Under the pieces are notes generated by a model. It did not search any database and was not told where the DNA came from. It saw only the letters and a program-made list of their open reading frames with translations. A program made the translations under genes and the position numbers. Positions 1 through 64,000 of a stretch of 64,000 bases of DNA are shown here, in pieces; the stretch's first letter is position 1, and each line of letters starts with the position of its first letter. The stretch lies in the NCBI RefSeq assembly GCF_030019515.1, contig NZ_JASEEQ010000010.1, forward strand, positions 62,001 to 126,000. The letters run 5' to 3'. The DNA is from Nocardioides sp. (lineage in GTDB: Bacteria > Actinomycetota > Actinomycetes > Propionibacteriales > Nocardioidaceae).

Positions 1-1050
1 GTCGAAGTAGTCCAGCACCCCGCGCCACACGCCGTAGATGGAGCGGTGCGCCTCGTCGACGATCACCAAATCGAAGGTCTCTGGTGGCAGATCGGGGTTG
101 TAGGAGACGGTCACCGGGGCGTCGGGGACGAAGCCGTCCAGCCCCGGATCGTCCTCGCCACTGACCTCCGCACCCTGCAGTGCCTTGAACACCCGCTGGA
201 TCGTCGAGATCACCACGTTGGAGGAGCCGAGCATCCCGGCGCTGCTGAGCTTGTCGACGTTGTAGATCTCGGTGAACCGGCGGCCGTCGTCGGGGGCGCG
301 GTAGTTCTGGAACTCCGCCAGCGTCTGGTCGGCCAGGTTGTTGCGGTCGACCAGGAACAGGACCCGGTTGAACCCACCGTGCTTGAGCAGGCGGTAGGAC
401 TGCGTGACGGCGGTGTAGGTCTTGCCGGCGCCGGTCGCCATCTGGACCAGGCTGCGCTTGAACCGCTGCTCGGCCAGGCTCCGCTCGACACCATGGATCG
501 CCTCGATCTGGGCCGGGCGCAGGGGAGTGGTGTCCAACTGGGGCAGTGCGCGCACCTTGCCGCGCCAGGTCGGTTCCTGGGGACTGGCTTCGGCGTCGCG
601 CAGGATGCGGGCGAAGGTCGAGGGCTTGGGGAAGGCGAAGAGCCTGCGTGCTCGCGGCTCGGGGTCGTAGCCACAGGTGTAGTGGATCTCCGTGCCCGAC
701 GCCTCGAACACGAACGGCAGCCGGCCATCGACCGTGAGTGCCTTGAGGCGTACGTCGGCGGGGAGCCCTTCGGCGTACATCGCCGACTGCCACTCGACGC
801 CTGACAACGGAGTCCCTTCGGGCTTGGCCTCGATGACGCCGACGGCCGACTTGTCGACGTACAACAGGTAATCAGCGCGACCGTGACCCGCAGCCATGGT
901 CGACTCGCGTACGGCGACGCCCTGGGCGGCGAACAGGTTCAGGTTCTTCTTGTCCTGCACTACCCAGCCGGCGGCGACGAGCTGCTTGTCGATGAGCACC
1001 CGGGCACGCTGCTCCGCCGCAAGGCGCAGTTCGTCGTCCCCGTTGGTCAT
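1..1050 (-). CDS. hsdR: Type I restriction enzyme R subunit (HsdR), N-terminal 350 residues, cut by the window edge
   Basis: Motor and nuclease subunit of a type I restriction-modification complex, which translocates and cuts unmodified DNA. The frame is open from ATG at 1050 to the window edge. An N-terminal nuclease domain shows D60, then E74 and K76 in IEAKPEG, the PD-(D/E)xK signature of HsdR. It is followed by a Walker A motif MATGAGKT at about 204-211 and the DEAH box in IVDEAHRS at about 332-335. The helicase C-terminal half and any hsdS/hsdM genes lie outside the window to the left. Divergent from the gene at 1164. Family assignment is secure; an SSL2-like helicase of another restriction class is the only realistic alternative. 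Confidence 0.9.
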   Translation of the reverse strand, partial: MTNGDDELRLAAEQRARVLIDKQLVAAGWVVQDKKNLNLFAAQGVAVRESTMAAGHGRADYLLYVDKSAVGVIEAKPEGTPLSGVEWQSAMYAEGLPADVRLKALTVDGRLPFVFEASGTEIHYTCGYDPEPRARRLFAFPKPSTFARILRDAEASPQEPTWRGKVRALPQLDTTPLRPAQIEAIHGVERSLAEQRFKRSLVQMATGAGKTYTAVTQSYRLLKHGGFNRVLFLVDRNNLADQTLAEFQNYRAPDDGRRFTEIYNVDKLSSAGMLGSSNVVISTIQRVFKALQGAEVSGEDDPGLDGFVPDAPVTVSYNPDLPPETFDLVIVDEAHRSIYGVWRGVLDYFD

Positions 1051-1163
1051 AACGGGGCAAGGCTAACCGCCAACAACGGGACAGGCAGGGCTTCTGTGGC
1101 CACTTGCGGGCAGATCGCGGCCCGCGGTCCCTGGTGTCGGCGGCTGCTGCGAGAGTCTGCGTC

Positions 1164-1670
1164 ATGGTGTCGAACGACGAGAGTTGGATAGAACCGTCTC
1201 AAGCCGAGGGCGTCCGCCGCGATGCGATAGCGCTCGCCAAGTTTGCTGTCACGTCTCCGGACCTCCGAGACGTCACGCGTAAAGAAGTGCTCAGCAAGTA
1301 CGTCCTGATCCTCCTCACGCACGGGACTTCGAACGGCAAATACGGCACCCGCTATCGCTCGGCGGATGCCTTGGGCGTGACGGACCCAGCGCTGCTAGAG
1401 CATGAGCACGTCTACCCACGCAAGTGGCTGATAGAGCAGATGCTCGCCGAGCCCAGTGCGGTCGAGATGGTCCTGACTCACTGTGCCCTGGCCTGCACGG
1501 TGACCGAGGCCGAGCACCGCAGGCTCGCCGCCGCTGAGCGGGCCAACCCCGGACTGACTGGCTGGGAGCGGTACCACGCGGCAGGTGTTGCGGTCACTGA
1601 CCTGGCGACCGGCGAAGTGGTCCCGCAATCGGTGGGCCGTCGACCGGTGTTGCCCCATGAGCAACCGTGA
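1164..1670 (+). CDS. Hypothetical protein with HNH-like Cys/His arrangement
   Basis: 168 residues; function not recognised. I chose ATG 1164 (MVSNDESW) because the codons upstream read as low-complexity antisense of the divergent leader. The middle carries EHEHVYPRKWL, and about 20 residues later HCALACTVTEAEHRRL. The spacing of the histidines, the cysteine and the EH pair recalls a degenerate HNH/McrA nuclease core, but a complete metal-binding set is not visible. It sits between hsdR and an excisionase-like gene, so a link to the restriction island is plausible. Codon usage is less GC3-biased than the housekeeping genes, consistent with accessory DNA. Confidence 0.55.
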   Translation: MVSNDESWIEPSQAEGVRRDAIALAKFAVTSPDLRDVTRKEVLSKYVLILLTHGTSNGKYGTRYRSADALGVTDPALLEHEHVYPRKWLIEQMLAEPSAVEMVLTHCALACTVTEAEHRRLAAAERANPGLTGWERYHAAGVAVTDLATGEVVPQSVGRRPVLPHEQP

Positions 1671-1863
1671 AGACCACGCCTGTACGTGCCCGGCGCGCGA
1701 ATTGGGCGGCCAAAAAGATTCCTGCAGGTGGGGAACTAGCCTCCTGAGCTGTGGGTTGAAGTGGGCGATAATCGGTCTGAGGCCACCGGTTGTAGCGGTG
1801 GCCACTCGCATCGACTCGCTGGCCATTAGGGGTAGGACCAACCCCGACAGGCAGGAGCCGACC

Positions 1864-2088
1864 ATGACCGAGACCCTCCACACTGACGTTCCCCTCCGCG
1901 CCCAGCTCATGACGATCGAGGAGGTCGCCGAGCTGCTCCGGATGCCCGTCGCGACACTGCGCTACTGGCGCGTGCTCGACAGCGGGCCGTGCGGCTTCAT
2001 CATCGGGCGGCGCCTGCGCTACTGGCGCCACGACGTCCTGGCTTGGCTCGAAGCCCAGCGCGAGTCCACAGGGTCCGGAGCCGCCTGA
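1864..2088 (+). CDS. Small helix-turn-helix protein, excisionase-like
   Basis: 74 residues from ATG 1864, preceded by AGGAG at 1853-1857. It contains a MerR/excisionase-type helix-turn-helix: LMTIEEVAELLRMPVATLRY followed by GRRLRYWRHDVLAWLEAQ. This is the usual layout of actinobacterial excisionase-family (AlpA/Xis-like) proteins, which bind DNA next to an integrase. It lies about 60 bp upstream of the integrase reading frames on the same strand, the standard xis-int order of integrative elements. Likely role: recombination directionality factor or element regulator. The family is clear; the excision role is inferred from position. Confidence 0.8.
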   Translation: MTETLHTDVPLRAQLMTIEEVAELLRMPVATLRYWRVLDSGPCGFIIGRRLRYWRHDVLAWLEAQRESTGSGAA

Positions 2089-2149
2089 TCTATCCACAGG
2101 AGCCGCGGTCGCTGTCGCCAGGACAGGCGACTGGCGCTACGGCGGACCC

Positions 2150-2278
2150 ATGAGCAGGAAACCCCGAACCCTCCCGCGCCAGCGGCGCAACCAGCGCGGC
2201 GCCGTCGAAGACCGCTGGCGCAAGCGCATCAAGGACACCGACGGCAACACCATCGAGGTCCCGTCGCGGGCAAGGTGA
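2150..2278 (+). pseudogene. N-terminal segment of the integrase in a different frame
   Basis: 42 codons from ATG 2150 to TGA 2276-2278. The product ends ...KDTDGNTIEVPSRAR, which matches the start of actinobacterial tyrosine integrases, where the text continues into a WRxRYxDxxGxE strand. That continuation (TRWRARYVDDAG) is present immediately afterwards, but in the next frame. The most economical reading is a one-base indel near 2260-2276. An alternative is genuine translational coupling, because TGA overlaps a GTG in GTGA at 2275-2278. A sequencing error cannot be excluded. Confidence 0.65.
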
Positions 2279-3315
2279 CGCGCTGGCGCGCGCGGTACGT
2301 AGACGACGCCGGTCGTGAGCACACCCGCGCCTTCGACCGGAAGGTCGACGCGCAGAAGTGGATCGACAAGCAGCTCTCCGCGCTGCTGCGCGGTGACCAC
2401 GTCGTACCCAAGGACGCCAAACTGACTGTGGGGGAGTGGTGCGACAAGTGGCTGGCCGGCTACGGCACCCGCCGCAGGTCGACCGTTCGCCAGGCCGAGG
2501 TTCACCTCAAGATCATCAAGGCTCACTTCGGCTCGGTGCCGCTGTCGGCGATCAAGCCTTCCGACGTGCGCGCCTGGACGGCCACCCTCAAGGACGAAGG
2601 CCGCGCCGACTCCTACATCTACGCGCTGTACTCCCGGTTCTCCCAGCTCTTCACCGACGCGGTCCACGACGGCCTCGTCGTCCGCAACCCCTGCTCGCGG
2701 CGCACCTCACCCGGCATGGGTCGGCAGCGGGCGTACGTCGCGACCACCCAACAGGTCTGGGCGCTCTACGACGCGGTGCCGCCCGGCGTACGTCCCGCGA
2801 TCCTGCTCGGCGCCCACGCCGGGCTGCGTCTCGCCGAGGCGGCCGGGCTTCGGGTCGAGGACATCGACTTCGCGACCGGGGTGATCTCGCCGAGCGTGCA
2901 GTGGGTCGACGAGCCGCTGAAGTCCGAGACCAGCCGACGATCCATTCCGATCCCCAGGGACATGGCGCACCTGCTCGCGGAAGCGGTGCGGCTCGGCAAC
3001 GGCACCCACGTCGTGAGCGATCAATGGGGCGACCCGGCGGGGCCGTGGACGATAGAGCGCGCGGTCCGCGCAACACGGACCCAGGTCGGGCTGCCGGACG
3101 ACTTCCGGTTCCACGACCTGCGGCACTACTTCGCTTCGCTGCTCATCGCATCGGGGCTCGACGTCAAGGTCGTTCAGGCGCGGCTGAGGCACGCCTCGAC
3201 CAAGACCACCCTCGACACCTACGGCCACCTCTGGCCGGACCGGGATGAATCCTCCCGAGCGGCGGTGGCGGCGGTGTACCGCGAGCGGACTCCAAGCGAC
3301 GGCTCAGCTGGTTGA
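2275..3315 (+). CDS. Tyrosine recombinase / phage-type integrase (frameshifted N-terminus)
   Basis: 346 residues from the GTG at 2275. Site-specific recombinase of the lambda-integrase family. An N-terminal Arm-binding-like strand (RWRARYVDDAG) and a SAM-like core-binding domain (about 50-150) precede the catalytic domain. Catalytic residues visible are R185 in HAGLRLAEAAGL, H280 and R283 in HDLRHYF, H306 in RLRHAS and nucleophile Y316 in DTYGHLWPD, so the active site is complete. The first about 40 residues lie in another frame (2150-2278). It follows an excisionase-like gene and converges with the QatB/QatC-like operon, marking the island as mobile or formerly mobile. Activity depends on whether the frameshift is real. 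Confidence 0.85.
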   Translation: MTRWRARYVDDAGREHTRAFDRKVDAQKWIDKQLSALLRGDHVVPKDAKLTVGEWCDKWLAGYGTRRRSTVRQAEVHLKIIKAHFGSVPLSAIKPSDVRAWTATLKDEGRADSYIYALYSRFSQLFTDAVHDGLVVRNPCSRRTSPGMGRQRAYVATTQQVWALYDAVPPGVRPAILLGAHAGLRLAEAAGLRVEDIDFATGVISPSVQWVDEPLKSETSRRSIPIPRDMAHLLAEAVRLGNGTHVVSDQWGDPAGPWTIERAVRATRTQVGLPDDFRFHDLRHYFASLLIASGLDVKVVQARLRHASTKTTLDTYGHLWPDRDESSRAAVAAVYRERTPSDGSAG

Positions 3316-3548
3316 TGGATAGTTATGGGTCTATAAGCAGGGACGGCATTCGAGGCGGCCTCGAGGGTCTTGACATGTCACCGACGGCGGCCGCCCCCTT
3401 TAGCCCAGTCAGCCGCACTTGACGGGGGTCTGAGATCCGCATGGATCTGCCGATGAGCGGGGGTGGCGGAAGCGTGCGGATTTGAAGTCATTGAGCGGAG
3501 GACGACGTGATCGAACCTGCGCACCCGGTGGGTGAGGATCGCCCCGGC

Positions 3549-4157
3549 TCAGCGTGCGATTTCCGCGACCAGGCGGGTGACGCGCGGCAGCTCGGCGTTA
3601 CAAGCATCTGCTGGAGCGAAGTGCGTTCCTCCGGTGCGCAGGTGCCAGACCTCGACGCCGATGACCCGGCCCTCGCCCAGTTCTTCTTCGAGGGCGAGGA
3701 AGGCTGGGACGGCGTACCGCACTGCCAGCTCGGCGGTGAGAGGCGCGAGGTCCCAGAGCGCGATGCGGCCAACGTAGCCTTCCTCGTCGAGCAGAACCGC
3801 GTCCACGTGCGCTCCCACGACGTGCGTGCCGATGCCGACGTCATGCCTGAGGTCGACGGCGAAGGCGTCGCGTCCGTCCCGCTGGGCCAACTGGATGTAC
3901 CGCTCGAAGCAGGTGACGATTGCGCTCGCCCAACCTCGAGCCTGGGCGGATCCCGAGGGACCCCAGTATGAACTGTCTGCGAAGGCGCGTCGGAGCCGTC
4001 GTCTAGCCTCCGTGACACCCTCGCGGTGGTACCTGACGATCGCCGCGGTGGCCGTCAACATCGGGGTGGGAAATCCCGGGTCTCCCATGGTCGAGCTGAG
4101 CGTGAAACCAGGCTGACGCACCCCCTTGCGGTAGATCCCGAACGTCAGCCGGGTCAT
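3549..4157 (-). CDS. Unrecognised protein, fourth gene of the QatB/QatC-like operon
   Basis: 202 residues; no family recognised with confidence. The start is ATG 4157 (MTRLTFGIYRKG), whose ATGA overlaps the stop of the QatC-like gene, so the two are translationally coupled. The C-terminal half reads as alternating beta strands with an acidic pair, GAHVDAVLLDEEGYVGRIAL, a long helix, then IGVEVWHLRTGG. This order resembles the RecB/Cas4-type PD-(D/E)xK fold, but the expected lysine after the third strand is missing, so it would be inactive or the resemblance is accidental. It is not TatD-like (no HxH start), hence not a QatD. Its job is presumably tied to the operon. Confidence 0.7.
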   Translation of the reverse strand: MTRLTFGIYRKGVRQPGFTLSSTMGDPGFPTPMLTATAAIVRYHREGVTEARRRLRRAFADSSYWGPSGSAQARGWASAIVTCFERYIQLAQRDGRDAFAVDLRHDVGIGTHVVGAHVDAVLLDEEGYVGRIALWDLAPLTAELAVRYAVPAFLALEEELGEGRVIGVEVWHLRTGGTHFAPADACNAELPRVTRLVAEIAR

Positions 4158-5455
4158 CGCAGGCCCGCTGGCACGCTGTGGGAGCTCAGGACCGCGTCCG
4201 CCTGCGCCGCCCAACGCCGGTGGAGGGCGATGCTGTCTGCGAGGTCCATCGCCGGTGCACCTGACAGCAGCTCGGGGTACTCGTACTCGAGGTCGACGTC
4301 GGGCAGTGAGCCGAGGTCGTCGATCAGGGCGACGAAGTGGGTGAGGTTGTCTCGCGCTCGTTGGTCGTCAAGTGCATGGACATCGTCGAACACGTCCACG
4401 TCGTAGGGAACGTCCGCGACGCCGTGTGTCTCGCACGAGATGCGGCGCATGATGCAGGGAGCGCAGTACCCGCAGTGCGTTCGCGTTCGACCGATCTGCC
4501 AGCACGAGACGGTGTGTTGCATGTCGTCTCCGTGGCCTAGGGCTACGGCGATCTCGACAACCTCAGGTTTCGTTCGGCTGACGAGAATGTTGTCGATCTC
4601 GAGGTCTCCGCCTAGCGCGGCTCTGGCCAGCTCCTTCATTCGAGCGACGATGGGTGGCGAGGCGGTGTGCGTGGACAGGGAGCCGATCCTCGCCGCGGTC
4701 AGCGGGATGTGGATCGCCATGATGCCGTTCTCGTTGAGGTACACCCGATTCGAGCCGCCGGCGATGGCGATAAGCGCGGCGACGCCCACGAAGAGGAGGG
4801 TGCGGCTGCGCTGCGACGACTCCGGACCCGGGAAAGGTTGGTTTGGTGCCTTGCCGGCGCCGATGTGGACGCGGACGGTGTCGGGCCGGATCTCGCGGAG
4901 GATTGACTCGACCTGGGTCTGCGCGGTGTTGACGGCGCCGCTTGCCGAGTGCGACAGGAGCAACGGACGCGCCCCGCGGTCTAGCAACTCAAGAGCGCCT
5001 GCGAAGGAGTCCTGCCCACCCGACAGCAGGGCTACTCCGTCGTGCTCAACGATCGGGGTTTTCGACTGCCGCGGTGGGGAGGATGGTGTCGGGTCCGCCT
5101 CAAAGTGAATGGTCAGGTCGTCCTGCGTCAGATCAGACCAGATCGACTCGAACTGGGGTCTTAGCGTCTCCCACCAAGCTGGATCGCGGACCGGGATGTA
5201 GGCGTCAATCTGTCGAGCCCACTCGACGTCGCCGCGACCCCGTTCGCAGGCCATGTCGACCGCGAATAAGGATCCTAGGATCGCCAGCCAGTCCATCTGT
5301 CGCTCGCTGAGCCGGTCGGGCAGACCCTCGACAGCGTCGTCGAAGCGCAGGCCGAAGTTGCGGGTGCCGTAAGGGGTGTCGCGCGTCCTGATCGTTAGGA
5401 CACCCGGTACAGGTGGCGCGGCGCAGTCGTTCACCACGACGGTGTACGCATTCAC
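4154..5455 (-). CDS. qatC: QatC-like QueC-family ATP-dependent enzyme
   Basis: 433 residues from GTG 5455, whose GTGA overlaps the stop of the upstream QatB-like gene. QueC enzymes use ATP to make 7-cyano-7-deazaguanine; QatC homologues act in anti-phage defence. The PP-loop SGGQDS is at 145-150. The zinc site is C318, then C328, C331 and C334 in HCGYCAPCIMRR, as in QueC. The extra about 140 N-terminal residues and the total length fit QatC rather than the about 230-residue housekeeping QueC. No queD, queE or folE lies nearby, arguing against queuosine synthesis. It is third in a four-gene overlapping operon. A type IV CBASS Cap9-like relative is an alternative, but no CD-NTase gene is present. 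Confidence 0.8.
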   Translation of the reverse strand: MNAYTVVVNDCAAPPVPGVLTIRTRDTPYGTRNFGLRFDDAVEGLPDRLSERQMDWLAILGSLFAVDMACERGRGDVEWARQIDAYIPVRDPAWWETLRPQFESIWSDLTQDDLTIHFEADPTPSSPPRQSKTPIVEHDGVALLSGGQDSFAGALELLDRGARPLLLSHSASGAVNTAQTQVESILREIRPDTVRVHIGAGKAPNQPFPGPESSQRSRTLLFVGVAALIAIAGGSNRVYLNENGIMAIHIPLTAARIGSLSTHTASPPIVARMKELARAALGGDLEIDNILVSRTKPEVVEIAVALGHGDDMQHTVSCWQIGRTRTHCGYCAPCIMRRISCETHGVADVPYDVDVFDDVHALDDQRARDNLTHFVALIDDLGSLPDVDLEYEYPELLSGAPAMDLADSIALHRRWAAQADAVLSSHSVPAGLR

Positions 5456-6165
5456 TGCGGGCTCTCCGGAAGCGCGCGACCGCGGGCGAACGCGTCGCCG
5501 ACCAGCGCGGCCCAACGCGCGCGGACGGCCGCTGCGGTCTGGGGAGCCTCGCCGATGCGACGGCCGATCGTGTCGGCCTCGGCGGCGAGCGACCGAGCCA
5601 GCCGCTTCGATTCGGCGATGGACATCCCCGGAACGTCGACTCCCCGCGACGTCCGCGTCTCGGACATCGCACCCATCTCGCGCGCGGTGACGTGGCGGGC
5701 GTACTGGCTGAGCAGCTCCCCAACGAAGGCACCGAGAAGCTGGCCAGGCTCACCTCGGCGCTCCTCAAATCGGGTCGCCGCTTCCTGAGGTGACAGTTGG
5801 GTGAGACTGACGTCGCCCGAGGTTGCGCGCATCAGGGCAGCTACGAGCGCCCGTTCCGCCAGCGGCAGAGCTGCGCTGGTGCCGTCCGTGTCGGCACTGG
5901 CCCGGCGCGCGTCGGCAGCCGCCTCCAGAATGGCGGTCTCCGGGCGCTCGACGGCACGCAGTCTGTCCGGCAACGACTCAAAACTCTGGACGACTTGGAC
6001 GGCGAAGGACGCGATCGACGGGTCGGCCAGTGCCGACTCCCACTCAGCGCCGGCGTTGAACAGCTCTGACCGGAGTCGCTCCAATGGCAGGTCCGAGCGC
6101 AAGGCGGTGGCGAACGCCTGCCACCGCGGCACCGCGGGCGACCGGAAACTTGTCGACGTACCCAC
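5452..6165 (-). CDS. qatB: QatB-like protein
   Basis: 237 residues starting MGTSTSFRSPAVPRW at ATG 6165. The N-terminus, Met-Gly-Thr-Ser followed by a short linker and Pro-x-Trp, matches what I recall of QatB proteins of the Qat defence system; the rest is mostly helical and acidic/alanine-rich, without catalytic motifs. Removal of the initiator Met would expose an N-terminal glycine. The stop overlaps the QatC-like start (GTGA), and its own start lies one base after the stop of the nuclease gene, so the products are probably made together and may interact. The family assignment rests on the N-terminus plus the invariant pairing with QatC. Confidence 0.7.
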   Translation of the reverse strand: MGTSTSFRSPAVPRWQAFATALRSDLPLERLRSELFNAGAEWESALADPSIASFAVQVVQSFESLPDRLRAVERPETAILEAAADARRASADTDGTSAALPLAERALVAALMRATSGDVSLTQLSPQEAATRFEERRGEPGQLLGAFVGELLSQYARHVTAREMGAMSETRTSRGVDVPGMSIAESKRLARSLAAEADTIGRRIGEAPQTAAAVRARWAALVGDAFARGRALPESPQ

Positions 6166-6166
6166 G

Positions 6167-7258
6167 TCAGGTCCGCGCGCTTTCGATCATGGCGTGGAAA
6201 TGCTGATCGTCGACGAGGCCGGCATCGAACAGGGCGGCCCAGGGTAAACGCTCGCGGTTTGCCGGGGTGATTTCGTCGCGTTCGACAGACAGAGCGGCCT
6301 CGGCGAGGTCGATGGCCCGTACGTAGGCCAGCGATAGGCCGGTGTCCTTGGTGAGTGCCTTGTGGCGGGCATGGAATGGGTGCGCGCGCCCGCTGCCTGC
6401 AAAGTTGGAGGAGAGCACCACCATGTACCGGAGCTCGTGCCCGGTGGACTGTGCCTCGGCGCGGCAGATGCCTGCGTACTCCTTGAACCGGAGGTAGTGG
6501 TCGGCGGTCATGGTGTACCCGTCCGCGGAGGCCTTGCAGTCAAGCAGGGCCGCGAGTGGCTCGCCTCCCCCTGGCCATCGGAGCAATGCGTCAGGGAGAC
6601 GCCTGCCCCGGGCTGCCTCGCCGTAACGCACCCCTCCGAGGCGGAACGTGTGGGTCAGCATCCTGAAGGTCAGCCTCTCCAACCAGTCCTGTGGAGCCGC
6701 GCCACCCTGGTGGAGCTCCGCCGGCAGCTCGTTGTGCGCGAGGACCGGCAGCCACCGCATGCCGACCGGATCGAGGTAGCGAGCGTCCTCGAAGAGGGCC
6801 CGCTGGTGTGCCAACCGGTCCATTGCCACGCTTGGCCGCTGGTCAGTCCAGGCCACCCGCGACGAGTGTTCAAAGCGTTCGATCAACTGCTCAGGTCCGA
6901 TGACCTCCACCGTCCGACCGACCGGAATGTCGCCGTGAGTGCCGAGAGGAGCCACGAGCCACCCGGCCACGTCGCCGTTCGCTGTAAGCGACTCGATGAA
7001 GCGCACGACGTCACGCGGCTCCACGGCCCTGGCCGCCACCCGGACGCGGATGGAGCGGCGTGCCCATAGCAGCTCCATCTCGGCGTGCAGCTCATCGTGG
7101 TCGGCACGACGTCGGTAGTCCGAGACCTCCGCTCCCGACTCCTCGACGAGGGCGTGCACTAACTTGCGCACCTCGGCTCGCGGCATCGCAGCCAGGTCGA
7201 GTGGTGTGAAACGACGGTGAGGTCGGGTGATCCCAGCTTTGCGCTCGCCTCCCGCCAT
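6167..7258 (-). CDS. FokI-like PD-(D/E)xK nuclease, first gene of the QatB/QatC-like operon
   Basis: 363 residues from ATG 7258. The C-terminal half has P222-D223 in RRLPDALL, then D240 and K242 in LLDCKASADGYTM, and then DHYLRFKEYA. This is the order and spacing of the FokI/Type IIS cleavage domain (PD...DxK with a GY motif and following helix). The N-terminal 30-130 region (RSIRVRVAARAV, then VAGWLVAP and VEVIGPEQLIERF) reads like an Mrr-type restriction endonuclease fold lacking obvious catalytic residues, perhaps for DNA binding. It replaces the QatA ATPase position expected before qatB. Likely the effector of the operon. The nuclease call is strong; the target is unknown. Confidence 0.75.
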   Translation of the reverse strand: MAGGERKAGITRPHRRFTPLDLAAMPRAEVRKLVHALVEESGAEVSDYRRRADHDELHAEMELLWARRSIRVRVAARAVEPRDVVRFIESLTANGDVAGWLVAPLGTHGDIPVGRTVEVIGPEQLIERFEHSSRVAWTDQRPSVAMDRLAHQRALFEDARYLDPVGMRWLPVLAHNELPAELHQGGAAPQDWLERLTFRMLTHTFRLGGVRYGEAARGRRLPDALLRWPGGGEPLAALLDCKASADGYTMTADHYLRFKEYAGICRAEAQSTGHELRYMVVLSSNFAGSGRAHPFHARHKALTKDTGLSLAYVRAIDLAEAALSVERDEITPANRERLPWAALFDAGLVDDQHFHAMIESART

Positions 7259-7265
7259 GACTGCG

Positions 7266-7296
7266 ATCCTAGGCAGCGGGAGGTCTTTTCCGGCAA
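7266..7296 (-). promoter_or_regulatory. Predicted sigma-A-type promoter giving a leaderless defence operon transcript
   Basis: On the minus strand TTGCCG (7296-7291) and TAGGAT (7271-7266) are separated by 19 bases. The -10 element is followed by seven bases and then directly by ATG 7258, so transcription would begin at or within a base or two of the start codon. No Shine-Dalgarno sequence can fit. Leaderless mRNAs with TANNNT about seven bases before the ATG are common in actinobacteria. Confidence 0.5.
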
Positions 7297-7646
7297 GACT
7301 GGCCTAACACCGCGTGTCCTCGGCTCGGCTGGCCAAGCAAACGCCGCGGGCGTACTTCGACGCCGACTCGGAAACCCGTCCGCCGTAACGACGACAGGCA
7401 CCATCCGCCGGAGCCGTTGCACGGCCGAGACAGTCAGCTGCAGAGCGACTGGCGAGAACCACCCGCTCGTGCCGCAGCTCGTGCACCGCCAAACCGCGGC
7501 ATTCCAGCCGCAAATTCTCCTGCCCCCGGAGCTCTCGCGAGCCGATGTGACGGGCTTCCGGCGGTGGGCGCTGTCGGATCCAACAGCGCGGCGGGCCAAT
7601 CTCCTGCGGAATCCCTGCGGAATTTGGCCCCTTTCGAGCCAACGAG
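7297..7646. other. Non-coding right margin of the defence island
   Basis: About 350 bases without a credible gene on either strand. It contains a direct repeat CCTGCGGAAT at 7603-7612 and 7614-7623, enclosed by an inverted repeat GGCCAA (7594-7599) / TTGGCC (7624-7629), and a small CTGT...ACAG hairpin near 7571. I could not find a matching att core beside the integrase. Confidence 0.5.
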
Positions 7647-7687
7647 AACGGCCCCCGATCCTGCGTTTCCGCAGGTCAGGGGCCGTT
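7647..7687 (-). terminator. Hairpin terminator downstream of glnA
   Basis: AACGGCCCC (7647-7655) pairs with GGGGCCGTT (7679-7687); inside it CCTGC (7660-7664) pairs with GCAGG (7671-7675) around a GTTTCC loop. It lies 19 bases past the glnA stop. No strong U-tract follows, as is usual in high-GC actinobacteria. Confidence 0.7.
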
Positions 7688-7705
7688 CCCGGGTTACGAC
7701 GTGGC

Positions 7706-9130
7706 TCAGATGTCGTAGTAGAGCTCGAACTCGTGCGGGTGCGGGCGCTGCTGCACCGGCAGGATCTCGTTCTGGCGCTTGTAGTCGATCCAGGTCTCGA
7801 TCAGGTCCGAGGTGAAGACGTTGCCGGCGGTGAGGAACTCGTGGTCGGCCTCGAGGTTGTTGAGCACCGCGTCGAGCGAGGCAGGGACCTGCTCGATGTC
7901 GGCCATCTCGTCCGGCGGGAGCTCGTAGATGTCCTTGTCGATCGGGGCGGCGGGCTCGATCTTGTTCTTGATGCCGTCGAGGCCGGCGAGCAGCAGCGCC
8001 GAGAAGGCGAGGTAGGGGTTCGCCGACGGGTCGGGGCAGCGGAACTCGATGCGCTTGGCCTTCGGGTTCGAGCCGGTGATCGGGATCCGGACGCAGGCCG
8101 AGCGGTTGCGCTGGGAGTACACCAGCGAGACCGGGGCCTCGAAGCCCGGCACCAACCGGTGGTAGGAGTTGACCGTCGGGTTGGTGAACGCCAGCAGCGA
8201 GGGGGCGTGCCGGAGCAGGCCGCCGATGTACCAGCGGGCGGTGTCGGAGAGGCCGCCGTACCCGGTCTCGTCGAAGAACAGGGGCGTGCCCTCGTCCCAG
8301 ATCGACTGGTGCACGTGCATGCCCGAGCCGTTGTCGCCGAAGATCGGCTTCGGCATGAAGGTCGCGGTCTTGCCGTTGCGCCACGCGACGTTCTTGATGA
8401 TGTACTTGAACTTCATCACGTCGTCGGCGGCCTTGAGCAGCTCGTCGAAGCGGTAGTTGATCTCGGCCTGGCCGGCGGTGCCGACCTCGTGGTGGGCCCG
8501 CTCGACGATGAGGCCGGACTTCTCCAGCTCGATGACCATCTCGTCGCGGAGCTCGCCGAAGTGGTCGGTCGGCGCGACCGGGAAGTAGCCGCCCTTGTAC
8601 TTCACCTTGTAGCCGCGGTTGTCGTTCTCGAACGCCGCGCCGGTGTTCCAGGCGCCGGCCGCGGAGTCGATCTCGTAGTAGCCGGCGTTGGCCTTGGTCT
8701 CGAACCGCACGTTGTCGAAGACGTAGAACTCCGCCTCGGGCGCGAAGTACGCCTTGTCGCCGATGCCGGTGGTGCCGAGGTAGGCCATCGCCTTGCGCGC
8801 GATGTTGCGCGGGTCGCGGGAGTAGGCCTCGCCGGTGAGCGGGTCGTGGATGAAGAAGTTGACGACCAACGTCTTCGCCGTGCGGAACGGGTCGATGTAC
8901 GCCGTGGTCGGGTCCGGGAACAGCGACATGTCGGACTCGTGGATCGCCTGGAAGCCACGGATCGACGAGCCGTCGAAGCCCAGCCCGTCGTCGAAGACCG
9001 ACTGGTCGAACGACGACACCGGGACCGTGAAGTGCTGCATGACGCCGGGCAGGTCGCAGAAGCGGACGTCGATCATCTCGACGCCCTCGTCCTTGATGTA
9101 CTTGAGCAGCTCGTCGCTGTTCTGGAACAT
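7706..9130 (-). CDS. glnA: Glutamine synthetase, type I
   Basis: 474 residues from ATG 9130, preceded by AGGAGG. Makes glutamine from glutamate, ammonia and ATP as a cytoplasmic dodecamer. The full GSI architecture is visible: beta-grasp start ([20 protein letters not shown]), DGSSIRGF, the ATP/metal segment [20 protein letters not shown] and [20 protein letters not shown]. The tyrosine in DIYELPPDE matches the adenylylation site, so control by GlnE-type adenylyltransferase is expected. Length and motifs fit the main actinobacterial GlnA1 rather than the GlnA2-4 paralogues. It is the first backbone gene right of the defence island. Confidence 0.97.
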
Positions 9131-9317
9131 TCGTCCTCCTTGGCTGCCACGCAGGGCGACGGCCGGAAAGTCAGTGAGCAAGGACCGGGGCGACGCTGCT
9201 CCGGGCGGTGGTCGCACCGTACGCACGGCCAGTTTCTCGACCGTATCCGGTTTGTTTCGGGCATGTAACAGGTGGCCGGTGACTGGACCGGCGGCGGTCC
9301 GCCCTACCCTGGCCGTC

Positions 9318-9737
9318 GTGACCGCACCCCAGGCCGCGCCCCAAGAGATCCCGTTCGAGACCGCCTCGTGGGGGCGCCGGGTGCTGGCGCTCGTCGTCGA
9401 CTGGTTCGCCTCGCTCCTGGTCGTGAGCCTGTTCGTCCCGGTGTTCGGCACCACCGGAGGCCCCGGCGGCCTCTACACGCTGCTGGTCTTCGTGGTCGAG
9501 TCCGCGGTGCTCACCGCCACCGTCGGCGGCTCGTTCGGCAAGATGGCCACCCGGCTGCGGGTGGTGCGCGTCGACGGCGGCGGGCACGTCGACCTGCTGC
9601 GGTCGTTCGGTCGCGCGATCGCCGTCGCGCTGGTCATCCCGCCGCTGGTGTTCCGGCCGGACCGCCGCGGCCTCCACGACGTGCTGGCCGGCACCGCCAC
9701 GGTCCCCCTCCAGGCCGCGCGTTCTCCCCAGGCCTGA
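9318..9737 (+). CDS. RDD family membrane protein
   Basis: 139 residues from GTG 9318 ([18 protein letters not shown]). RDD-domain proteins are small integral membrane proteins of unclear transport or stress function. The signature arginine and aspartates are seen in [15 protein letters not shown]; hydrophobic segments lie at about 20-45 and 55-80, and a basic loop [17 protein letters not shown] follows. The gene is divergent from glnA with a 187-base gap. Actinobacterial glnA is often flanked by an RDD gene, but no functional link is established here. Confidence 0.85.
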
Positions 9738-9809
9738 GCCCGCCGGGTTTGGTCCTTGGGCCCGCTGGGAGATGCTGGAGGCATCGACCACTCTTGGAAG
9801 GGCCCCGTC

Positions 9810-10661
9810 GTGACCAGCCTGAGCTCCGTACGCCGTGCCCTCGCAGCGCTCGCTGTCGTCCCGCTGCTCCTGAGCGGGCTTGCCGCGTGCGGCGACGACC
9901 CGGGCACCAACGCCGAGGACCCGGCAGCGACCTCCGCGTCCGGTGCGCCGGCCGCCGACCTGGCGCCGGGCGACGACGTCGACACCGGGGAGTTCGCCGA
10001 CCTCCTCGCGGCGGGGGTGGCGAGGATGGACACCGCCCACCTCACGATGAAGTCCGAGATGGGCGCCGCGGGGAGCATGACGGGGGAGGGCGACGCGGAC
10101 TACCGCGGCGACCAGCCGGTCGCGAGGATGACGATCACCTCCGGCTTCGTCGCGGACGGGATGGAGGCTCGCATCGTCGACGGTGCCCTGTACCTCAACC
10201 TCGGCCGGCTCAGCCACGACCGGTTCTGGAAGCTCGACCTCGACGACCCGGACAGCCCGCTGGGGGCGCTCGGATCGCAGCTCGACCCCCGCTCGGCCGT
10301 CGACCTGCTGGCGAAGGGACTCGAGAAGGTCACCTACGTCGGGCCCGACGGCGACCTGGCCCACTACCGCGCGAGCGTCGACCCGCAGGCCGTGCTCGAC
10401 GCCCTCGGCGGGCTGGGGTCGATGGGCGACCGGATGGGCGGGGCCGGCGCCCCGGCCGTGCCGGACTCCCTGGACTACGAGCTGTGGCTCGACGGCCAGG
10501 GCCGCGTGACGCGGCTGACCTCGACCATGGGCGACCTCGGGTCGGTCGAGATGACCATGTCCGACTTCGGGGCCGACGTATCCGTCGAGGCGCCGCCGGC
10601 CGACCAGGTCACCGAGATGCCGCCGATGTTCGGCCACCCGGGGACCGACCCGCAGGCCTGA
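9810..10661 (+). CDS. LprG/LppX-like lipoprotein
   Basis: 283 residues from GTG 9810. The signal peptide VRRALAALAVVPLLLSGLAAC ends in a lipobox (LAAC), so the mature protein should be a diacylglyceryl-modified, surface-anchored lipoprotein. A Ser/Ala/Pro-rich linker is followed by a mixed alpha/beta domain of the LolA/LprG type with repeated DTAHLTM, ARIVDGALYLNLG and YELWLDGQGRVTRL strands, the pattern of actinobacterial LppX_LprAFG proteins that carry lipids. Monocistronic; stops four bases before the convergent DUF4191 gene. The substrate is not evident. Confidence 0.8.
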   Translation: MTSLSSVRRALAALAVVPLLLSGLAACGDDPGTNAEDPAATSASGAPAADLAPGDDVDTGEFADLLAAGVARMDTAHLTMKSEMGAAGSMTGEGDADYRGDQPVARMTITSGFVADGMEARIVDGALYLNLGRLSHDRFWKLDLDDPDSPLGALGSQLDPRSAVDLLAKGLEKVTYVGPDGDLAHYRASVDPQAVLDALGGLGSMGDRMGGAGAPAVPDSLDYELWLDGQGRVTRLTSTMGDLGSVEMTMSDFGADVSVEAPPADQVTEMPPMFGHPGTDPQA

Positions 10662-10664
10662 CCC

Positions 10665-11381
10665 CTACCGGCCGCGCATCTGGCCGCGCATGCCCTTCAT
10701 GCTGGTCGGCACCGGGCCCTTGGGCAGCGGGACGTTCGACCGGTTGGCGTCCAGTGCCTTGAGCCGGTTCAGGATGTCGGTCATCTCGGCGGGCTTCACG
10801 GCCTTGCCGAGCTTCTGGACGTGCCGGACCAGCTTGGGCAGCGGGACCTGACCTGCGTCGTTGCCGCAGACGACCTCGTGGATCGGGACCTCGGAGGCGA
10901 CCCGCTCGTGCTTGCGGCGCTCGGCCGTCATCAGCTGGCGCAGCCGGTTGGGGTTGCCTTCGCCCACCAGCACGATGCCCGGCGGTCCGACCACCCGGTG
11001 CACGACGTCCTGCTGCTTGTTGAACGCCACCACCGGGTCGGTCCGCCAGCCCCGCTTCAGCATCCGCAGCGCGGCGGCCGCGGCGCCCGGCTGGCCCTCC
11101 ATCTGGGAGTACGCCGCGCGCTGGGCGCGTCGTCCGAAGACGATCATCGCCAGCAGCGTGCCGACCAGCAGCGCGCCGATCACCGCGAGGACGATGCCGA
11201 GGACGCCCTCGCCGGGGAGGATCCAGAAGACCACGAAGCCGATCACGCCGCCGACCAGCAGCGAGCCGAGGATCCACAGGCCGAGGCGGGGGTCGGACCG
11301 CTTCGCCATCCGGTAGGTCTCGACGAACTGTGCTCGCCGGCTCATCTTGTCCGGGTCGACGGGCTTGGGGTCCTTCGCCAT
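10665..11381 (-). CDS. DUF4191 membrane protein
   Basis: 238 residues from ATG 11381 (MAKDPKPVDPDKMSRR); an upstream in-frame start is less likely because DUF4191 proteins begin near this point. Two hydrophobic segments at about 35-80 (LGLWILGSLLVGGVIGFVVF, then LGIVLAVIGALLVGTLLAMI) are followed by a conserved cytoplasmic domain with DPVVAFNKQQDVVHRVVG and VLVGEGNPNRLRQL. Function unknown. It lies downstream of lipA on the same strand, the standard actinobacterial arrangement, so a role tied to lipoylation or membrane-associated dehydrogenase complexes is possible but unproven. Confidence 0.85.
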   Translation of the reverse strand: MAKDPKPVDPDKMSRRAQFVETYRMAKRSDPRLGLWILGSLLVGGVIGFVVFWILPGEGVLGIVLAVIGALLVGTLLAMIVFGRRAQRAAYSQMEGQPGAAAAALRMLKRGWRTDPVVAFNKQQDVVHRVVGPPGIVLVGEGNPNRLRQLMTAERRKHERVASEVPIHEVVCGNDAGQVPLPKLVRHVQKLGKAVKPAEMTDILNRLKALDANRSNVPLPKGPVPTSMKGMRGQMRGR

Positions 11382-11417
11382 GTTCTGGTGCTGCCTCACT
11401 GAGTCGTTCGGTCGGGG

Positions 11418-12377
11418 TCAGGCGGTGATGCCCTCGCGGGCCTCCATAGCCTGACGGTACAGCCGACCGGCGCGGTACGACGAACGGACGAGGGGCCCCG
11501 ACATCACGCCGGAGAACCCGATCTCGTCGGCCTCCTCCTTGAGCTCCACGAACTCCTCGGGCCGGACCCAGCGCTCGACCGGGTGGTGCCGCGGTGAGGG
11601 CCGGAGGTACTGGGTGATCGTCATCAGCTCGCAGCCCGCGGCGTGCAGGTCGCGCAGCGCCTGGGAGACCTCCTCGCGGGTCTCGCCGAGGCCGAGGATC
11701 AGGTTGGACTTGGTGACCAGGCCGAAGTCGCGGGCCTGGGTCAGCACGTCGAGCGAGCGGTCGTAGCGGAACGCGGGCCGGATCCGCTTGAAGATCCGCG
11801 GCACGGTCTCGAGGTTGTGGGCGAGCACCTCGGGGCGCGACTCGAAGACCTGGGCGAGCAGGTCCGGCTTGCCGCTGAAGTCGGGGATCAGGTTCTCCAC
11901 GCCGATGCCCGGGTTGAGCTCGTGGATCTGGCGGACGGTCTCGGAGTACAGCCAGGCGCCCTCGTCGATCAGGTCGTCCCGGGTGACGCCGGTGATCGTG
12001 GCGTACCTCAGGCCCATCGTGCGCACCGACTCCGCGACGCGACGCGGCTCGTCGCGGTCCAGCGGCTTCGGCCTCCCGGTGTCGATCTGGCAGAAGTCGC
12101 AGCGCCGGGTGCACTGCTCACCGCCGATGAGGAAGGTCGCCTCGCGGTCCTCCCAGCACTCGAAGATGTTGGGGCAGCCGGCCTCCTGGCACACGGTGTG
12201 CAGTCCCTCGGACTTCACCAGGCTCTGGAGGTGCTTGTACTCCGGACCCATCTTCGCGCGGGTCTTGATCCACTCGGGCTTGCGCTCGATCGGGGTCTCG
12301 GAGTTGCGCGCCTCGAGCCGGAGCAGCTTGCGGCCCTCTGCGTGGGGGGCGGGGGGAGCTTGCGTCACGTCGGCCAA
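11418..12377 (-). CDS. lipA: Lipoyl synthase
   Basis: 319 residues. A radical SAM enzyme that inserts two sulfurs into octanoyl groups on lipoyl domains. Both 4Fe-4S clusters are visible: the auxiliary site in [12 protein letters not shown] and the radical SAM site CTRRCDFC. The C-terminal SSYRAG supplies the serine ligand of the auxiliary cluster. The start is uncertain: TTG 12377 gives the listed length and GTG 12368 would remove three residues. It follows lipB on the same strand, and its E2 substrate gene and lpdA lie a few kilobases further along. Confidence 0.96.
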
Positions 12378-12402
12378 CTGTACGCCGCGGGTGGAGGCCC
12401 TC

Positions 12403-12458
12403 CGCGTGAGGGAGTGTGAGGGGGCGTGAGGGAGGTGAGGGAGCGCGAGGGAGCGTCA
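12403..12458. repeat. Degenerate GTGAGGGAG tandem repeat in the lipB-lipA spacer
   Basis: About six degenerate copies of a 9-10 base unit (GTGAGGGAG, GTGAGGGGGC, GTGAGGGAGC, GCGAGGGAGC) fill the 78-base gap between the two genes, and the last unit contains the lipB stop codon. Read on the coding strand it is CTCCCTCAC. Confidence 0.75.
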
Positions 12459-13160
12459 GGGAGTGAGCAGCTCGATGCGCGGCTGCTTGGCCGGGTCGGG
12501 GCGGGGCTCGTAGTCGGGAGTCGGGTCGTACGGCGCCCAGGCGAGGTACTCGCGCAGCCGGCGCTCGACGTACGGCGTCGCCTCGGCCACGGTCACGTCG
12601 CGGCCGAGCTCGCGGGTCAGCGAGGCCACTCCGGCGTCGGTGATGCCGCAGGGCACGAACCGGTCGTACCACGCCAGGTCGACATCGCAGTTGAGGGCGA
12701 ACCCGTGCATGGTCACGCCGCGGCTGACCCGGATGCCGATCGCGGCGATCTTGCGCTCGGGGCCGCGATCGTCGGCGCGCAGCCAGACGCCGCTGCGGCC
12801 GGGCACCCGCGCGGTCGTGACGCCCAGGTCGGCGCACACCTGGATCAGCGCCTCCTCCACCCGGCGCACGTAGTCGACGACCAGCACGTGGTCGGGGAGG
12901 GTGACGATCGGGTAGCCGACCAGCTGGCCGGGTCCGTGGAAGGTGATCTTGCCCCCGCGGTCGACGTCGATCACCGGCGCGCCGCCCGGGTCGGCGGGCC
13001 GCTCGTGCGGCTCGGTGCGCTTGCCTGCCGTGAACACCGGCGGGTGCTCGAGCAGCAGCACCGTGTCCGGCTGCCTGCCGTCGGCGACCTGCTCGTGCAC
13101 CTCGCGCTGCAGGTCCCACGCGGCGACGTAGTCGACCAACCCGACATCTTGGAGCTTCAC
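12456..13160 (-). CDS. lipB: Octanoyltransferase
   Basis: 234 residues from GTG 13160 ([11 protein letters not shown]). Transfers octanoyl from acyl carrier protein to lipoyl domains, the step before LipA. Family motifs are [53 protein letters not shown] with the catalytic lysine, and [12 protein letters not shown] with the catalytic cysteine. Length matches the family. The longer in-frame extension to 13211 is Arg/Gly-rich and unlike LipB. First gene of the lipB-lipA-DUF4191 run. Confidence 0.96.
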
Positions 13161-13261
13161 GCGCTCGAGCCTACTGCGGCGCCGGGACCCGGGCCCGGGT
13201 CGGCTCAGCAACCGACTTGTGGACGACCGCTCGGCCGGGCCGCCCGTCTGGGTAGGAGAGG

Positions 13262-13738
13262 GTGATGACGCTCCTGCCCTTCCTGCTGGCGGCGCTGCTC
13301 GGCCTGGGCGCTCCCGCGGACCCGGCGACGCCGACGCCGGTCGCCGTGCTGCACGAGTGGGACCAGCGGCGCGCGGCGGCCTGGGCGGCGGACGACCTGG
13401 CGGACCTGCGCCGGCTCTACGCCCGCGGCAGCACCGCCGGGGCGGCCGACGTCGCGATGCTGCGGGCCTGGCACGAGCGGGGCCTGCGGGTCGAGGCGAT
13501 GCGCATGCAGGTGCTGTCGGTGGCGGTGCGAGCCCGGACGCAGGGGCGGCTGGTCCTGCGCGTGACCGACCGGCTCGCGGCCGGGGTCGCGGTCGGGGAC
13601 GGCGTACGCCGGCCGCTGCCGCGCGACGGGGCCTCGACCCGGCGCCTCGTGCTGGTGCGGGTCGCGGGGGAGTGGCGGATGGCTCAGGTCAGGCCCGCGC
13701 GGAGCACGTCGTCCACGGTGCGGTCCCGGAACCGGTAG
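13262..13738 (+). CDS. Hypothetical secreted protein
   Basis: 158 residues from GTG 13262, or 157 from the adjacent ATG 13265. A short hydrophobic N-terminus ([19 protein letters not shown]) looks like a signal peptide with cleavage near residue 20. The rest, starting [20 protein letters not shown] and ending [12 protein letters not shown], has the pattern of an NTF2/SnoaL-like accumulation domain often found in actinobacterial exported proteins. It overlaps the convergent epimerase gene by 55 bases, so the last about 18 residues are constrained by both strands and the annotated C-terminus ([11 protein letters not shown]) is probably unimportant. Function unknown. Confidence 0.6.
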
Positions 13739-14580
13739 CCCGCCTCCTCGAGCGCGGCCGGTCGCAGGTTGATCGAGCCCAGCGCCTCCGGGGCCAGCCG
13801 CCCGGCCGCGGCCCGGATCGCGAACCGCGGCGCGACCAGGACCGCCTTGCGGTGGGTGGCCCGCGCGAGCGCCTGGGTGAACTCCGCGTTCGTCGGTGTC
13901 TGCGGGCAGCACAGGTTGAACGGGCCGGCGGCGGCCTCGTGCTCGATCAGGTGGGCGACGCCGCCGACCCAGTCGCGCAGCGAGATCATCGCCATCCGCT
14001 GCCGCCCGTCACCGAGCCGGGCGCCGAGGCCGAGCCGGGTGAGCAGCCGCAGCTGCTTGAGCGGCGCCCCGCGCCGGTCCATCACCGGGGCCGTGCGCAG
14101 CACGCAGAGCCGCGCGCCGGCCGCGGCGGCCGGCTCGGCGGCGTCCTGCCACTCGCGGCTGACCTGGGTGAGCAGGCTGTCGCCGACGCTCGGCGACTCC
14201 TCGGTGACGACCTGCTCGCCGTGGTCGCCGTACCAGGCGATCGCGTTGCCGGCGACGAACGCCGGTTTCCGCTCGCTCCCGGCGATGGCCGTCGCCAGCA
14301 CCCGGGTCGTGGTCACCCGGCTCTCGCGCAGCTCGCGGGCCCAGCGGCCCGAGTGCGGGTTGCCGATCGTCGGCGCGCCCGCGAGGTTCACCACCACGTC
14401 GGCCCGCTCGACCACGCCGCGGTCGTACACGCCGGCGTACGGGTCCCAGGTCGACTCGCTCGGCGAGGTCGCCGGCCGGCGCACCAGCGCGACCAGGTCG
14501 TGCCCGCGGTCGGTCAGCTCCCGGCCCAGGTGGGTGCCCAGGAAGCCGGAGGCGCCGGCGATGAGGACGGTCAGGGTCAT
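13684..14580 (-). CDS. TIGR01777-type NAD-dependent epimerase (YfcH-like)
   Basis: 298 residues from ATG 14580. Extended short-chain dehydrogenase fold: Rossmann motif [11 protein letters not shown] at about 9-19, then VVNLAGAP near 65-72. The C-terminal DUF1731-type tail is [20 protein letters not shown]. Such YfcH/SulA-like proteins are widespread in bacteria; the substrate is unknown. The classical YxxxK pair is not clear, as in other members of this subfamily. The 3' end overlaps the convergent gene at 13262-13738. Downstream of the E2 gene on the same strand but separated by a 135-base spacer with a hairpin. Confidence 0.88.
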
Positions 14581-14627
14581 GGGTTCACCATGTCACCTGA
14601 CACCAATTCGGATTCGAGACGATCGGT

Positions 14628-14658
14628 GGGCAGTCCCTCGCTGCGCTCGGGACTGCCC
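14628..14658. terminator. Strong hairpin between E2 and epimerase genes
   Basis: GGGCAGTCCC (14628-14637) and GGGACTGCCC (14649-14658) form a perfect 10-bp stem around an 11-base loop. It lies downstream of the E2 acyltransferase gene on the minus strand and probably ends the lpdA-E2 transcript. The loop TCGCTGCGCTC recalls a dispersed high-GC repeat, so it may instead be a repeat element. Confidence 0.55.
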
Positions 14659-14715
14659 CGATCCCTCGACCTCTTCGCACCGCACCGTGCGCTCCATCGT
14701 CGCGCTCTGCTGTGC

Positions 14716-16551
14716 TCAGACCTCGAACTGGCCCGACTCCAGGCGCTGCTTCACGTCGGTGAGGAAGCGGCCGGCGTCGGCGCCGTCGACCAGCTGGTGG
14801 TCGTAGGTGAGCGCCAGGTAGACCATGTAGCGCACCGCGATCGTCTCGCCGAGGTTCGGGTCGTCGATGACCACCGGCCGCTTCACGACCGCGCCCGGTC
14901 CCAGGATCGCGACCTGCGGCTTGTTCACGATCGGGGTGTCCCACAGGGCGCCGACGCTGCCGAGGTTGGTGATCGTGAACGTGCCGCCCGAGAGCTCGTC
15001 CGGTCCGATCTTGTTGGTCCGGGTGCGCTGCGCCACGTCGGCGATCTTCTTCGCCAGGCCCGCGATCGACAGGTCGCCCGCATCCTTGATGACCGGGGTG
15101 ATCAGGCCCTTCTCGGTGTCCACTGCGATCGCGAGGTTCTCGCGGTCGTAGTAGGTGACCTCGCCGGCCTCGGTGTCGATGGTCGCGTTCAGCGCCGGGT
15201 GGTGCTTGAGGGCGTCGATCGCGGCCTTCGCGAAGAACGGCAGGTACGACAGCTTGACGCCCTCCCGGGTCACGAAGTCCGCCTTCACCTCGTCCCGGAG
15301 CCGGGCGATGTTGGTGACGTCGACCTCGACCACCTGGGTCAGCTGGGCGGAGGTCTGCAGCGAGTCGACCATCCGCGAGGCGATGATCTTGCGCAGCCGC
15401 GACATCTTCACGGTCGTGCCGCGCAGCGGCGACGGCGCACCGGAGGCGGCCGGAGCCGACGGCGCGGCCGGTGCCGCTGGAGCAGCGGCCGGCGCTGCGG
15501 GTTGCTGGGCCTGCTGCTGGGCCTGCTCCTGGGCCTTGGCGGCGTCGAGCACGTCCTGCTTGCGGATCCTCCCCCCCACACCGGTGCCGGTGACGCTCGC
15601 CAGGTCCACACCGTGCTGGGCGGCCATCTTGCGCACCAGCGGCGTGACGTACCCCGGGCCGTCACCGCTCGGGGCCGACTGGGCCGCGGGCTGGGCAGCG
15701 GGCTGGGCGGCGGGTGCCGGCGCGGCCGGAGCAGCGGGAGCCGGCGGTGCCGCCTGCTCCTGACGGGCGGGCTCCGGTGCGGGGGTGGGCTCCGGCTCCG
15801 GCTCGGGCTCCGGTGCGGGGGCCGGCTCGGGCTCGGGCTCCGCGGCCGGCTGGGCCGGCGCGGGCTGGCCGGATCCGATCACGGCGAGCTCGGCGCCGAC
15901 CTCGACGGTCTCGTCCTCGGCGACCTTGATCTCGAGCAGGGTGCCGGCGATCGGCGAGGGGATCTCGGTGTCGACCTTGTCGGTGGAGACCTCGAGCAGC
16001 GGCTCGTCCATGGCGACCTCGTCGCCGACCGACTTCAGCCAGCGGGTGACGGTGCCCTCGGTGACCGACTCGCCGAGCGCGGGGAGGGTCACGGCCGTGC
16101 CCGAGCCACCGGTCGGCTTGGTCTCGGCGGCGGGCTTCTCGGCCTCCTCGGCGGCCGGGGCGGGCTGCTCGGCGGCGGCCGGCTCCTGCGCCTCCTGCTC
16201 CACGGGCTCCGGCTCCGGCTCGGGCTCGGGCTCGGCCTGCGGCTCGGGCTGTGCCTCGGCCTGCGGCTCGGCCTGCGCGCCGCCGGCATCGCCGGCATCG
16301 CCGGAGGACTCTCCGGCATCACCGATCACCGCCAGGACGGCGCCGACCTCGACGGTGTCGTCCTCGTTGGCCCGGATCTCGAGCAGGGTGCCGGCGATGG
16401 GCGAGGGGATCTCGGTGTCGACCTTGTCCGTGGAGACCTCCAGCAGCGGCTCGTCGACGGCCACCGCGTCACCGACCTGCTTGAGCCAGCGGGTGACGGT
16501 GCCTTCGGTGACGGACTCGCCGAGTGCCGGCAGGTTGACTTCGGTGGCCAA
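14716..16551 (-). CDS. sucB: Dihydrolipoamide acyltransferase (E2) of a 2-oxoacid dehydrogenase complex
   Basis: 611 residues from ATG 16551. Two lipoyl domains (about 1-77 and 155-230) each carry the lipoylated lysine in [14 protein letters not shown]. They are joined by Ala/Pro/Glu-rich swinging-arm linkers, then an E3/E1-binding domain ([17 protein letters not shown]) and a catalytic core with the active-site DHQLVDGAD. The architecture matches the E2 that actinobacteria use in 2-oxoglutarate and pyruvate dehydrogenase supercomplexes; which acyl group is moved cannot be decided from this window because no E1 gene is present. lpdA (E3) sits just upstream, and lipA/lipB nearby supply the cofactor. 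Confidence 0.9.
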
Positions 16552-16584
16552 TGGACTTCCTTCGCTTCCGGTGCTGTGAACGGT

Positions 16585-17964
16585 TCAGGAGTGGGCGTGC
16601 AGGGGTTTGCCCGCCAGAGCCAGGTGCGCCTCGCCGAGGGCCTCGTTCTGCGTCGGGTGGGCGTGCACGAGGGGTGCCACGTCGTCCGGGTACCCCTCCC
16701 AGTTGTAGATGATCTGCGCTTCGCCGATGAGCTCGCCGACCCGGTCACCGACCATGTGGACGCCGATCACGGGGCCGTCCTTGCGCCGGATCAGCTTCAC
16801 GAAGCCCTGCGTCTTGAGGATCTGGCTCTTGCCGTTGCCGCCGAGGTCGTAGGTGAGCGTCTCGATGCCGTCGGCGCCGTAGGTCTCCGTCGCACGTGCC
16901 TCGTCGAGTCCGACGGAGGCGACCTCGGGGTGCGAGTAGGTGACCCGGGGGATGCCGGACTCGTCGATCGGGCTGGGGTCGAGGCCCGCGATGTCCTCGG
17001 CGACGAGGATGCCCTGCTGGAAGCCGCGGTGGGCCAGCTGCAGGCCGGGGACGATGTCGCCGACGGCGTACACGCCCTCCAGGTTCGTGCGGCACCGCTC
17101 GTCGGCCAGCACGAACCCGCGGTCCATGGTCACGCCCTGCTCGTCGTAGCCGAGGCCCTCGGTGACCGGTCCGCGACCGACCGCGACCAGCAGCAGGTCG
17201 GCCTCGATCACGTCGCCACCCTCGACCGTGACCGCGACCCCGGTGTCGGTGTGCTTGACGCTCTGGAACGAGGTGCCGGTGCGGAACCCGATGCCACGCT
17301 TGCGGAACGCGCGCTCGAGGGCCTTGGAGGACGCCTCGTCCTCGACGGCCACCAGCCGTGGCAGCGCCTCGACGATCGTCACGTCGGCACCGAAGCTGCG
17401 CCACACGCTGGCGAACTCGCAGCCGATGACGCCACCGCCGAGCACCACCACCGAGGCGGGTACCCGGTCCAGACGCAGGGCGTGGTCGGAGGTGATCACC
17501 CGCTCGCCGTCGATCTCGAGCCCGGGCAGGGTGCGCGCGTAGGAGCCGGAGGCGAGCACCACGTGCCTGCCGGTGTACGGCGTGTCGCCGACGGTCACCG
17601 TCCGGGGGCCGGTGAGCCGGCCCGCACCCTCGATGACCGTGATGCCGCGGCCCTTGATCAGGCCGGTGAGGCCCTTGAACAGCCGGGACACGACGCCGTC
17701 CTTGTAGGCGTTCACGCCCGCCATGTCGATGCCCTCGAGGGTGGCGCGCACCCCGAAGGTCTCCGCCTCACGGGCCTGGTCGGCGACCTCGGCGGCGTGC
17801 AGCAGCGCCTTGGTCGGGATGCAGCCGATGTGCAGGCAGGTGCCGCCCAGGTTGGCCTTCTCCACCAGCCCCACGGATAGGCCCAGCTGTGCTGAGCGCA
17901 GGGCACAGGCGTAACCGCCGGAGCCCGCACCGAGGATGAGTACGTCGAAGTCGGCGTCGGCCAC
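16585..17964 (-). CDS. lpdA: Dihydrolipoamide dehydrogenase (E3)
   Basis: 459 residues from GTG 17964 (VADADFDVLILGAGSGG). Flavoprotein that reoxidises the dihydrolipoyl arm and passes electrons to NAD+. FAD-binding GAGSGGYACALRSAQLG near the start, redox disulfide in GGTCLHIGCIPTKALLH, NAD-binding VVLGGGVIGCEFASVW at about 180, and the C-terminal active-site HAHPTQNEALGEAH. Separated by 33 bases from the downstream E2 gene, so the two are an operon. Length and motifs are typical; the few residues encoded upstream of GTG 17964 are not family-like. Confidence 0.96.
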   Translation of the reverse strand: MADADFDVLILGAGSGGYACALRSAQLGLSVGLVEKANLGGTCLHIGCIPTKALLHAAEVADQAREAETFGVRATLEGIDMAGVNAYKDGVVSRLFKGLTGLIKGRGITVIEGAGRLTGPRTVTVGDTPYTGRHVVLASGSYARTLPGLEIDGERVITSDHALRLDRVPASVVVLGGGVIGCEFASVWRSFGADVTIVEALPRLVAVEDEASSKALERAFRKRGIGFRTGTSFQSVKHTDTGVAVTVEGGDVIEADLLLVAVGRGPVTEGLGYDEQGVTMDRGFVLADERCRTNLEGVYAVGDIVPGLQLAHRGFQQGILVAEDIAGLDPSPIDESGIPRVTYSHPEVASVGLDEARATETYGADGIETLTYDLGGNGKSQILKTQGFVKLIRRKDGPVIGVHMVGDRVGELIGEAQIIYNWEGYPDDVAPLVHAHPTQNEALGEAHLALAGKPLHAHS

Positions 17965-18078
17965 CCGCCCATCCTTGCACTTCCGCACAACGTGTCCACA
18001 CCGGCCTCCGGCCTACTCGTGGGTCACCTTCGGGCGATCCGCCGAGGGTTCGCTCGGGTTGTTGGCACACTGGTCCGC

Positions 18079-18447
18079 ATGTCATGGATGGACCGGTTCC
18101 GGCGCAGCTCGGGCCAGAAGATGCGGCGCCCGGCGCGGGACGCCTTCCGGACCGGCTCGACCCGGGTGCGGGCGTCGGACTCGGTGGACCTCGAGCACCT
18201 GCACTCGTGGGTGACCGAGCGGCGCGGCGTGGAGGGCTTCGTCGAGCCACGCACGGCCGTCAGCGACGTGACCCTGCTGCTGGTCGCCCACGACGGTGAG
18301 TGGACCCGGCGCCGGGTCCCCTCCGTCGGCTGGGCGCACGACTTCTGCAACCGCCAGCAGATCCCCTCCTACGACGCCGCGGTCGTCGGCATCCCGCAGC
18401 GGATGCGGGACTACAACCGGCGCAAGAAGCTCGAGGGCGGGCTCTGA
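18079..18447 (+). CDS. Conserved actinobacterial hypothetical protein
   Basis: 122 residues from ATG 18079 (MSWMDRFRRSSGQKMRRP). No enzyme motif is recognised. A basic N-terminal 30 residues are followed by a compact domain with LEHLHSWVTERRGVEGFVEP, VTLLLVAHDGEWTRRRVP and a C-terminal DAAVVGIPQRMRDYNRRKKLEGGL. Short cytoplasmic proteins with this ending are common in actinobacteria and are sometimes annotated loosely as oxidoreductases, which the sequence does not support. Divergent from lpdA and convergent with pepA. Confidence 0.75.
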   Translation: MSWMDRFRRSSGQKMRRPARDAFRTGSTRVRASDSVDLEHLHSWVTERRGVEGFVEPRTAVSDVTLLLVAHDGEWTRRRVPSVGWAHDFCNRQQIPSYDAAVVGIPQRMRDYNRRKKLEGGL

Positions 18448-18460
18448 CCCTGCCGGGGTC

Positions 18461-18489
18461 GCGAGGCTCGCTCCGCTCGCACCTCGACC
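18461..18489. repeat. Dispersed GAGGCTCGCTCCGCTCGCACCTCGAC repeat, intergenic copy
   Basis: Intergenic copy between the gene ending at 18447 and pepA. Its reverse complement recurs inside the lhr gene at 48427-48455 with near identity. The element is itself partly palindromic (CGAGGcTCGCTCCGCTCGCaCCTCG). Confidence 0.75.
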
Positions 18490-18493
18490 GCCG

Positions 18494-19996
18494 TCAGCTG
18501 GACAGTGCCCGGGCGTAGTCGACCAGGGTGGCGACGGCGACGCCGGTGCCACCGGCGGTGACGTGACCCCAGGCGCTGCCGGAGTTGAACGACGGCCCGG
18601 CGATGTCGAGGTGCGCCCAGGGGAGCCCGGCGGTGAACTCGCGCAGGAACGCCGCGGCGAACAGCCCGCCGCCCCAGCGGATCCAGTCGTGCTGCGCCAG
18701 GTCGGCGATCTTGCTGGACGTGATCCGCTCCCGCATCGACTCGGGGATCGGCATCGGCCACATCTCCTCGCCGGCTGCCGCGGCGGCCGCGAGCACGTCG
18801 TCGACGACGTCCGCCGAACCGAGCACGCCGCTGACCCGGTCGCCCAGGGCGACCACCATGTGGCCGGTCAGGGTGGCCACGTCGATGACGACGTCCGGCT
18901 TCGCCTCGGTCGCGCGCACCAGTGCGTCGGCGAGCACCAGCCGGCCCTCGGCGTCGGTGTTGAGCACCTCGACCGTGGTGCCGCCGTACATCGAGAGCAC
19001 GTCGCCGGGCCGGGTGGCCGACCCGGACAGCATGTTCTCGGCCATCGGCGCGTACGTCGACACCCGCACCGGCAGGCCCAGCCGGGCGATCGCGAAGGTC
19101 GCCTGCACGACCGCCGCGGCGCCGGCCATGTCCGACTTCATCTCGCTCATGCTCTGCGCGGGCTTGATGGTCAGCCCCCCGGAGTCGAAGGTAATGCCCT
19201 TGCCGACCAGCGCGAGGTGCTGCTTGGCGCCCTTCGGTGCGTAGCTCAGCTCGACCAGCCGGGGCGGCGCCGAGGAGCCGGCGCCCACGCCGAGGATGCC
19301 GCCGCAGCCGAGCTCGGCGAGCTCCTTCTCGTCGAGGACCCGGATCGAGACCTTCGGGGCGCCGCGGCCCTTGGTCAGCACCCGGGTCGCCTCGGCGACC
19401 GTGTCGGCGAAGGCGGGCGGGGTCAGGTCGCCCGGCGGGGTGTTCACCCAGTCGCGCGTGGCTGCGACGGCCGCGGTGACGATCCGGGCCTCCTCGAAGG
19501 CCGCGACCACCTCCTTCTTGCGGGCGGCCCCGCTGAGCACGACCACGTCCGCCGGGGTGTCCTTCGCCTCCGGGCTCCGCTTCTTGTACGTCGTGAACGT
19601 GTAGCCGCCCAGCTCATAGCCCTCGGTCACCGCGCGGACCTGCTCCGGGGTGCCCGCGGGCAGCGCGAGCGCGACGGAGGCGGCGTTGGTGACCGCCCGG
19701 GCGGCGACGCCCGCGCCCCGTCGCACGGCGTCGGCGCCGGGGGTGCCGCCGAGCCCGACCAGCACCAGCAGCGGCGACGCGACCATCCCGTGGGTGGGGA
19801 CCTTGACGGCCTCGCCGGCCTTGCCCGTCACGCCGAGGGTCGCGAGCAGCGGGCGCAGCTTGCGGCCGTAGGCGGACGCGACCTCCTCGCCGCCGTCGGC
19901 GAGGGCCGGGCCCTTGGCGCCTTGGACGACCCCCACCACCAACGCATCGCTGCGGGTCTTGGCGGGGCTGGCGCTGCGCAGGGTGTACGACGTCAC
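18494..19996 (-). CDS. pepA: Leucyl aminopeptidase (M17)
   Basis: 500 residues from GTG 19996. Cytosolic hexameric aminopeptidase with two metal ions. Signature segments: VGKGITFDSGGLTIKP (metal-binding lysine and aspartate), MKSDMAGAAAVV, and NTDAEGRLVLADAL with the catalytic arginine. An N-terminal Rossmann-like domain occupies about 1-160 with QGAKGPALADGGEEVAS. Length and motif order are normal. It is divergent from gcvT with a 41-base gap, so their promoters must overlap. Confidence 0.96.
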   Translation of the reverse strand: MTSYTLRSASPAKTRSDALVVGVVQGAKGPALADGGEEVASAYGRKLRPLLATLGVTGKAGEAVKVPTHGMVASPLLVLVGLGGTPGADAVRRGAGVAARAVTNAASVALALPAGTPEQVRAVTEGYELGGYTFTTYKKRSPEAKDTPADVVVLSGAARKKEVVAAFEEARIVTAAVAATRDWVNTPPGDLTPPAFADTVAEATRVLTKGRGAPKVSIRVLDEKELAELGCGGILGVGAGSSAPPRLVELSYAPKGAKQHLALVGKGITFDSGGLTIKPAQSMSEMKSDMAGAAAVVQATFAIARLGLPVRVSTYAPMAENMLSGSATRPGDVLSMYGGTTVEVLNTDAEGRLVLADALVRATEAKPDVVIDVATLTGHMVVALGDRVSGVLGSADVVDDVLAAAAAAGEEMWPMPIPESMRERITSSKIADLAQHDWIRWGGGLFAAAFLREFTAGLPWAHLDIAGPSFNSGSAWGHVTAGGTGVAVATLVDYARALSS

Positions 19997-20037
19997 CGGG
20001 GCAGGATAGTCCGGGTCGCTGAGGTAGGTTCGCGGCC

Positions 20038-21153
20038 ATGGTGGACAGCCACGATCAGGAGCTGCGCTCCCCGCTTCACGCCCGTCACGAGGCCCTCGGG
20101 GCCAAGTTCGCCGCCTTCGGTGGTTGGTCGATGCCGTTGGAGTACCCCTCCGGCGTCGTGAAGGAGCACACGGCGGTGCGCGAGTCGGTCGGCATCTTCG
20201 ACGTCAGCCATCTCGGCAAGGCCGTGGTGGAGGGCCCGGGTGCCGCCGCGTTCGTCAACCGCACGCTGACCAACGACCTCGACCGGATCGGTCCCGGCCA
20301 GGCGCAGTACACGCTGTGCTGCGACGACGCGACCGGGGGTGTGGTGGACGACCTGATCGTCTACCTGCACGCCGAGGACCGGGTGCTGCTGGTGCCGAAC
20401 GCCGCCAACACCGCCGAGGTCGTACGCCGTCTCGCGGGGGCCGCCCCGGACCGCGTGAGCGTCACCGACCGGCACCGCGACTTCGTGGTGCTCGCCGTGC
20501 AGGGCACCCGCTCGGACGAGGTGCTGGCCAAGGTCGGGCTGCCGACCGGGCACGACTACATGTCCTTCGTCGAGGAGACGTTCGACGACGAGAGCGTCGT
20601 CGTCTGCCGCACCGGCTACACCGGCGAGCGCGGCTACGAGCTGATCGCCCCGAACGCGGTCGCCGAGCCGCTCTGGGACGCGCTGCTCGCCGCGGGCGAG
20701 GAGTTCGGGATCCTGCCCTGCGGGTTGGGTGCTCGCGACACGCTGCGCACGGAGATGGGCTACCCGCTCCACGGCCAGGACATCTCCCTCTCGGTCACCC
20801 CGAACGAGGCGCGCCTGGGCTGGGCGGTCGGCTGGCGCAAGGACGCGTTCTGGGGGCGCGACGTGCTCACCGCCGAGAAGGCGGCCGGCCCGAAGCGTGT
20901 GCTCCGTGGCCTGGTCGCGACCGGCCGCGGCATCCCGCGGCCGCACATGAGCGTGAGCCTCACGCCCGACGTACTGCTCGGCGAGGTCACCTCGGGGACG
21001 TTCTCGCCGACCCTGCGCAAGGGTGTCGGCCTGGCGCTGATCCCGTCCTTCGTCGACCCGGAGGCCGAGGTGGGCGTCGACATCCGCGGCCGTCGGGAGG
21101 TCTTCCAGCTCGTGAAGCCGCCGTTCCTCGACCCGTCCGTGCGGGAGGAGTGA
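20038..21153 (+). CDS. gcvT: Aminomethyltransferase, glycine cleavage T protein
   Basis: 371 residues from ATG 20038. Transfers the methylene group from the lipoyl arm of GcvH to tetrahydrofolate during glycine breakdown. Motifs: [56 protein letters not shown] with the folate-binding glutamate region, and [21 protein letters not shown]. No gcvH or gcvP is in the window. The next gene starts two bases after its stop, suggesting co-expression. Fits with the lipoate genes to its left. Confidence 0.96.
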
Positions 21154-21154
21154 G

Positions 21155-21412
21155 ATGAACCTGCCCGAGCAGCCGGCCACCTTCCGCCCGCCGTCGCCGA
21201 CCGAGCGCCCCTGGTGGTGGCGGCTCGAGAACGCCGCCGGTGACGAGGTGGCCGTCGGACCGGACCTCGCCGGTGAGCGGTTCGCGAGCCAGGCGGACGC
21301 CGAGTCCTGGGTCGGGGAGACCTGGCCGGACCTGGCCGCCGAGGGCGTCGACGCGGTCACCCTCTTCGAGCACGAGCGCCGCGTCTACGGGCCGATGTCC
21401 CTGCACGCTTGA
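21155..21412 (+). CDS. Small hypothetical protein downstream of gcvT
   Basis: 85 residues, Trp-rich and acidic: ERPWWWRLENAAGDEVAV, then RFASQADAESWVGETWPDL and VDAVTLFEHERRVYGPMSLHA. The pattern of one short beta strand, a helix bearing AESWVGE and a final strand recalls small actinobacterial DUF-type proteins with no known role. Its ATG follows the gcvT stop by one base, so the two are probably translated from one mRNA. No catalytic motif, signal or membrane segment is seen. Confidence 0.75.
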   Translation: MNLPEQPATFRPPSPTERPWWWRLENAAGDEVAVGPDLAGERFASQADAESWVGETWPDLAAEGVDAVTLFEHERRVYGPMSLHA

Positions 21413-21446
21413 CGAGGTCTGGCCCGCGAAGGACGGTCGGAGAAGG

Positions 21447-23006
21447 ATGTCGTTCATGCGGAACGACGCCGACTTCGCCGCCTACCTGGCGGCCCGCTGG
21501 CCGTTCCTGCTGCGCTCGCTGCTGCTGATCGGCTGCCTGCCCGGCGAGGCGGAGGACGTCGCCCGGACCGGCCTGGCCCGGTGCTACGCCGCCTGGGACG
21601 AGGTGCTCCAGACCGACGACGTCGACGCGTGCGTCTACCGCGTGGTCCTCGACGTCTGGCACCGCCGTAAGCGACCGCCGACGGCATCGGTCGAGCCAGC
21701 GCCCGTGCCCGGACCCGAGCCCGCATCGGCCCCTGCGTCGGACCCTGCGTCCGAGCCGGGGACCCGGGCCCCCGAGGTCCTCGACCCTGCCGAGCTGCGC
21801 CGGCGGCTCGAGGCGCGGCTCGCCGAGCTCACACCGGGGGACCGCGAGGCCGTCGTGCTGCACCTCGTGGCCGGCCTGTCCGAGACCCAGGTCGCCGACG
21901 TCCTGGAGCGGCCGGCCCAGCCGATCCGGACTCCCGTGCCCGCCGAGGACCTCCGGATCGTCAGCGAGTCGATCGACGTGCTCGCCCCGCCCCTCGACGA
22001 CGTCGTCGCGGAGGCGCGCGCCCAGCGGCGCCGGCGCCGGCGGACCATCGTGGCCTCGGTCGCCGCGGCCGCCGTCGTCGTCGCGGGCGCCGGCTGGGGG
22101 CTGTCCCGACCGTCCGCCGAGGCGCCCGCGGACACCCCACGGGTCGTCGTGCGCCAGCCCAACCCGGTCGACGTGCCGTGGTACGCCGGCGGCCTGCTGC
22201 ACCTGGCCGCGGTGACGATCCGGATGCCAGCGGTGGGCGACCTGGCTGCGGTCGACGACGGAGCCGCCTTCACCGACACCGACGGGGCGGTCTGGTTCGC
22301 CGCCGGCGACGGGGTAGTCACCGGGATCGGCCGGACCACGCCCGGCGCGCGGATCGCGGTGTCGGACCAAACCGACTGGGCTGCGTGGGTCGACCCCTCC
22401 GCCGACGTACCGCGTCTCGTCGTGCACGACCTGGCGTCGGGCCGCGACACCACGCTGGACCTGCCCGGGTCGGCCTCGGTGCTGGCCGTCGACCAGGACC
22501 GGGTCTACTTCGCGACGCCCGAGGGGGACTTCGAGTGGAGCCCCGGGGAGGAGCCGGTGCGCCTGGACCGCACGGGGCTGCTGGACGTGGAGTCGGGCAG
22601 CCGGGTGTACGCCGACGCCCGTGGGATCGAGATCGTGCAGGTGATCTTCAGCGTCGCCAACCTGCGCCCGGGGGTCGGCGCCCTGCTCTCACCCGGCGGC
22701 AACTTCGTGCTGAGCCGCGCCGGCGACGGCTCGGCGCCCTTCCGGCCGCTGCTGTACGACGCGCGCACCGGCGAGCGGATGCGCTCCGGGCTGGCCGCGG
22801 GAGAGCTGGCGCTGGACGCGACGTTCGGCCCCAACCACACGGTGAGCTACCTGGTGGCGCCCCGCTCCGAGCTCGGCGCCCCGCCCGCCGTGGACGGCAA
22901 CACCGAGCCGCTGGTCGTACTGCGCACCTGCGACCTGGCCCCGGTCGTGTGCCACGACGTGATCCCGCTGGCGCGCCCGGGCGAGCGGCCCCTGCTCGGT
23001 CACTGA
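21447..23006 (+). CDS. SigE-family sigma-factor-like domain fused to a membrane-anchored extracytoplasmic domain
   Basis: 519 residues from ATG 21447, preceded by GAGAAGG. Residues 8-75 match sigma region 2 of the SigE family (DFAAYLAARWPFLLRSLLLI, AEDVARTGLARCYAAW). A Pro/Ala/Glu linker follows, then a shortened region 4 at about 115-154 (LAELTPGDREAVVLHLVAGL) in which the normal recognition helix and basic tail are absent. Six arginines and a hydrophobic segment (about 200-219) form a membrane anchor. The remaining 300 residues read as repeated beta strands with a propeller feel. Probably no longer a conventional sigma factor; function unknown. Confidence 0.7.
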   Translation: MSFMRNDADFAAYLAARWPFLLRSLLLIGCLPGEAEDVARTGLARCYAAWDEVLQTDDVDACVYRVVLDVWHRRKRPPTASVEPAPVPGPEPASAPASDPASEPGTRAPEVLDPAELRRRLEARLAELTPGDREAVVLHLVAGLSETQVADVLERPAQPIRTPVPAEDLRIVSESIDVLAPPLDDVVAEARAQRRRRRRTIVASVAAAAVVVAGAGWGLSRPSAEAPADTPRVVVRQPNPVDVPWYAGGLLHLAAVTIRMPAVGDLAAVDDGAAFTDTDGAVWFAAGDGVVTGIGRTTPGARIAVSDQTDWAAWVDPSADVPRLVVHDLASGRDTTLDLPGSASVLAVDQDRVYFATPEGDFEWSPGEEPVRLDRTGLLDVESGSRVYADARGIEIVQVIFSVANLRPGVGALLSPGGNFVLSRAGDGSAPFRPLLYDARTGERMRSGLAAGELALDATFGPNHTVSYLVAPRSELGAPPAVDGNTEPLVVLRTCDLAPVVCHDVIPLARPGERPLLGH

Positions 23007-23028
23007 CGGGCTCCGGCAGACTCGGGTC

Positions 23029-23856
23029 ATGGTGATGCGCTTCAGCCAGGTCGACGTGTTCTCCACCGGGCCGCTGCTCGGCAACCCGGTCGCGGTCGTG
23101 CACGACGCCGACGGGGTGACCGACGAGCAGATGGCCGCGTTCGCGCGGTGGACGAACCTCTCCGAGACGACGTTCCTGCTCCGGCCGACCCAGGCCGGGG
23201 CCGACTACCGCCTGCGGATCTGGACCCCGGGTGGCGAGCTGCCGTTCGCCGGGCACCCGACGCTGGGCAGCGCGCACGCGTGGCTCGAGGCCGGCGGGGT
23301 CCCGGCCGCCGACGACCTGGTCGTCCAGGAGTGCGGCGCCGGGCTGGTCGAGCTCCGGCGTGGCGCGACCCTCGCGTTCGCCGCGCCGCCGCTCACCCGG
23401 TCCGGCCCGGTCGACGAGGCCGACCTGGACGCGATCGCCGTCGCCCTGCGACTGACCCGCGCCGACCTCGTCGACGCCGCCTGGATCGACAACGGGCCCG
23501 GCTGGGTCGGCGTCCTGCTCGCTGACGCCGACACGGTGCTCGGGCTGCGCCCGGACTGGGCGGCGTTCGGCGACCTCCAGATCGGCGTCGTGGGCGCCTA
23601 CCCGGCGGGTGGTCCGGCGGACGTCGAGGTGCGCGCGTTCTGCCCGGACCTGGGCATCACCGAGGACCCGGTGACCGGCTCCCTGAACGCCGGGATCGGC
23701 CAGTGGCTGGCCGGCGACCGGCTCCCCGCGAGGTACGTCGCGTCCCAGGGCTCGGCGCTGCTGCGCGCCGGGCGGGTGCACGTGGTGAAGGAGGGGCAGA
23801 CGGTGTGGGTCGGCGGCGACACCCGGACCACGATCACCGGCTCCGTGGACCTCTGA
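23029..23856 (+). CDS. PhzF-family isomerase
   Basis: 275 residues from ATG 23029, with ATG 23035 a possible start. PhzF proteins have a diaminopimelate-epimerase fold and catalyse proton shifts. Signature segments: [20 protein letters not shown], the catalytic glutamate in [28 protein letters not shown] and the C-terminal half motif [18 protein letters not shown]. Length is normal. It stands alone, with no phenazine genes nearby, so it is a general family member of unknown substrate. It ends 16 bases before thyA. Confidence 0.92.
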
Positions 23857-23872
23857 CCACTACGCTCGAGAC

Positions 23873-24679
23873 GTGCGGGCCTACCTCGACCTCCTCCAGC
23901 GCGTCCTCGACGAGGGCGTTCCCAAGGACGACCGCACCGGCACCGGGACGCTGAGCGTCTTCGGCCACCAGATGCGGTTCGACCTGAACCCCGACACCGG
24001 GGGAGGCTTCCCCCTGGTCACCACCAAGAAGGTCCACACCCGCTCGGTCTTCGGGGAGCTGCTGTGGTTCCTGCGCGGGGACACGAACGTGAAGTGGCTC
24101 CAGGACCGCGGCATCACGATCTGGGACGAGTGGGCCGACGAGCACGGCGACCTCGGACCGGTCTACGGCTACCAGTGGCGCTCCTGGCCGACCCCCGACG
24201 GTCGACACGTCGACCAGATCGCCCAGGTGGTCCAGCAGATCCACGACTTCCCCGACTCGCGGCGCCACGTCGTGTCGGCGTGGAACGTCGCCGACATCCC
24301 CGACATGGCGCTCGCCCCGTGCCACACGATGTTCCAGTTCTACGTCGCGGGCGGAAGGCTCAGCTGCCAGCTCTACCAGCGCTCCGCGGACGTCTTCCTC
24401 GGCGTCCCGTTCAACATCGCGTCGTACGCCCTCCTCACCCACATGGTCGCGCAGGTGACGGGCCTCGAGGTCGGCGACTTCGTGCACACCCTCGGTGACA
24501 CCCACCTCTACTCCAACCACCTCGACCAGGCCCGGCTCCAGCTCACCCGCGAGCCGCGGCCGCTGCCCCGGCTGGTGCTCGACCCGTCGGTCACCGAGCT
24601 CGACGCGTTCGACCTCGAGCACATCGCGGTCGAGGGCTACGACCCGCATCCCGGGATCAAGGCGCCGATCGCCGTATGA
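23873..24679 (+). CDS. thyA: Thymidylate synthase (ThyA)
   Basis: 268 residues from GTG 23873. Converts dUMP to dTMP using methylene-tetrahydrofolate, giving dihydrofolate. Motifs: [42 protein letters not shown], and the active site [12 protein letters not shown] with the nucleophilic cysteine, then [19 protein letters not shown]. Length matches E. coli ThyA. Its stop overlaps the ATG of folA (ATGA at 24676-24679), coupling production of the enzyme that regenerates its folate cofactor. Confidence 0.97.
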
Positions 24680-25158
24680 CCCCCGGCGGCAAGCGCGTCG
24701 TCCTCGTCGCCGCCGTGGCGCGCAACCGCGTGATCGGCGACGGCCCCGACATCCCCTGGCAGCTGCCGGGGGAGCAGCGGCTGTTCAAGGGGCTGACCTG
24801 GGGGCACATCCTGGTGATGGGCCGCGCGACCTACGAGTCGATCGGCCGGCCGCTGCCCGGGCGCACCACGATCGTGCTCACCCGGTCCCCGGACTGGTCG
24901 GCCGAAGGGGTGCTCGTCGCCCACGACCTCACCGCCGCCCTGGCCCTGGCCGACACCCTCGACGGCGAGGTGATGATCGCCGGCGGCGGTCAGGTGTACG
25001 CCGCCGCGCTGCCGGTCGCCGACGAGCAGGTGCTCAGTGAGGTCGACCTGGAGCCGGCGGGTGACGCGCTCTACCCGGAGTTCGATCGCCGCGAGTGGCG
25101 CGAGACCGCCCGCGAGCACCACGAGGGGTACGACCGCGTGGTGCTTGTCCGGGCCTGA
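24676..25158 (+). CDS. folA: Dihydrofolate reductase
   Basis: 160 residues from ATG 24676. Reduces dihydrofolate from ThyA with NADPH. Motifs: [25 protein letters not shown] including the substrate-binding Asp-Ile-Pro-Trp, [20 protein letters not shown], and [13 protein letters not shown]. Normal length. Overlaps thyA by four bases, a common actinobacterial pair. Confidence 0.97.
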
Positions 25159-25171
25159 CAGGCTGGCGGCC

Positions 25172-26095
25172 ATGGAGCTGCGCGTCTTCACCGAACCCCA
25201 GCAGGGAGCCACCTTCGACGACCTGGCCCGGGTCGCCCAGGAGGCCGAGCGCCTCGGCTTCGGGGCGTTCTTCCGGTCCGACCACTACCTCGGCATGGGC
25301 ACCGAGGGGCTGCCCGGTCCGAGCGACGCCTGGGTGACGCTGGCGGGCCTGGCCCGGGAGACCGAGACGATCCGGCTCGGGACGATGATGACCAGCGCGA
25401 CGTTCCGCCTGCCCGGGCCGCTGGCGATCGCGGTCGCGAACGTCGACCAGATGAGCGGCGGGCGCGTCGAGCTCGGTATCGGTGCCGGCTGGTTCGAGGC
25501 CGAGCACACGTCGTACGGCATCCCGTTCCCCGGAACCGCCGAGCGGTTCGACCGGTTCGAGGAGCAGCTCGCCATCATCACCGGGCTGTGGGCGACCCCG
25601 GCGGGGGAGCGGTTCGAGTTCGAGGGCGTGCACTACCGGCTCGCGGACTCCCCGGCGCTGCCCAAGCCGGTGCAGTCCGCCCCTCCGGTGCTGGTGGGCG
25701 GCCTCGGCAAGCGCCGTACGCCGGAGCTGGCGGCGCGCTACGCCGACGAGTTCAACCTGCCGTTCGTCGACGAGGCGACCACGGCGGCGCAGTTCGCGCG
25801 GGTGCGCGAGGCGTGCACGGCGCAGGGCCGCGACCCCGGGACGATGACCTGGTCCAACGCGCTGGTGCTGTGCGTGGGCGCCGACGAGGCGGAGGTCGGC
25901 CATCGCGCCGCGGCCATCGGTCGCGAGCCCGCGGAGCTGCGCGCCAACGGGCTGGCCGGCACACCGGCCGAGGTGGTCGACAAGATCGGGCGGTACGCCG
26001 AGCTCGGCGCGCAGCGGATCTACCTGCAGGTCCTGGACCTGGCCGACCTCGACCACCTGCGGCTGGTGGCCGCGGAGGTCATGCCGCACGTGTGA
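25172..26095 (+). CDS. LLM-class F420-dependent oxidoreductase
   Basis: 307 residues from ATG 25172. Luciferase-like TIM-barrel protein of the TIGR03560 kind. Visible are the N-terminal strand ELRVFTEPQQGATFDDLARV, FFRSDHYLGMG, ETIRLGTMMTSATFRLPGPLA, MSGGRVELGIGAGWFEAEH and PPVLVGGLGKRRTPELAARYAD. Such actinobacterial members usually bind coenzyme F420 rather than FMN; the substrate cannot be read from the sequence. It starts 13 bases after folA and may share its transcript. It faces the convergent flavodoxin gene. Confidence 0.88.
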   Translation: MELRVFTEPQQGATFDDLARVAQEAERLGFGAFFRSDHYLGMGTEGLPGPSDAWVTLAGLARETETIRLGTMMTSATFRLPGPLAIAVANVDQMSGGRVELGIGAGWFEAEHTSYGIPFPGTAERFDRFEEQLAIITGLWATPAGERFEFEGVHYRLADSPALPKPVQSAPPVLVGGLGKRRTPELAARYADEFNLPFVDEATTAAQFARVREACTAQGRDPGTMTWSNALVLCVGADEAEVGHRAAAIGREPAELRANGLAGTPAEVVDKIGRYAELGAQRIYLQVLDLADLDHLRLVAAEVMPHV

Positions 26096-26119
26096 CTCGG
26101 CCGTCCCGGCCCGGCGTGC

Positions 26120-26632
26120 TCAGGCCAGCGTGGAGGCGGAGAGCTCGGCGGCGATCTGGTGCGCCCAGTGGTCGATGTCGACCCAGTCCCGGAGGTCGCC
26201 CGACCGCAGCACCCGCCGACGCGACGGCGCCAGCCGCAGGACCTGGTCGAGCAGGTCCAGGCGTCGTACGACGAGGGCCCCGCCGAAGGCCGCACGGTCC
26301 CGCGCGCCCAGCATCTCGGCGTACCGGTCCAGGTCGGTCGGTGCGTCCGTCGGCGGCGGGCTGTCCGCGAGCATGCCGCTGCTGAACAGCCACACCGGCC
26401 GGTCGACGAGAGTGGCGCGGTGCTGCTCCGCGAACGCCGTGGCCTGCTCCATCCAGTGACCGCGGTAGACCGAGCTGCCCAGCACCACCGCGTCGTGGTC
26501 GCGGACGTCGCCGGCCGCGGCCGCCGGGCGGACCCGGACGTCGTGTCCGGCGACCGAGAGCACGGCTCCGATCTGCTGGGCGATCTGGCGCGTCGCGCCG
26601 TACCTGCTGGCGAATGCCACGAGCACAGACAT
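26120..26632 (-). CDS. Flavodoxin-domain protein
   Basis: 170 residues from ATG 26632, preceded by AGGAGG. An N-terminal FMN phosphate loop FASRYGATRQIAQQIG, then VVLGSSVYRGHWMEQA and PVWLFSSGMLAD, place it in the flavodoxin/HemG-like group. C-terminal LRSGDLRDWVDIDHWAHQIA is typical of actinobacterial members. A role as an electron carrier or protoporphyrinogen-oxidase-like enzyme is possible. Two palindromic boxes resembling DevR/DosR sites lie 49-85 bases upstream, in keeping with the frequent presence of flavodoxin-like genes in dormancy regulons. Confidence 0.85.
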   Translation of the reverse strand: MSVLVAFASRYGATRQIAQQIGAVLSVAGHDVRVRPAAAAGDVRDHDAVVLGSSVYRGHWMEQATAFAEQHRATLVDRPVWLFSSGMLADSPPPTDAPTDLDRYAEMLGARDRAAFGGALVVRRLDLLDQVLRLAPSRRRVLRSGDLRDWVDIDHWAHQIAAELSASTLA

Positions 26633-26680
26633 GTTGTCCTCCTGGCGCCCACCCTGCCTGGGCGCCGCCGAGCCGGCACA

Positions 26681-26717
26681 GGGAACAAGGCCCCGCGGCG
26701 ACGGGTCCGAAGGACCC
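26681..26717 (-). promoter_or_regulatory. Two DevR/DosR-like palindromes upstream of the flavodoxin gene
   Basis: On the minus strand GGGTCCTTCGGACCC (26717-26703) is a 6-bp palindrome with a TTC centre, and GGGGCCTTGTTCCC (26694-26681) is a weaker neighbour. Both resemble the GGGACCTTCGGCCC form of actinobacterial DevR/DosR boxes as I remember it. They also lie 28-64 bases before dapA on the other strand, so the target gene is uncertain. Confidence 0.4.
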
Positions 26718-26744
26718 TGCCGGCGGAGCGATAGCCTGTAGGAC

Positions 26745-27641
26745 ATGACCCCCGCGCCCGCCGCTCCCTTCGGTCGTGTGCTCACGGCGATGGCCACCGC
26801 CTTCCACGACGACGGGTCGGTGGACCTCGACGGCACCGCTCGGATCGCAGCCCACCTCGTCGACCACGGCCACGACGGCGTCGTGGTCTCCGGCACCACC
26901 GGCGAGTCCCCGACGACCACGACCGCCGAGGACGGCGCCATCCTGGCCGCCGTCAAGGACGCGGTGGGCGACCGGGCGGTCGTCGTGGCCGGCGTCGGCA
27001 CCAACTCCACCGCCCACTCGGTCGAGCTGGCCGAGCAGGCGGCCAAGCTGGGCGCCGACGGGCTGCTGCTGGTGACGCCGTACTACAACAAGCCCGGGCA
27101 GGCCGGGGTCCTGCACCACTTCACGGCGGTCGCCGAGGCGAGCGACGTGCCGGTGATGCTCTACGACGTCCCGGGCCGCACCGGCACCCAGATCGCGCTC
27201 GAAACCTACGAGGCGGCGATCCGGCTGGAGAACGTCGTCGCGGTCAAGGACGCGGTCGGCGACTTCACCCGCGGCGTCAAGGTCATGCAACTGGGCTACG
27301 CGCTCTACTCCGGCGACGACGCCAACAACCTCGGCTGGCTCGCGCACGGCGCCGCCGGCTTCGTCTCCGTCGTCGGCCACGCCGCGGGCGAGCAGTTCAA
27401 GGCGATGGCCGACACGTTCCACGCCGGCGACCACGCCGGCGCGCTCGAGATCTTCACGCGGCTGCTCCCCGCGATCGACGCCGTCATGGGCGTCCCCAAC
27501 TACGGAGCGACCACCGCCAAGGCAGCGCTCCAGCTGCTCGGCGTCCTCGACAACCGCAACGTCCGGGCGCCGCTGGTGCCGTTGGACGACGACGAGGTGG
27601 CCGCGCTGCGAGCAGGGCTCGCCGCCTCCGGCCTCCTGTAA
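26745..27641 (+). CDS. dapA: 4-hydroxy-tetrahydrodipicolinate synthase
   Basis: 298 residues from ATG 26745. First step of the diaminopimelate/lysine pathway, condensing pyruvate and aspartate semialdehyde. Motifs: VVSGTTGESPTTT (phosphate-binding-type loop), VVAGVGTNSTAHSVEL, LLVTPYYNKPGQAGV with the catalytic tyrosine, and the Schiff-base lysine in VVAVKDAVGDF. Length normal. Eight bases before the RNase J gene; dapA-rnj is a conserved actinobacterial pair. Confidence 0.97.
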   Translation: MTPAPAAPFGRVLTAMATAFHDDGSVDLDGTARIAAHLVDHGHDGVVVSGTTGESPTTTTAEDGAILAAVKDAVGDRAVVVAGVGTNSTAHSVELAEQAAKLGADGLLLVTPYYNKPGQAGVLHHFTAVAEASDVPVMLYDVPGRTGTQIALETYEAAIRLENVVAVKDAVGDFTRGVKVMQLGYALYSGDDANNLGWLAHGAAGFVSVVGHAAGEQFKAMADTFHAGDHAGALEIFTRLLPAIDAVMGVPNYGATTAKAALQLLGVLDNRNVRAPLVPLDDDEVAALRAGLAASGLL

Positions 27642-27649
27642 GGAACCAG

Positions 27650-29335
27650 ATGAGTCATCCCCATCCCGAGCTCTCCGCACCGGCCGCACTACCGACGGGG
27701 GGCCTGCGGGTCATCCCGCTGGGCGGACTGGGCGAGGTCGGCCGGAACATGACGGTCTTCGAGTACGACGGGCGCCTGCTGCTCGTCGACTGCGGAGTGC
27801 TGTTCCCGGAGGACCACCACCCCGGCGTCGACCTGATCCTCCCCGACTGGTCCTCGATCCGGGACCGGCTCGACGACGTCGAGGCGCTCGTGCTGACCCA
27901 CGGGCACGAGGACCACATCGGCGCGACGCCGTACCTCCTGCGCGAACGCGGCGACATCCCGCTCGTCGGGTCGCAGCTCACCTTGGCGCTGCTCGGCAGC
28001 AAGCTGCGCGAGCACCGGCTCAAGGAGACCGTGCACCACGTCGTCCGGGAGGGGGACCGGGTCCGCTTCGGCCCCTTCGACCTGGAGTTCGTCGCCGTCA
28101 ACCACTCGATCCCCGACGCGCTCGCGGTCGCGATCCGCACCGGCGCCGGGATGGTGCTGCACACCGGCGACTTCAAGATGGACCAGCTGCCGCTGGACGG
28201 GCGGATCACCGACCTGCGGGCGTTCGCGCGGCTGGGGGAGGAGGGCGTCGACCTCTTCCTCACCGACTCCACCAACGCCGAGACGCCGGGCTTCACCCCG
28301 GCGGAGAAGACCATCACCCCCGTGATCGACCAGGTCTTCCGCGACTCCGAGCAACGGATCATCGTGGCCTGCTTCGCCTCCCACGTACACCGGGTCCAGC
28401 AGGTGCTGGACGCGGCGTACGCCCACGAGCGGCAGGCCGCGTACGTCGGCCGCTCGATGGTCCGCAACATGGGCATCGCCCGGGACCTGGGCTACCTGCG
28501 GGTCCCGCCGAGCGTGCTGGTCGACGCCAAGGACCTCGCCGACCTGCCGCCCGAGCGCCAGGTGCTGATCTCGACCGGCTCCCAGGGCGAGCCGATGAGC
28601 GCGCTGTCGCGGATCGCCCAGCGCAACCACAACTTCGTGCACATCGAGGAGGGCGACACCGTCCTGCTCGCCTCGAGCCTGATCCCCGGCAACGAGAACG
28701 CCGTCTACCGGGTGATCAACGGGCTGGCCCGCTGGGGTGCCCGGGTCGTGCACAAGGGCAACGCGCTCGTCCACGTGTCGGGGCACGCCAGCGCCGGCGA
28801 GCTGCTCTACTGCTACAACATCGTCAAGCCGCGCAACGTGCTGCCGGTGCACGGCGAGATCCGGCACATGTTGGCCAACGGCGAGCTCGCGCGTGAGACC
28901 GGCGTCGAGAACGTCGTGATCGCCGAGGACGGCGTGGTGGTCGACCTGGTCGACGGGGTCGCCTCGATCGCGGGCAAGGTGGACTGCGGGTACGTCTTCG
29001 TCGACGGCTCCTCGGTCGGCGACATCACCGAGTCCGACCTCAAGGACCGGCGGATCCTCGGCGAGGAGGGCTTCATCTCGGTGATCGTGGTGGTCGACTC
29101 GGTCAGCGGCAAGGTGGCCGGCGGGCCGGAGATCCATGCCCGTGGGTTCGCGGAGGACGACTCGACCTTCGACGCGATCAAGCAGCCGATCATCGACGCG
29201 CTCGACCGGGCGGTCGCCGAGGGCAACACCGACTCCTACCAGCTCCAGCAGACCGTGCGCCGCGTCGTGGGCCGCTGGGTCAGCGCCACCCACCGCCGCC
29301 GCCCGATGATCATCCCGGTCGTCATCGAGGCCTGA
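27650..29335 (+). CDS. rnj: Ribonuclease J
   Basis: 561 residues from ATG 27650. Metallo-beta-lactamase/beta-CASP RNase with endo- and 5'-exonuclease activity in mRNA decay and rRNA processing. Zinc motif LTHGHEDHIGATPYLL, GMVLHTGDFKMDQLP, the beta-CASP segment with VACFASHVHRVQQVLDAA and LISTGSQGEPMSALSRIA, then HVSGHASAGELLY and the PVHGEIRHM motif. C-terminal RVVGRWVSATHRRRPMIIPVVIEA is the usual actinobacterial ending. Downstream of dapA and followed by a hairpin-rich spacer. Confidence 0.96.
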   Translation: MSHPHPELSAPAALPTGGLRVIPLGGLGEVGRNMTVFEYDGRLLLVDCGVLFPEDHHPGVDLILPDWSSIRDRLDDVEALVLTHGHEDHIGATPYLLRERGDIPLVGSQLTLALLGSKLREHRLKETVHHVVREGDRVRFGPFDLEFVAVNHSIPDALAVAIRTGAGMVLHTGDFKMDQLPLDGRITDLRAFARLGEEGVDLFLTDSTNAETPGFTPAEKTITPVIDQVFRDSEQRIIVACFASHVHRVQQVLDAAYAHERQAAYVGRSMVRNMGIARDLGYLRVPPSVLVDAKDLADLPPERQVLISTGSQGEPMSALSRIAQRNHNFVHIEEGDTVLLASSLIPGNENAVYRVINGLARWGARVVHKGNALVHVSGHASAGELLYCYNIVKPRNVLPVHGEIRHMLANGELARETGVENVVIAEDGVVVDLVDGVASIAGKVDCGYVFVDGSSVGDITESDLKDRRILGEEGFISVIVVVDSVSGKVAGGPEIHARGFAEDDSTFDAIKQPIIDALDRAVAEGNTDSYQLQQTVRRVVGRWVSATHRRRPMIIPVVIEA

Positions 29336-29385
29336 GCGACCCCGCACCTCGCGACGCCAGGTGCTCAGTGAGCGTTGGGTCGGTT

Positions 29386-29467
29386 TCCCCGGCCGGCCGG
29401 GGATACCGGAACTTATCGGCCGAAACTTCCCCCGATAGGTGGCAACTTCCCCGGGCTGGCCGGGGAA
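29386..29467. terminator. Three stem-loops after RNase J
   Basis: TCCCCGGCCGGCCGGGGA (29386-29403) is a perfect 18-base palindrome. TATCGG (29414-29419) pairs with CCGATA (29432-29437). TTCCCCGG (29447-29454) pairs with CCGGGGAA (29460-29467) around GCTGG. The cluster starts about 50 bases past the rnj stop. Probably a bidirectional-looking terminator, or REP-like elements sharing the motif ACTTCCCC. Confidence 0.6.
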
Positions 29468-29492
29468 ACCGCCCCGGGCGCGCGGGCCGGGA

Positions 29493-29709
29493 CCGGACCC
29501 AGCGTCCCGGGGGTGGGCGACCCACCTGCCCGCACCCGCGTGAGGCGGGCACTCGACCACCTGGCGAATGATGCGGATGTCCGGACCCAGCGTCCCCGGG
29601 GTGGGCGACCCACCTGCCCGCACCCGCAAGCCGAGCGCGGTGAGGCGGGCACTCGAACACCTGGCGAATGATGCGGATGTCCGGACCCAGCGTCCCCGGG
29701 GTGGGCGAG
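29493..29709. repeat. Tandem imperfect about 90-100 bp repeat between rnj and ftsK
   Basis: Three copies head to tail: 29493-29580 (88 bases), 29581-29680 (100 bases, with a 12-base insertion near 29627-29638) and a partial third copy, 29681-29709. Each begins CCGGACCCAGCGTCCC and contains GTGGGCGACCCACCTGCCCG, in which GGGTGGGCGACCCACC is nearly palindromic. No reading frame looks like a protein, and the unit is too long and too similar throughout to be CRISPR. Confidence 0.85.
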
Positions 29710-29774
29710 CCACCACAAGACACGCACCGCTGTGATCCCTGTGACGGGAGTGACCACTGCGTAGTGTGGTGACC

Positions 29775-32402
29775 ATGGCGACCCGTACGTCTTCCCCGCC
29801 GGGGTCGCGGAGCAAGAGCACGTCCACGACACGCACCACGTCAGGGAGCTCGAGCACCCGATCCCGGAGTACCAGCCCGAAGCGCAAGCCTGCCCCGAAG
29901 AAGTCGACCCGAGGATCGTCGACCGGCAGCAAGGCTCGCACCCGGCGCCCGGCGACCCGACGGCCCGCGCCGCGCGCGGTCCGCAACGGTCCGGGTCCGG
30001 TCGCGCGCACCTTCGGGCTGGTCTGGCAGGGGATCTCGGCGGTCTGGCTCGGGATCGCGCACGCCCTGGGCGCGATCGCCCGCGGCATCGGCCACACGGC
30101 CCGCGAGCTCGAGCCCGCGCACCGGCGCGACGGCGCGGGGCTGGCGCTCTTCGGAGTCGCGGTCGTCGTCGCCGCCGCGGTCTGGTGGCAGCTGCCCGGC
30201 TCCGTGATGGACGGCGCGCGCACGGTGGTCGAGGGCTCGGTCGGCAAGGTCGGCTTCCTGGTCCCGCTCGCGCTGCTCTACGTCGGGTGGCGCACGATGC
30301 GCGACCCCGAGCACAACGGCCCCGTGGGCCGCCAGGTGGTCGGCTGGTCCGCGTTCTCCCTCGGCCTGCTCGGCATCGTCCAGATCGCCGGTGGCAACCC
30401 GCAGCCGGTGCTCGGCGACGCCACCGACCTGCGCACCGCCGGCGGCGCGGTCGGGTACGTCGTGGCCAGCCTGCTGCTCGACCTGCTCCGCTCGGCGTTC
30501 GTCGTGGTGCCGCTGCTGGCGCTGCTCGCCTTCTTCGGGACGCTGGTCATCACGGCGACCCCGCTCTTCCAGGTGCCGACCAAGCTCGCCGCGAACCGGG
30601 ACCGCCTGCTGGGTCGCACCACTCCGGAGACCGACCCGGACGCGACCCAGGCGATGCCCGCGGTCCGCGGCCGTCGCCACCGGCTCCACGAGACCGGCGA
30701 GATCGACCCCGACATGGGCGACCCGGCGTACGACACCCCGGTGCTCAGCGACCGCGAGATCAAGAAGCGTCGCAAGAAGGGGCTCGACGACACCGACGCC
30801 GGCATCGACCTGTTCGCGCCGACCGAGGTCACCCCGGCCGTGCCGGAGCCGCAGGACGAGCAGCACGCCGAGCTCGAGCCGCCCCCGCACGCGCCGCTCC
30901 CGGGCCGGGTCGAGCAGCTCGAGCTGTCCGGCGACGTCGCCTACGTGCTGCCGCCCAACGACGTGCTCAAGCCGGGCTCGCCGCACAAGCCGCGGTCGCG
31001 GGCCAGCGACCAGGTCGTCGACCGGCTCACCCAGGTGATGGAAGAGTTCGGGATCGACGCCCAGGTCACGAGCTACACCCGGGGCCCGACGGTCACCCGC
31101 TACGAGGTCGAGCTCGGCCCCGCCGTGAAGGTCGAGAAGGTCACCGCGCTGTCGAAGAACATCGCGTACGCCGTGGCCTCGGCCGACGTGCGGATCCTCA
31201 GCCCGATCCCCGGCAAGTCCGCGATCGGCATCGAGATCCCCAACAGCGACAAGGAGATCGTCTCCCTCGGCGACGTGCTGCGGTCGAACACCGCCCGCTC
31301 CGACCACCACCCGATGGTGGCCGGGCTCGGCAAGGACGTCGAGGGCGGCTTCGTGGTCGCGAACCTCGCGAAGATGCCGCACCTCCTGGTCGCCGGCGCC
31401 ACCGGCTCCGGCAAGTCGAGCTTCATCAACTCGATGATCTGCTCGGTCCTGATGCGCTCGACGCCCGACGAGGTCCGGATGATCCTGGTCGACCCCAAGC
31501 GGGTCGAGCTGAACGCCTACGAGGGCGTCCCGCACCTGATCACGCCGATCATCACCAGCCCGAAGAAGGCCGCGGAGGCCCTCAGCTGGGTGGTGCGCGA
31601 GATGGACCTGCGGTACGACGACCTGGCGAACTTCGGGTTCCGCCACATCGACGACTTCAACAAGGCCGTGCGCGCCGGGAAGGTCCACCTCCCGGCGGGC
31701 AGTGAGCGCGTCCTCGCGCCGTACCCGTACCTCCTGGTGGTCGTCGACGAGCTCGCCGACCTGATGATGGTCGCGCCCCGCGACGTGGAGGACGCGGTCG
31801 TCCGCATCACTCAGCTGGCTCGCGCCGCCGGCATCCACCTGGTGCTGGCGACCCAGCGGCCCTCGGTCGACGTGGTCACCGGCCTGATCAAGGCGAACGT
31901 GCCCTCGCGGCTGGCGTTCGCCACCTCCAGCCTGGCGGACAGCCGGGTCATCCTCGACCAGACCGGCGCGGAGAAGCTGGTCGGCCAGGGTGACGGCCTG
32001 TTCCTGCCGATGGGCGCCTCGAAGCCCGCGCGCATCCAGGGGTCCTGGGTCACCGAGGCGGAGATCCACCAGGTCGTCAAGCACTGCAAGACCCAGCTCG
32101 AGCCGTCGTACCGCGAGGACGTCACCGCGCCGGCCGCCGCCAAGCGGGACCTGGACGACGACATCGGCGACGACCTCGACCTGGTCGTCCAGGCCGTCGA
32201 GCTGGTGGTCTCGACCCAGTTCGGGTCGACCTCGATGCTGCAGCGCAAGCTCCGGGTCGGCTTCGCCAAGGCCGGACGCCTGATGGACATCCTCGAGAGC
32301 CGGGGCGTGGTCGGGCCGAGCGAGGGCTCGAAGGCCCGCGACGTGCTGGTCAAGCCCGACGAGATCGATGCCGTGATCGCGACCCTCCAGGGGGAGATGT
32401 GA
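29775..32402 (+). CDS. ftsK: DNA translocase FtsK
   Basis: 875 residues from ATG 29775; two in-frame GTG codons just upstream are alternative starts. Pumps chromosome ends through the division septum. The N-terminus is a very basic Ser/Thr/Arg-rich tail of about 60 residues, followed by about four membrane segments between 120 and 270. The motor has GPTVTRYEVELGPAVKVEKV, Walker A AGATGSGKSSFINSM, Walker B LLVVVDELADLMM and TQRPSVDVVTGLIKANVPSR. The C-terminal gamma domain (QFGSTSMLQRKLRVGFAKA) binds KOPS-like sequences. Overlaps the next gene by four bases. Confidence 0.95.
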   Translation: MATRTSSPPGSRSKSTSTTRTTSGSSSTRSRSTSPKRKPAPKKSTRGSSTGSKARTRRPATRRPAPRAVRNGPGPVARTFGLVWQGISAVWLGIAHALGAIARGIGHTARELEPAHRRDGAGLALFGVAVVVAAAVWWQLPGSVMDGARTVVEGSVGKVGFLVPLALLYVGWRTMRDPEHNGPVGRQVVGWSAFSLGLLGIVQIAGGNPQPVLGDATDLRTAGGAVGYVVASLLLDLLRSAFVVVPLLALLAFFGTLVITATPLFQVPTKLAANRDRLLGRTTPETDPDATQAMPAVRGRRHRLHETGEIDPDMGDPAYDTPVLSDREIKKRRKKGLDDTDAGIDLFAPTEVTPAVPEPQDEQHAELEPPPHAPLPGRVEQLELSGDVAYVLPPNDVLKPGSPHKPRSRASDQVVDRLTQVMEEFGIDAQVTSYTRGPTVTRYEVELGPAVKVEKVTALSKNIAYAVASADVRILSPIPGKSAIGIEIPNSDKEIVSLGDVLRSNTARSDHHPMVAGLGKDVEGGFVVANLAKMPHLLVAGATGSGKSSFINSMICSVLMRSTPDEVRMILVDPKRVELNAYEGVPHLITPIITSPKKAAEALSWVVREMDLRYDDLANFGFRHIDDFNKAVRAGKVHLPAGSERVLAPYPYLLVVVDELADLMMVAPRDVEDAVVRITQLARAAGIHLVLATQRPSVDVVTGLIKANVPSRLAFATSSLADSRVILDQTGAEKLVGQGDGLFLPMGASKPARIQGSWVTEAEIHQVVKHCKTQLEPSYREDVTAPAAAKRDLDDDIGDDLDLVVQAVELVVSTQFGSTSMLQRKLRVGFAKAGRLMDILESRGVVGPSEGSKARDVLVKPDEIDAVIATLQGEM

Positions 32403-34132
32403 GCAACCTCAGCACGGATCTGCAGGAGCCCGTCCAGTCCGTCGCCGCGGACCCGGTCGAGATCCGGGTCGACGCCCGGCTGGCCGGGCCGGTCGGCGGG
32501 GTCGCGGCGATCGTCGCGATCGCCTACCTCTCGCGCGCCATCGGCGGCGGCAGCTGGCTCGACTGGGCGCTTGCGCTCGTCACGGGCGCCATCGCCGTCG
32601 CGCACCTGCAGACGCTGGCCGACTCCCGGGTACCGCTGCTGGTCGCCGACCAGCAGGGCGTCCGGCTGCGCCGCGGGCGCACCTGGCACGGGCTGCCCTG
32701 GCAGGACATCGAGCACCTCGAGCACGAGCCGCGCCGCGGGCTGCTGCGCGACGGCCGCGTCGTCCTGGTGCCCCGCGACGGCGACGCCGCCGTACTCACC
32801 GTCCCGCTGTCGCTCTCGACCCGCGTGGTCGGCGCCGACGGTGGCCTCACGGCCGCGCTCGAGCGCCTGGCCGACGACCCCGACCAGGTGGTCGAGGTCG
32901 TCGACGTGGTCGGGGAGGCCCCGGACGGGGACGACCCCGAGGATGTCCGGGACTGGGACGAGCCCGCGCCCGAGGCAGAGACTGAGCTCGAGGCCGAGGA
33001 CGAGCCCGAGGACGAGCCGGTCCACCCGCGGCTGCACGACCCGCGCCCGGCGGTCGCCCGCGCCATCGGCTTCCTGGCGACCCGGCTGCGGCTCACCCCG
33101 CGCGGCGCCGAGGACCAGACCGAGCCGACCCAGTCCGAGCCGACGGGGCCCCAGCCCCAGCCCCTGGCCCCCGAGCCGACGGTGGCGATGCCGTTCGTGG
33201 CGAGTGCCACGCCGAGCCCGCTGCGCGCCCCGGTGGCCGCGGTCCGGTCCGAGGTGCGCTTCGACGGCGCCGCCGCGTTCGCCCTCGACCCGGCCGACGA
33301 CGTCACCAGGACCCACGCCGGTCTGCCCGAGGCCGGTGAGCTGCGTCGGACCGACCGGGCCGACGGCCTCGAGGGCGTCACGATCGACGACCTCGTGCTG
33401 GAGCAGGGCGCGGTCACCCCGGCCGCCGACCCGGTCGTCGGGCCGGAGCTGGCCGCGGCCCGCACCCGCCTGGCCCTCACCGTCGACCAGCTCGCCGAGC
33501 GCACCCGGATCCGGCCGCACGTCATCGAGTCGATCGAGGTCGACGACTTCGCGCCCTGCGGGGGCGACTTCTACGCGCGCGGCCACCTGCGTACCCTGGC
33601 CCGGGTGCTCGGCGTCGACGCCGCGCCGCTGCTGGCGGCGTACGACGAGCGCTACGCCGACGCGCCGATCGACGCGCGGCGGGTCTTCCAGGCCGAGCTC
33701 GCGACCGGCGTCGACGGCCCGATCCGCAGCACTCGCGGTGGGCCGAACTGGTCGGTCCTGGTCGCCGCGGTGATGGCGATCGTGCTGGCCTGGTCGATCG
33801 CCCGGCTGGCCCTGGACAGCCCCGTCGAGCTCGGCCACAAGCCGGTGCTCAACGGGTCGCCGTCGTCGGTCGGCAGGCTCGGCCCCGCGGTGCCCGTGCT
33901 GCTGGAGGCCTCCTCCGGCGGCGCCCACGTCGTGGTCCGGGACGGCGCGGGGGAAGTCGTCTTCAGCGGCGACCTCGCCTACGGCCGGTCGAAGACGGTC
34001 AAGGCCTCCCCGCCGGTGCGGGTCCAGTCCTCCGACGGTGCCCTGCACGTCACGGTGGACGGCCAGGACCGCGGACCGCTGGGCGCGGACGGCCAGCCGG
34101 CACAGAACACCTTCGCGGCCGCCAGCGAGTGA
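32399..34132 (+). CDS. RodZ-like HTH membrane protein with an extra N-terminal membrane/PH-like region
   Basis: 577 residues from GTG 32399 (GTGA overlap with ftsK). Residues 1-130 contain two hydrophobic segments and a PH-like stretch (ADQQGVRLRRGRTWHGLPW). After a long acidic/Pro linker comes a RodZ-type helix-turn-helix: AAARTRLALTVDQLAERTRI and FYARGHLRTLARVLG (about 350-410). A membrane segment (WSVLVAAVMAIVLAWSIARL) precedes a C-terminal DUF4115-like domain with VPVLLEASSGGAHVVVRDG. RodZ-like proteins link MreB-type or wall machinery to the membrane; the position after ftsK is conserved. Confidence 0.8.
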   Translation: MSNLSTDLQEPVQSVAADPVEIRVDARLAGPVGGVAAIVAIAYLSRAIGGGSWLDWALALVTGAIAVAHLQTLADSRVPLLVADQQGVRLRRGRTWHGLPWQDIEHLEHEPRRGLLRDGRVVLVPRDGDAAVLTVPLSLSTRVVGADGGLTAALERLADDPDQVVEVVDVVGEAPDGDDPEDVRDWDEPAPEAETELEAEDEPEDEPVHPRLHDPRPAVARAIGFLATRLRLTPRGAEDQTEPTQSEPTGPQPQPLAPEPTVAMPFVASATPSPLRAPVAAVRSEVRFDGAAAFALDPADDVTRTHAGLPEAGELRRTDRADGLEGVTIDDLVLEQGAVTPAADPVVGPELAAARTRLALTVDQLAERTRIRPHVIESIEVDDFAPCGGDFYARGHLRTLARVLGVDAAPLLAAYDERYADAPIDARRVFQAELATGVDGPIRSTRGGPNWSVLVAAVMAIVLAWSIARLALDSPVELGHKPVLNGSPSSVGRLGPAVPVLLEASSGGAHVVVRDGAGEVVFSGDLAYGRSKTVKASPPVRVQSSDGALHVTVDGQDRGPLGADGQPAQNTFAAASE

Positions 34133-34192
34133 CCCCGCCGCCGCGGCCCGTTTCGACGGGCCGCGGTCCGGTTGACATACTCGACGACGACC

Positions 34193-35620
34193 ATGACCAC
34201 TGACTCCAGCCCTGCCCCCGTCCGCGAACTGCTGTCGGTGGCGATGGTGACCCTCGGCTGCGCCCGGAACGAGGTCGACTCGGAGGAGCTGGCCGGCCGC
34301 CTGGAGGCCGACGGGTTCCGGCTGGTCCAGGACCCGGCCGAGGCCGACACCGTCGTCGTCAACACCTGCGGCTTCGTCGAGGCGGCCAAGAAGGACTCCG
34401 TCGACACCCTGCTCCAAGCCGCGGACCTCAAGGAGCACGGCCGTCCGCAGGCCGTGGTCGCCGTCGGCTGCCTGGCCGAGCGCTACGGCAAGGACCTCGC
34501 GGCCTCGCTGCCCGAGGCCGACGCCGTCCTCGGCTTCGACGACTACCCCGACATCGCCGCGCGGCTGCGATCGATCGTCGCGGGGGAGGCCCACGAGGCG
34601 CACATCCCCCACGACCGCCGCACGCTGCTGCCGATCACGCCGGTCGAGCGGGTCCTGTCCACCACGCCGGTCCCCGGGCACGCCTCCGGCCCCGCGTCGG
34701 TACGACGCCGCCTCGACGACGGCCCCACGGCGGCCCTGAAGCTGGCCAGCGGCTGTGACCGGCGCTGCTCGTTCTGCGCGATCCCGGCCTTCCGCGGCTC
34801 GTTCGTCAGCCGCCGGCCCAGTGACGTGCTCCAGGAGGCGCGCTGGCTCGCCGACCACGGCGCCCGCGAGCTGTTCCTGGTCAGCGAGAACTCCACGTCC
34901 TACGGCAAGGACCTCGGCGACCTACGCCTGCTCGAGACGCTGCTGCCCGAGCTGGTCGCCGTCGAGGGCGTGGAGCGGGTCCGCGTCTCCTACCTCCAGC
35001 CGGCCGAGACCCGGCCGGGGCTGATCGAGGCGATCGCGGGCACGCCGGGCGTGACGCCGTACTTCGATCTCTCCTTCCAGCACGCGAGCGCGCCGGTGCT
35101 GCGCCGGATGCGTCGGTTCGGGGACCCGGAGAGCTTCCTCGCCCTGCTCGACCAGGTCCGTGGCCATGCGCCGGCCGCCGGCGTGCGCAGCAACGTGATC
35201 GTGGGGTTCCCGGGCGAGACGGAGCACGACCTCGAGACGCTGTGCGACTTCCTGGTCGCCGCGCGCCTCGACGTCACCGGGGTCTTCGGCTACTCCGACG
35301 AGGACGGCACCGAGGCCGAGACGTACGCCGGCAAGCTGGACGAGGACGAGATCCGGGGCCGTGTCGAGCACGTCACCGCCCTGGTCGAGGAGCTGACCTC
35401 CCAGCGCGCGGCCGAACGCCTCGGGGAGCAGGTCGAGGTGCTCGTGGAGCGGATCGAGGACGGCCCGGACGGGCGCACCGTCGAGGGCCGGGCGGCCCAC
35501 CAGGGCCCCGAGGTCGACGGCTCCACCTACCTGCTCGACAGCGACGCCCGCGTCGGTGACCTGGTCGGCGCGGTCGTGGTGGCCTCCGAGGGTGCCGACC
35601 TGGACGCGAGGCCCCTGTGA
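34193..35620 (+). CDS. rimO: Ribosomal protein S12 methylthiotransferase RimO
   Basis: 475 residues from ATG 34193; an upstream in-frame start adds seven poorly fitting residues. Radical SAM enzyme that methylthiolates an aspartate of ribosomal protein S12. The N-terminal UPF0004 domain binds a 4Fe-4S cluster with cysteines in [25 protein letters not shown] and [10 protein letters not shown]. The radical SAM core has [16 protein letters not shown] and [13 protein letters not shown], followed by a TRAM domain. Position between RodZ-like and pgsA is conserved in actinobacteria, and the FVEAA and CAIP segments favour RimO over MiaB. Confidence 0.94.
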
Positions 35621-35636
35621 CGACCGAGGTGCTGGG

Positions 35637-36248
35637 ATGACCGAGGTGGAGACGCAGCCGAGCAACTGGAACGTCCCGAACGTGCTCACCACGCTGCGGA
35701 TCGTGCTGGTGCCGTTCTTCGCCTGGGCGCTGCTGGTCGACGGGGGCGACTCGGTCCTGTGGCGCTGCATCGCGTGGCTGGTCTTCGTGGTCGCGATGGT
35801 CACCGACAAGGTCGACGGTGACCTGGCCCGCAAGCACAACCTCGTCACCAACTTCGGCAAGATCGCCGACCCGATCGCCGACAAGGCGATCACCGGGATG
35901 GCCTTCGTCGGCCTCTCGATCGTCGGTGACGTCTGGTGGTGGGTCACCATCGTCGTCCTGCTGCGGGAGTGGAGCGTGACGCTGCTGCGGCTCTCGATCC
36001 TGAAGAAGGTCGTGATCGCGGCCGCCGACCTCGGCAAGCTCAAGACCACCTTCCAGGCCATCGCGCTCGGCACCCTGTGCCTGCCGCTGCGCGACCCCGA
36101 CCTCCCGGGCTGGGCCGGGACCCCCGGCGACATCGTGTTCTACACCGCCCAGGTGTGCCTGGCGATCGCCGTGGCCCTCACCCTCTGGTCGGGCTGGGAG
36201 TTCTTCCGCGGGGTCTGGCAGCAGCGGCACACGCTGCGCTCGGCGTGA
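35637..36248 (+). CDS. pgsA: CDP-diacylglycerol-glycerol-3-phosphate 3-phosphatidyltransferase
   Basis: 203 residues from ATG 35637, 16 bases after rimO. Integral membrane enzyme of phosphatidylglycerol synthesis. The CDP-alcohol phosphotransferase signature is complete: TDKVDGDLARKHNLVTNFGK followed by IADPIADK (DxxDGxxAR...GxxxDxxxD). Hydrophobic segments flank it, starting with WNVPNVLTTLRIVLVPFFAW. Length normal. Ends the ftsK-rodZ-rimO-pgsA run; the 200 bases after it hold small hairpins and the upstream region of the nucleotidase gene. Confidence 0.94.
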   Translation: MTEVETQPSNWNVPNVLTTLRIVLVPFFAWALLVDGGDSVLWRCIAWLVFVVAMVTDKVDGDLARKHNLVTNFGKIADPIADKAITGMAFVGLSIVGDVWWWVTIVVLLREWSVTLLRLSILKKVVIAAADLGKLKTTFQAIALGTLCLPLRDPDLPGWAGTPGDIVFYTAQVCLAIAVALTLWSGWEFFRGVWQQRHTLRSA

Positions 36249-36449
36249 CCGGCGAATCCTGACGGTCGACCGGGAGCCGTCTCGGCGATATCTGCCGTTG
36301 CTCACCCGCTCTCGAGGAGCAGGTCTTCCTGTCAAACCCGACTGGTAGCCGAACCGTTACGTCCTGGGCACTTCGACTCTGGATTTCTTACGGTCCCGTG
36401 GGGTTAGGTACCGGCACCACCCTTTCTCAACCGTCGAAAGGTCGATCCG

Positions 36450-38477
36450 TTGCCAGTCAGTAGTTCTCGGGCGCGACAGGGTCTGCGGGCCCTCACCGCC
36501 ACTGCCGGACTCGCGCTCGTCGCGACGTCCACCACCATGATCACGACGCCTGCGAGCGCCGCCGACCCGGTCGACATCCAGATCGTCGGCACCAACGACT
36601 TCCACGGGCGGCTCCAGCCGGACCGGGACATCCCGGGTGCCGCCAAGTACGCCGGAGCGATCGAGGCGCTCCGTGCGGAGAACCCGAACACAATCTTCGC
36701 AGCCGCCGGCGACCTGATCGGAGCGACCACGTTCGACTCCTTCATCGCCCAGGACAAGCCGACCATCGACATCTTCAACGAGATGGACCTCGACGTGTCG
36801 GCAGTCGGCAACCACGAGCTCGACAAGGGCTACGACGACCTCGTCGACCGGGTGATGGCCCCCTTCGACGCCACGACCAACCCCAAGGGCGGCGCCGGCT
36901 GGACCTACATCGCCGCCAACCTCGACGAGCCCGGGACCGCCGACGAGATCGCACCGTCGTGGACCAAGGACGTGGCCGGCGTGACGGTCGGCTTCGTCGG
37001 CGCGGTCACCGAGCACCTGCCCGAGCTGGTCAGCCCCGACGGGATCGAGGGTCTCGTCGTCACCGACATCGTCGACGCGACCAACGAGGAGGCGGCCGAG
37101 CTCAAGGCGGCCGGCGCCGACGTGGTCGTGCTGCTCGTCCACGAGGGCGCGCCGTCGACCGACTGCGCCACGATGGACGACGACCCGACGTCCGACTTCG
37201 GCTCGATCATCAACGGCGTGAGCGGCGACGTGGACGCGATCGTGTCCGGCCACACGCACCTCAACTACAGCTGCTCCTTCCCGGTCGCCTCCTGGGCCAC
37301 CGACGCGACGCGCGTCGTCAAGGACCGCCCCGTCGTCTCGGCCGGTCAGTACGGCGCGTTCTTGAACAAGCTCGACTTCTCGGTCGACCCGGCCACGGGC
37401 ACCGTCCTGGCCGTCACGAACGAGAACCTCAACATCAACACGGGGACCTACGAGGCGGACGCCAATGTCAAGGCGATCGTCGACCAGGCCGTGGCCGATG
37501 CCGCGGGCCCCGGCTCCGCGGTGCTCGGCCAGCTCGGTGGCGCGTACAAGCGGGCGACCAAGGCCGACGGCACCGAGAACCGCGGCGGCGAGTCCACGCT
37601 CGGCAACTTCGTGGCCGACGTCCAGCGGTGGGCCACGCGCAAGGACACGTTCGGAGGGGCGCAGATCGCGTTCATGAACCCGGGCGGCCTGCGCAAGGAC
37701 ATGGTCGGCAACGCCGATGCCGGCTACCCGGCAGGGGTGACCTACCGGCAGGCGGCCGACGTCCAGCCGTTCGCGAACACCCTCGTCAACAAGCAGTTCA
37801 CCGGAGCGCAGATCCGGCAGATCCTCGAGCAGCAGTGGCAGCCCGAGGGCTCCTCGCGGCCGTTCCTCCGCCTGGGCACCTCGCGCGCGTTCAAGTACAC
37901 CTACGACCCCGACGCGGCCGCCGGTGAGCGGATCGGCACCATGTGGCTGCGCGGTCAGGTGATCGAGGACGACGCGACCTACTCGGTCACGGCGAACAGC
38001 TTCCTCGCCGGAGGCGGTGACAACTTCACCGCGTTCAAGGACGGCACCAGCTCGCGTGACACGGGCCAGACCGACCTCCAGGCGATGGTCGACTACATGG
38101 CGGTCCACGGCGCCGACAACCCGGCGACCCCCGTCTGGAGGCAGCACGCGATGGGCGTGAACTGGATCTCCGACAACATCGTGCAGCCGGGCTCGCGGCG
38201 CGTGAAGCTCGACGTCTCCTCGTGGGCCTTCACCGGCGTCGGCGACGTCCAGGACACCAAGATCTTCGCCCGCATCGGGCAGAAGACCCTCGACCGCTTC
38301 GCGGTCGACAACACCATCGTCGCGCTCGAGGACGTGCTCTCGGCGTACGACGAGACGGGCACCGCGCGGGTCGCGCTCGGCGTCCCCGCCGACAAGACCG
38401 GCACCGTCACGCTGCGCCTGGTCGGGAACAAGACCGGCACGGTCGTCAAGGTCCCGATCCGCGTCAAGCGGCGATAG
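36450..38477 (+). CDS. Secreted 5'-nucleotidase / UshA-like metallophosphatase
   Basis: 675 residues, apparently from TTG 36450. A signal peptide of about 38 residues (LTATAGLALVATSTTM...PASA/ADP) directs export. The metallophosphatase domain shows QIVGTNDFHGRLQ, AAGDLIGA, VGNHELDKG and SGHTHLNYS, supplying the two-metal site. The C-terminal substrate-binding domain has STLGNFVADVQRWATR and NPGGLRKDM, and extra about 120 residues end it. It would release phosphate and nucleoside from extracellular nucleotides. Immediately followed by a secreted nuclease, so the two probably work in sequence. The rare TTG start is chosen because no ATG/GTG precedes the signal peptide. Confidence 0.9.
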   Translation: MPVSSSRARQGLRALTATAGLALVATSTTMITTPASAADPVDIQIVGTNDFHGRLQPDRDIPGAAKYAGAIEALRAENPNTIFAAAGDLIGATTFDSFIAQDKPTIDIFNEMDLDVSAVGNHELDKGYDDLVDRVMAPFDATTNPKGGAGWTYIAANLDEPGTADEIAPSWTKDVAGVTVGFVGAVTEHLPELVSPDGIEGLVVTDIVDATNEEAAELKAAGADVVVLLVHEGAPSTDCATMDDDPTSDFGSIINGVSGDVDAIVSGHTHLNYSCSFPVASWATDATRVVKDRPVVSAGQYGAFLNKLDFSVDPATGTVLAVTNENLNINTGTYEADANVKAIVDQAVADAAGPGSAVLGQLGGAYKRATKADGTENRGGESTLGNFVADVQRWATRKDTFGGAQIAFMNPGGLRKDMVGNADAGYPAGVTYRQAADVQPFANTLVNKQFTGAQIRQILEQQWQPEGSSRPFLRLGTSRAFKYTYDPDAAAGERIGTMWLRGQVIEDDATYSVTANSFLAGGGDNFTAFKDGTSSRDTGQTDLQAMVDYMAVHGADNPATPVWRQHAMGVNWISDNIVQPGSRRVKLDVSSWAFTGVGDVQDTKIFARIGQKTLDRFAVDNTIVALEDVLSAYDETGTARVALGVPADKTGTVTLRLVGNKTGTVVKVPIRVKRR

Positions 38478-38490
38478 CAGCACCACAACC

Positions 38491-38520
38491 GTCGGGGCCC
38501 GCCGCCAGGCGGGCCCCGAC
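38491..38520 (+). terminator. Perfect 13-bp hairpin between nucleotidase and nuclease genes
   Basis: GTCGGGGCCCGCC (38491-38503) and GGCGGGCCCCGAC (38508-38520) pair perfectly around GCCA, 13 bases past the nucleotidase stop. No U-tract. Read-through into the nuclease gene is possible. Confidence 0.8.
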
Positions 38521-38574
38521 GTGGCCATCCCTCGATGGCTCAGGCGTCACTCCACCCACTCGGAAGGTTCCCTC

Positions 38575-41361
38575 ATGTCCATGACGTCTCGGACGTCGCG
38601 GCGAGGGCTGGCGCTGGTCGCCGGTCTCGCTGCGGCGACCACCGGTCTCACCCTGGCCCCGTTGCCGGCTGCCCAGGCCGCCAGCACCGGCCTGGTGATC
38701 AGCGAGGTGTACGGCGGTGGCGGCAACAGCGGCGCCGCGTACACCCACGACTTCATCGAGCTCTACAACCCCACGTCCGCGCCGATCTCGGTCGACGGCA
38801 TGTCCGTGCAGTACCGAAGCAGCGGCAGCACCGCCCCTGCGTCCGGGGTCACCGCGCTGAGCGGGTCGGTCCCCGCCGGCGGGCACTACCTGATCCAGGA
38901 GGCCGCCGGCACCGGCGGTACGACGGCCCTGCCGGCACCGGACGCGACCGGGTCGGTCGCCATGAGCGGCTCCGCGTTCACCGTCTGGCTCGCCAGCGGC
39001 ACGACCGCGCTCGCCCCGACCGCCGACGGCGCCACCGTGCGCGACGGCATCGTCGACCTGGTCGGCATCAACAGCAACACCTACGAGACGGCCAAGGCAG
39101 CGGGGCTGAGCAACACCACCTCCAGCAGCCGGATCGCACCCGATGCCGACAACAACTCGACCGAGTTCACCGCCGGTGCGCCGGACCCGCAGAACAGCGG
39201 CGGCACGACCGAGCCTCCGGCGGAGCCGACCGAGGCGACGATCGCCGAGATCCAGGGCACCGGCGACACCTCACCACTGGTCGGCGACACGGTCGTGACC
39301 GAGGGCGTGGTCACCGCGGCGTACCCGACCGGCGGCTACAACGGCTTCTACCTCCAGACCCCGGGCACACCGGACACCCCGGGCGCCTCGGACGCCGTCT
39401 TCGTCTACGGCTCCGCCGCGACCGCGACGGTCGCGATCGGCGACAGCGTCGAGGTCACCGGCGCGGTCAGCGAGTTCAACGGCACCACGGAGATCTCGGC
39501 GACCGCGGCCGACGTGGTCGACCTCGCGACCCCGCTGGGCACCGTGGCCCCGCTCGACGCACCGTGGAGCGACCTCGACACGGCGACCGAGAAGGAGTCC
39601 CACGAGGGCGAGCTGGTCGCGCCGCAGGGCGCGTTCACCGTCAGCGACAACTACGACACCAACTACTACGCCTCGTTCACCCTCGCCGCCGGCGACCACC
39701 CGCTGGTCCAGCCGACCGACGTCGTCGACGCGCAGGACACCCCCGCGGTCGCCGCGATCCAGGCCGACAACGCCGCCCGCATGATCACGCTCGACGACGG
39801 CGCCAGCATCAACTTCAACTCCAGCGCGAACAAGGGCATCCCGCTGCCGTGGCTGTCCCAGGACAACCCGGTCCGCATCGGGTCGGCCGTCACGTTCCAC
39901 GAGCCCCTGGTGCTCGAGTTCCGCAACAGCATGTGGAACCTCCAGCCGACCAGCCGGGTGACCGGCGCCGGCACCGAGGTCGCGACCTTCACCAACACCC
40001 GCACCGCAGCGCCCGAGCCCGTCGGTGGCGACATCCGGCTGGCGACGTTCAACGTGCTGAACTACTTCCCGACCACCGGCGCCGACTACGAGGCCGCGGG
40101 CCTGGGGACCTGCACCTACTACAACGACCGGGCCGGCAACCACATCACCGTGAACCGGTGCGGCACCGACGAGTCGCCGGGCCCGCGTGGCGCGGCCGAC
40201 GAGACGAACCTCCAGCGCCAGCAGGCCAAGATCGTCGCGGCGATCGACGAGCTGGGCGCGAGCATCATCTCGCTCGAGGAGATCGAGAACTCGGTGAAGT
40301 TCGGCCTCGACCGCGACTACGCCGTCTCGACGCTCGTCGACGCCCTCAACGCCGCGGCCGGCTCGACGGTCTGGGCGTACGCCCCGTCGCCGGACGCCGC
40401 CGATCTGCCGACCGTGGCCGAGCAGGACGTCATCCGCACGGCCTTCATCTACAAGCCGGCCGACGTCTCGCTGGTGGGACCCTCGGACGTGCTCACCGGG
40501 TCGGCCGCGTTCGCCGATGCCCGCGAGCCGCTCGCGCAGGGGTTCAAGGCCACCGGCGCTCCGGACGCCGACGCGTTCGCCGTGATCGTCAACCACTTCA
40601 AGTCCAAGGGCTCGGGCGTCGACGACGGCACCGGCCAGGGCAACGCGAACCCGGACCGGATCGCGCAGGCCGAGGCGCTCAGCGACTTCGCCGACCAGGT
40701 CGCCGCGGGCCTCGACACCGACCAGGTGTTCCTGACCGGTGACTTCAACTCCTACACCGAGGAGGACCCGCTCCAGGTCCTGTACGGCGACGGCTACGAC
40801 AACCTCGAGTCGACGACCGACCCCGAGGAGACGACGTACAGCTTCGACGGCCTGGCGGGCTCGCTGGACCACGTGCTGGCCAGCCCGGCCGCCGCGGCGA
40901 TGGTCACCGGGGTGGACATCTGGAACATCAACGCCGACGAGTCGATCGCGTTCGAGTACAGCCGCTACAACTACAACGCGACCGACTTCTACGCCCCCGG
41001 CCCCTACCGCGCCTCCGACCACGACCCCGAGATCGTCGGCATCGACCTGCCGGCCATCGGGCCGGTCGCGTCGACGGTGACCGCCGAGGACACGACCGTC
41101 GTGTTCAGCAAGGAGCGCCCGGAGATCGCCGTGACCGTGACGGCGGACGGCGTCGTGCCGACCGGCGAGGTGTCGATCCTCGACGGCGACCAGGTGCTCG
41201 GGACCGCCACCCTGTCGGACGGCGCCACGGTCGTGGTGCTGCCGAAGAGGGCCCTCAAGCGCGGCAGCCACGTGCTCACGGTGGCCTACTCCGGCGACCA
41301 GGCCGTCGCGGCCGGCAGCACCACGGTCCGGGTGCGCGTCACCAACCCCGCGGGGCACTGA
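38575..41361 (+). CDS. Secreted ExeM/NucH-family nuclease with lamin-tail and Ig-like domains
   Basis: 928 residues from ATG 38575, preceded by GGAAGG. A signal peptide (RRGLALVAGLAAATTGLTLA, cut near APLPAAQA) is followed by a lamin-tail domain (LVISEVYGGGGNSGAAYTHD), an OB-like region (TIAEIQGTGDTSPLVGDTVV) and a C-terminal endonuclease/exonuclease/phosphatase core: RLATFNVLNYF, SLEEIENS, VNHFKSKGS, LTGDFNSYTEEDPL and YRASDHDPEIVGI. The last about 90 residues resemble a bacterial Ig-like repeat (SILDGDQVLGTATLSDG). It should degrade extracellular DNA, feeding the nucleotidase upstream. No LPxTG anchor is seen. Confidence 0.9.
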   Translation: MSMTSRTSRRGLALVAGLAAATTGLTLAPLPAAQAASTGLVISEVYGGGGNSGAAYTHDFIELYNPTSAPISVDGMSVQYRSSGSTAPASGVTALSGSVPAGGHYLIQEAAGTGGTTALPAPDATGSVAMSGSAFTVWLASGTTALAPTADGATVRDGIVDLVGINSNTYETAKAAGLSNTTSSSRIAPDADNNSTEFTAGAPDPQNSGGTTEPPAEPTEATIAEIQGTGDTSPLVGDTVVTEGVVTAAYPTGGYNGFYLQTPGTPDTPGASDAVFVYGSAATATVAIGDSVEVTGAVSEFNGTTEISATAADVVDLATPLGTVAPLDAPWSDLDTATEKESHEGELVAPQGAFTVSDNYDTNYYASFTLAAGDHPLVQPTDVVDAQDTPAVAAIQADNAARMITLDDGASINFNSSANKGIPLPWLSQDNPVRIGSAVTFHEPLVLEFRNSMWNLQPTSRVTGAGTEVATFTNTRTAAPEPVGGDIRLATFNVLNYFPTTGADYEAAGLGTCTYYNDRAGNHITVNRCGTDESPGPRGAADETNLQRQQAKIVAAIDELGASIISLEEIENSVKFGLDRDYAVSTLVDALNAAAGSTVWAYAPSPDAADLPTVAEQDVIRTAFIYKPADVSLVGPSDVLTGSAAFADAREPLAQGFKATGAPDADAFAVIVNHFKSKGSGVDDGTGQGNANPDRIAQAEALSDFADQVAAGLDTDQVFLTGDFNSYTEEDPLQVLYGDGYDNLESTTDPEETTYSFDGLAGSLDHVLASPAAAAMVTGVDIWNINADESIAFEYSRYNYNATDFYAPGPYRASDHDPEIVGIDLPAIGPVASTVTAEDTTVVFSKERPEIAVTVTADGVVPTGEVSILDGDQVLGTATLSDGATVVVLPKRALKRGSHVLTVAYSGDQAVAAGSTTVRVRVTNPAGH

Positions 41362-41372
41362 CCCACCGCGTC

Positions 41373-41399
41373 GACCCGCCCGGAACGTTCGGGCGGGTC
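41373..41399. terminator. Bidirectional terminator between convergent genes
   Basis: GACCCGCCCG (41373-41382) pairs with CGGGCGGGTC (41390-41399) around GAACGTT. It serves both the nuclease gene (plus) and the GH15 gene (minus), whose stop codon lies within the stem. Confidence 0.8.
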
Positions 41400-43167
41400 A
41401 ACGCGGCTCGAGGTCGAACGCCGCGCGCACCAGGGCCAGGTGGCTGAACGCCTGCGGGAAGTTGCCGATCATCCGGGCGCGCGCGGCGTCGTACTCCTCC
41501 GGGAGGAGCCCGACGTCGTTGGCCAGGGCGCACAGGCGGTCGAACAGGGCGTGCGCGTCATCGGTGCGCCCGCACCCGGCGTAGGCGGAGACCAGCCAGA
41601 ACGAGCAGGCCAGGAACGGGTGCTCGTCGCCCGGCAGGCCGTCGACGCCGGTCTCGGTGCGGTAGCGCAGCACCAGGCCGTCGCGGATCAGGTCCTTCTC
41701 GATCGCCGCGATCGTCCCGAGCATCCGGGGGTCGTCGCCGGCCACGAAGCCGATCTTGGGGAGCACCAGGAGCGAGGCGTCGACGGCGGTGGTGCCGTAG
41801 TGCTGGACGAAGGTCCCGCGCTCGGCGTCGAAGCCGCGCTCGAGGACCTCGGCGTGGACCGTGTCGCGCAGCTCGCGCCACTGCTCCACCGGCCCGTCCA
41901 GGTCGAAGTCCTCCACCGCGCGCACCGCCCGGTCGAACGCCGCCCACACCATCGCCTGGGAGTGGGTGAACCGCTGCTGCGGCCCGCGGATCTCCCACAG
42001 CCCGTGGTCCGGCTCGCGCCAGGTGCGGGCCAGGTTCTCCATCAGTGCCAGCTGGAGGGCCCACCCGTTGCGGTCGACGTCTCCGGTCGCCTGCCGGGTC
42101 TGCTCGAGGGCGATCATCACCTCGCCGACGACGTCGAGCTGGCGCTGGAGGGAGGCGCCGTTGCCGATCCGGACCGGCCGCGAGTCCTGGTAGCCGGGCA
42201 GGTGGGCGAGCTCGAGCTCGGTGATCCGCCGACTCCCGTCGACGGCGTAGACGATCTGGAGATCCGCCGGGTCGCCGGCGACCGCGCGCAGCAGCCAGCC
42301 GCGCCAGAGCTGCGCCTCCTCGGTGTAGCCGGCCTCGATCAGGGCGCCGATCGTGAGCGCGGCGTCGCGCAGCCAGCAGAAGCGGTAGTCCCAGTTGCGC
42401 TCCCCGCCCGGGTCCTCGGGCAGTGAGGTGGTCGGCGCGGCGACGATCCCGCCGGTCTCGGAGTCGGTCAGCAGCCGCAGCGTGAGCAGCGAGCGGCGCA
42501 CGAGGTCGGAGTGCGGCACGTCGGTGCGGCACCGCCGGGCCCACTCCTCGTCCTCCGCGACAGCGGCTTCCACGCGGTCGTCGATCTGGCCGAGGTCGCG
42601 CAGCGGCAGGTGTGAGGGCAGCCAGGTGGTGGAGAACGTCAGGACGGCGCCCTCGTCGACGTCGAACTCGTCGGTGTGCCGGTGGTCGTTGGCCCGGGGG
42701 AGCCGCGGGCCGCGGAGCACGAGACGGTCGGGGCCGCCGATGGCCGTGATGACCGCCTCGCCGTCGACCGTCTGGCGACGCACCCAGGGCAGGACCGCGC
42801 CGTAGTCGAGCCGCACGACCCACTCGTGGCGGACCCGCACCGTGCCGTGCACCCCGCGGATCCGGCGTACGACGTCGGAGCGGCGGTCGCCCGGCGGCAT
42901 CACGTCGGTCAGCGTCACGACGCCGGTGGCCGTGGTGAACGTCGTCTCCAGGGCCGAGGAGCCCCCGACGTAGCGACGGCTGACCTGGTAGTCGTCGACC
43001 GGGCACAGCTGCCAGTGCCCGTGGTCCTCGGTGCCGAGCAGGGCGGCGAAGCAGGCCGAGGAGCCGAAGCGGGGCAGGCACAGCCAGTCGATCGAGCCGT
43101 TCGTCCCCACCAGGGCCCCGGTCTGCCGATCGCCGACCAGCGCGTAGTCCGCGATCGGTTGCGCCAT
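41398..43167 (-). CDS. Glycoside hydrolase family 15 protein (trehalase/glucoamylase-like)
   Basis: 589 residues from ATG 43167. Cytoplasmic (no signal peptide). Starts PIADYALVGDRQTGALVGTN, then SIDWLCLPRFGSSACFAALL. The (alpha/alpha)6 barrel has ERNWDYRFCWLRDAALTIGA with a catalytic glutamate further on in EIRGPQQRFTHSQAMVW. C-terminal ACSFWLVSAYAGCGR and IGNFPQAFSHLAL. This length and these motifs match actinobacterial GH15 trehalases and related glucan hydrolases; trehalase is the better guess, but substrate is not fixed by the sequence. Divergent from the CinA-type gene. Confidence 0.9.
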   Translation of the reverse strand: MAQPIADYALVGDRQTGALVGTNGSIDWLCLPRFGSSACFAALLGTEDHGHWQLCPVDDYQVSRRYVGGSSALETTFTTATGVVTLTDVMPPGDRRSDVVRRIRGVHGTVRVRHEWVVRLDYGAVLPWVRRQTVDGEAVITAIGGPDRLVLRGPRLPRANDHRHTDEFDVDEGAVLTFSTTWLPSHLPLRDLGQIDDRVEAAVAEDEEWARRCRTDVPHSDLVRRSLLTLRLLTDSETGGIVAAPTTSLPEDPGGERNWDYRFCWLRDAALTIGALIEAGYTEEAQLWRGWLLRAVAGDPADLQIVYAVDGSRRITELELAHLPGYQDSRPVRIGNGASLQRQLDVVGEVMIALEQTRQATGDVDRNGWALQLALMENLARTWREPDHGLWEIRGPQQRFTHSQAMVWAAFDRAVRAVEDFDLDGPVEQWRELRDTVHAEVLERGFDAERGTFVQHYGTTAVDASLLVLPKIGFVAGDDPRMLGTIAAIEKDLIRDGLVLRYRTETGVDGLPGDEHPFLACSFWLVSAYAGCGRTDDAHALFDRLCALANDVGLLPEEYDAARARMIGNFPQAFSHLALVRAAFDLEPR

Positions 43168-43203
43168 GCCGCGAGGTTAGCCGGGGTGGCTAATCTGACT
43201 GCC

Positions 43204-43692
43204 GTGACGGACCTGCTCACCCGCGTGCACCTACTCCTCCGGGCCGCCGGCCACACGATCGCGACCGCGGAGTCCCTGACCGGGGGCCGGCTCGCGGTCG
43301 CGCTCACCGACGTGCCGGGCGCCTCCGAGACCTACCTCGGCGGGGTCGTCACGTACGCCACGGAGATCAAGTCCTCGGTGCTGGACGTCGACGACGCGAT
43401 CATCGAGCGGCACGGGGTCGTGTCCGCCGAGTGCGCCCGCGCGATGGCGTCGGGGGTGCGTGCCCTGATGGGCGCGGGCTTCGGGATCTCCACCACCGGC
43501 GTCGCTGGCCCCACCGAGCAGGAGGGCAAGCCGCCCGGCACGGTGTTCATCGGGATCGCCGGGCCTGGCCTGCTCGAGGTGGTCGCGCTCGAGCTGAGCG
43601 GTGACCGTGGCAAGATCCAGCGGCGCACCTGCGAGGAGGCGTTCGAGGCGTTGGAGGCGGTCCTGCGACGGGAAGAAACGCCCCTCGGGTAG
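43204..43692 (+). CDS. pncC: CinA-type nicotinamide-nucleotide amidohydrolase
   Basis: 162 residues from GTG 43204. Stand-alone CinA C-terminal domain, which deamidates nicotinamide mononucleotide in NAD recycling. Signature: [20 protein letters not shown] with the catalytic serine, [38 protein letters not shown] and [20 protein letters not shown]. The N-terminal domain of full CinA is absent, as usual in actinobacteria. It lies 35 bases before clgR; pgsA-cinA-clgR is the normal order, here interrupted by the nucleotidase, nuclease and GH15 genes. Confidence 0.94.
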
Positions 43693-43727
43693 CGTTGTTC
43701 GTACTGTTCCACGGAGAGGAGACGCGC

Positions 43728-43997
43728 ATGGTGCTGTTTCGTCGGCTGCTCGGCGATGTGCTGCGCGACCTGCGGATGCAGCGCGGCATGACACTGCGCG
43801 AGGTCTCCGCCGAGGCCCGGGTCAGCCTGGGCTACATCTCCGAGATCGAGCGCGGCCAGAAGGAAGCCTCCTCCGAGCTGCTCGCCTCCCTGTGCGCGGC
43901 CCTCGACGTGCCCCTCTCGGACGTGCTGCGCGAGGTGTCGGACGCCGTCGCGCTCGAGGAGACCGCGAGCGCGCTCGCCGTCGTCCCCGCTGCCTGA
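43728..43997 (+). CDS. clgR: ClgR-type XRE transcriptional regulator
   Basis: 89 residues from ATG 43728, preceded by GGAGAGGAG. XRE-family helix-turn-helix at about 10-65: [40 protein letters not shown] and [20 protein letters not shown]. In other actinobacteria ClgR activates clp protease and recA-region genes, and its own level is set by Clp. The C-terminus ends ALAVVPAA, and hydrophobic alanine-rich ends are typical Clp targets. Convergent with the Nei-type gene, which ends immediately beside it. Confidence 0.92.
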
Positions 43998-44789
43998 TCA
44001 TCGGCGCGGCTGGCAGGCGGGGCACCAGTAGGCGACCCGCTCGCGGCCCGGCTCACCGAGCTGGCCGTGCGCGATCGTCGTGCCGCACCGCAGGCAGCGC
44101 TCGCCGGAGCGTCCGTAGACCCAGAGGCTCCGGCCCCGGCGCTTGTCCCCGGTGGTGCAGATCTGTGCCTGGTGGCGGTTCCGGTCCAGCATCGAGTGCG
44201 CCAGTCGGACCAGCCGCAGCGGGTCGGCGACCACCGGGACCGGGTCGCGCGGGTCGTAGCCGGTGAGGAAGCACAGCTCGCTGCGGTAGATCGTCCCGAT
44301 GCCGGCGAGGTTGCGCTGGTCCAGCAGGGCCTCGCCGAGCGGCCGGACCGGGTCCGCGGTGAGCCGGCGTACCGCCTCCTCCGCGTCCCAGTCCGGGCCG
44401 AGCAGGTCCGGCCCCAGGTGGCCGACGACGTCGTCCTCACGCTCGCGGGGGAGCAGGTCGACCACGCCGAGCTGGAACCCGACCGCGCTGCGGCTGCCGA
44501 CGTCGAGCACCACCCGGGCCAGGTGGGCGGGCTTGGTCCAGCGCTCGCCGGCACGGTAGACGCGCCACGACCCCTCCATCTTCAGGTGGGTGTGCAGCGT
44601 CCAGTCCTGCTCGTGGGCGATCCGGGTGAGCAGGTGCTTGCCCCGGGAGACGGTCTCGACGACGGTGCCGCCGGACAGGTCGGCGGTGGCGTGCTGAGGG
44701 ACCCGGAGGTCGGTGCGCACCAGCCGCTGCCCGTCGAGCGCGCGGCGCAGGCGCTCGGCGGTGCGCCAGACGGCGTCGCCCTCAGGCAC
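43998..44789 (-). CDS. nei: Fpg/Nei-family DNA glycosylase
   Basis: 263 residues from ATG 44789. Removes oxidised pyrimidines or related lesions and nicks the abasic site. The N-terminal catalytic proline and glutamate are in MPEGDAVWRTAERL, HTHLKMEGSW is the family strand, QRNLAGIGTIYRSELCFL is the H2TH region, and a C-terminal zinc finger has C-x2-C (CLRCG) and C-x2-C (CPACQ). Subgroup Nei2-like by sequence. It overlaps the 3' end of lhr by eight bases, so the helicase and glycosylase share a transcript. Confidence 0.94.
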   Translation of the reverse strand: MPEGDAVWRTAERLRRALDGQRLVRTDLRVPQHATADLSGGTVVETVSRGKHLLTRIAHEQDWTLHTHLKMEGSWRVYRAGERWTKPAHLARVVLDVGSRSAVGFQLGVVDLLPREREDDVVGHLGPDLLGPDWDAEEAVRRLTADPVRPLGEALLDQRNLAGIGTIYRSELCFLTGYDPRDPVPVVADPLRLVRLAHSMLDRNRHQAQICTTGDKRRGRSLWVYGRSGERCLRCGTTIAHGQLGEPGRERVAYWCPACQPRR

Positions 44790-47700
44790 CGGCGACCGTC
44801 CGGAGCCGCAGGCCCTTCGGGGTCGCGACGAACCCGGCGGCCTGGAGCGCCTCGCGCAGCGGGGTCGACCCGGAGCCGAGCAGCTGCTCGCCGTCGACGC
44901 GCTCGACGGTCATCCGGCCCAGCGAGCCGCGCCGTGCGGCCTCGGCCAGCGAGGCGGCGGCCGGCCCGAGCAGGTCCGGCTCGTCGGTCCAGGTGAGCAG
45001 GGTGCGGCCGCCGCGCTCGACGTACAGCGTCAGGACGCCGTCGACCAGCACCACGATCGCACCGGCCTTGCGGCCGGGTCGGTGGCCGCGCCCATCGGGG
45101 GTCGAGCCTGTCGAGGCCGGCCAGGGCAGCGCGGCGCCGTAGGGGTTGGCCGGGTCGGTCGCGGCCAGGGCGGCCGCCATGGGCTTGCCGTCGGTGCTCC
45201 CGGTGGTCGAGCCTGTCGAGACCGAGTACGTGCGCAGCCGGTCGACCGCCCCGGCGGTGCCGAACTGGGCGGCGCCGAGGCCGGCGACGAAGTAGCCGCG
45301 CCGGCAGCGACCGGAGTCCTCGAACGCGGAGAGCACCTTGTAGACCGCGGCGAAGCCGCCCGGCACCCGTTCGCTGACCACGGCCCCGCGGGTCACCACC
45401 CCGTGGCGCTCGAGCAGTCGCTCCGCGGTCGCGTGCGCGCGCCGGGTCGGGTCGGTGTCGAGTGCGGGCAGCAGCGCCCAGCGGCCGGCCGTCTGAGGCG
45501 GGCCGGTGCGCCCGGGGCGGCCGGTCCGCGGCGGGGGGCGCCTGCTGCGGTGGCTAGGGGTGCCGGACCGGGTGAGGGCGCGCAGCGGGGTGAGCGTGTC
45601 GTTGCTGATCCGGCCCGCCCAGACCAGGTCCCACAGCGCCGCCGAGAGCGTGGCGTCGTTGGTGGACCCGACGGCGTCGGAGAGCTGGCGGAAGAACCAG
45701 GCGCCGCCGGGGGCCAGGGCGTCGAGGACGGCCTGATGGAGCTCTCCCCAAGATCCAGGGGACTGCTCGAACGGCGAGTGCTCGGGGAGCGTCAGGTGCG
45801 CCTGGTCGGCGAGGTGCAGCGAGACCCAGCCGTCGGCTCCGGGCAGTGCGGCGTGGCCGGCCCACAGCACCTCGCCGGAGGCGGTCAGCTCGTCGAGGTA
45901 CGAGGGTTCGTAGTCGACCACCCGCGAGGCGAGCACCAGCGGCTCCAGCGCGGAGGCGGGTACGGCGCAGCCCGCGAGCTGGTCGACCACGGCCAGGACC
46001 CCGTCCACGCCGCGCCGTGCCCCGCGGGTGGTCGACCCCGTCGCGACGTGCTGCCACGCGGCCAGGAACCGGCCCAGCGCCTCCGGCTCGACCGGCTCGA
46101 TCTCCTGGCGCAGCCTGGCCAGGGAGCGGCGGCGCAGCCGGCGCAGCACCTCGGCGTCGCACCACTCGGTGCCGCTGCCGGCGGGCCGGAACTCCCCGTC
46201 GAGCACCCGCCCGTGGGCAGCGAGCCGCTGGAGGGTGTGCCGGACCACGGCGGCTCCGAGGCCCAGGCGCACGGCGACCTGCTCGGCCGTGAACGGACCG
46301 TGGGAGCGGGCGTAGCGCGACACCAGGTCGCCGAGCGGGTCCTCGACCGGGTCGGTGAACGCGTCGGGGGTGCCGGGTGGCACCGGCACGCCCAGGCCGT
46401 CGCGCAGCCGGCCGACGTCCTCGACCACCGCCCAGCGCTCCTCGCCCGCCATTCGGACCTGGACCAGTCGCCGGGCGCGGCCGAGCGCGTCCAGCCACGG
46501 GCCGACATCGGCACCCGGGAGGCACCGAGCCGCCACCTCGTCGGTGCTGAGGGGGCCGATCAGCCGGACCAGGTCGACGACGCCCTCCGGGTCGCGGGCC
46601 CGGCGGTCGGGGGCGAGCCGCTGGAGCTCGGCCTCGACCTCGGCGAGCACCTCGGGGTCGAGCAGCTCGCGCAGCTCGGCCCGACCCAGCAGCTCGGCCA
46701 GCAGGCCCTGGTCGAGGGCGAGGGCGGCGGCCCGGCGCTCGGCGATGGGGGAGTCGCCCTCGTACATGAACTGCGCGACGTAGCCGAACAGCAGGCTGCG
46801 TGCGAACGGTGAGGGCTGATGGGTCGCCACGTCGACCACCTGGACCTCGCGCCGGTCGACGCCGCGCATCAGCGCGAGCAGGCTGGGGAGGTCGTAGACG
46901 TCCTGGAGGCACTCGCGCACGGCTTCGAGCACGATCGGGAACGAGGGGTACTTGACGGCGACCTCGAGCAGCGCGGCCGAGCGCTGCCGCTGCTGCCAGA
47001 GGGGAGAGCGGCGGCCGGGGTCGCGGCGGGGGAGCAGCAGCGCCCGGGCGGCGCACTCGCGGAACCGGGAGGCGAACAGCGCGGAGCCGCCGACCTCGGT
47101 GGTGACGATCCCCTCGATCTCGTCGGGGTCGAAGACGACCACGTCGCCGCCGGGCGGCTCGGCCTCGGTGTCGGGGATGCGGATCACGATGCCGTCGTCG
47201 GAGGCGACCGCCTGGCCGTCGACTCCGTAGCGCTCGCGCAGGCGGGCGTTGATCGCCAACGCCCACGGCGCGTGCACCGGGGTGCCGTAGGGGGAGTGCA
47301 CGACCAGACGCCAGTCGCCGAGCTCGTCGCGGAAGCGCTCGACGAGCAGCGTGCGGTCGCTGGGGAGCACGTTGGTGGCGTCGAGCTGCTCGTGCAGGTA
47401 GGTGAGCAGGTTGCCGGCGGCGTACTCGTCGAGCCCGTCGCGTACGGCGCGCGCCGTGGCCTGGTCGCGCGGCATCGAGGCCAGCTCGCGGGTGAAGGCC
47501 CCGATCGCGGCCCCGAGCTCGGCGGGCCGGCCGAGCGTGTCGCCCTTCCAGAACGGCAGCCGGCCCGGGACGCCGGGCGCGGGCGTGACCAGGACCCGGT
47601 CGTGGGTGATGTCCTCGATCCGCCAGCTCGTCGCGCCGAGCGCGAAGACGTCACCGACCCGGGACTCGTAGACCATCTCCTCGTCCAGCTCGCCGACCCG

Positions 47701-49404
47701 CCGCCCGGGGCCCTCGCCCCCGACGAGGAACACCCCGAAGAGACCGCGGTCGGGGATGGTGCCGCCGCTCGTGACGGCCAGTCGCTGGGCGCCGGGGCGG
47801 CCGCTGAGGGTGCCCGTGACGCGGTCCCAGACCAGGCGTGGGCGCAGCTCGGCGAACTCGTCGGAGGGGTAGCGGCCGCTGAGCAGGTCGAGGGTGGCGT
47901 CGTAGGCGCTGCGCGGCAGCTGGGTGAACGGCGCGCTGCGGCGGACCAGGTCGAAGAGCTCGTCGGCCGACCAGGCGTCCAGGGCGGTGGCGGCGACGAC
48001 CTGCTGGGCGAGCACGTCGAGCGGGTTCGCCGGGACGCGCAGGGACTCGATCGCGCCGGTGCGCATCCGCTCGACGGCGACGGCGGTCTGGGCGAGGTCG
48101 CCGCGGTGCTTGGGGAACAGCACGCCGCGGGAGACCTCGCCGACCTGGTGGCCGGCCCGGCCGACGCGCTGGAGCGCGCTGGCGACGCTGGGCGGGCTCT
48201 CGATCTGGATCACCAGGTCGACCGCGCCCATGTCGATGCCGAGCTCGAGGCTGCTGGTCGCGACCACGCAGGGCAGCCGGCCGCGCTTGAGGTCGTCCTC
48301 GATCAGCGCCCGCTGCTCCTTGGACACCGAGCCGTGGTGGGCCTTCGCGATCACGGTGGTGCCCGGATCGCCGGTCGAGCTCGTCGAGACGCCGGACTGC
48401 GCCATCAGCTGCGCCGGACTTCCGGTGGTCGAGGTGCGAGCGGAGCGAGCCTCGAGGCCGCCGCCCTCCTGGGCCCGCTCGGTCGCGATCTCGTTGAGCC
48501 GGGCGGTGAGCCGCTCGGCCAGCCGCCGGGAGTTGGCGAAGACGATCGTGGAGCGGTGCTGCTCGACCAGGTCGACGACGCGCTCTTCGACGTGCGGCCA
48601 GATGCTCTGGGCGCGCTGCGGGTCGTCCTCGTCCTCGTCGTACTCCGCTGGTGCGGTCATGTCCTCGACGGGGACGACGACCTTGAGGTCCCACTGCTTC
48701 TCACTCGGCGGGGCCACGATGTCGACCGGGGCGGTGCCGCCGAGGAACCGGGCCACCTCCTCCAGCGGGCGCACGGTCGCGCTGAGGCCGATCCGCTGGG
48801 CCGGACGCTCCAGCAGCGCGTCGAGCCGCTCGAGGCTCACCGCCAGGTGGGCGCCGCGCTTGCCGCCGGCGACGGCGTGCACCTCGTCGACGATCACGGT
48901 CTCCACGCCGCGCAGCGACTCCCGGGCCTGGCTGGTGAGCATCAGGAACAGCGACTCGGGGGTGGTGATCAGGATGTCCGGTGGGCTGGTCGTGAGCTTG
49001 CGTCGCTCGGCAGCCGGGGTGTCGCCCGAGCGCACGCCCACGCGGACCTCGGGCACCGTCGTCCCGAGCCGCTCCGCGGTGTGCCGGATGCCGGCCAGCG
49101 GTGCCCGCAGGTTGCGCTCGACGTCCACCCCGAGGGCCTTGAGTGGGGAGATGTAGAGCACCCGGCAGCGGTGCCGCTTGTCGTCGGGCGGCGGGGTGGT
49201 GATCAGCCGGTCGAGGCTCCACAGGAACGCACTGAGCGTCTTGCCCGAGCCGGTGGGTGCCACGACCAGCGCATGCCGGTCGGCGCCGATCGCCGCCCAG
49301 GCCCCCTCCTGGGCCGGGGTCGGCGTCGCGAACGCCGCGCCGAACCAGGTGCGGGTCGGCTCGCTGAACCGGTCGAGAGCGCTCACCCGCCCATCCTCGC
49401 CCAC
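44782..49404 (-). CDS. lhr: Lhr-type ATP-dependent DNA/RNA helicase
   Basis: 1540 residues from ATG 49404; GTG 49386 (VSALDRFSEP) is an alternative start. Superfamily 2 helicase. Motif I APTGSGKTLSAFLWSLD, motif II IVDEVHAVAGGKRGAHLAVS, motif VI region SVASALQRVGRAGHQVGEVS, then a winged-helix domain and the very large C-terminal region typical of Lhr, active in DNA repair. Several stretches, for example ARSARTSTTGSP (about 318-330), STSSTGDPG (about 338-347) and SVSTGSTTGSTD, are Ser/Thr/Gly-rich insertions that correspond at DNA level to dispersed repeats. Overlaps nei. Confidence 0.94.
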   Translation of the reverse strand: MGEDGRVSALDRFSEPTRTWFGAAFATPTPAQEGAWAAIGADRHALVVAPTGSGKTLSAFLWSLDRLITTPPPDDKRHRCRVLYISPLKALGVDVERNLRAPLAGIRHTAERLGTTVPEVRVGVRSGDTPAAERRKLTTSPPDILITTPESLFLMLTSQARESLRGVETVIVDEVHAVAGGKRGAHLAVSLERLDALLERPAQRIGLSATVRPLEEVARFLGGTAPVDIVAPPSEKQWDLKVVVPVEDMTAPAEYDEDEDDPQRAQSIWPHVEERVVDLVEQHRSTIVFANSRRLAERLTARLNEIATERAQEGGGLEARSARTSTTGSPAQLMAQSGVSTSSTGDPGTTVIAKAHHGSVSKEQRALIEDDLKRGRLPCVVATSSLELGIDMGAVDLVIQIESPPSVASALQRVGRAGHQVGEVSRGVLFPKHRGDLAQTAVAVERMRTGAIESLRVPANPLDVLAQQVVAATALDAWSADELFDLVRRSAPFTQLPRSAYDATLDLLSGRYPSDEFAELRPRLVWDRVTGTLSGRPGAQRLAVTSGGTIPDRGLFGVFLVGGEGPGRRVGELDEEMVYESRVGDVFALGATSWRIEDITHDRVLVTPAPGVPGRLPFWKGDTLGRPAELGAAIGAFTRELASMPRDQATARAVRDGLDEYAAGNLLTYLHEQLDATNVLPSDRTLLVERFRDELGDWRLVVHSPYGTPVHAPWALAINARLRERYGVDGQAVASDDGIVIRIPDTEAEPPGGDVVVFDPDEIEGIVTTEVGGSALFASRFRECAARALLLPRRDPGRRSPLWQQRQRSAALLEVAVKYPSFPIVLEAVRECLQDVYDLPSLLALMRGVDRREVQVVDVATHQPSPFARSLLFGYVAQFMYEGDSPIAERRAAALALDQGLLAELLGRAELRELLDPEVLAEVEAELQRLAPDRRARDPEGVVDLVRLIGPLSTDEVAARCLPGADVGPWLDALGRARRLVQVRMAGEERWAVVEDVGRLRDGLGVPVPPGTPDAFTDPVEDPLGDLVSRYARSHGPFTAEQVAVRLGLGAAVVRHTLQRLAAHGRVLDGEFRPAGSGTEWCDAEVLRRLRRRSLARLRQEIEPVEPEALGRFLAAWQHVATGSTTRGARRGVDGVLAVVDQLAGCAVPASALEPLVLASRVVDYEPSYLDELTASGEVLWAGHAALPGADGWVSLHLADQAHLTLPEHSPFEQSPGSWGELHQAVLDALAPGGAWFFRQLSDAVGSTNDATLSAALWDLVWAGRISNDTLTPLRALTRSGTPSHRSRRPPPRTGRPGRTGPPQTAGRWALLPALDTDPTRRAHATAERLLERHGVVTRGAVVSERVPGGFAAVYKVLSAFEDSGRCRRGYFVAGLGAAQFGTAGAVDRLRTYSVSTGSTTGSTDGKPMAAALAATDPANPYGAALPWPASTGSTPDGRGHRPGRKAGAIVVLVDGVLTLYVERGGRTLLTWTDEPDLLGPAAASLAEAARRGSLGRMTVERVDGEQLLGSGSTPLREALQAAGFVATPKGLRLRTVAGA
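45099..45120. repeat. Dispersed GTCGAGCCTGTCGAG repeat inside lhr
   Basis: GGGTCGAGCCTGTCGAGGCC, in frame on the minus strand, giving PASTGSTPDG in Lhr. One of four clear copies in the gene (also 45201-45224, 48371-48395, 48422-48460) and one weak copy near 46027. Confidence 0.7.
45201..45224. repeat. Dispersed GTCGAGCCTGTCGAGAC repeat inside lhr
   Basis: CGGTGGTCGAGCCTGTCGAG plus ACCG, a classical form of the GTCTCGACAGGCTCGACCAC element; it encodes SVSTGSTTGS in Lhr. Confidence 0.75.
48371..48460. repeat. Two dispersed repeats in tandem inside lhr
   Basis: 48371-48395 is a CCGG-flanked GTCGAGCTCGTCGAGAC copy. 48422-48460 is the longer GGTCGAGGTGCGAGCGGAGC form ending GCGAGCCTCGAGG, the same family as the intergenic copy at 18461-18489. 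Together they encode a Ser/Thr/Gly-rich loop of about 30 residues between helicase motifs. Confidence 0.75.
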
Positions 49405-49551
49405 GGCACCGACAGTCGGGGCCCGGCTACCGGGCCGGGAGGGGCAGCTCCGGGGCGGCCGGCTCGCCGGCGTGCGGCATCGGCACGGGTCTGGCCGACA
49501 TCCCCGGCGCGAATCGCAGCCGATCCGAGTGTTCTGCCGGAGTCGCCGGTG

Positions 49552-49956
49552 TCAGCGGATTCCCGTGTCGCAGCCGATGTCGACCTTCGAGTAGGCGCCG
49601 ACTCTGACTTGTGCGTGCGCCGGGTCGCACGACATGCCGGCGTCAGCGGTCACGACGTAGGCGCCGGGTGCCACGGCGATTCGGTAGGTGCCATCCGTTT
49701 CGGTGGTCGTGCGCGCGACCACGTTGTCGCCGGAACTGGAGTCACCGGGGAACTCCGTGGTCACCGTGATCCTCGCGCCGGCCGCCGGCTTGTCGGCGCA
49801 CTGGTCGTCCTCGGTCTGGACAGGGCACTGCGGCCCGAGGTGGACCAGGCCGGCGATCCCCGAGTCGTCGCGGCTCGCGCCCGAGCTGCCCTGGTCGCCG
49901 CAACCGGCGAGAAACGAGACGGCCACCGCCAGGGTGAGCAGTCCACGTACGCGCAT
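49552..49956 (-). CDS. Small lipoprotein with a transthyretin-like domain
   Basis: 134 residues from ATG 49956. Signal MRVRGLLTLAVAVSFLAGC with lipobox LAGC predicts membrane anchoring. The mature part, after a Gly/Ser linker, has IAGLVHLGPQCP, GARITVTTEFP and TTTETDGTYRIAVAPGAYVV, the strand order of carboxypeptidase-regulatory/prealbumin-like domains, with two or more cysteines that could form disulfides. Such lipoproteins are common in actinobacteria; no role can be assigned. Longer in-frame starts upstream lack a signal sequence and are rejected. Confidence 0.75.
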   Translation of the reverse strand: MRVRGLLTLAVAVSFLAGCGDQGSSGASRDDSGIAGLVHLGPQCPVQTEDDQCADKPAAGARITVTTEFPGDSSSGDNVVARTTTETDGTYRIAVAPGAYVVTADAGMSCDPAHAQVRVGAYSKVDIGCDTGIR

Positions 49957-50187
49957 GTTGGTGAGACGTTCGAGCCCGTACCGGCGTTCCACGATTCCAG
50001 AGGTGCCCGTGACGGCAGCGCCGGCGTACTCGCCCGGCTCCCGGTCCTGGTGCTTGTGCCGAGCCACCTCGGACCACCGGGCGATCGCGGAGGGAGGCTT
50101 GACCGGGCGGTCAATCAAGGCGCATCCTGGTGGTGGACGATCCGCCTGAGTAGCGACGGGTCCGAGGGTGAAAGTGAGGAACCACTG

Positions 50188-50547
50188 ATGCAGATGTGGA
50201 CACGATGGCAAGCCTGGGCGGCGTTCGTGGCTGGCGCCTGCGCAGCGCTGTCACCGCTTTTCATCGAGATGGACGACGCGGCAACCTGGACGATGGTGGT
50301 CCTCGGTGTCGTGACGGCGGCGGTCGCGCTGGGGTCGATGGCGATGTCGGAGGACCGGGTGACCGGGTATGCGTTGGTGCTCATGGGTGTGCTGTTCGTC
50401 GGGTCCCCTTGGGTGATGGACCTCGCCAGCACCGACAACGACATGGCCGTGACGGCGTGGATCGTCGGTGCGGTCACGGTGGTGGCCGGGCTGTTGAGCC
50501 TGCCCGGGATCGAGCAGAGGATGCACCACAGGCTGATCCCGCACTAG
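50188..50547 (+). CDS. SPW-repeat membrane protein
   Basis: 119 residues from ATG 50188, preceded by GAGGA. Four hydrophobic segments: WAAFVAGACAALSPLFI, WTMVVLGVVTAAVALGSM, YALVLMGVLFVGSPWVMDL and AWIVGAVTVVAGLLSL. The second half contains the SPW motif and the first half a related SPL, so it is one diverged SPW-repeat pair. Function of the family is unknown. Divergent from the lipoprotein gene and 91 bases before a TetR gene on the same strand. Confidence 0.8.
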   Translation: MQMWTRWQAWAAFVAGACAALSPLFIEMDDAATWTMVVLGVVTAAVALGSMAMSEDRVTGYALVLMGVLFVGSPWVMDLASTDNDMAVTAWIVGAVTVVAGLLSLPGIEQRMHHRLIPH

Positions 50548-50638
50548 GGGCGGCTCAGGTCAACGGCGGCGGGCAGGCCGTCGATCGCGGCCTGCCCGTC
50601 CCCTCGTCCTGTCCGTCCGCCGACCTTCCGGAGTACTG

Positions 50639-51208
50639 ATGGCAGCTGATGACCGCCGCACCCGCATCCTCGACGCGGCCGAGGAGCTCTTCGCCGAGGA
50701 CGGCTTCGACGCGACGCCGACTGCCCGCGTGGCCGATGCCGCCAAGGTGCCCAAGGGACTGGTCTTCTACTACTTCCCACGCAAGATCGACCTGCTGCTG
50801 ACGCTGTTGCAGGAGCGGCTTCCGGTGCCGACGACGGAGGTGGTCACAGGTGTCGTACGGCGTGGTGATCCCGCCGGGTCGCTGGTGGCCCTGCATCGCA
50901 GGATCGGGCTGGACAACCACGACTCGCTGGTGTTGCGGACGATCATCTTCCGCGAGAGCGGCACCCATCCGCAGGTGCGTGACCACCTTCGTCGCTTACG
51001 GCATTCGCTTGTCGAGCTCACCGAGTCCGCGCTGGACCAAGCCGTCGAGTGGACGTTGGCGAACACCCTCCGCCGCCAGGCCGCGGAGACGTTCGTCTCC
51101 GTGATGCTCGACCACGCCAACGCGCGCAGGGCGGGTGGGGTGCCGCCGGACGTGCAGGGCGCGGCGGCCGTCGTGGCGTTGGCGCTGAAGGCGCCCAAGC
51201 TCGCGTGA
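50639..51208 (+). CDS. TetR/AcrR-family regulator
   Basis: 189 residues from ATG 50639. N-terminal helix-turn-helix about 5-55: RRTRILDAAEELFAEDGFDA, RVADAAKVPKGLVFYYFPRK, the diagnostic TetR pattern. The ligand-binding C-terminal half is helical with no known signature. Downstream of the SPW membrane gene on the same strand and convergent with the Eis-like acetyltransferase gene. Likely a repressor of its own or a neighbouring gene. Confidence 0.9.
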   Translation: MAADDRRTRILDAAEELFAEDGFDATPTARVADAAKVPKGLVFYYFPRKIDLLLTLLQERLPVPTTEVVTGVVRRGDPAGSLVALHRRIGLDNHDSLVLRTIIFRESGTHPQVRDHLRRLRHSLVELTESALDQAVEWTLANTLRRQAAETFVSVMLDHANARRAGGVPPDVQGAAAVVALALKAPKLA

Positions 51209-51431
51209 GCACGGCACGTGCGGGCGGGCGGCTGGCACTGGAGCGTCGGCCAGAAGCCCTGGTGCCGACCTCGACCCGCTGCTTGACGGCGCGACCGAGG
51301 TCGACCAGCGCGCCGTCGTCGCCGATCAGGCCGCGGTCGCGCATCCCGTATCTCCCCGCAGTGCGACTGCGAAGTTCGGACGCATCCACCGAGTGGCCGA
51401 GTCCCCGCGCGTCGGCACGGTCATCGCCCGC

Positions 51432-52694
51432 TCAGAACCCCACCGCCGCGGTCGGCGCGAGATCGGTCCGCATGGCCCGCCACAGCTCTCGCACCGCGCC
51501 GGGCCGCTGCTCCTGCACCAGGCCCGCCCGGTGCCGGGCGAGCAGGTTCGCGCCGCCGAGGTACGCCGCCCCCAGCGCCGCGACGTCCAGGCGCAGGTCC
51601 GGGTCCCCGGCGGTCCGCTCCACCGCCGCCTCGCCCGCAGCAGCCGCCCGGATCCGCCACACCCCGTCGTTCCAGGGCGCCGCGGTGTCCGTGACCTCGA
51701 CCACGACATCGCACGGTGCGCTCCACGCCCGGGCCTGCAGCGCGGCCGGCAGGTCGACCAGCCGCACCCACAGGCCGTCGTAGGTCTCCACCTCGGAGGC
51801 GGCGCGCGGGCCGCCGAGCCAGGAAAGCAGCGGGTCGTCCGCGCCGACGGAGCCGACCTTCACGGTCGCGATCAGGTCCAGGTCGACCAGCCGCCGCAGC
51901 AGCGCGAGGCGGGCCGCCGGCTCGCCGACGACCGTCCAGACCTCCGCCTCGCCGGCCGGCCGCGCCTTCTCCCACTTCTCGGTGCGCCGGAACGCAGCGA
52001 ACCCGACGTCCACGCCGTCGCGCCGCGCGAACAGCACCCGCCACGGCTCCTTGCCGCGCAGGTGCTCGGGCAGCTGCAGGCACACCCGGTGGTAGTAGCC
52101 GAGCTCGCCGACGACCGTACCCAGCTCGGCGTGGGCGAGATGGCAGGCCCGCAGCCGCGCCGGTACGTCGGGCTCCGACGCCGCGACCATCCGGGTGGTG
52201 ATCGCGGCCGCGGCGTTCTCGAGATGGGGCGCGGACAGCGCCGTACCCCGCCCGAGCCGCACCTCGAGCTCCAACGACGCCAGGCCGTAGCCGTGCCGCC
52301 CGTAGATCGCCGGCTCGCTGGCGTGCAGGGCCGAGAGGTGCAGGCCGTCCGCGCGGACCTGCTCGAAGTGGTGGCGCAGCATCGCGGTCAGGACGCCCCG
52401 GCGCCGGTGGTCGGGGTGCACCCCCACCCAGCTCAGCCCCGCGCACGGCGCCTGCCGTGCGCCCGCCTCGGGGCCGGGGATCGACAAGGACAGGGGGAAC
52501 ACGCCGTAGATCCCTGGGTAGGTCGCCGGGTCCGCGTCGTCCAGCTCGGCGGCGAAGCGCTGGTCGGCCGGGAGCCCGGTCAGCTGCACCTCCGTCGGCG
52601 CGCTCGGTACCTCCGCGAACCAGACGGTGTGGTCGCTGGCGAGGTACCGCTCGGCGTCGGTGGCGCGATCTACCTTGATCGGGTCGGAGCTCAT
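51432..52694 (-). CDS. Eis-like GNAT acetyltransferase
   Basis: 420 residues from ATG 52694. Tripartite Eis architecture: a GNAT domain (LSWVGVHPDHRRRGVLTAML with acetyl-CoA loop, then LHASEPAIYGRHGYGLAS with the catalytic tyrosine region), a second degenerate GNAT-like domain and a sterol-carrier-like C-terminal domain (LRLDVAALGAAYLGG, LLARHRAGLVQEQRPGAV). The last residue is phenylalanine, whose carboxylate is the general base in Eis proteins. Some homologues acetylate aminoglycosides, but the substrate here cannot be inferred. Divergent from the YcaQ-like gene. Confidence 0.9.
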   Translation of the reverse strand: MSSDPIKVDRATDAERYLASDHTVWFAEVPSAPTEVQLTGLPADQRFAAELDDADPATYPGIYGVFPLSLSIPGPEAGARQAPCAGLSWVGVHPDHRRRGVLTAMLRHHFEQVRADGLHLSALHASEPAIYGRHGYGLASLELEVRLGRGTALSAPHLENAAAAITTRMVAASEPDVPARLRACHLAHAELGTVVGELGYYHRVCLQLPEHLRGKEPWRVLFARRDGVDVGFAAFRRTEKWEKARPAGEAEVWTVVGEPAARLALLRRLVDLDLIATVKVGSVGADDPLLSWLGGPRAASEVETYDGLWVRLVDLPAALQARAWSAPCDVVVEVTDTAAPWNDGVWRIRAAAAGEAAVERTAGDPDLRLDVAALGAAYLGGANLLARHRAGLVQEQRPGAVRELWRAMRTDLAPTAAVGF

Positions 52695-52752
52695 GTCCCC
52701 AGCAAACCCTCGGCACGGTGGCAGGAACAACCGGTTTGACTACCCTCGTGCC

Positions 52753-53859
52753 GTGACCGGGCCGCACCAGCTCTCCCAGGCGGACGCGCGCCGGATCGCC
52801 GTCCGCGCGCAGCTGCTGGACGCCGAGCGGCCGGCCGGCCTGGCGTCGGTGCTGCGGCACCTGACCGTGCTGCAGCACGACCCGATCAGTGCCGTCGCGC
52901 CGAGCGCGGACCTGGTGCTGTGGAGCCGGCTCGGGTCGGCGTACGACGTCGGCGAGCTGCGCGACGCCGTCGACGAGCAGCGGGTCATCGACCTGCACGG
53001 GCTGCTGCGTCCGGCCGAGGACATCGCGCTGTTCCGCGACGAGATGGCCCACTGGCCGGGCACCGGCGAGCTCCGGGACTGGCAGGTTCAGCGGGTCGCG
53101 TGGGTCGAGGCGAACCAGGCCTGCCGGCTCGACCTGCTCGAGCGGCTGCGTGCGGACGGCCCGCTGCCGATCCGGGAGCTGCCCGACACCTGCGAGGTGC
53201 CGTGGGGGAGCAGCGGCTGGACGAACAACAAGAACGTCCAGCGGATGCTGGGGTTCATGGTGCAGCGCGGTGAGGTCGCGACCGCCGGTGGCTGGGGCAA
53301 GGACCGGCTCTGGGACCTTGCCGAGCGGGTGTACCCCGACGACCCCGCACCGCCGGCCGCGGAGGCGAACCTCCAGCAGCGCCGGCGGCGGCTGCGATCG
53401 CTGGGGATCGCGCGGGTGCGGGTCGCGGAGGTGCCCGGGGAGCCGTACGACGTCGGTGACGTCGGGGAGCCGGCCGTCGTCGAGGGCGTGAAGGGGGAGT
53501 GGCGGGTCGACCCGCACTACCTCGACGGGACGCCGTTCGCCGGGCGGGCCGCGCTCCTCTCGCCGTTCGACCGTCTCGTCGCCGACCGCAAGCGGCTGGC
53601 GGAGCTGTTCGACTACGAGTACCTGCTGGAGATGTACAAGCCCGCGGCCAAGCGCCGCTGGGGCTACTACGCGCTGCCGGTCCTGTACGGCGACCGGCTG
53701 GTCGGCAAGCTCGACGCCACCGCGGACCGCTCGGCCGGGGTGCTGCGGGTGACGGCGCTCCACGAGGACGAGCCGCTCACCTCTCGGATGCGCGCGGCGG
53801 TCGACGCCGAGATCGCGGACCTGGCGCGGTGGCTGGGCCTCGAGGTCGAGCGGGACTGA
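52753..53859 (+). CDS. YcaQ/AlkX-like winged-helix protein
   Basis: 368 residues from GTG 52753. HTH_42 family, which includes YcaQ-type DNA glycosylases that unhook interstrand crosslinks. N-terminal SQADARRIAVRAQLLD, then HLTVLQHDPISAVAPSADLV (where YcaQ has a QxD-type catalytic motif), LRDAVDEQRVIDLHGLL and WTNNKNVQRMLGFMVQRGEV. C-terminal LLSPFDRLVADRKRLAELF and YEYLLEMYKPAAKRRWGYYA are strongly conserved in the family. The motif QHD suggests an active enzyme of the subfamily, though the lesion is unknown. Confidence 0.88.
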   Translation: MTGPHQLSQADARRIAVRAQLLDAERPAGLASVLRHLTVLQHDPISAVAPSADLVLWSRLGSAYDVGELRDAVDEQRVIDLHGLLRPAEDIALFRDEMAHWPGTGELRDWQVQRVAWVEANQACRLDLLERLRADGPLPIRELPDTCEVPWGSSGWTNNKNVQRMLGFMVQRGEVATAGGWGKDRLWDLAERVYPDDPAPPAAEANLQQRRRRLRSLGIARVRVAEVPGEPYDVGDVGEPAVVEGVKGEWRVDPHYLDGTPFAGRAALLSPFDRLVADRKRLAELFDYEYLLEMYKPAAKRRWGYYALPVLYGDRLVGKLDATADRSAGVLRVTALHEDEPLTSRMRAAVDAEIADLARWLGLEVERD

Positions 53860-53871
53860 GGTCGGGCGGAA

Positions 53872-54255
53872 CTAGGAGTCGAGCACGGCGTCCAGCTCGA
53901 CCTCGACCTTCCACCGCGGGTCGAGCAGCCCGGCCACCACGACCATGGTCGAGGCGGGCCGCACGTCGCCGAACACCTCGCCGTGCACGGCGCCGATCGC
54001 GTCCCCGTCCGCGGCGGAGACGACGTACTGCCGGGTCCGCACCACGTCGGCGACCGACCCGCCGAGCTCGATGAGGGCGGTCAGGCAGATCTCCCAGCAC
54101 CGGCGCGCCTGCACCGCCGGGTCGGGGTCGACGGTGCCGTCCGGCCACACCGGCGCGGTGCCGCTGACCGCGACGATCGAGCCGACGCGGACCGCGCGGC
54201 TGAAGCCGATGGCGGACTCGAAGGGGGACCCGGAGCGGGCCGAGGTGCGGGTCAT
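53872..54255 (-). CDS. RidA-family (YjgF/YER057c/UK114) protein
   Basis: 127 residues from ATG 54255. Trimeric imine/enamine deaminase fold. Segments: PFESAIGFSRAVRVGSIVAV, SGTAPVWPDGTVDPDPAVQA, VVRTRQYVVSAADG and PASTMVVVAGLLDPRWKVEV. Arg in VVRTRQYV is the substrate-binding arginine of the family, so the protein may be active. It stops a few bases from the end of the convergent YcaQ-like gene. Metabolic role unknown. Confidence 0.9.
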   Translation of the reverse strand: MTRTSARSGSPFESAIGFSRAVRVGSIVAVSGTAPVWPDGTVDPDPAVQARRCWEICLTALIELGGSVADVVRTRQYVVSAADGDAIGAVHGEVFGDVRPASTMVVVAGLLDPRWKVEVELDAVLDS

Positions 54256-54502
54256 GACCGCAGCCTAGAAGGGATCCGCGGCGGCGTGGTGAGGACGTCC
54301 GGCTGCTCAGCGCAAGCACAGCCCCCACGGCTCGGCGTCGATCCACCGTCTGGGCAGGTCGATTTCGGGACGCATGGTTGGTCTAGCCCACTGCCTCGAC
54401 AGTCATCTGACGCGGGACCTCCGGAACCTGGTGCCGTTGTCGGAGCGGAAGATCGTCCTCGCGCCTGACCCGACCGCGCGCCGACCTGGTGAAGGAAAGC
54501 TC

Positions 54503-55102
54503 GTGACCGTTCGGCGTCCCAGGGTGGTGGCGGCCGTCGCAGTGCTCGCCACCGCCGTGACGTTTGAGGGTTGTGCTGCCCGCACTGGCACCGTCGGCGA
54601 AGCTTTCCGACCCGACGGACCGTTGCGCTCGGTCTCAGAGCACGCCTGGGCCATCGGCGTCGACCCAGACACGACGTTCACCGACGGGCTCGAGACCTTG
54701 AACTTCGACGCCGACGGCGAAGTGGAACTGCAAAATGTCCGTCTGCTGGGCGACTCCGGGTTGGAGTTGGTTGGAGTCAGTCTTGCTGACCCCGAGCGCA
54801 CCATCGGATCCGTGCAGTACATGGAGACCTATCCACCGCGGCACCGCGACCTGAAGGGGCACATCGTCGATGATGGCCTTGGCACTCCCCTCGCGGCGAG
54901 GACGCCGAATGACATCGGCTGGGAGCTGCTTCTCGGGATTCGTGCCACCGAGCCAGGGCGGCATGTCCGGACGGGCATCGAAGTGACCTACACCCATGAC
55001 GGCCACACCTTCCGCGAGACCTTGCCGGCGTTGTTGGCGGTGTGCGTTGGGCGCAGTATCGGGTTCCGGGATTGCGACCTGCCTGACCTGTCGATCGACT
55101 GA
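54503..55102 (+). CDS. Hypothetical lipoprotein
   Basis: 199 residues from GTG 54503, preceded by GAAGGAAAG. A basic N-terminus (VTVRRPRVVAAVAVLATAV) leads to the lipobox TFEGC, so it is a likely lipoprotein. The mature part starts ARTGTVGEAFRPDGPLRSVS; later AWAIGVDPDTTFTDGLETL, RTIGSVQYMETYPPRHRD and GIEVTYTHDGHTFRETLPAL form a beta-rich domain with a cysteine pair near the C-terminus. No family recognised. Codon usage is slightly less GC-biased than neighbours, suggesting an accessory gene. Confidence 0.65.
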   Translation: MTVRRPRVVAAVAVLATAVTFEGCAARTGTVGEAFRPDGPLRSVSEHAWAIGVDPDTTFTDGLETLNFDADGEVELQNVRLLGDSGLELVGVSLADPERTIGSVQYMETYPPRHRDLKGHIVDDGLGTPLAARTPNDIGWELLLGIRATEPGRHVRTGIEVTYTHDGHTFRETLPALLAVCVGRSIGFRDCDLPDLSID

Positions 55103-55423
55103 TCTGGTCACCACACGAACCGCTGCGCGACGATCCACCGACTCGCCCTGGATGTAGGCAGTCTCAACGCGACACCTTCTCCGAGTCGTGGCGGTCCGCT
55201 GCGCGAGGGCCACCCGCACCGGCGTGGTCGTGCCGACAGGGCCGCGGCCGGTAGCCGCCCGAGGAAACAGAGCTGACCACCGCGCCCCCGCGGTCGGTCA
55301 CCATGACATGGTCGCCGGGCTCGGTGCTCGCCAGCCGCAGGCTCCACAGCTCGGGGCGCCATCTTCGCGGAGCCTGGCCGGATCCCGCGCGCGGGTGTGG
55401 GACCTGGCTGGTTGGATGGCGCC
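55103..55423. other. Intergenic region without an accepted gene
   Basis: 320 bases. One minus-strand frame (about 55160-55400) reads WRPELWSLRLASTEPGDHVM and then VTDRGGAVVSS, a protein-like stretch without a convincing start; it could be a gene remnant. No promoter or hairpin stands out. Confidence 0.4.
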
Positions 55424-56584
55424 ATGAGCAGTGACACGTCCCGGGGCGGCGCGATCGTCCCGGATACCAAGGACTGGACCTGGGTCCTCGAGCGGCCCTG
55501 CCCCGAGTGCGGCTTCGAGGCGTCCCGGGTCACCGTCGACCGGCTCGCCGAGGTCGTGCGTGACAACGCCACGACCTGGGAGGCGGTGCTGACCCTCGCG
55601 GACGCCACCGACCGCCCGGAGCCGGCGACGTGGTCGGCGCTCGAGTACGCCTGCCACGTCCGCGACGTGCACCGCCTCTTCGACGCCCGGATCGGGCTGA
55701 TGCTCGACGAGACCGACCCGCGGTTCGCCAACTGGGACCAGGACGAGACCGCGATCGCCGAGCGGTACGCCGAGCAGGACCCGGCCACCGTCGCCACCGA
55801 CCTCCTCGACGCGGCGGCGGTCGTCGCGGCCCGCTACGAGGCGGTGCCGCCGGACGCCTGGGGTCGCCGCGGCCTGCGCGGCGACGACAGCGAGTTCACG
55901 GTCGAGAGCCTGGGCCGCTACCACCTCCACGACATCGTCCACCACGCCTGGGACGTGCGGGCGCTCGCCGCCCGGGCCACCGTCGTGGCCTACGACGCCC
56001 ATGCCGCCGCCTACCGGGACGGGACGAACGACGTCTCGGCGGAGACCGCCGCGCAGGTCGCCGACCTCGTGGTCGCGCTCGGCCCGGGCGCTCGCGTGCT
56101 CGAGATCGGCAGCGGCGGCGGACGCGACGCGGCGGTCCTCGAGCAGGCGGGCCTGTCCGTGCGCCGCACGGACATCACCCCGGCCTTCGTCGACCTGCTG
56201 CGCGAGGCCGGCCACGAGGCCGACCTGCTGGACCCGCTCGTGGACGACCTGACCGACCCGCGTGCTCCGGGCACGCCGTACGACGGCGTCTGGGCGAGCG
56301 CCAGCCTGCTCCACGTCGACCGGACCGACCTGCCGACGGTGCTGCGCCGCCTGGCCGGGGCCACGCGTCCGGGAGGCGCACTCCTGCTGTGGCTGAAGGA
56401 GGGCGACGGCGAGGCCTGGTCCACACACGGCTTCGTCGGCGCGCCCCGCCACTTCGTCTACTGGCGGGAGGCCCCGCTGCGGGCCGCGTTGGAGGGCGCG
56501 GGCTGGACCGTCGACCGGGTCGAGCACGTCGTGAGCAGCCGCACCGGCGAGCCGTGGCTGGACGTGCGGGCGACGCGTGCGTGA
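55424..56584 (+). CDS. DinB-like domain fused to a SAM-dependent methyltransferase
   Basis: 386 residues from ATG 55424. The N-terminal half (20-190) is a DinB/DUF664-like four-helix bundle with CPECGFEA (C26, C29), WSALEYACHVRDVHRLFDAR and YHLHDIVHHAWDV, whose histidines would bind a metal. A class I methyltransferase follows: GARVLEIGSGGGRDAAVLEQ (about 218-238), VRRTDITPAFVDLL, GVWASASLLHVDRTDLP and GGALLLWLKEGDGEAWS. Separate DinB and methyltransferase proteins are common; the fusion suggests a thiol-linked methylation or detoxification step. Its stop lies in a short tandem repeat. Confidence 0.85.
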   Translation: MSSDTSRGGAIVPDTKDWTWVLERPCPECGFEASRVTVDRLAEVVRDNATTWEAVLTLADATDRPEPATWSALEYACHVRDVHRLFDARIGLMLDETDPRFANWDQDETAIAERYAEQDPATVATDLLDAAAVVAARYEAVPPDAWGRRGLRGDDSEFTVESLGRYHLHDIVHHAWDVRALAARATVVAYDAHAAAYRDGTNDVSAETAAQVADLVVALGPGARVLEIGSGGGRDAAVLEQAGLSVRRTDITPAFVDLLREAGHEADLLDPLVDDLTDPRAPGTPYDGVWASASLLHVDRTDLPTVLRRLAGATRPGGALLLWLKEGDGEAWSTHGFVGAPRHFVYWREAPLRAALEGAGWTVDRVEHVVSSRTGEPWLDVRATRA

Positions 56585-56607
56585 GGCGACGGTGAGGCGA
56601 CGGTGAG
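56581..56607. repeat. GTGAGGCGACG 11-bp tandem repeat
   Basis: Two full copies (56581-56591, 56592-56602) and a partial third. The first supplies the stop codon of the DinB-methyltransferase gene; the array separates it from the DUF3046 gene start at 56614. Confidence 0.8.
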
Positions 56608-56613
56608 GAACCC

Positions 56614-56808
56614 ATGAGACACACCGAGTTCTGGTCCCGGATGGACGACGCCCTGGGGCCGGCGTACGCCCGCTCCTGGGCGGAGATGTACGTGCTGGCC
56701 GAGCTCGACGGCCGGACCGCCTCGCAGGCGCTCGCCGCCGGGGTGCCGCCCAAACGGGTGTGGGGCGCGGTCTGGGCCGCGCTCGGGCTGCCGGCGAGCA
56801 AGCGGTGA
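56614..56808 (+). CDS. DUF3046 protein
   Basis: 64 residues from ATG 56614. MRHTEFWSRMDDALGPAYAR, SWAEMYVLAELDGRTASQAL and GVPPKRVWGAVWAALGLPA match the actinobacterial DUF3046 family of about 65 residues, normally encoded just before recA. Function unknown; the small all-helical, Trp-rich fold suggests a regulator. In this genome an MFS and an MTA-phosphorylase gene sit between it and recA. The stop lies in an 11-base tandem repeat. Confidence 0.9.
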   Translation: MRHTEFWSRMDDALGPAYARSWAEMYVLAELDGRTASQALAAGVPPKRVWGAVWAALGLPASKR

Positions 56809-56832
56809 GCGCCCGGTGAGCGCCCGGTGAGC
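56804..56832. repeat. GGTGAGCGCCC 11-bp tandem repeat at a gene boundary
   Basis: Copies at 56804-56814 and 56815-56825 and a partial third from 56826. The first holds the DUF3046 stop, the third the GTG start of the MFS gene. Each unit carries a GTGAGC that could initiate translation in a different frame. Confidence 0.85.
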
Positions 56833-58128
56833 GTGGACTCCCTGCCCGACGTCGCGGCGGTGCAGCGGCGCACGATGCGCACCCTCGTCGCCGCGCAGGC
56901 GGTCGGCGCGATCGGCATCACGATCGGCATCGCGACCGCGTCGCTGCTGGCCCGGGACATCTCCGGGTCGGAGAGCCAGGCCGGCCTCGCGCAGACCTTC
57001 CAGGTGCTCGGCGCCGCGATCGCGGCGTACCTGCTCGCGCGGCTGATGTCGGTGCGCGGCCGGCGGGTCGGCCTGGTGACCGGCTACCTCCTGGGCGCGG
57101 CCGGTGCCGTGCTCGCCGTGCTGGCCGGCGTGCTCGACTCGATGCTGGTGCTGCTGATCGGCGCGGTGCTGCTCGGCTCGACGACCGCGGCGAACAGCAG
57201 CGCCCGGTACGCCGCGACCGACCTCGCCGAGGACGCCCACAAGGGCCGGGCGCTCTCCACGGTGGTGTGGGCGACGACCATCGGCGCGGTCGCCGGCCCG
57301 AACCTGACCGGGCCGGCGGGTGCGCTGGCCGGCTGGCTCGGCATCCCCGAGCTCACGGGCCCGTTCGCCCTCGGCAGCCTGGGCATGCTCGGTGCCGCCC
57401 TCCTCACGTTCCTGCTGCTGCGCCCCGACCCGTTGCTGCTGGCCCGCGAGGTGGCCGGCGCCCCGGCCACGCCACCCGACGGCGGGACCGGCTGGCGGCG
57501 CGCCGTCGCCGCGACCCGGGAGCGTCCGGTGATCGCGTTCGCGGTCCTGGCCATGGCCTGCTCCCACGCCGCGATGGTCGCGGTGATGGTGATGACCCCG
57601 CTGCACATGGAGCACGGGCACGCCGAGCTGCGGGTGATCGGCATCGTGATCAGCGTGCACGTGCTCGGCATGTTCGCGTTCTCGCCGCTGGTCGGCATGC
57701 TCGCCGACCGCACCGGCCGGCCGGCGGTCCTCGTCGAGGGCGCGGGGCTGCTGCTCGCGGCACTGGTGCTCGCCGCGCGTGCGCCGGAGGGCAGCTCCTG
57801 GGAGATCTTCGCCGCGCTCTTCCTGCTCGGGCTGGGGTGGTCGTTCGCGACCGTCGCCGCCTCGACACTGATCGCGCAGCACGCGCCGCTCGACGCGCGC
57901 ACCGACGTCCAGGGCGCGGCCGACCTCGTGATGGGCCTGACCGCGGCCGGTGCCGGTGGCCTCGCCGGGGTGGTGGTCGGCGCCTGGGGCTACCCGGAGC
58001 TGGCCATCTCGGCGATCGGCCTGGTGGCGCTGGTGGCCGTCGGTGGCCTGGGCGCCCGCGCGACCACCCGGGCCGCCACCGGGGACGCCGCTCGGGACGG
58101 CACGCGGACTGGCAGGGTGGGACCGTGA
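56827..58128 (+). CDS. MFS transporter
   Basis: 433 residues from GTG 56827 ([20 protein letters not shown]). Twelve hydrophobic segments in two halves. The conserved loops are [19 protein letters not shown] after helix 2 and [16 protein letters not shown] in the second half, the classical MFS motif A. Other helices include [20 protein letters not shown] and [21 protein letters not shown] drug/metabolite exporter is the likely type; the substrate is unknown. Its stop overlaps the GTG of the MTA phosphorylase gene (GTGA), suggesting co-expression. Confidence 0.9.
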
Positions 58129-58919
58129 CGACCGCGGACGTCGCCGTGATCGGCGGCACCGGCTTCTACTCCTTCCTCGGCGCCGCCGGGGAGGAGGTCG
58201 AGGAGCACGTCGTGGACACGCCGTACGGTGCGCCCTCGGCCCCGGTCTCGGTCGGCACCGTCGCCGACCGCCGGGTGGCGTTCCTGCCCCGGCACGGCCG
58301 GCACCACGAGTACCCACCCCACCGGATCCCCTACCGCGCCAACCTCTGGGCGCTGCGCTCGCTCGGTGTGCGCCAGGTGCTGGCGCCGTGCGCGGTGGGC
58401 GGCCTGAGCCCGGAGGTGGCGCCCGGGGACGTCGTGGTGCCCGACCAGCTGGTCGACCGCACCCAGGGGCGGGTGTCGAGCTATGTCGAGACCGGTGCGG
58501 TGCACCTGCCGTTCGCCGACCCGTACTGCCCGGGGGTCTCGGCCGCGCTGCTGGCCGCGGCGCCCGACGCCCGCGTCGGGGGAGCGATGGTGGTGATCGA
58601 GGGGCCGCGCTTCTCCACCCGAGCCGAGTCGCGCCACTACGCCGCGCAGGGCTGGGCGCTGGTCAACATGACCGGGGCACCCGAGGCGGCGCTCGCCCGC
58701 GAGCTGCGGCTGCGCTACGCCACGATCGCGCTGGTCACGGACATGGACGCCGGCGCCGAGAGCGGGGCGGGGGTCAGCCAGGAGGAGGTGTTCGCGCTGT
58801 TCCGCGCGAACCTCGGCCGGCTCGAGGGGGTCCTGACCCGGGCGGTCGCCGGGCTGCCGGACCCCGAGGGCTGCACGTGCTCGTCGTGGGCCGACGGCAT
58901 CGATCTGACCTACCTCTGA
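58125..58919 (+). CDS. mtnP: S-methyl-5'-thioadenosine phosphorylase
   Basis: 264 residues from GTG 58125. Splits methylthioadenosine to adenine and methylthioribose-1-phosphate. Motifs: [74 protein letters not shown] and [20 protein letters not shown]. The MTAP/PNP family is certain; the GAPEAAL segment leaves some doubt between MTA and related nucleoside substrates. Follows the MFS gene with a four-base overlap and precedes recA by about 190 bases. Confidence 0.9.
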
Positions 58920-58962
58920 GGAGAGCGGAGGTCCGGACGACACGCCGCCCCTCCTGCCGACG

Positions 58963-58978
58963 TCGAACAGGTGTTCGG
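58963..58978 (+). promoter_or_regulatory. SOS (LexA) box upstream of recA
   Basis: TCGAACAGGTGTTCGG, with palindromic CGAAC-AGGT-GTTCG at 58964-58977. It fits the actinobacterial LexA consensus GAAC-N4-GTTC exactly and lies about 135 bases before the recA ATG, as in mycobacteria. Confidence 0.85.
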
Positions 58979-59113
58979 GCTAGGTTGGGTCCACAGGTAC
59001 GACGCGGAGCGAGGTCGTCCACAGCTTCGGCGGTGCTGATCAGGGCACTGTCGGTGGCTCGCTCTAGCGTCGCCGATGTGCCTGGACCACGACGAGAGAA
59101 GAGGAAGCAGCAG

Positions 59114-60166
59114 ATGGCTGGAGGAGACCGCGAGAAGGCCCTGGACGCCGCACTCGCCAACATCGAGAAGCAGTTCGGCAAGGGCTCGGTCATGCGCCTC
59201 GGTGACGAGGTCCGGGCCCCGCTCGAGATCATCCCGAGCGGCTCGATCGCCCTCGACGTCGCACTCGGCCTGGGCGGCTTCCCGCGCGGTCGCGTCGTGG
59301 AGATCTACGGCCCGGAGTCCTCGGGCAAGACGACCGTCGCCCTGCACGCGGTGGCCAACGCCCAGCGCGCCGGCGGCATCGTGGCGTTCATCGACGCCGA
59401 GCACGCCCTCGACCCCGACTACGCGAAGAACCTCGGCGTCGACACCGACGCGCTGCTGGTCTCCCAGCCCGACTCCGGTGAGCAGGCGCTCGAGATCGCG
59501 GACATGCTGATCCGTTCCGGTGCGCTCGACCTGATCGTGATCGACTCGGTCGCCGCGCTGGTGCCCCGGGCCGAGATCGAGGGCGAGATGGGCGACAGTC
59601 ACGTCGGCCTCCAGGCCCGCCTGATGAGCCAGGCGCTGCGGAAGATGACCGGTGCGCTCAACAACTCCAAGACCACGATGATCTTCATCAACCAGCTGCG
59701 CGAGAAGATCGGCGTGATGTTCGGCTCGCCCGAGACCACCACCGGCGGCAAGGCACTGAAGTTCTACGCCTCGGTCCGCCTCGACGTGCGCCGCATCGAG
59801 ACGCTCAAGGACGGCACCGACATGGTCGGCAACCGGACCCGCGTCAAGGTCGTGAAGAACAAGGTGGCCCCGCCGTTCAAGCAGGCCGAGTTCGACATCA
59901 TGTACGGCAAGGGCATCAGCCGCGAGGGTGGCCTGATCGACGTCGGCGTCGAGGCGGGCCTGGTTCGCAAGGCCGGCGCCTGGTACACCTACGAGGGCGA
60001 CCAGCTCGGCCAGGGCAAGGAGAACGCTCGCGCCTTCCTGCGCGACAACCCCGACCTGGCCAACGAGCTCGAGAAGAAGATCCTCGAGAAGCTCGGCGTC
60101 GGGCCGACCGTCGACCAGGACGTGGCCGAGCTGCCGGCGGAGCCGATCGGTGTCGGCGACTTCTGA
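59114..60166 (+). CDS. recA: Recombinase A
   Basis: 350 residues from ATG 59114, preceded by AGGAAG. Strand exchange and SOS coprotease. N-terminal [20 protein letters not shown], Walker [34 protein letters not shown], Walker [36 protein letters not shown] and [20 protein letters not shown]. No intein. Controlled by the SOS box at 58963. recX overlaps its 3' end by 17 bases, making a recA-recX operon. Confidence 0.98.
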
Positions 60167-60758
60167 GTCCCGACAGCCGCCGCCCTGGCTCGGTGATGTC
60201 GCGGCCGGGGTCGACGCGTGGACCCAACGTGCGTCGGCCCCGCCCGACCCGGTTGCCGACGGGCCCGACGCCGACCCCGAGGCGGTGGCCCGCAAGATCC
60301 TGCTCGACCAGCTCACCGGGCAGGCCCGCAGCCGCAAGGAGCTGAGCGACAAGCTCGCCTCGCGCAACGTGCCCGACGAGGTCGCCACCCGGCTCCTCGA
60401 CCGGTTCGAGGAGGTCGGCCTGGTCGACGACCGCGCCTTCGCCCGGGCCTGGGTGCAGTCCCGTCAGCCCAACAAGGGCCTCGCCCGACGGGCCCTGGCC
60501 CAGGAGCTGCGCCGCAAGGGCGTCGCCGACGAGGTGGCGCGCGAGGCTCTCGACGAGGTGGACCCGGCCGACGAGGAGGCGGCCGCCCGGGCCCTGGTGC
60601 GCAAGAAGCTGCGCTCCCTGGCCCGGGTCGACGAGACAACCGCGACCCGGCGGCTCGTGGGCCTGTTGGCCCGCAAGGGCTACGGATCCGGCCTGGCGTT
60701 CGCGGTAGTGCGCGACGAGCTGGCCTCGGCTGGGCAAGAATGCCCAGGTGGCGAGTGA
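60150..60758 (+). CDS. recX: Regulatory protein RecX
   Basis: 202 residues from GTG 60150, within the end of recA. RecX binds the RecA filament and limits its activity. Three tandem helical RecX repeats are visible: [40 protein letters not shown] and [20 protein letters not shown], preceded by a variable acidic/Pro region. Overlap with recA and an 11-base overlap with the next gene indicate coupled expression under the SOS box. Confidence 0.94.
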
Positions 60759-61239
60759 GCGCGAGGTCCTGACGTACGAGCTGTTCGGCATCGCGGTGCG
60801 AGAGCTGGCCCAGCAGGTCGTCGACTCCGGCTACGAGCCCGACCTGGTGCTCTCGATCGCCCGCGGCGGTCTCGGCCTCGGGATGGGGCTGGGCTACGCG
60901 CTGGACGTGAAGAACCTCTCCGCGATCAACGTCGAGTTCTACACCGGGGTGGACGAGCGGCTGGAGCTCCCCGTGGTGCTGCCGCCGACCCCCGACGCCG
61001 TCGACCTGGCGGGTCTCAGGGTGCTGATCGCCGACGACGTCGCCGACACCGGCCGGACGTTGGAGATCGTCCGCGACTTCTGCGCGGACCACGTCGCCGA
61101 GGCGCGGATCGCGGTGATCTACGAGAAGCCCTGGACGCTCGTGCGCCCCGACTACGCCTGGCGCCGCACCGAGTCGTGGATCGACTTCCCGTGGTCGGCC
61201 GAGCCACCGCTGACCCGGCGCCCGGCAGGTGCCTCGTGA
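60748..61239 (+). CDS. Phosphoribosyltransferase-fold protein
   Basis: 163 residues from GTG 60748. Type I phosphoribosyltransferase fold with the PRPP loop VLIADDVADTGRTLEIV and the base-proximal VLSIARGGLGLGMGLGYAL; ends ESWIDFPWSAEPP, a tail typical of the xanthine/hypoxanthine-like group. The nucleobase is not decided by the sequence. It overlaps recX by 11 bases and is itself overlapped by the GNAT gene (GTGA). Possibly a purine-salvage enzyme or a regulator using the same fold. Confidence 0.88.
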   Translation: MASEREVLTYELFGIAVRELAQQVVDSGYEPDLVLSIARGGLGLGMGLGYALDVKNLSAINVEFYTGVDERLELPVVLPPTPDAVDLAGLRVLIADDVADTGRTLEIVRDFCADHVAEARIAVIYEKPWTLVRPDYAWRRTESWIDFPWSAEPPLTRRPAGAS

Positions 61240-61940
61240 ACGGCCACCGGGTGGTCGTCCACGACCGCGGCCGCGACCTCACCGGTGTCGTGCACGAGGG
61301 CGAGGCCTGGGCGGCCGCCGCCCGGCGTACCGTCGCGAGTCTGCACGCCGACCCGGTGCCGGTGGACCTCTCGGGTGAGGTGAAGCAGTTCGCCGTCGAC
61401 CACGACAACCGGATCGCGGTGCGGGCGATGACCCGTGGCGACCTGCCGGACGTCACGCGCTGGCGGCAGAGCGAGCACATCCGCCGCTGGTGGGCCGCCG
61501 AGGGCGAACCGACCCAGGAGCGGATCGAGGCGCGCTACGGCCCGTGCATCGACGGGATGCGACCGACCCGGATGTGGGTGGCCGAGGTCAACGGCCGATC
61601 GGTGGGCTTCGTCCAGGACTACCGGGTCGGCGACTACCCGGACTACGCCATGCTCGGTCCCGACCCGGACGCGGTCGGTGTCGACTACGCGCTGTGCGAG
61701 GAGTGGAGCGGCCGCGGCCTCGGTGCCCGGGTGCTCTGGGCGTGGATGGCCCGCGCCCGGCAGCGCTTCCCCGCGGCGACGACATACTTCGCGGCGCCCG
61801 ACCACCGCAATGCCGCGTCGCTGCGGATGCTCGCCAAGGCCGGGTTCACCGAGGGCGTGTGGTTCGACGAGCCGAAGGAGGACGGGTCGGTCGACACCGT
61901 CGTGGGCTGCAGCCTCGACGTGCCGCGGGTACTGGGATGA
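61236..61940 (+). CDS. GNAT acetyltransferase, AAC(6')-like
   Basis: 234 residues from GTG 61236. Residues 60-230 form the acetyltransferase domain: IAVRAMTRGDLPDVTRWRQS, HIRRWWAAEGEPTQERIEAR, MWVAEVNGRSVGFVQDYRVG, and acetyl-CoA loop EEWSGRGLGARVLWAW, ending FAAPDHRNAASLRMLAKAGF. The pattern resembles aminoglycoside 6'-N-acetyltransferases and siderophore acetylases; the first 60 residues are an extra domain not shared with AAC(6'). No resistance function should be assumed. Eight bases before the PPK2 gene. Confidence 0.85.
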   Translation: MNGHRVVVHDRGRDLTGVVHEGEAWAAAARRTVASLHADPVPVDLSGEVKQFAVDHDNRIAVRAMTRGDLPDVTRWRQSEHIRRWWAAEGEPTQERIEARYGPCIDGMRPTRMWVAEVNGRSVGFVQDYRVGDYPDYAMLGPDPDAVGVDYALCEEWSGRGLGARVLWAWMARARQRFPAATTYFAAPDHRNAASLRMLAKAGFTEGVWFDEPKEDGSVDTVVGCSLDVPRVLG

Positions 61941-61947
61941 TGGCGCG

Positions 61948-62808
61948 ATGACCGCGCACGCTCCGCTCATCCCGCCCGGGCCCGTCGACCTCGCCGCGCT
62001 CCGCACCGACCGCACGGCCGGGGTCGAGGGCGGCAAGGAGGCCGGCAAGCAGGCCCTGGCCGACCTGGGGCCGGAGCTCTCCGACCTCCAGGAGCGGCTC
62101 TTCGCCGAGGGCCGCAAGGGCTCCCCGCGCCGGCTGCTCCTGGTCCTGCAGGGCATGGACACCTCCGGCAAGGGCGGCATCCTGCGGCACACCGTCGGCC
62201 TGGTCGACCCGCAGGGCGTCCGGATCACCTCGTTCAAGGCACCGACCGAGGAGGAGCGTGCCCACGACTTCCTCTGGCGGATCCGCAAGGCCCTGCCGGG
62301 GCCCGGCCTGATCGGCGTCTTCGACCGCTCGCACTACGAGGACGTGCTCGTCCCGCGGGTGCACGGGCTGGTCGACCAGGCGGAGATCGAGCGCCGCTAC
62401 GAGGCGATCAACGACTTCGAGCGCGGCCTCGTGGCGGAGGGGACCACCGTCCTCAAGTGCCTGCTGCACATCTCGCCCGGGGAGCAGCGCAAGCGCCTGC
62501 TCGCCCGGCTCGACCAGCCGTCGAAGCACTGGAAGTACAACCCCCACGACGTCGACGAGCGTGCCCGCTGGGCCGACTACCGCCGCGCCTACGAGGCGGC
62601 GATCGAGCACACCGGCACCGAGGTCGCGCCCTGGCACCTCGTGCCGAGCGACGCCAAGTGGTACCGCAACCTCGCGATCGGACAGCTCCTTCTCGAGACC
62701 CTGCGCGGGCTCGACCTGCGGTGGCCGACCGCGGACTTCGACGTGGCGGCGGAGCGGGCCCGGCTGCTCCACGAGGACCTCGAGGACCCCCAGGACCAGG
62801 CCTCGTGA
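61948..62808 (+). CDS. Polyphosphate kinase 2 family protein
   Basis: 286 residues from ATG 61948. PPK2 enzymes use polyphosphate to phosphorylate nucleotides or the reverse. Walker A LQGMDTSGKGGILRH, substrate motif VRITSFKAPTEEERAHDFLW, Walker B IGVFDRSHYEDVLVPRVHG, lid VLKCLLHISPGEQRKRLLAR and PSDAKWYRNLAIGQLL. Length and motifs favour the AMP/ADP-phosphorylating single-domain class, but the precise class cannot be set. Overlaps the HipA-like gene by four bases. Confidence 0.93.
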   Translation: MTAHAPLIPPGPVDLAALRTDRTAGVEGGKEAGKQALADLGPELSDLQERLFAEGRKGSPRRLLLVLQGMDTSGKGGILRHTVGLVDPQGVRITSFKAPTEEERAHDFLWRIRKALPGPGLIGVFDRSHYEDVLVPRVHGLVDQAEIERRYEAINDFERGLVAEGTTVLKCLLHISPGEQRKRLLARLDQPSKHWKYNPHDVDERARWADYRRAYEAAIEHTGTEVAPWHLVPSDAKWYRNLAIGQLLLETLRGLDLRWPTADFDVAAERARLLHEDLEDPQDQAS

Positions 62809-63584
62809 TCCCCACGGTCGCCGTGACCCGCTACGTCACGCCGCTGCGCGAGGGTGGCAGCCTGCCGGGGATCGTCGAGGGCGACGACCTCGGTACGTAC
62901 GTGTGCAAGTTCCGCGGCGCCGGGCAGGGCGTCCGTGTGCTGGTCGCGGAGGTCATCGTCGGCGAGCTGGCCCGCCGGATCGGGCTGCGCACGCCCCAGC
63001 TGGTCGCGCTCGACCTGGACCCCGAGATCGCCCGCTACGAGGCCGATGAGGAGGTCCAGGACCTGCTCAACGCCAGCCCCGGGCTCAACCTCGGCGTGGA
63101 CTTCCTGCCCGGCGCGTTCGGCTTCGACGGCGAGGTCCCGACCGACGCCGGCGTGGCCGGCAAGGTGCTGTGGCTCGATGCCTTCACCGCCAACGTCGAC
63201 CGCTCCTGGCGCAACCCGAACCTGCTGGTGTGGCACGGCGACCTGTGGGTGATCGACCACGGCGCCGCGCTGTACTTCCACCACGCCTGGCCCGGCGGCG
63301 CGCTGACCAAGGACGGCGCGCCGGCCCGGTTCGCCGCGCAGCCGTGGAGCCCGGACGACCATGTCCTGCTCGCGTTCGCCGGCCAGCTGCCGGCCGCCGA
63401 CGAGGAGGTCCGGGCCGGGCTCTCGCCCGACGTGTTCGCCGAGGTGCTCGCGGCGGTCCCGGACGCCTGGCTCGAGCCGGTCCCCGGCGCCGAGAGTCCC
63501 GACGCGGCCCGTGCGGCGTACGTCGAGTTCCTGTCCGCGCGGCTCGCCGCGCGCCAGTGGCTCCCGGAGGTGGCCGCGCGATGA
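62805..63584 (+). CDS. HipA_2-like kinase-fold protein
   Basis: 259 residues from GTG 62805 (VIPTVAVTRYVTPLREGGSL). Opening GIVEGDDLGTYVCKFRGAGQ supplies an ATP-lysine-like CKF; GELARRIGLRTPQLVALDL, WLDAFTANVDRSWRNPNLLV with the catalytic-loop D, and LWVIDHGAALYFHH with the metal-binding D follow, the layout of HipA-type kinases. It lacks the N-terminal part of HipA toxins, and no HipB-type antitoxin is present. The DUF3037 gene overlaps its stop (ATGA), a pairing common for this family. Role unknown. Confidence 0.82.
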   Translation: MIPTVAVTRYVTPLREGGSLPGIVEGDDLGTYVCKFRGAGQGVRVLVAEVIVGELARRIGLRTPQLVALDLDPEIARYEADEEVQDLLNASPGLNLGVDFLPGAFGFDGEVPTDAGVAGKVLWLDAFTANVDRSWRNPNLLVWHGDLWVIDHGAALYFHHAWPGGALTKDGAPARFAAQPWSPDDHVLLAFAGQLPAADEEVRAGLSPDVFAEVLAAVPDAWLEPVPGAESPDAARAAYVEFLSARLAARQWLPEVAAR

Positions 63585-63973
63585 CCGCACCGAGCGCCCG
63601 GCTCGCCTACCAGTACGTCGTCCTGCGCTGCGTGCCCCGCGTCGACCGCGAGGAGTTCGTCAACGTGGGCGTGGTGCTCTACTGCCAGGCCACCGACTTC
63701 CTCGAGGTCGCCTGGCACGTCGACCGCGAGCGGCTGCGCGCCCTCGACCCCGGCCTCGACCTGGACCAGGTCTGCGACGCGCTGCAGTTCGTCGAAGGGG
63801 TCTGCGGCGGGGACGAGCGGGCCGGCGCCGCGGCCAGCGAGCCGCTCGGCCAGCGCTTCGGCTTCCTCAAGGCCCCGCGCAGCACCGTCCTGCAGCCCGG
63901 CCCGGTCCACGGTGGGCTGACCCGCGACCCCGCGCGCCAGCTCGAGCACCTGATGGAGAAGCTCGTCGGTTGA
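63581..63973 (+). CDS. DUF3037 protein
   Basis: 130 residues from ATG 63581 (MTAPSARLAYQYVVLRCVPR). RLAYQYVVLRCVPRVDREEF, VNVGVVLYCQ and a C-terminal LTRDPARQLEHLMEKLV match the DUF3037 pattern. Such proteins are usually encoded beside a HipA_2-like gene, which here overlaps it by four bases, so the products probably act together. Ends the recA-to-edge gene run; the stop codon lies in the first stem of a terminator hairpin. Confidence 0.85.
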   Translation: MTAPSARLAYQYVVLRCVPRVDREEFVNVGVVLYCQATDFLEVAWHVDRERLRALDPGLDLDQVCDALQFVEGVCGGDERAGAAASEPLGQRFGFLKAPRSTVLQPGPVHGGLTRDPARQLEHLMEKLVG

Positions 63974-64000
63974 GCCGCCCGCGGCCTGCGGGCGGCTCAA
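63970..64000 (+). terminator. Perfect 13-bp hairpin terminator at the right edge
   Basis: TTGAGCCGCCCGC (63970-63982) and GCGGGCGGCTCAA (63988-64000) pair fully around GGCCT. It contains the DUF3037 stop. The palindrome ends exactly at the window edge, so sequence beyond could extend it. Confidence 0.8.

Follow-up and report, generated by a model that had tools for sequence, protein, structure and literature searches.

By the window we mean the whole stretch of 64,000 nucleotides that was analysed. Its minus strand carries a compact four-gene operon (7258-3549, with spacings of +1, -4 and -4 nt), in which a FokI-like nuclease gene, a qatB-like gene, qatC and a small gene follow one another in that order. 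The genes and features of the locus are:

6167..7258, minus strand: FokI-like nuclease gene, 363 aa, with the motif RGRRLPD(x)16DCKASADGY (D223, D240, K242)
5452..6165, minus strand: qatB-like gene, 237 aa, GTG start, encoding the putative substrate (N-terminus; fold match to 9y02_A)
6154..6165, minus strand: Met-Gly-Thr-Ser motif, codons 1-4 of the qatB-like gene (MGTS census; synonymous codon variation)
4154..5455, minus strand: qatC, 433 aa, GTG start (NF041925, PADLOC QatC, Pfam QueC and a PDB QatC profile match)
5006..5023, minus strand: SGGQDS ATP pyrophosphate motif of QatC, residues 145-150 (sequence and QatC alignment)
4664..4672, minus strand: T262-H-T264 of QatC, equivalent to T278/T280 of Pseudomonas aeruginosa (QatC alignment)
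4454..4504, minus strand: zinc-type cysteines of QatC, C318-x9-C328-xx-C331-xx-C334 (sequence and QatC alignment)
3549..4157, minus strand: fourth gene, 202 aa, ATG start (overlapping the stop of qatC in ATGA; found in each of the four operons described below)
2275..3315, plus strand: phage-type tyrosine integrase, a mobile context (PF00589, 4.9e-20)
1846..2088, plus strand: HTH_17/excisionase-like protein adjoining the integrase (PF12728, 3.1e-10; start set by eye within the ORF 1585-2088)

The GTG start of qatB lies 1 nt past the stop of the nuclease gene, and the stop of qatB overlaps the start of qatC in the sequence GTGA (5455-5452). The N-terminus of the product is MGTSTSFRSPAVPRW; the MGTSTS start that the earlier note had read in this minus-strand ORF (6165-5452) is exact. 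The direct coupling to a gene with a PP-loop and a QueC-type zinc site, also described there, is confirmed by the GTGA overlap and by the SGGQDS motif and C318, C328, C331 and C334 of QatC. The window copy of the fourth gene has no family match in Pfam, NCBIfam or PADLOC, and sequence profiles of the fourth gene and of QatB have none in the PDB. The excisionase-like HTH protein and the tyrosine integrase beside the operon (1846-3315, plus strand) suggest an integrated element. No clear repeat that might mark att sites was found in positions 1-10000 of the window, where direct repeats are weak, and the sole tRNA gene of the window is a tRNA-Arg at 15725-15816.

The four genes occur in identical order, overlapping or spaced by 1 nt, in four genomes of different genera: the host, Actinoplanes lutulentus (L001), Virgisporangium ochraceum (L002) and G244 (L040), which belongs to the host's phylum but to a different class. 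The nearest named relatives of the window QatC are those of Actinoplanes and Virgisporangium (Micromonosporaceae, Actinomycetota), which makes an actinobacterial host probable. With the operon type called by QatC similarity (45-51% identity or E <1e-130), this QatC is found in one of 58 related genomes (the host only), two of 396 genomes of the phylum (host included) and two of 250 genomes of the Actinoplanes family. Of the 24 genomes matched in the phylum scan, 16 (E 3e-5 to 9e-4) were set aside on the assumption that they encode QueC or other PP-loop proteins; one of them, G099, is a QatC carrier that is thereby left out of the counts. G004 and G041 were likewise set aside in the scan of related genomes, and no QatC was found in the G004 stretch.

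The host's QatA and QatD have no match across the whole window, nor in L001, L002 and L040. Both genes are present at another locus of the host (L012; contig C2, 7830-12681), a second, ordinary qatABCD with its own MGTS QatB, where NF041923 to NF041926 each match (qatA below its own cut-off), and there are thus two QatBC pairs in one cell. Several loci of Micromonosporaceae, among them L117, L118, L120, L121 and L122, encode qatBC with nothing nearby that matches QatA or QatD of the host; it is possible that these pairs are stand-alone minimal systems.

The assignment of QatC is supported by NCBIfam NF041925 (199.4 bits, 8.5e-59, below the equivalog cut-off of 280), PADLOC QatC (8.8e-54) and Pfam QueC (6.4e-9), and a three-member profile retrieves the solved QatC chains from the PDB (5.9e-47 for 9vlk, and 2e-44). 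The SGGQDS ATP motif and the zinc cysteines are intact. At the pocket positions where QueC and Cap9 carry Tyr and Asp, the window protein has T262 and T264. The equivalent pair in 35 QatCs is T-x-T in 13, T-x-S in 17, S-x-S in three, S-x-T in one (a contig-end fragment) and neither in one (L133), so that Thr or Ser occupies both positions in 34 of 35 and Tyr/Asp in none. Both active-site threonines, T278 and T280, have been called invariant (PMC13279940); among the 35 aligned QatCs, Ser replaces the second in 20 and the first in four. The QatC-like protein of L133 (5723-7067) is accompanied by no upstream MGTS partner and lacks the T-x-T/S motif, and it may represent another branch of the QueC family. 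Plasmids hold 119 records with QatC relatives, all at <60% identity, and no match to the operon nuclease; viral contigs gave no confirmed relative of the window QatC, the nuclease or the host's other QatC, and phage records no QatC match.

The window QatB is recognised by no family model of Pfam, NCBIfam or PADLOC. PADLOC finds no match in the four-member QatB set either, and NF041924, which scores the host's second QatB (L012) at 131.5 bits, does not match the window protein at E up to 1. The name QatB is used here because of synteny with QatC, the N-terminus and a fold match, and not because of a family model. The fold comes from a single shallow AF2 model built from three sequences (pLDDT 76, ten helices), in which pLDDT at the N-terminus falls below 50 at residues 1-12 only. 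The top VIA match of this model is 9y02_A, the QatB of a QatB-QatC complex (Z 10.0, 185 residues, 4.2 A, 11% identity), followed by 9y01_A (Z 9.6), and the next unrelated chain scores Z 5.3. Plain Foldseek returned no match at E up to 0.001 and no QatB among the best 50 matches listed. As helical bundles can reach middling Z scores by chance, the fold match is strong but not absolute, and it is at this strength that the ORF 6165-5452 is predicted to have a QatB fold. Many QatBs are described as having a disordered N-terminal tail of 30-90 aa, and in P. aeruginosa QatB 63 tail residues are unresolved (PMC13279940). The model of the window protein shows no such long tail: its residue 13 aligns with residue 64 of P. 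aeruginosa QatB. With a modelled tail of around 12 residues, the QatB N-terminus may be unable to reach the active site in cis.

The census of N-termini comprised 35 QatC loci from 34 genomes (the host contributing two loci), and considered ORFs that end between 200 nt before and 700 nt after the start of the QatC open frame and have an in-frame start codon followed by GTS. Such an ORF adjoins the QatC start at 28 of 35 loci, or 29 of 35 with L128, which the filter missed, compared to two of 877 other ORFs of >=180 codons. The earlier note had proposed conservation of G2-T3-S4 as a check of its reading, and this conservation is upheld. The 28 ORFs all share GTS because they were selected on it; the codons vary. 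Start codons are ATG in 14, GTG in 12 and TTG in two, Gly is encoded by four different codons, Thr by four and Ser by six, and residue 5 is any of seven different amino acids. The free synonymous variation at the start, G2, T3 and S4 argues for conservation of the protein rather than of the DNA, and a DNA-level signal at MGTS was rejected on the grounds of this codon diversity. Across all loci, Thr3 is present in 30 of 35 and Ser4 in 29 of 35. The loci without an MGTS ORF are L046 and L116 (contig ends), L119 (MGTK), L125, L132 (broken qatA) and L133.

Conservation continues beyond the first four residues. A Trp falls within residues 13-25 in 27 of the 28 MGTS ORFs, exactly at 15 in 17 of them, and at residue 15-16 in the four-genome operon subfamily; conserved P16 and W18 have been reported for QatB (PMC13279940). 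In the four-member subfamily, for which the starts were the first in the ORF list, chosen without regard to the motif, M1, G2, T3, S4, S6, R8, R14 and W15 are invariant, that is, eight of the 15 N-terminal residues, compared to 20 of 222 elsewhere (Fisher p 5e-5). The pattern MGxxxS resembles the eukaryotic N-myristoylation motif. Bacteria are not known to have an N-myristoyltransferase, and myristoylation of the QatB MGTS was rejected for this reason.

The nuclease gene is tentatively assigned to the FokI type, with a putative PD-(D/E)xK core, from its relatives and its motif. Three of the four members match the FokI cleavage domain PF09254 (16.5-19.8 bits, best E 5.9e-4, cut-off 25), and the window copy does not match. 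D223, D240 and K242 are invariant in all four, and in the window copy their spacing equals that of D450, D467 and K469 of FokI. The AF2 model of the nuclease is poor (pLDDT 44.5), and the sequence profile has only chance-level matches in the PDB. The profile also matched partial, frame-broken or rearranged pieces in G099 (L056) and G112 (L058), in stretches that contain neither QatB nor QatC; these pieces, and weak matches in five other genomes, are excluded from the counts.

That the QatB glycine is the acceptor for QatC, with the MGTS motif, has already been proposed for qatABCD (PMC13279940). According to that paper, the G2D mutation of QatB abolishes defence, the QatB N-terminus has been modelled inside the QatC active site, QatC mutants S156A/S161A and T278/T280 lose defence, and QatBC alone suffices against lambda vir. 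The same source states that the QatBC reaction could not be reconstituted in vitro, and that 7-carboxy-7-deazaguanine (CDG) given to QatBC crystals was not seen (PMC13279940). In type IV CBASS, the QueC-fold enzyme Cap9 is reported to attach CDG to the glycine at the N-terminus of its partner CD-NTase (NDG deazaguanylation; PMC11996544), and the deazaguanylation proposal for QatBC has been taken up in a study in which qatA lies beside 34.3% of the QatC cluster (PMC13329287). The available parts of PMC13279940 and PMC13329287 contain neither a measured modification of any QatB nor a test of co-occurrence of QatC with QueD or QueE. Likewise, no nuclease-linked QatBC and no test of QatC/QueE co-occurrence was found in a non-exhaustive literature search judged by titles and abstract openings. 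On this coverage of the literature, what appears to be new here is the nuclease-linked QatBC operon, and the idea of the glycine acceptor is already known.

The window operon is like qatABCD in its predicted QatB fold, its MGTS start, its QatC with SGGxDS, zinc cysteines and T-x-T, and its adjacent overlapping genes. It differs in lacking qatA (KAP NTPase) and qatD (TatD), in that a FokI-like nuclease gene precedes qatBC and a small conserved gene follows it, and in having a QatB with a short tail that is unseen by NF041924 and a QatC with the zinc spacing C-x9-C. As in type IV CBASS, a QueC-fold enzyme is coupled to a partner that starts Met-Gly, but the partner has a predicted QatB fold and not that of a CD-NTase, and QatC lacks the Tyr/Asp that read deazaguanine; Pfam, NCBIfam and PADLOC found no other match to CBASS or CD-NTase families among the four operon proteins. 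QatC keeps the ATP motif and zinc cysteines of QueC, whereas it is much longer (433 aa, compared to 232 for the host QueC) and does not have the YPDC motif. The nuclease resembles the FokI cleavage domain (PF09254) in its putative D...DxK core, with DCK and then Gly-Tyr. Unlike FokI, it is linked to QatBC, with a weak domain match in the relatives and none in the window copy, and the same three databases gave no methyltransferase match among the four operon proteins.

Our preferred reading, to which we assign a probability of roughly 0.55, is that this is a QatBC immune operon in which Gly2 of QatB is joined to a carboxylate, in most cases probably not CDG, and the nuclease is thereby controlled. 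The FokI-like nuclease and the small protein would replace QatA and QatD in an operon of the QatBC type. Removal of Met would expose Gly2, as expected because the second residue is small. QatC would then bind QatB, and its ATP site would activate a carboxylate for coupling to the amine of Gly2, a step that we infer from QueC and Cap9 chemistry and from the effects of G2D and of active-site mutations reported for qatABCD. Both in this lineage and in the majority of the QatC carriers examined, this carboxylate is probably something other than CDG, since most of the genomes yielded no CDG synthase and the residues that would read CDG are Thr/Ser. One may speculate that QatB, in its tagged or untagged state, then permits the nuclease to cleave DNA, either that of the invader or that of the infected cell. 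The more specific claim that a dedicated FokI-like nuclease is under the direct control of modified QatB, in which case DNA cleavage would be switched on by a new class of N-terminal protein tag, is tentative, and we hold it to be somewhat less probable than its opposite.

The best-surviving alternative is that QatC attaches CDG itself to Gly2 of QatB, like Cap9 on the CD-NTase of type IV CBASS. The fold, the ATP site and the Met-Gly start are common to the two systems, the analogy has been drawn in print, and queC, queE and queD are present in the host genome. In the host they lie clustered with a FolE2-like gene (named by eye) on contig C33 (L013, 5423-7910), and this queC, a gene separate from qatC, scores 205 bits with TIGR00364. 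A second, weak QueC-like match is located near the cluster (C33:16972-17589). The host can therefore probably make CDG, and CDG stays in play in this cell, as in Virgisporangium. Against this alternative, the deazaguanine-pocket Tyr/Asp is T-x-T in the window QatC, and swapping T278/T280 to Y/D is reported to kill defence (PMC13279940). The CDG synthase QueE is also found in only seven of 34 QatC-carrying genomes, and it was not found in two of the four operon genomes.

The 34 genomes are the distinct members of two sets that share two genomes, with QueE in two of 12 in set 1 and six of 24 in set 2. In set 1, the host QueE as query matches the host and Virgisporangium only, which are also the only genomes with a canonical QueC above cut-off; QueC matches of G244, G082, G132 and G240 reach 20-27 bits only. 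TIGR03365 matches four of the 12, all below its cut-off: the host (43 bits), Virgisporangium (35), G421 (23) and G011 (21). The last two matched neither QueE query and were not counted. The same model gives 48-109 bits to five QueE-like proteins of set 2, and so should detect proteins of that type. Among the four operon genomes, the CDG pathway is present in the host and Virgisporangium; A. lutulentus and G244 (97% complete) show no QueE, and no QueC above cut-off. QueD exceeds the Pfam cut-off in six of the 12 (the host, Virgisporangium, Actinoplanes, G132, G080 and G240) and is absent in the other six. Actinoplanes has a PTPS relative that scores 33 bits with TIGR03367 (cut-off 89).

Set 2 consists of the 24 genomes that carry QatC in the sample of 250 from the Actinoplanes family. 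QueE is strong in two (G622 and G858) and QueE-like in four more (G640, G678, G680 and G700), and no QueE was found at E up to 1e-5 in the remaining 18. Dismissing the four as unrelated radical-SAM proteins was considered and rejected, the proteins being QueE-like; because of this, and because they lie beside queD in G640, G678 and G700, all four are counted as possible CDG makers. There is no significant association of QatC with QueE in set 2 (six of 24 carriers compared to 33 of 226 QatC-negative genomes, p 0.23), a count that includes G678 and G858, whose qat loci may be decayed, as carriers of QueE and is the weaker step of the co-occurrence analysis, as the single query sees the second QueE type weakly. 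Nor is the association with QueD significant in the draw of 396 genomes (four of eight QatC carriers compared to 157 of 388 others, p 0.72); adding the left-out G099, which has a QueD match, gives five of nine carriers.

These results suggest, from gene content and pocket residues, that deazaguanine is often not the group attached to QatB, which makes attachment of CDG an unlikely explanation, at about a quarter of the weight. Of the earlier note's suggestion that QatB is a deazaguanylated substrate, the acceptor half is strengthened by MGTS, the intact QatC and the predicted QatB fold, and the deazaguanine half is weakened by T-x-T and the scarcity of QueE. Against the view that the group is not CDG, deazaguanine may be imported or made by phage. 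Published work has yet to settle which group QatB receives from QatC (PMC13279940). Judging by the co-occurrence data, many natural hosts of QatC may be unable to make CDG, and if this is so, the search for the donor is redirected; carriers with no detected QueD, QueE and QueC would be clean hosts for such a search.

It has also to be considered that MGTS is a binding tag, the free N-terminus entering QatC and gating its ATPase or a reaction on another target. Conservation that extends past Gly (to Thr3 and Ser4) is consistent with a tag of this kind, as are the failure to reconstitute the reaction and the lack of a reported adduct in the available parts of PMC13279940. QatC nevertheless retains both the ATP motif of the PP-loop and the zinc cysteines, and mutation of the QatC active site is reported to abolish defence (PMC13279940), which makes a purely binding role decidedly improbable compared to the joining of Gly2 to a carboxylate. 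That the name QatB is wrong, and that MGTS either arose by chance or marks a signal in the DNA or for translation where the gene begins, would fit the silence of the family models and is highly implausible given the MGTS frequency over background, the many synonymous codons and the fold match.

Some qat loci found in the course of the searches may be decayed. At L132 (G678), QatA is matched in two different frames and an MGTS ORF was not seen, and at L135 (G858) the QatC matches are split over two frames. In G099, a QatC fragment (C179, L057, 2455-3753, minus strand) adjoins qatD.
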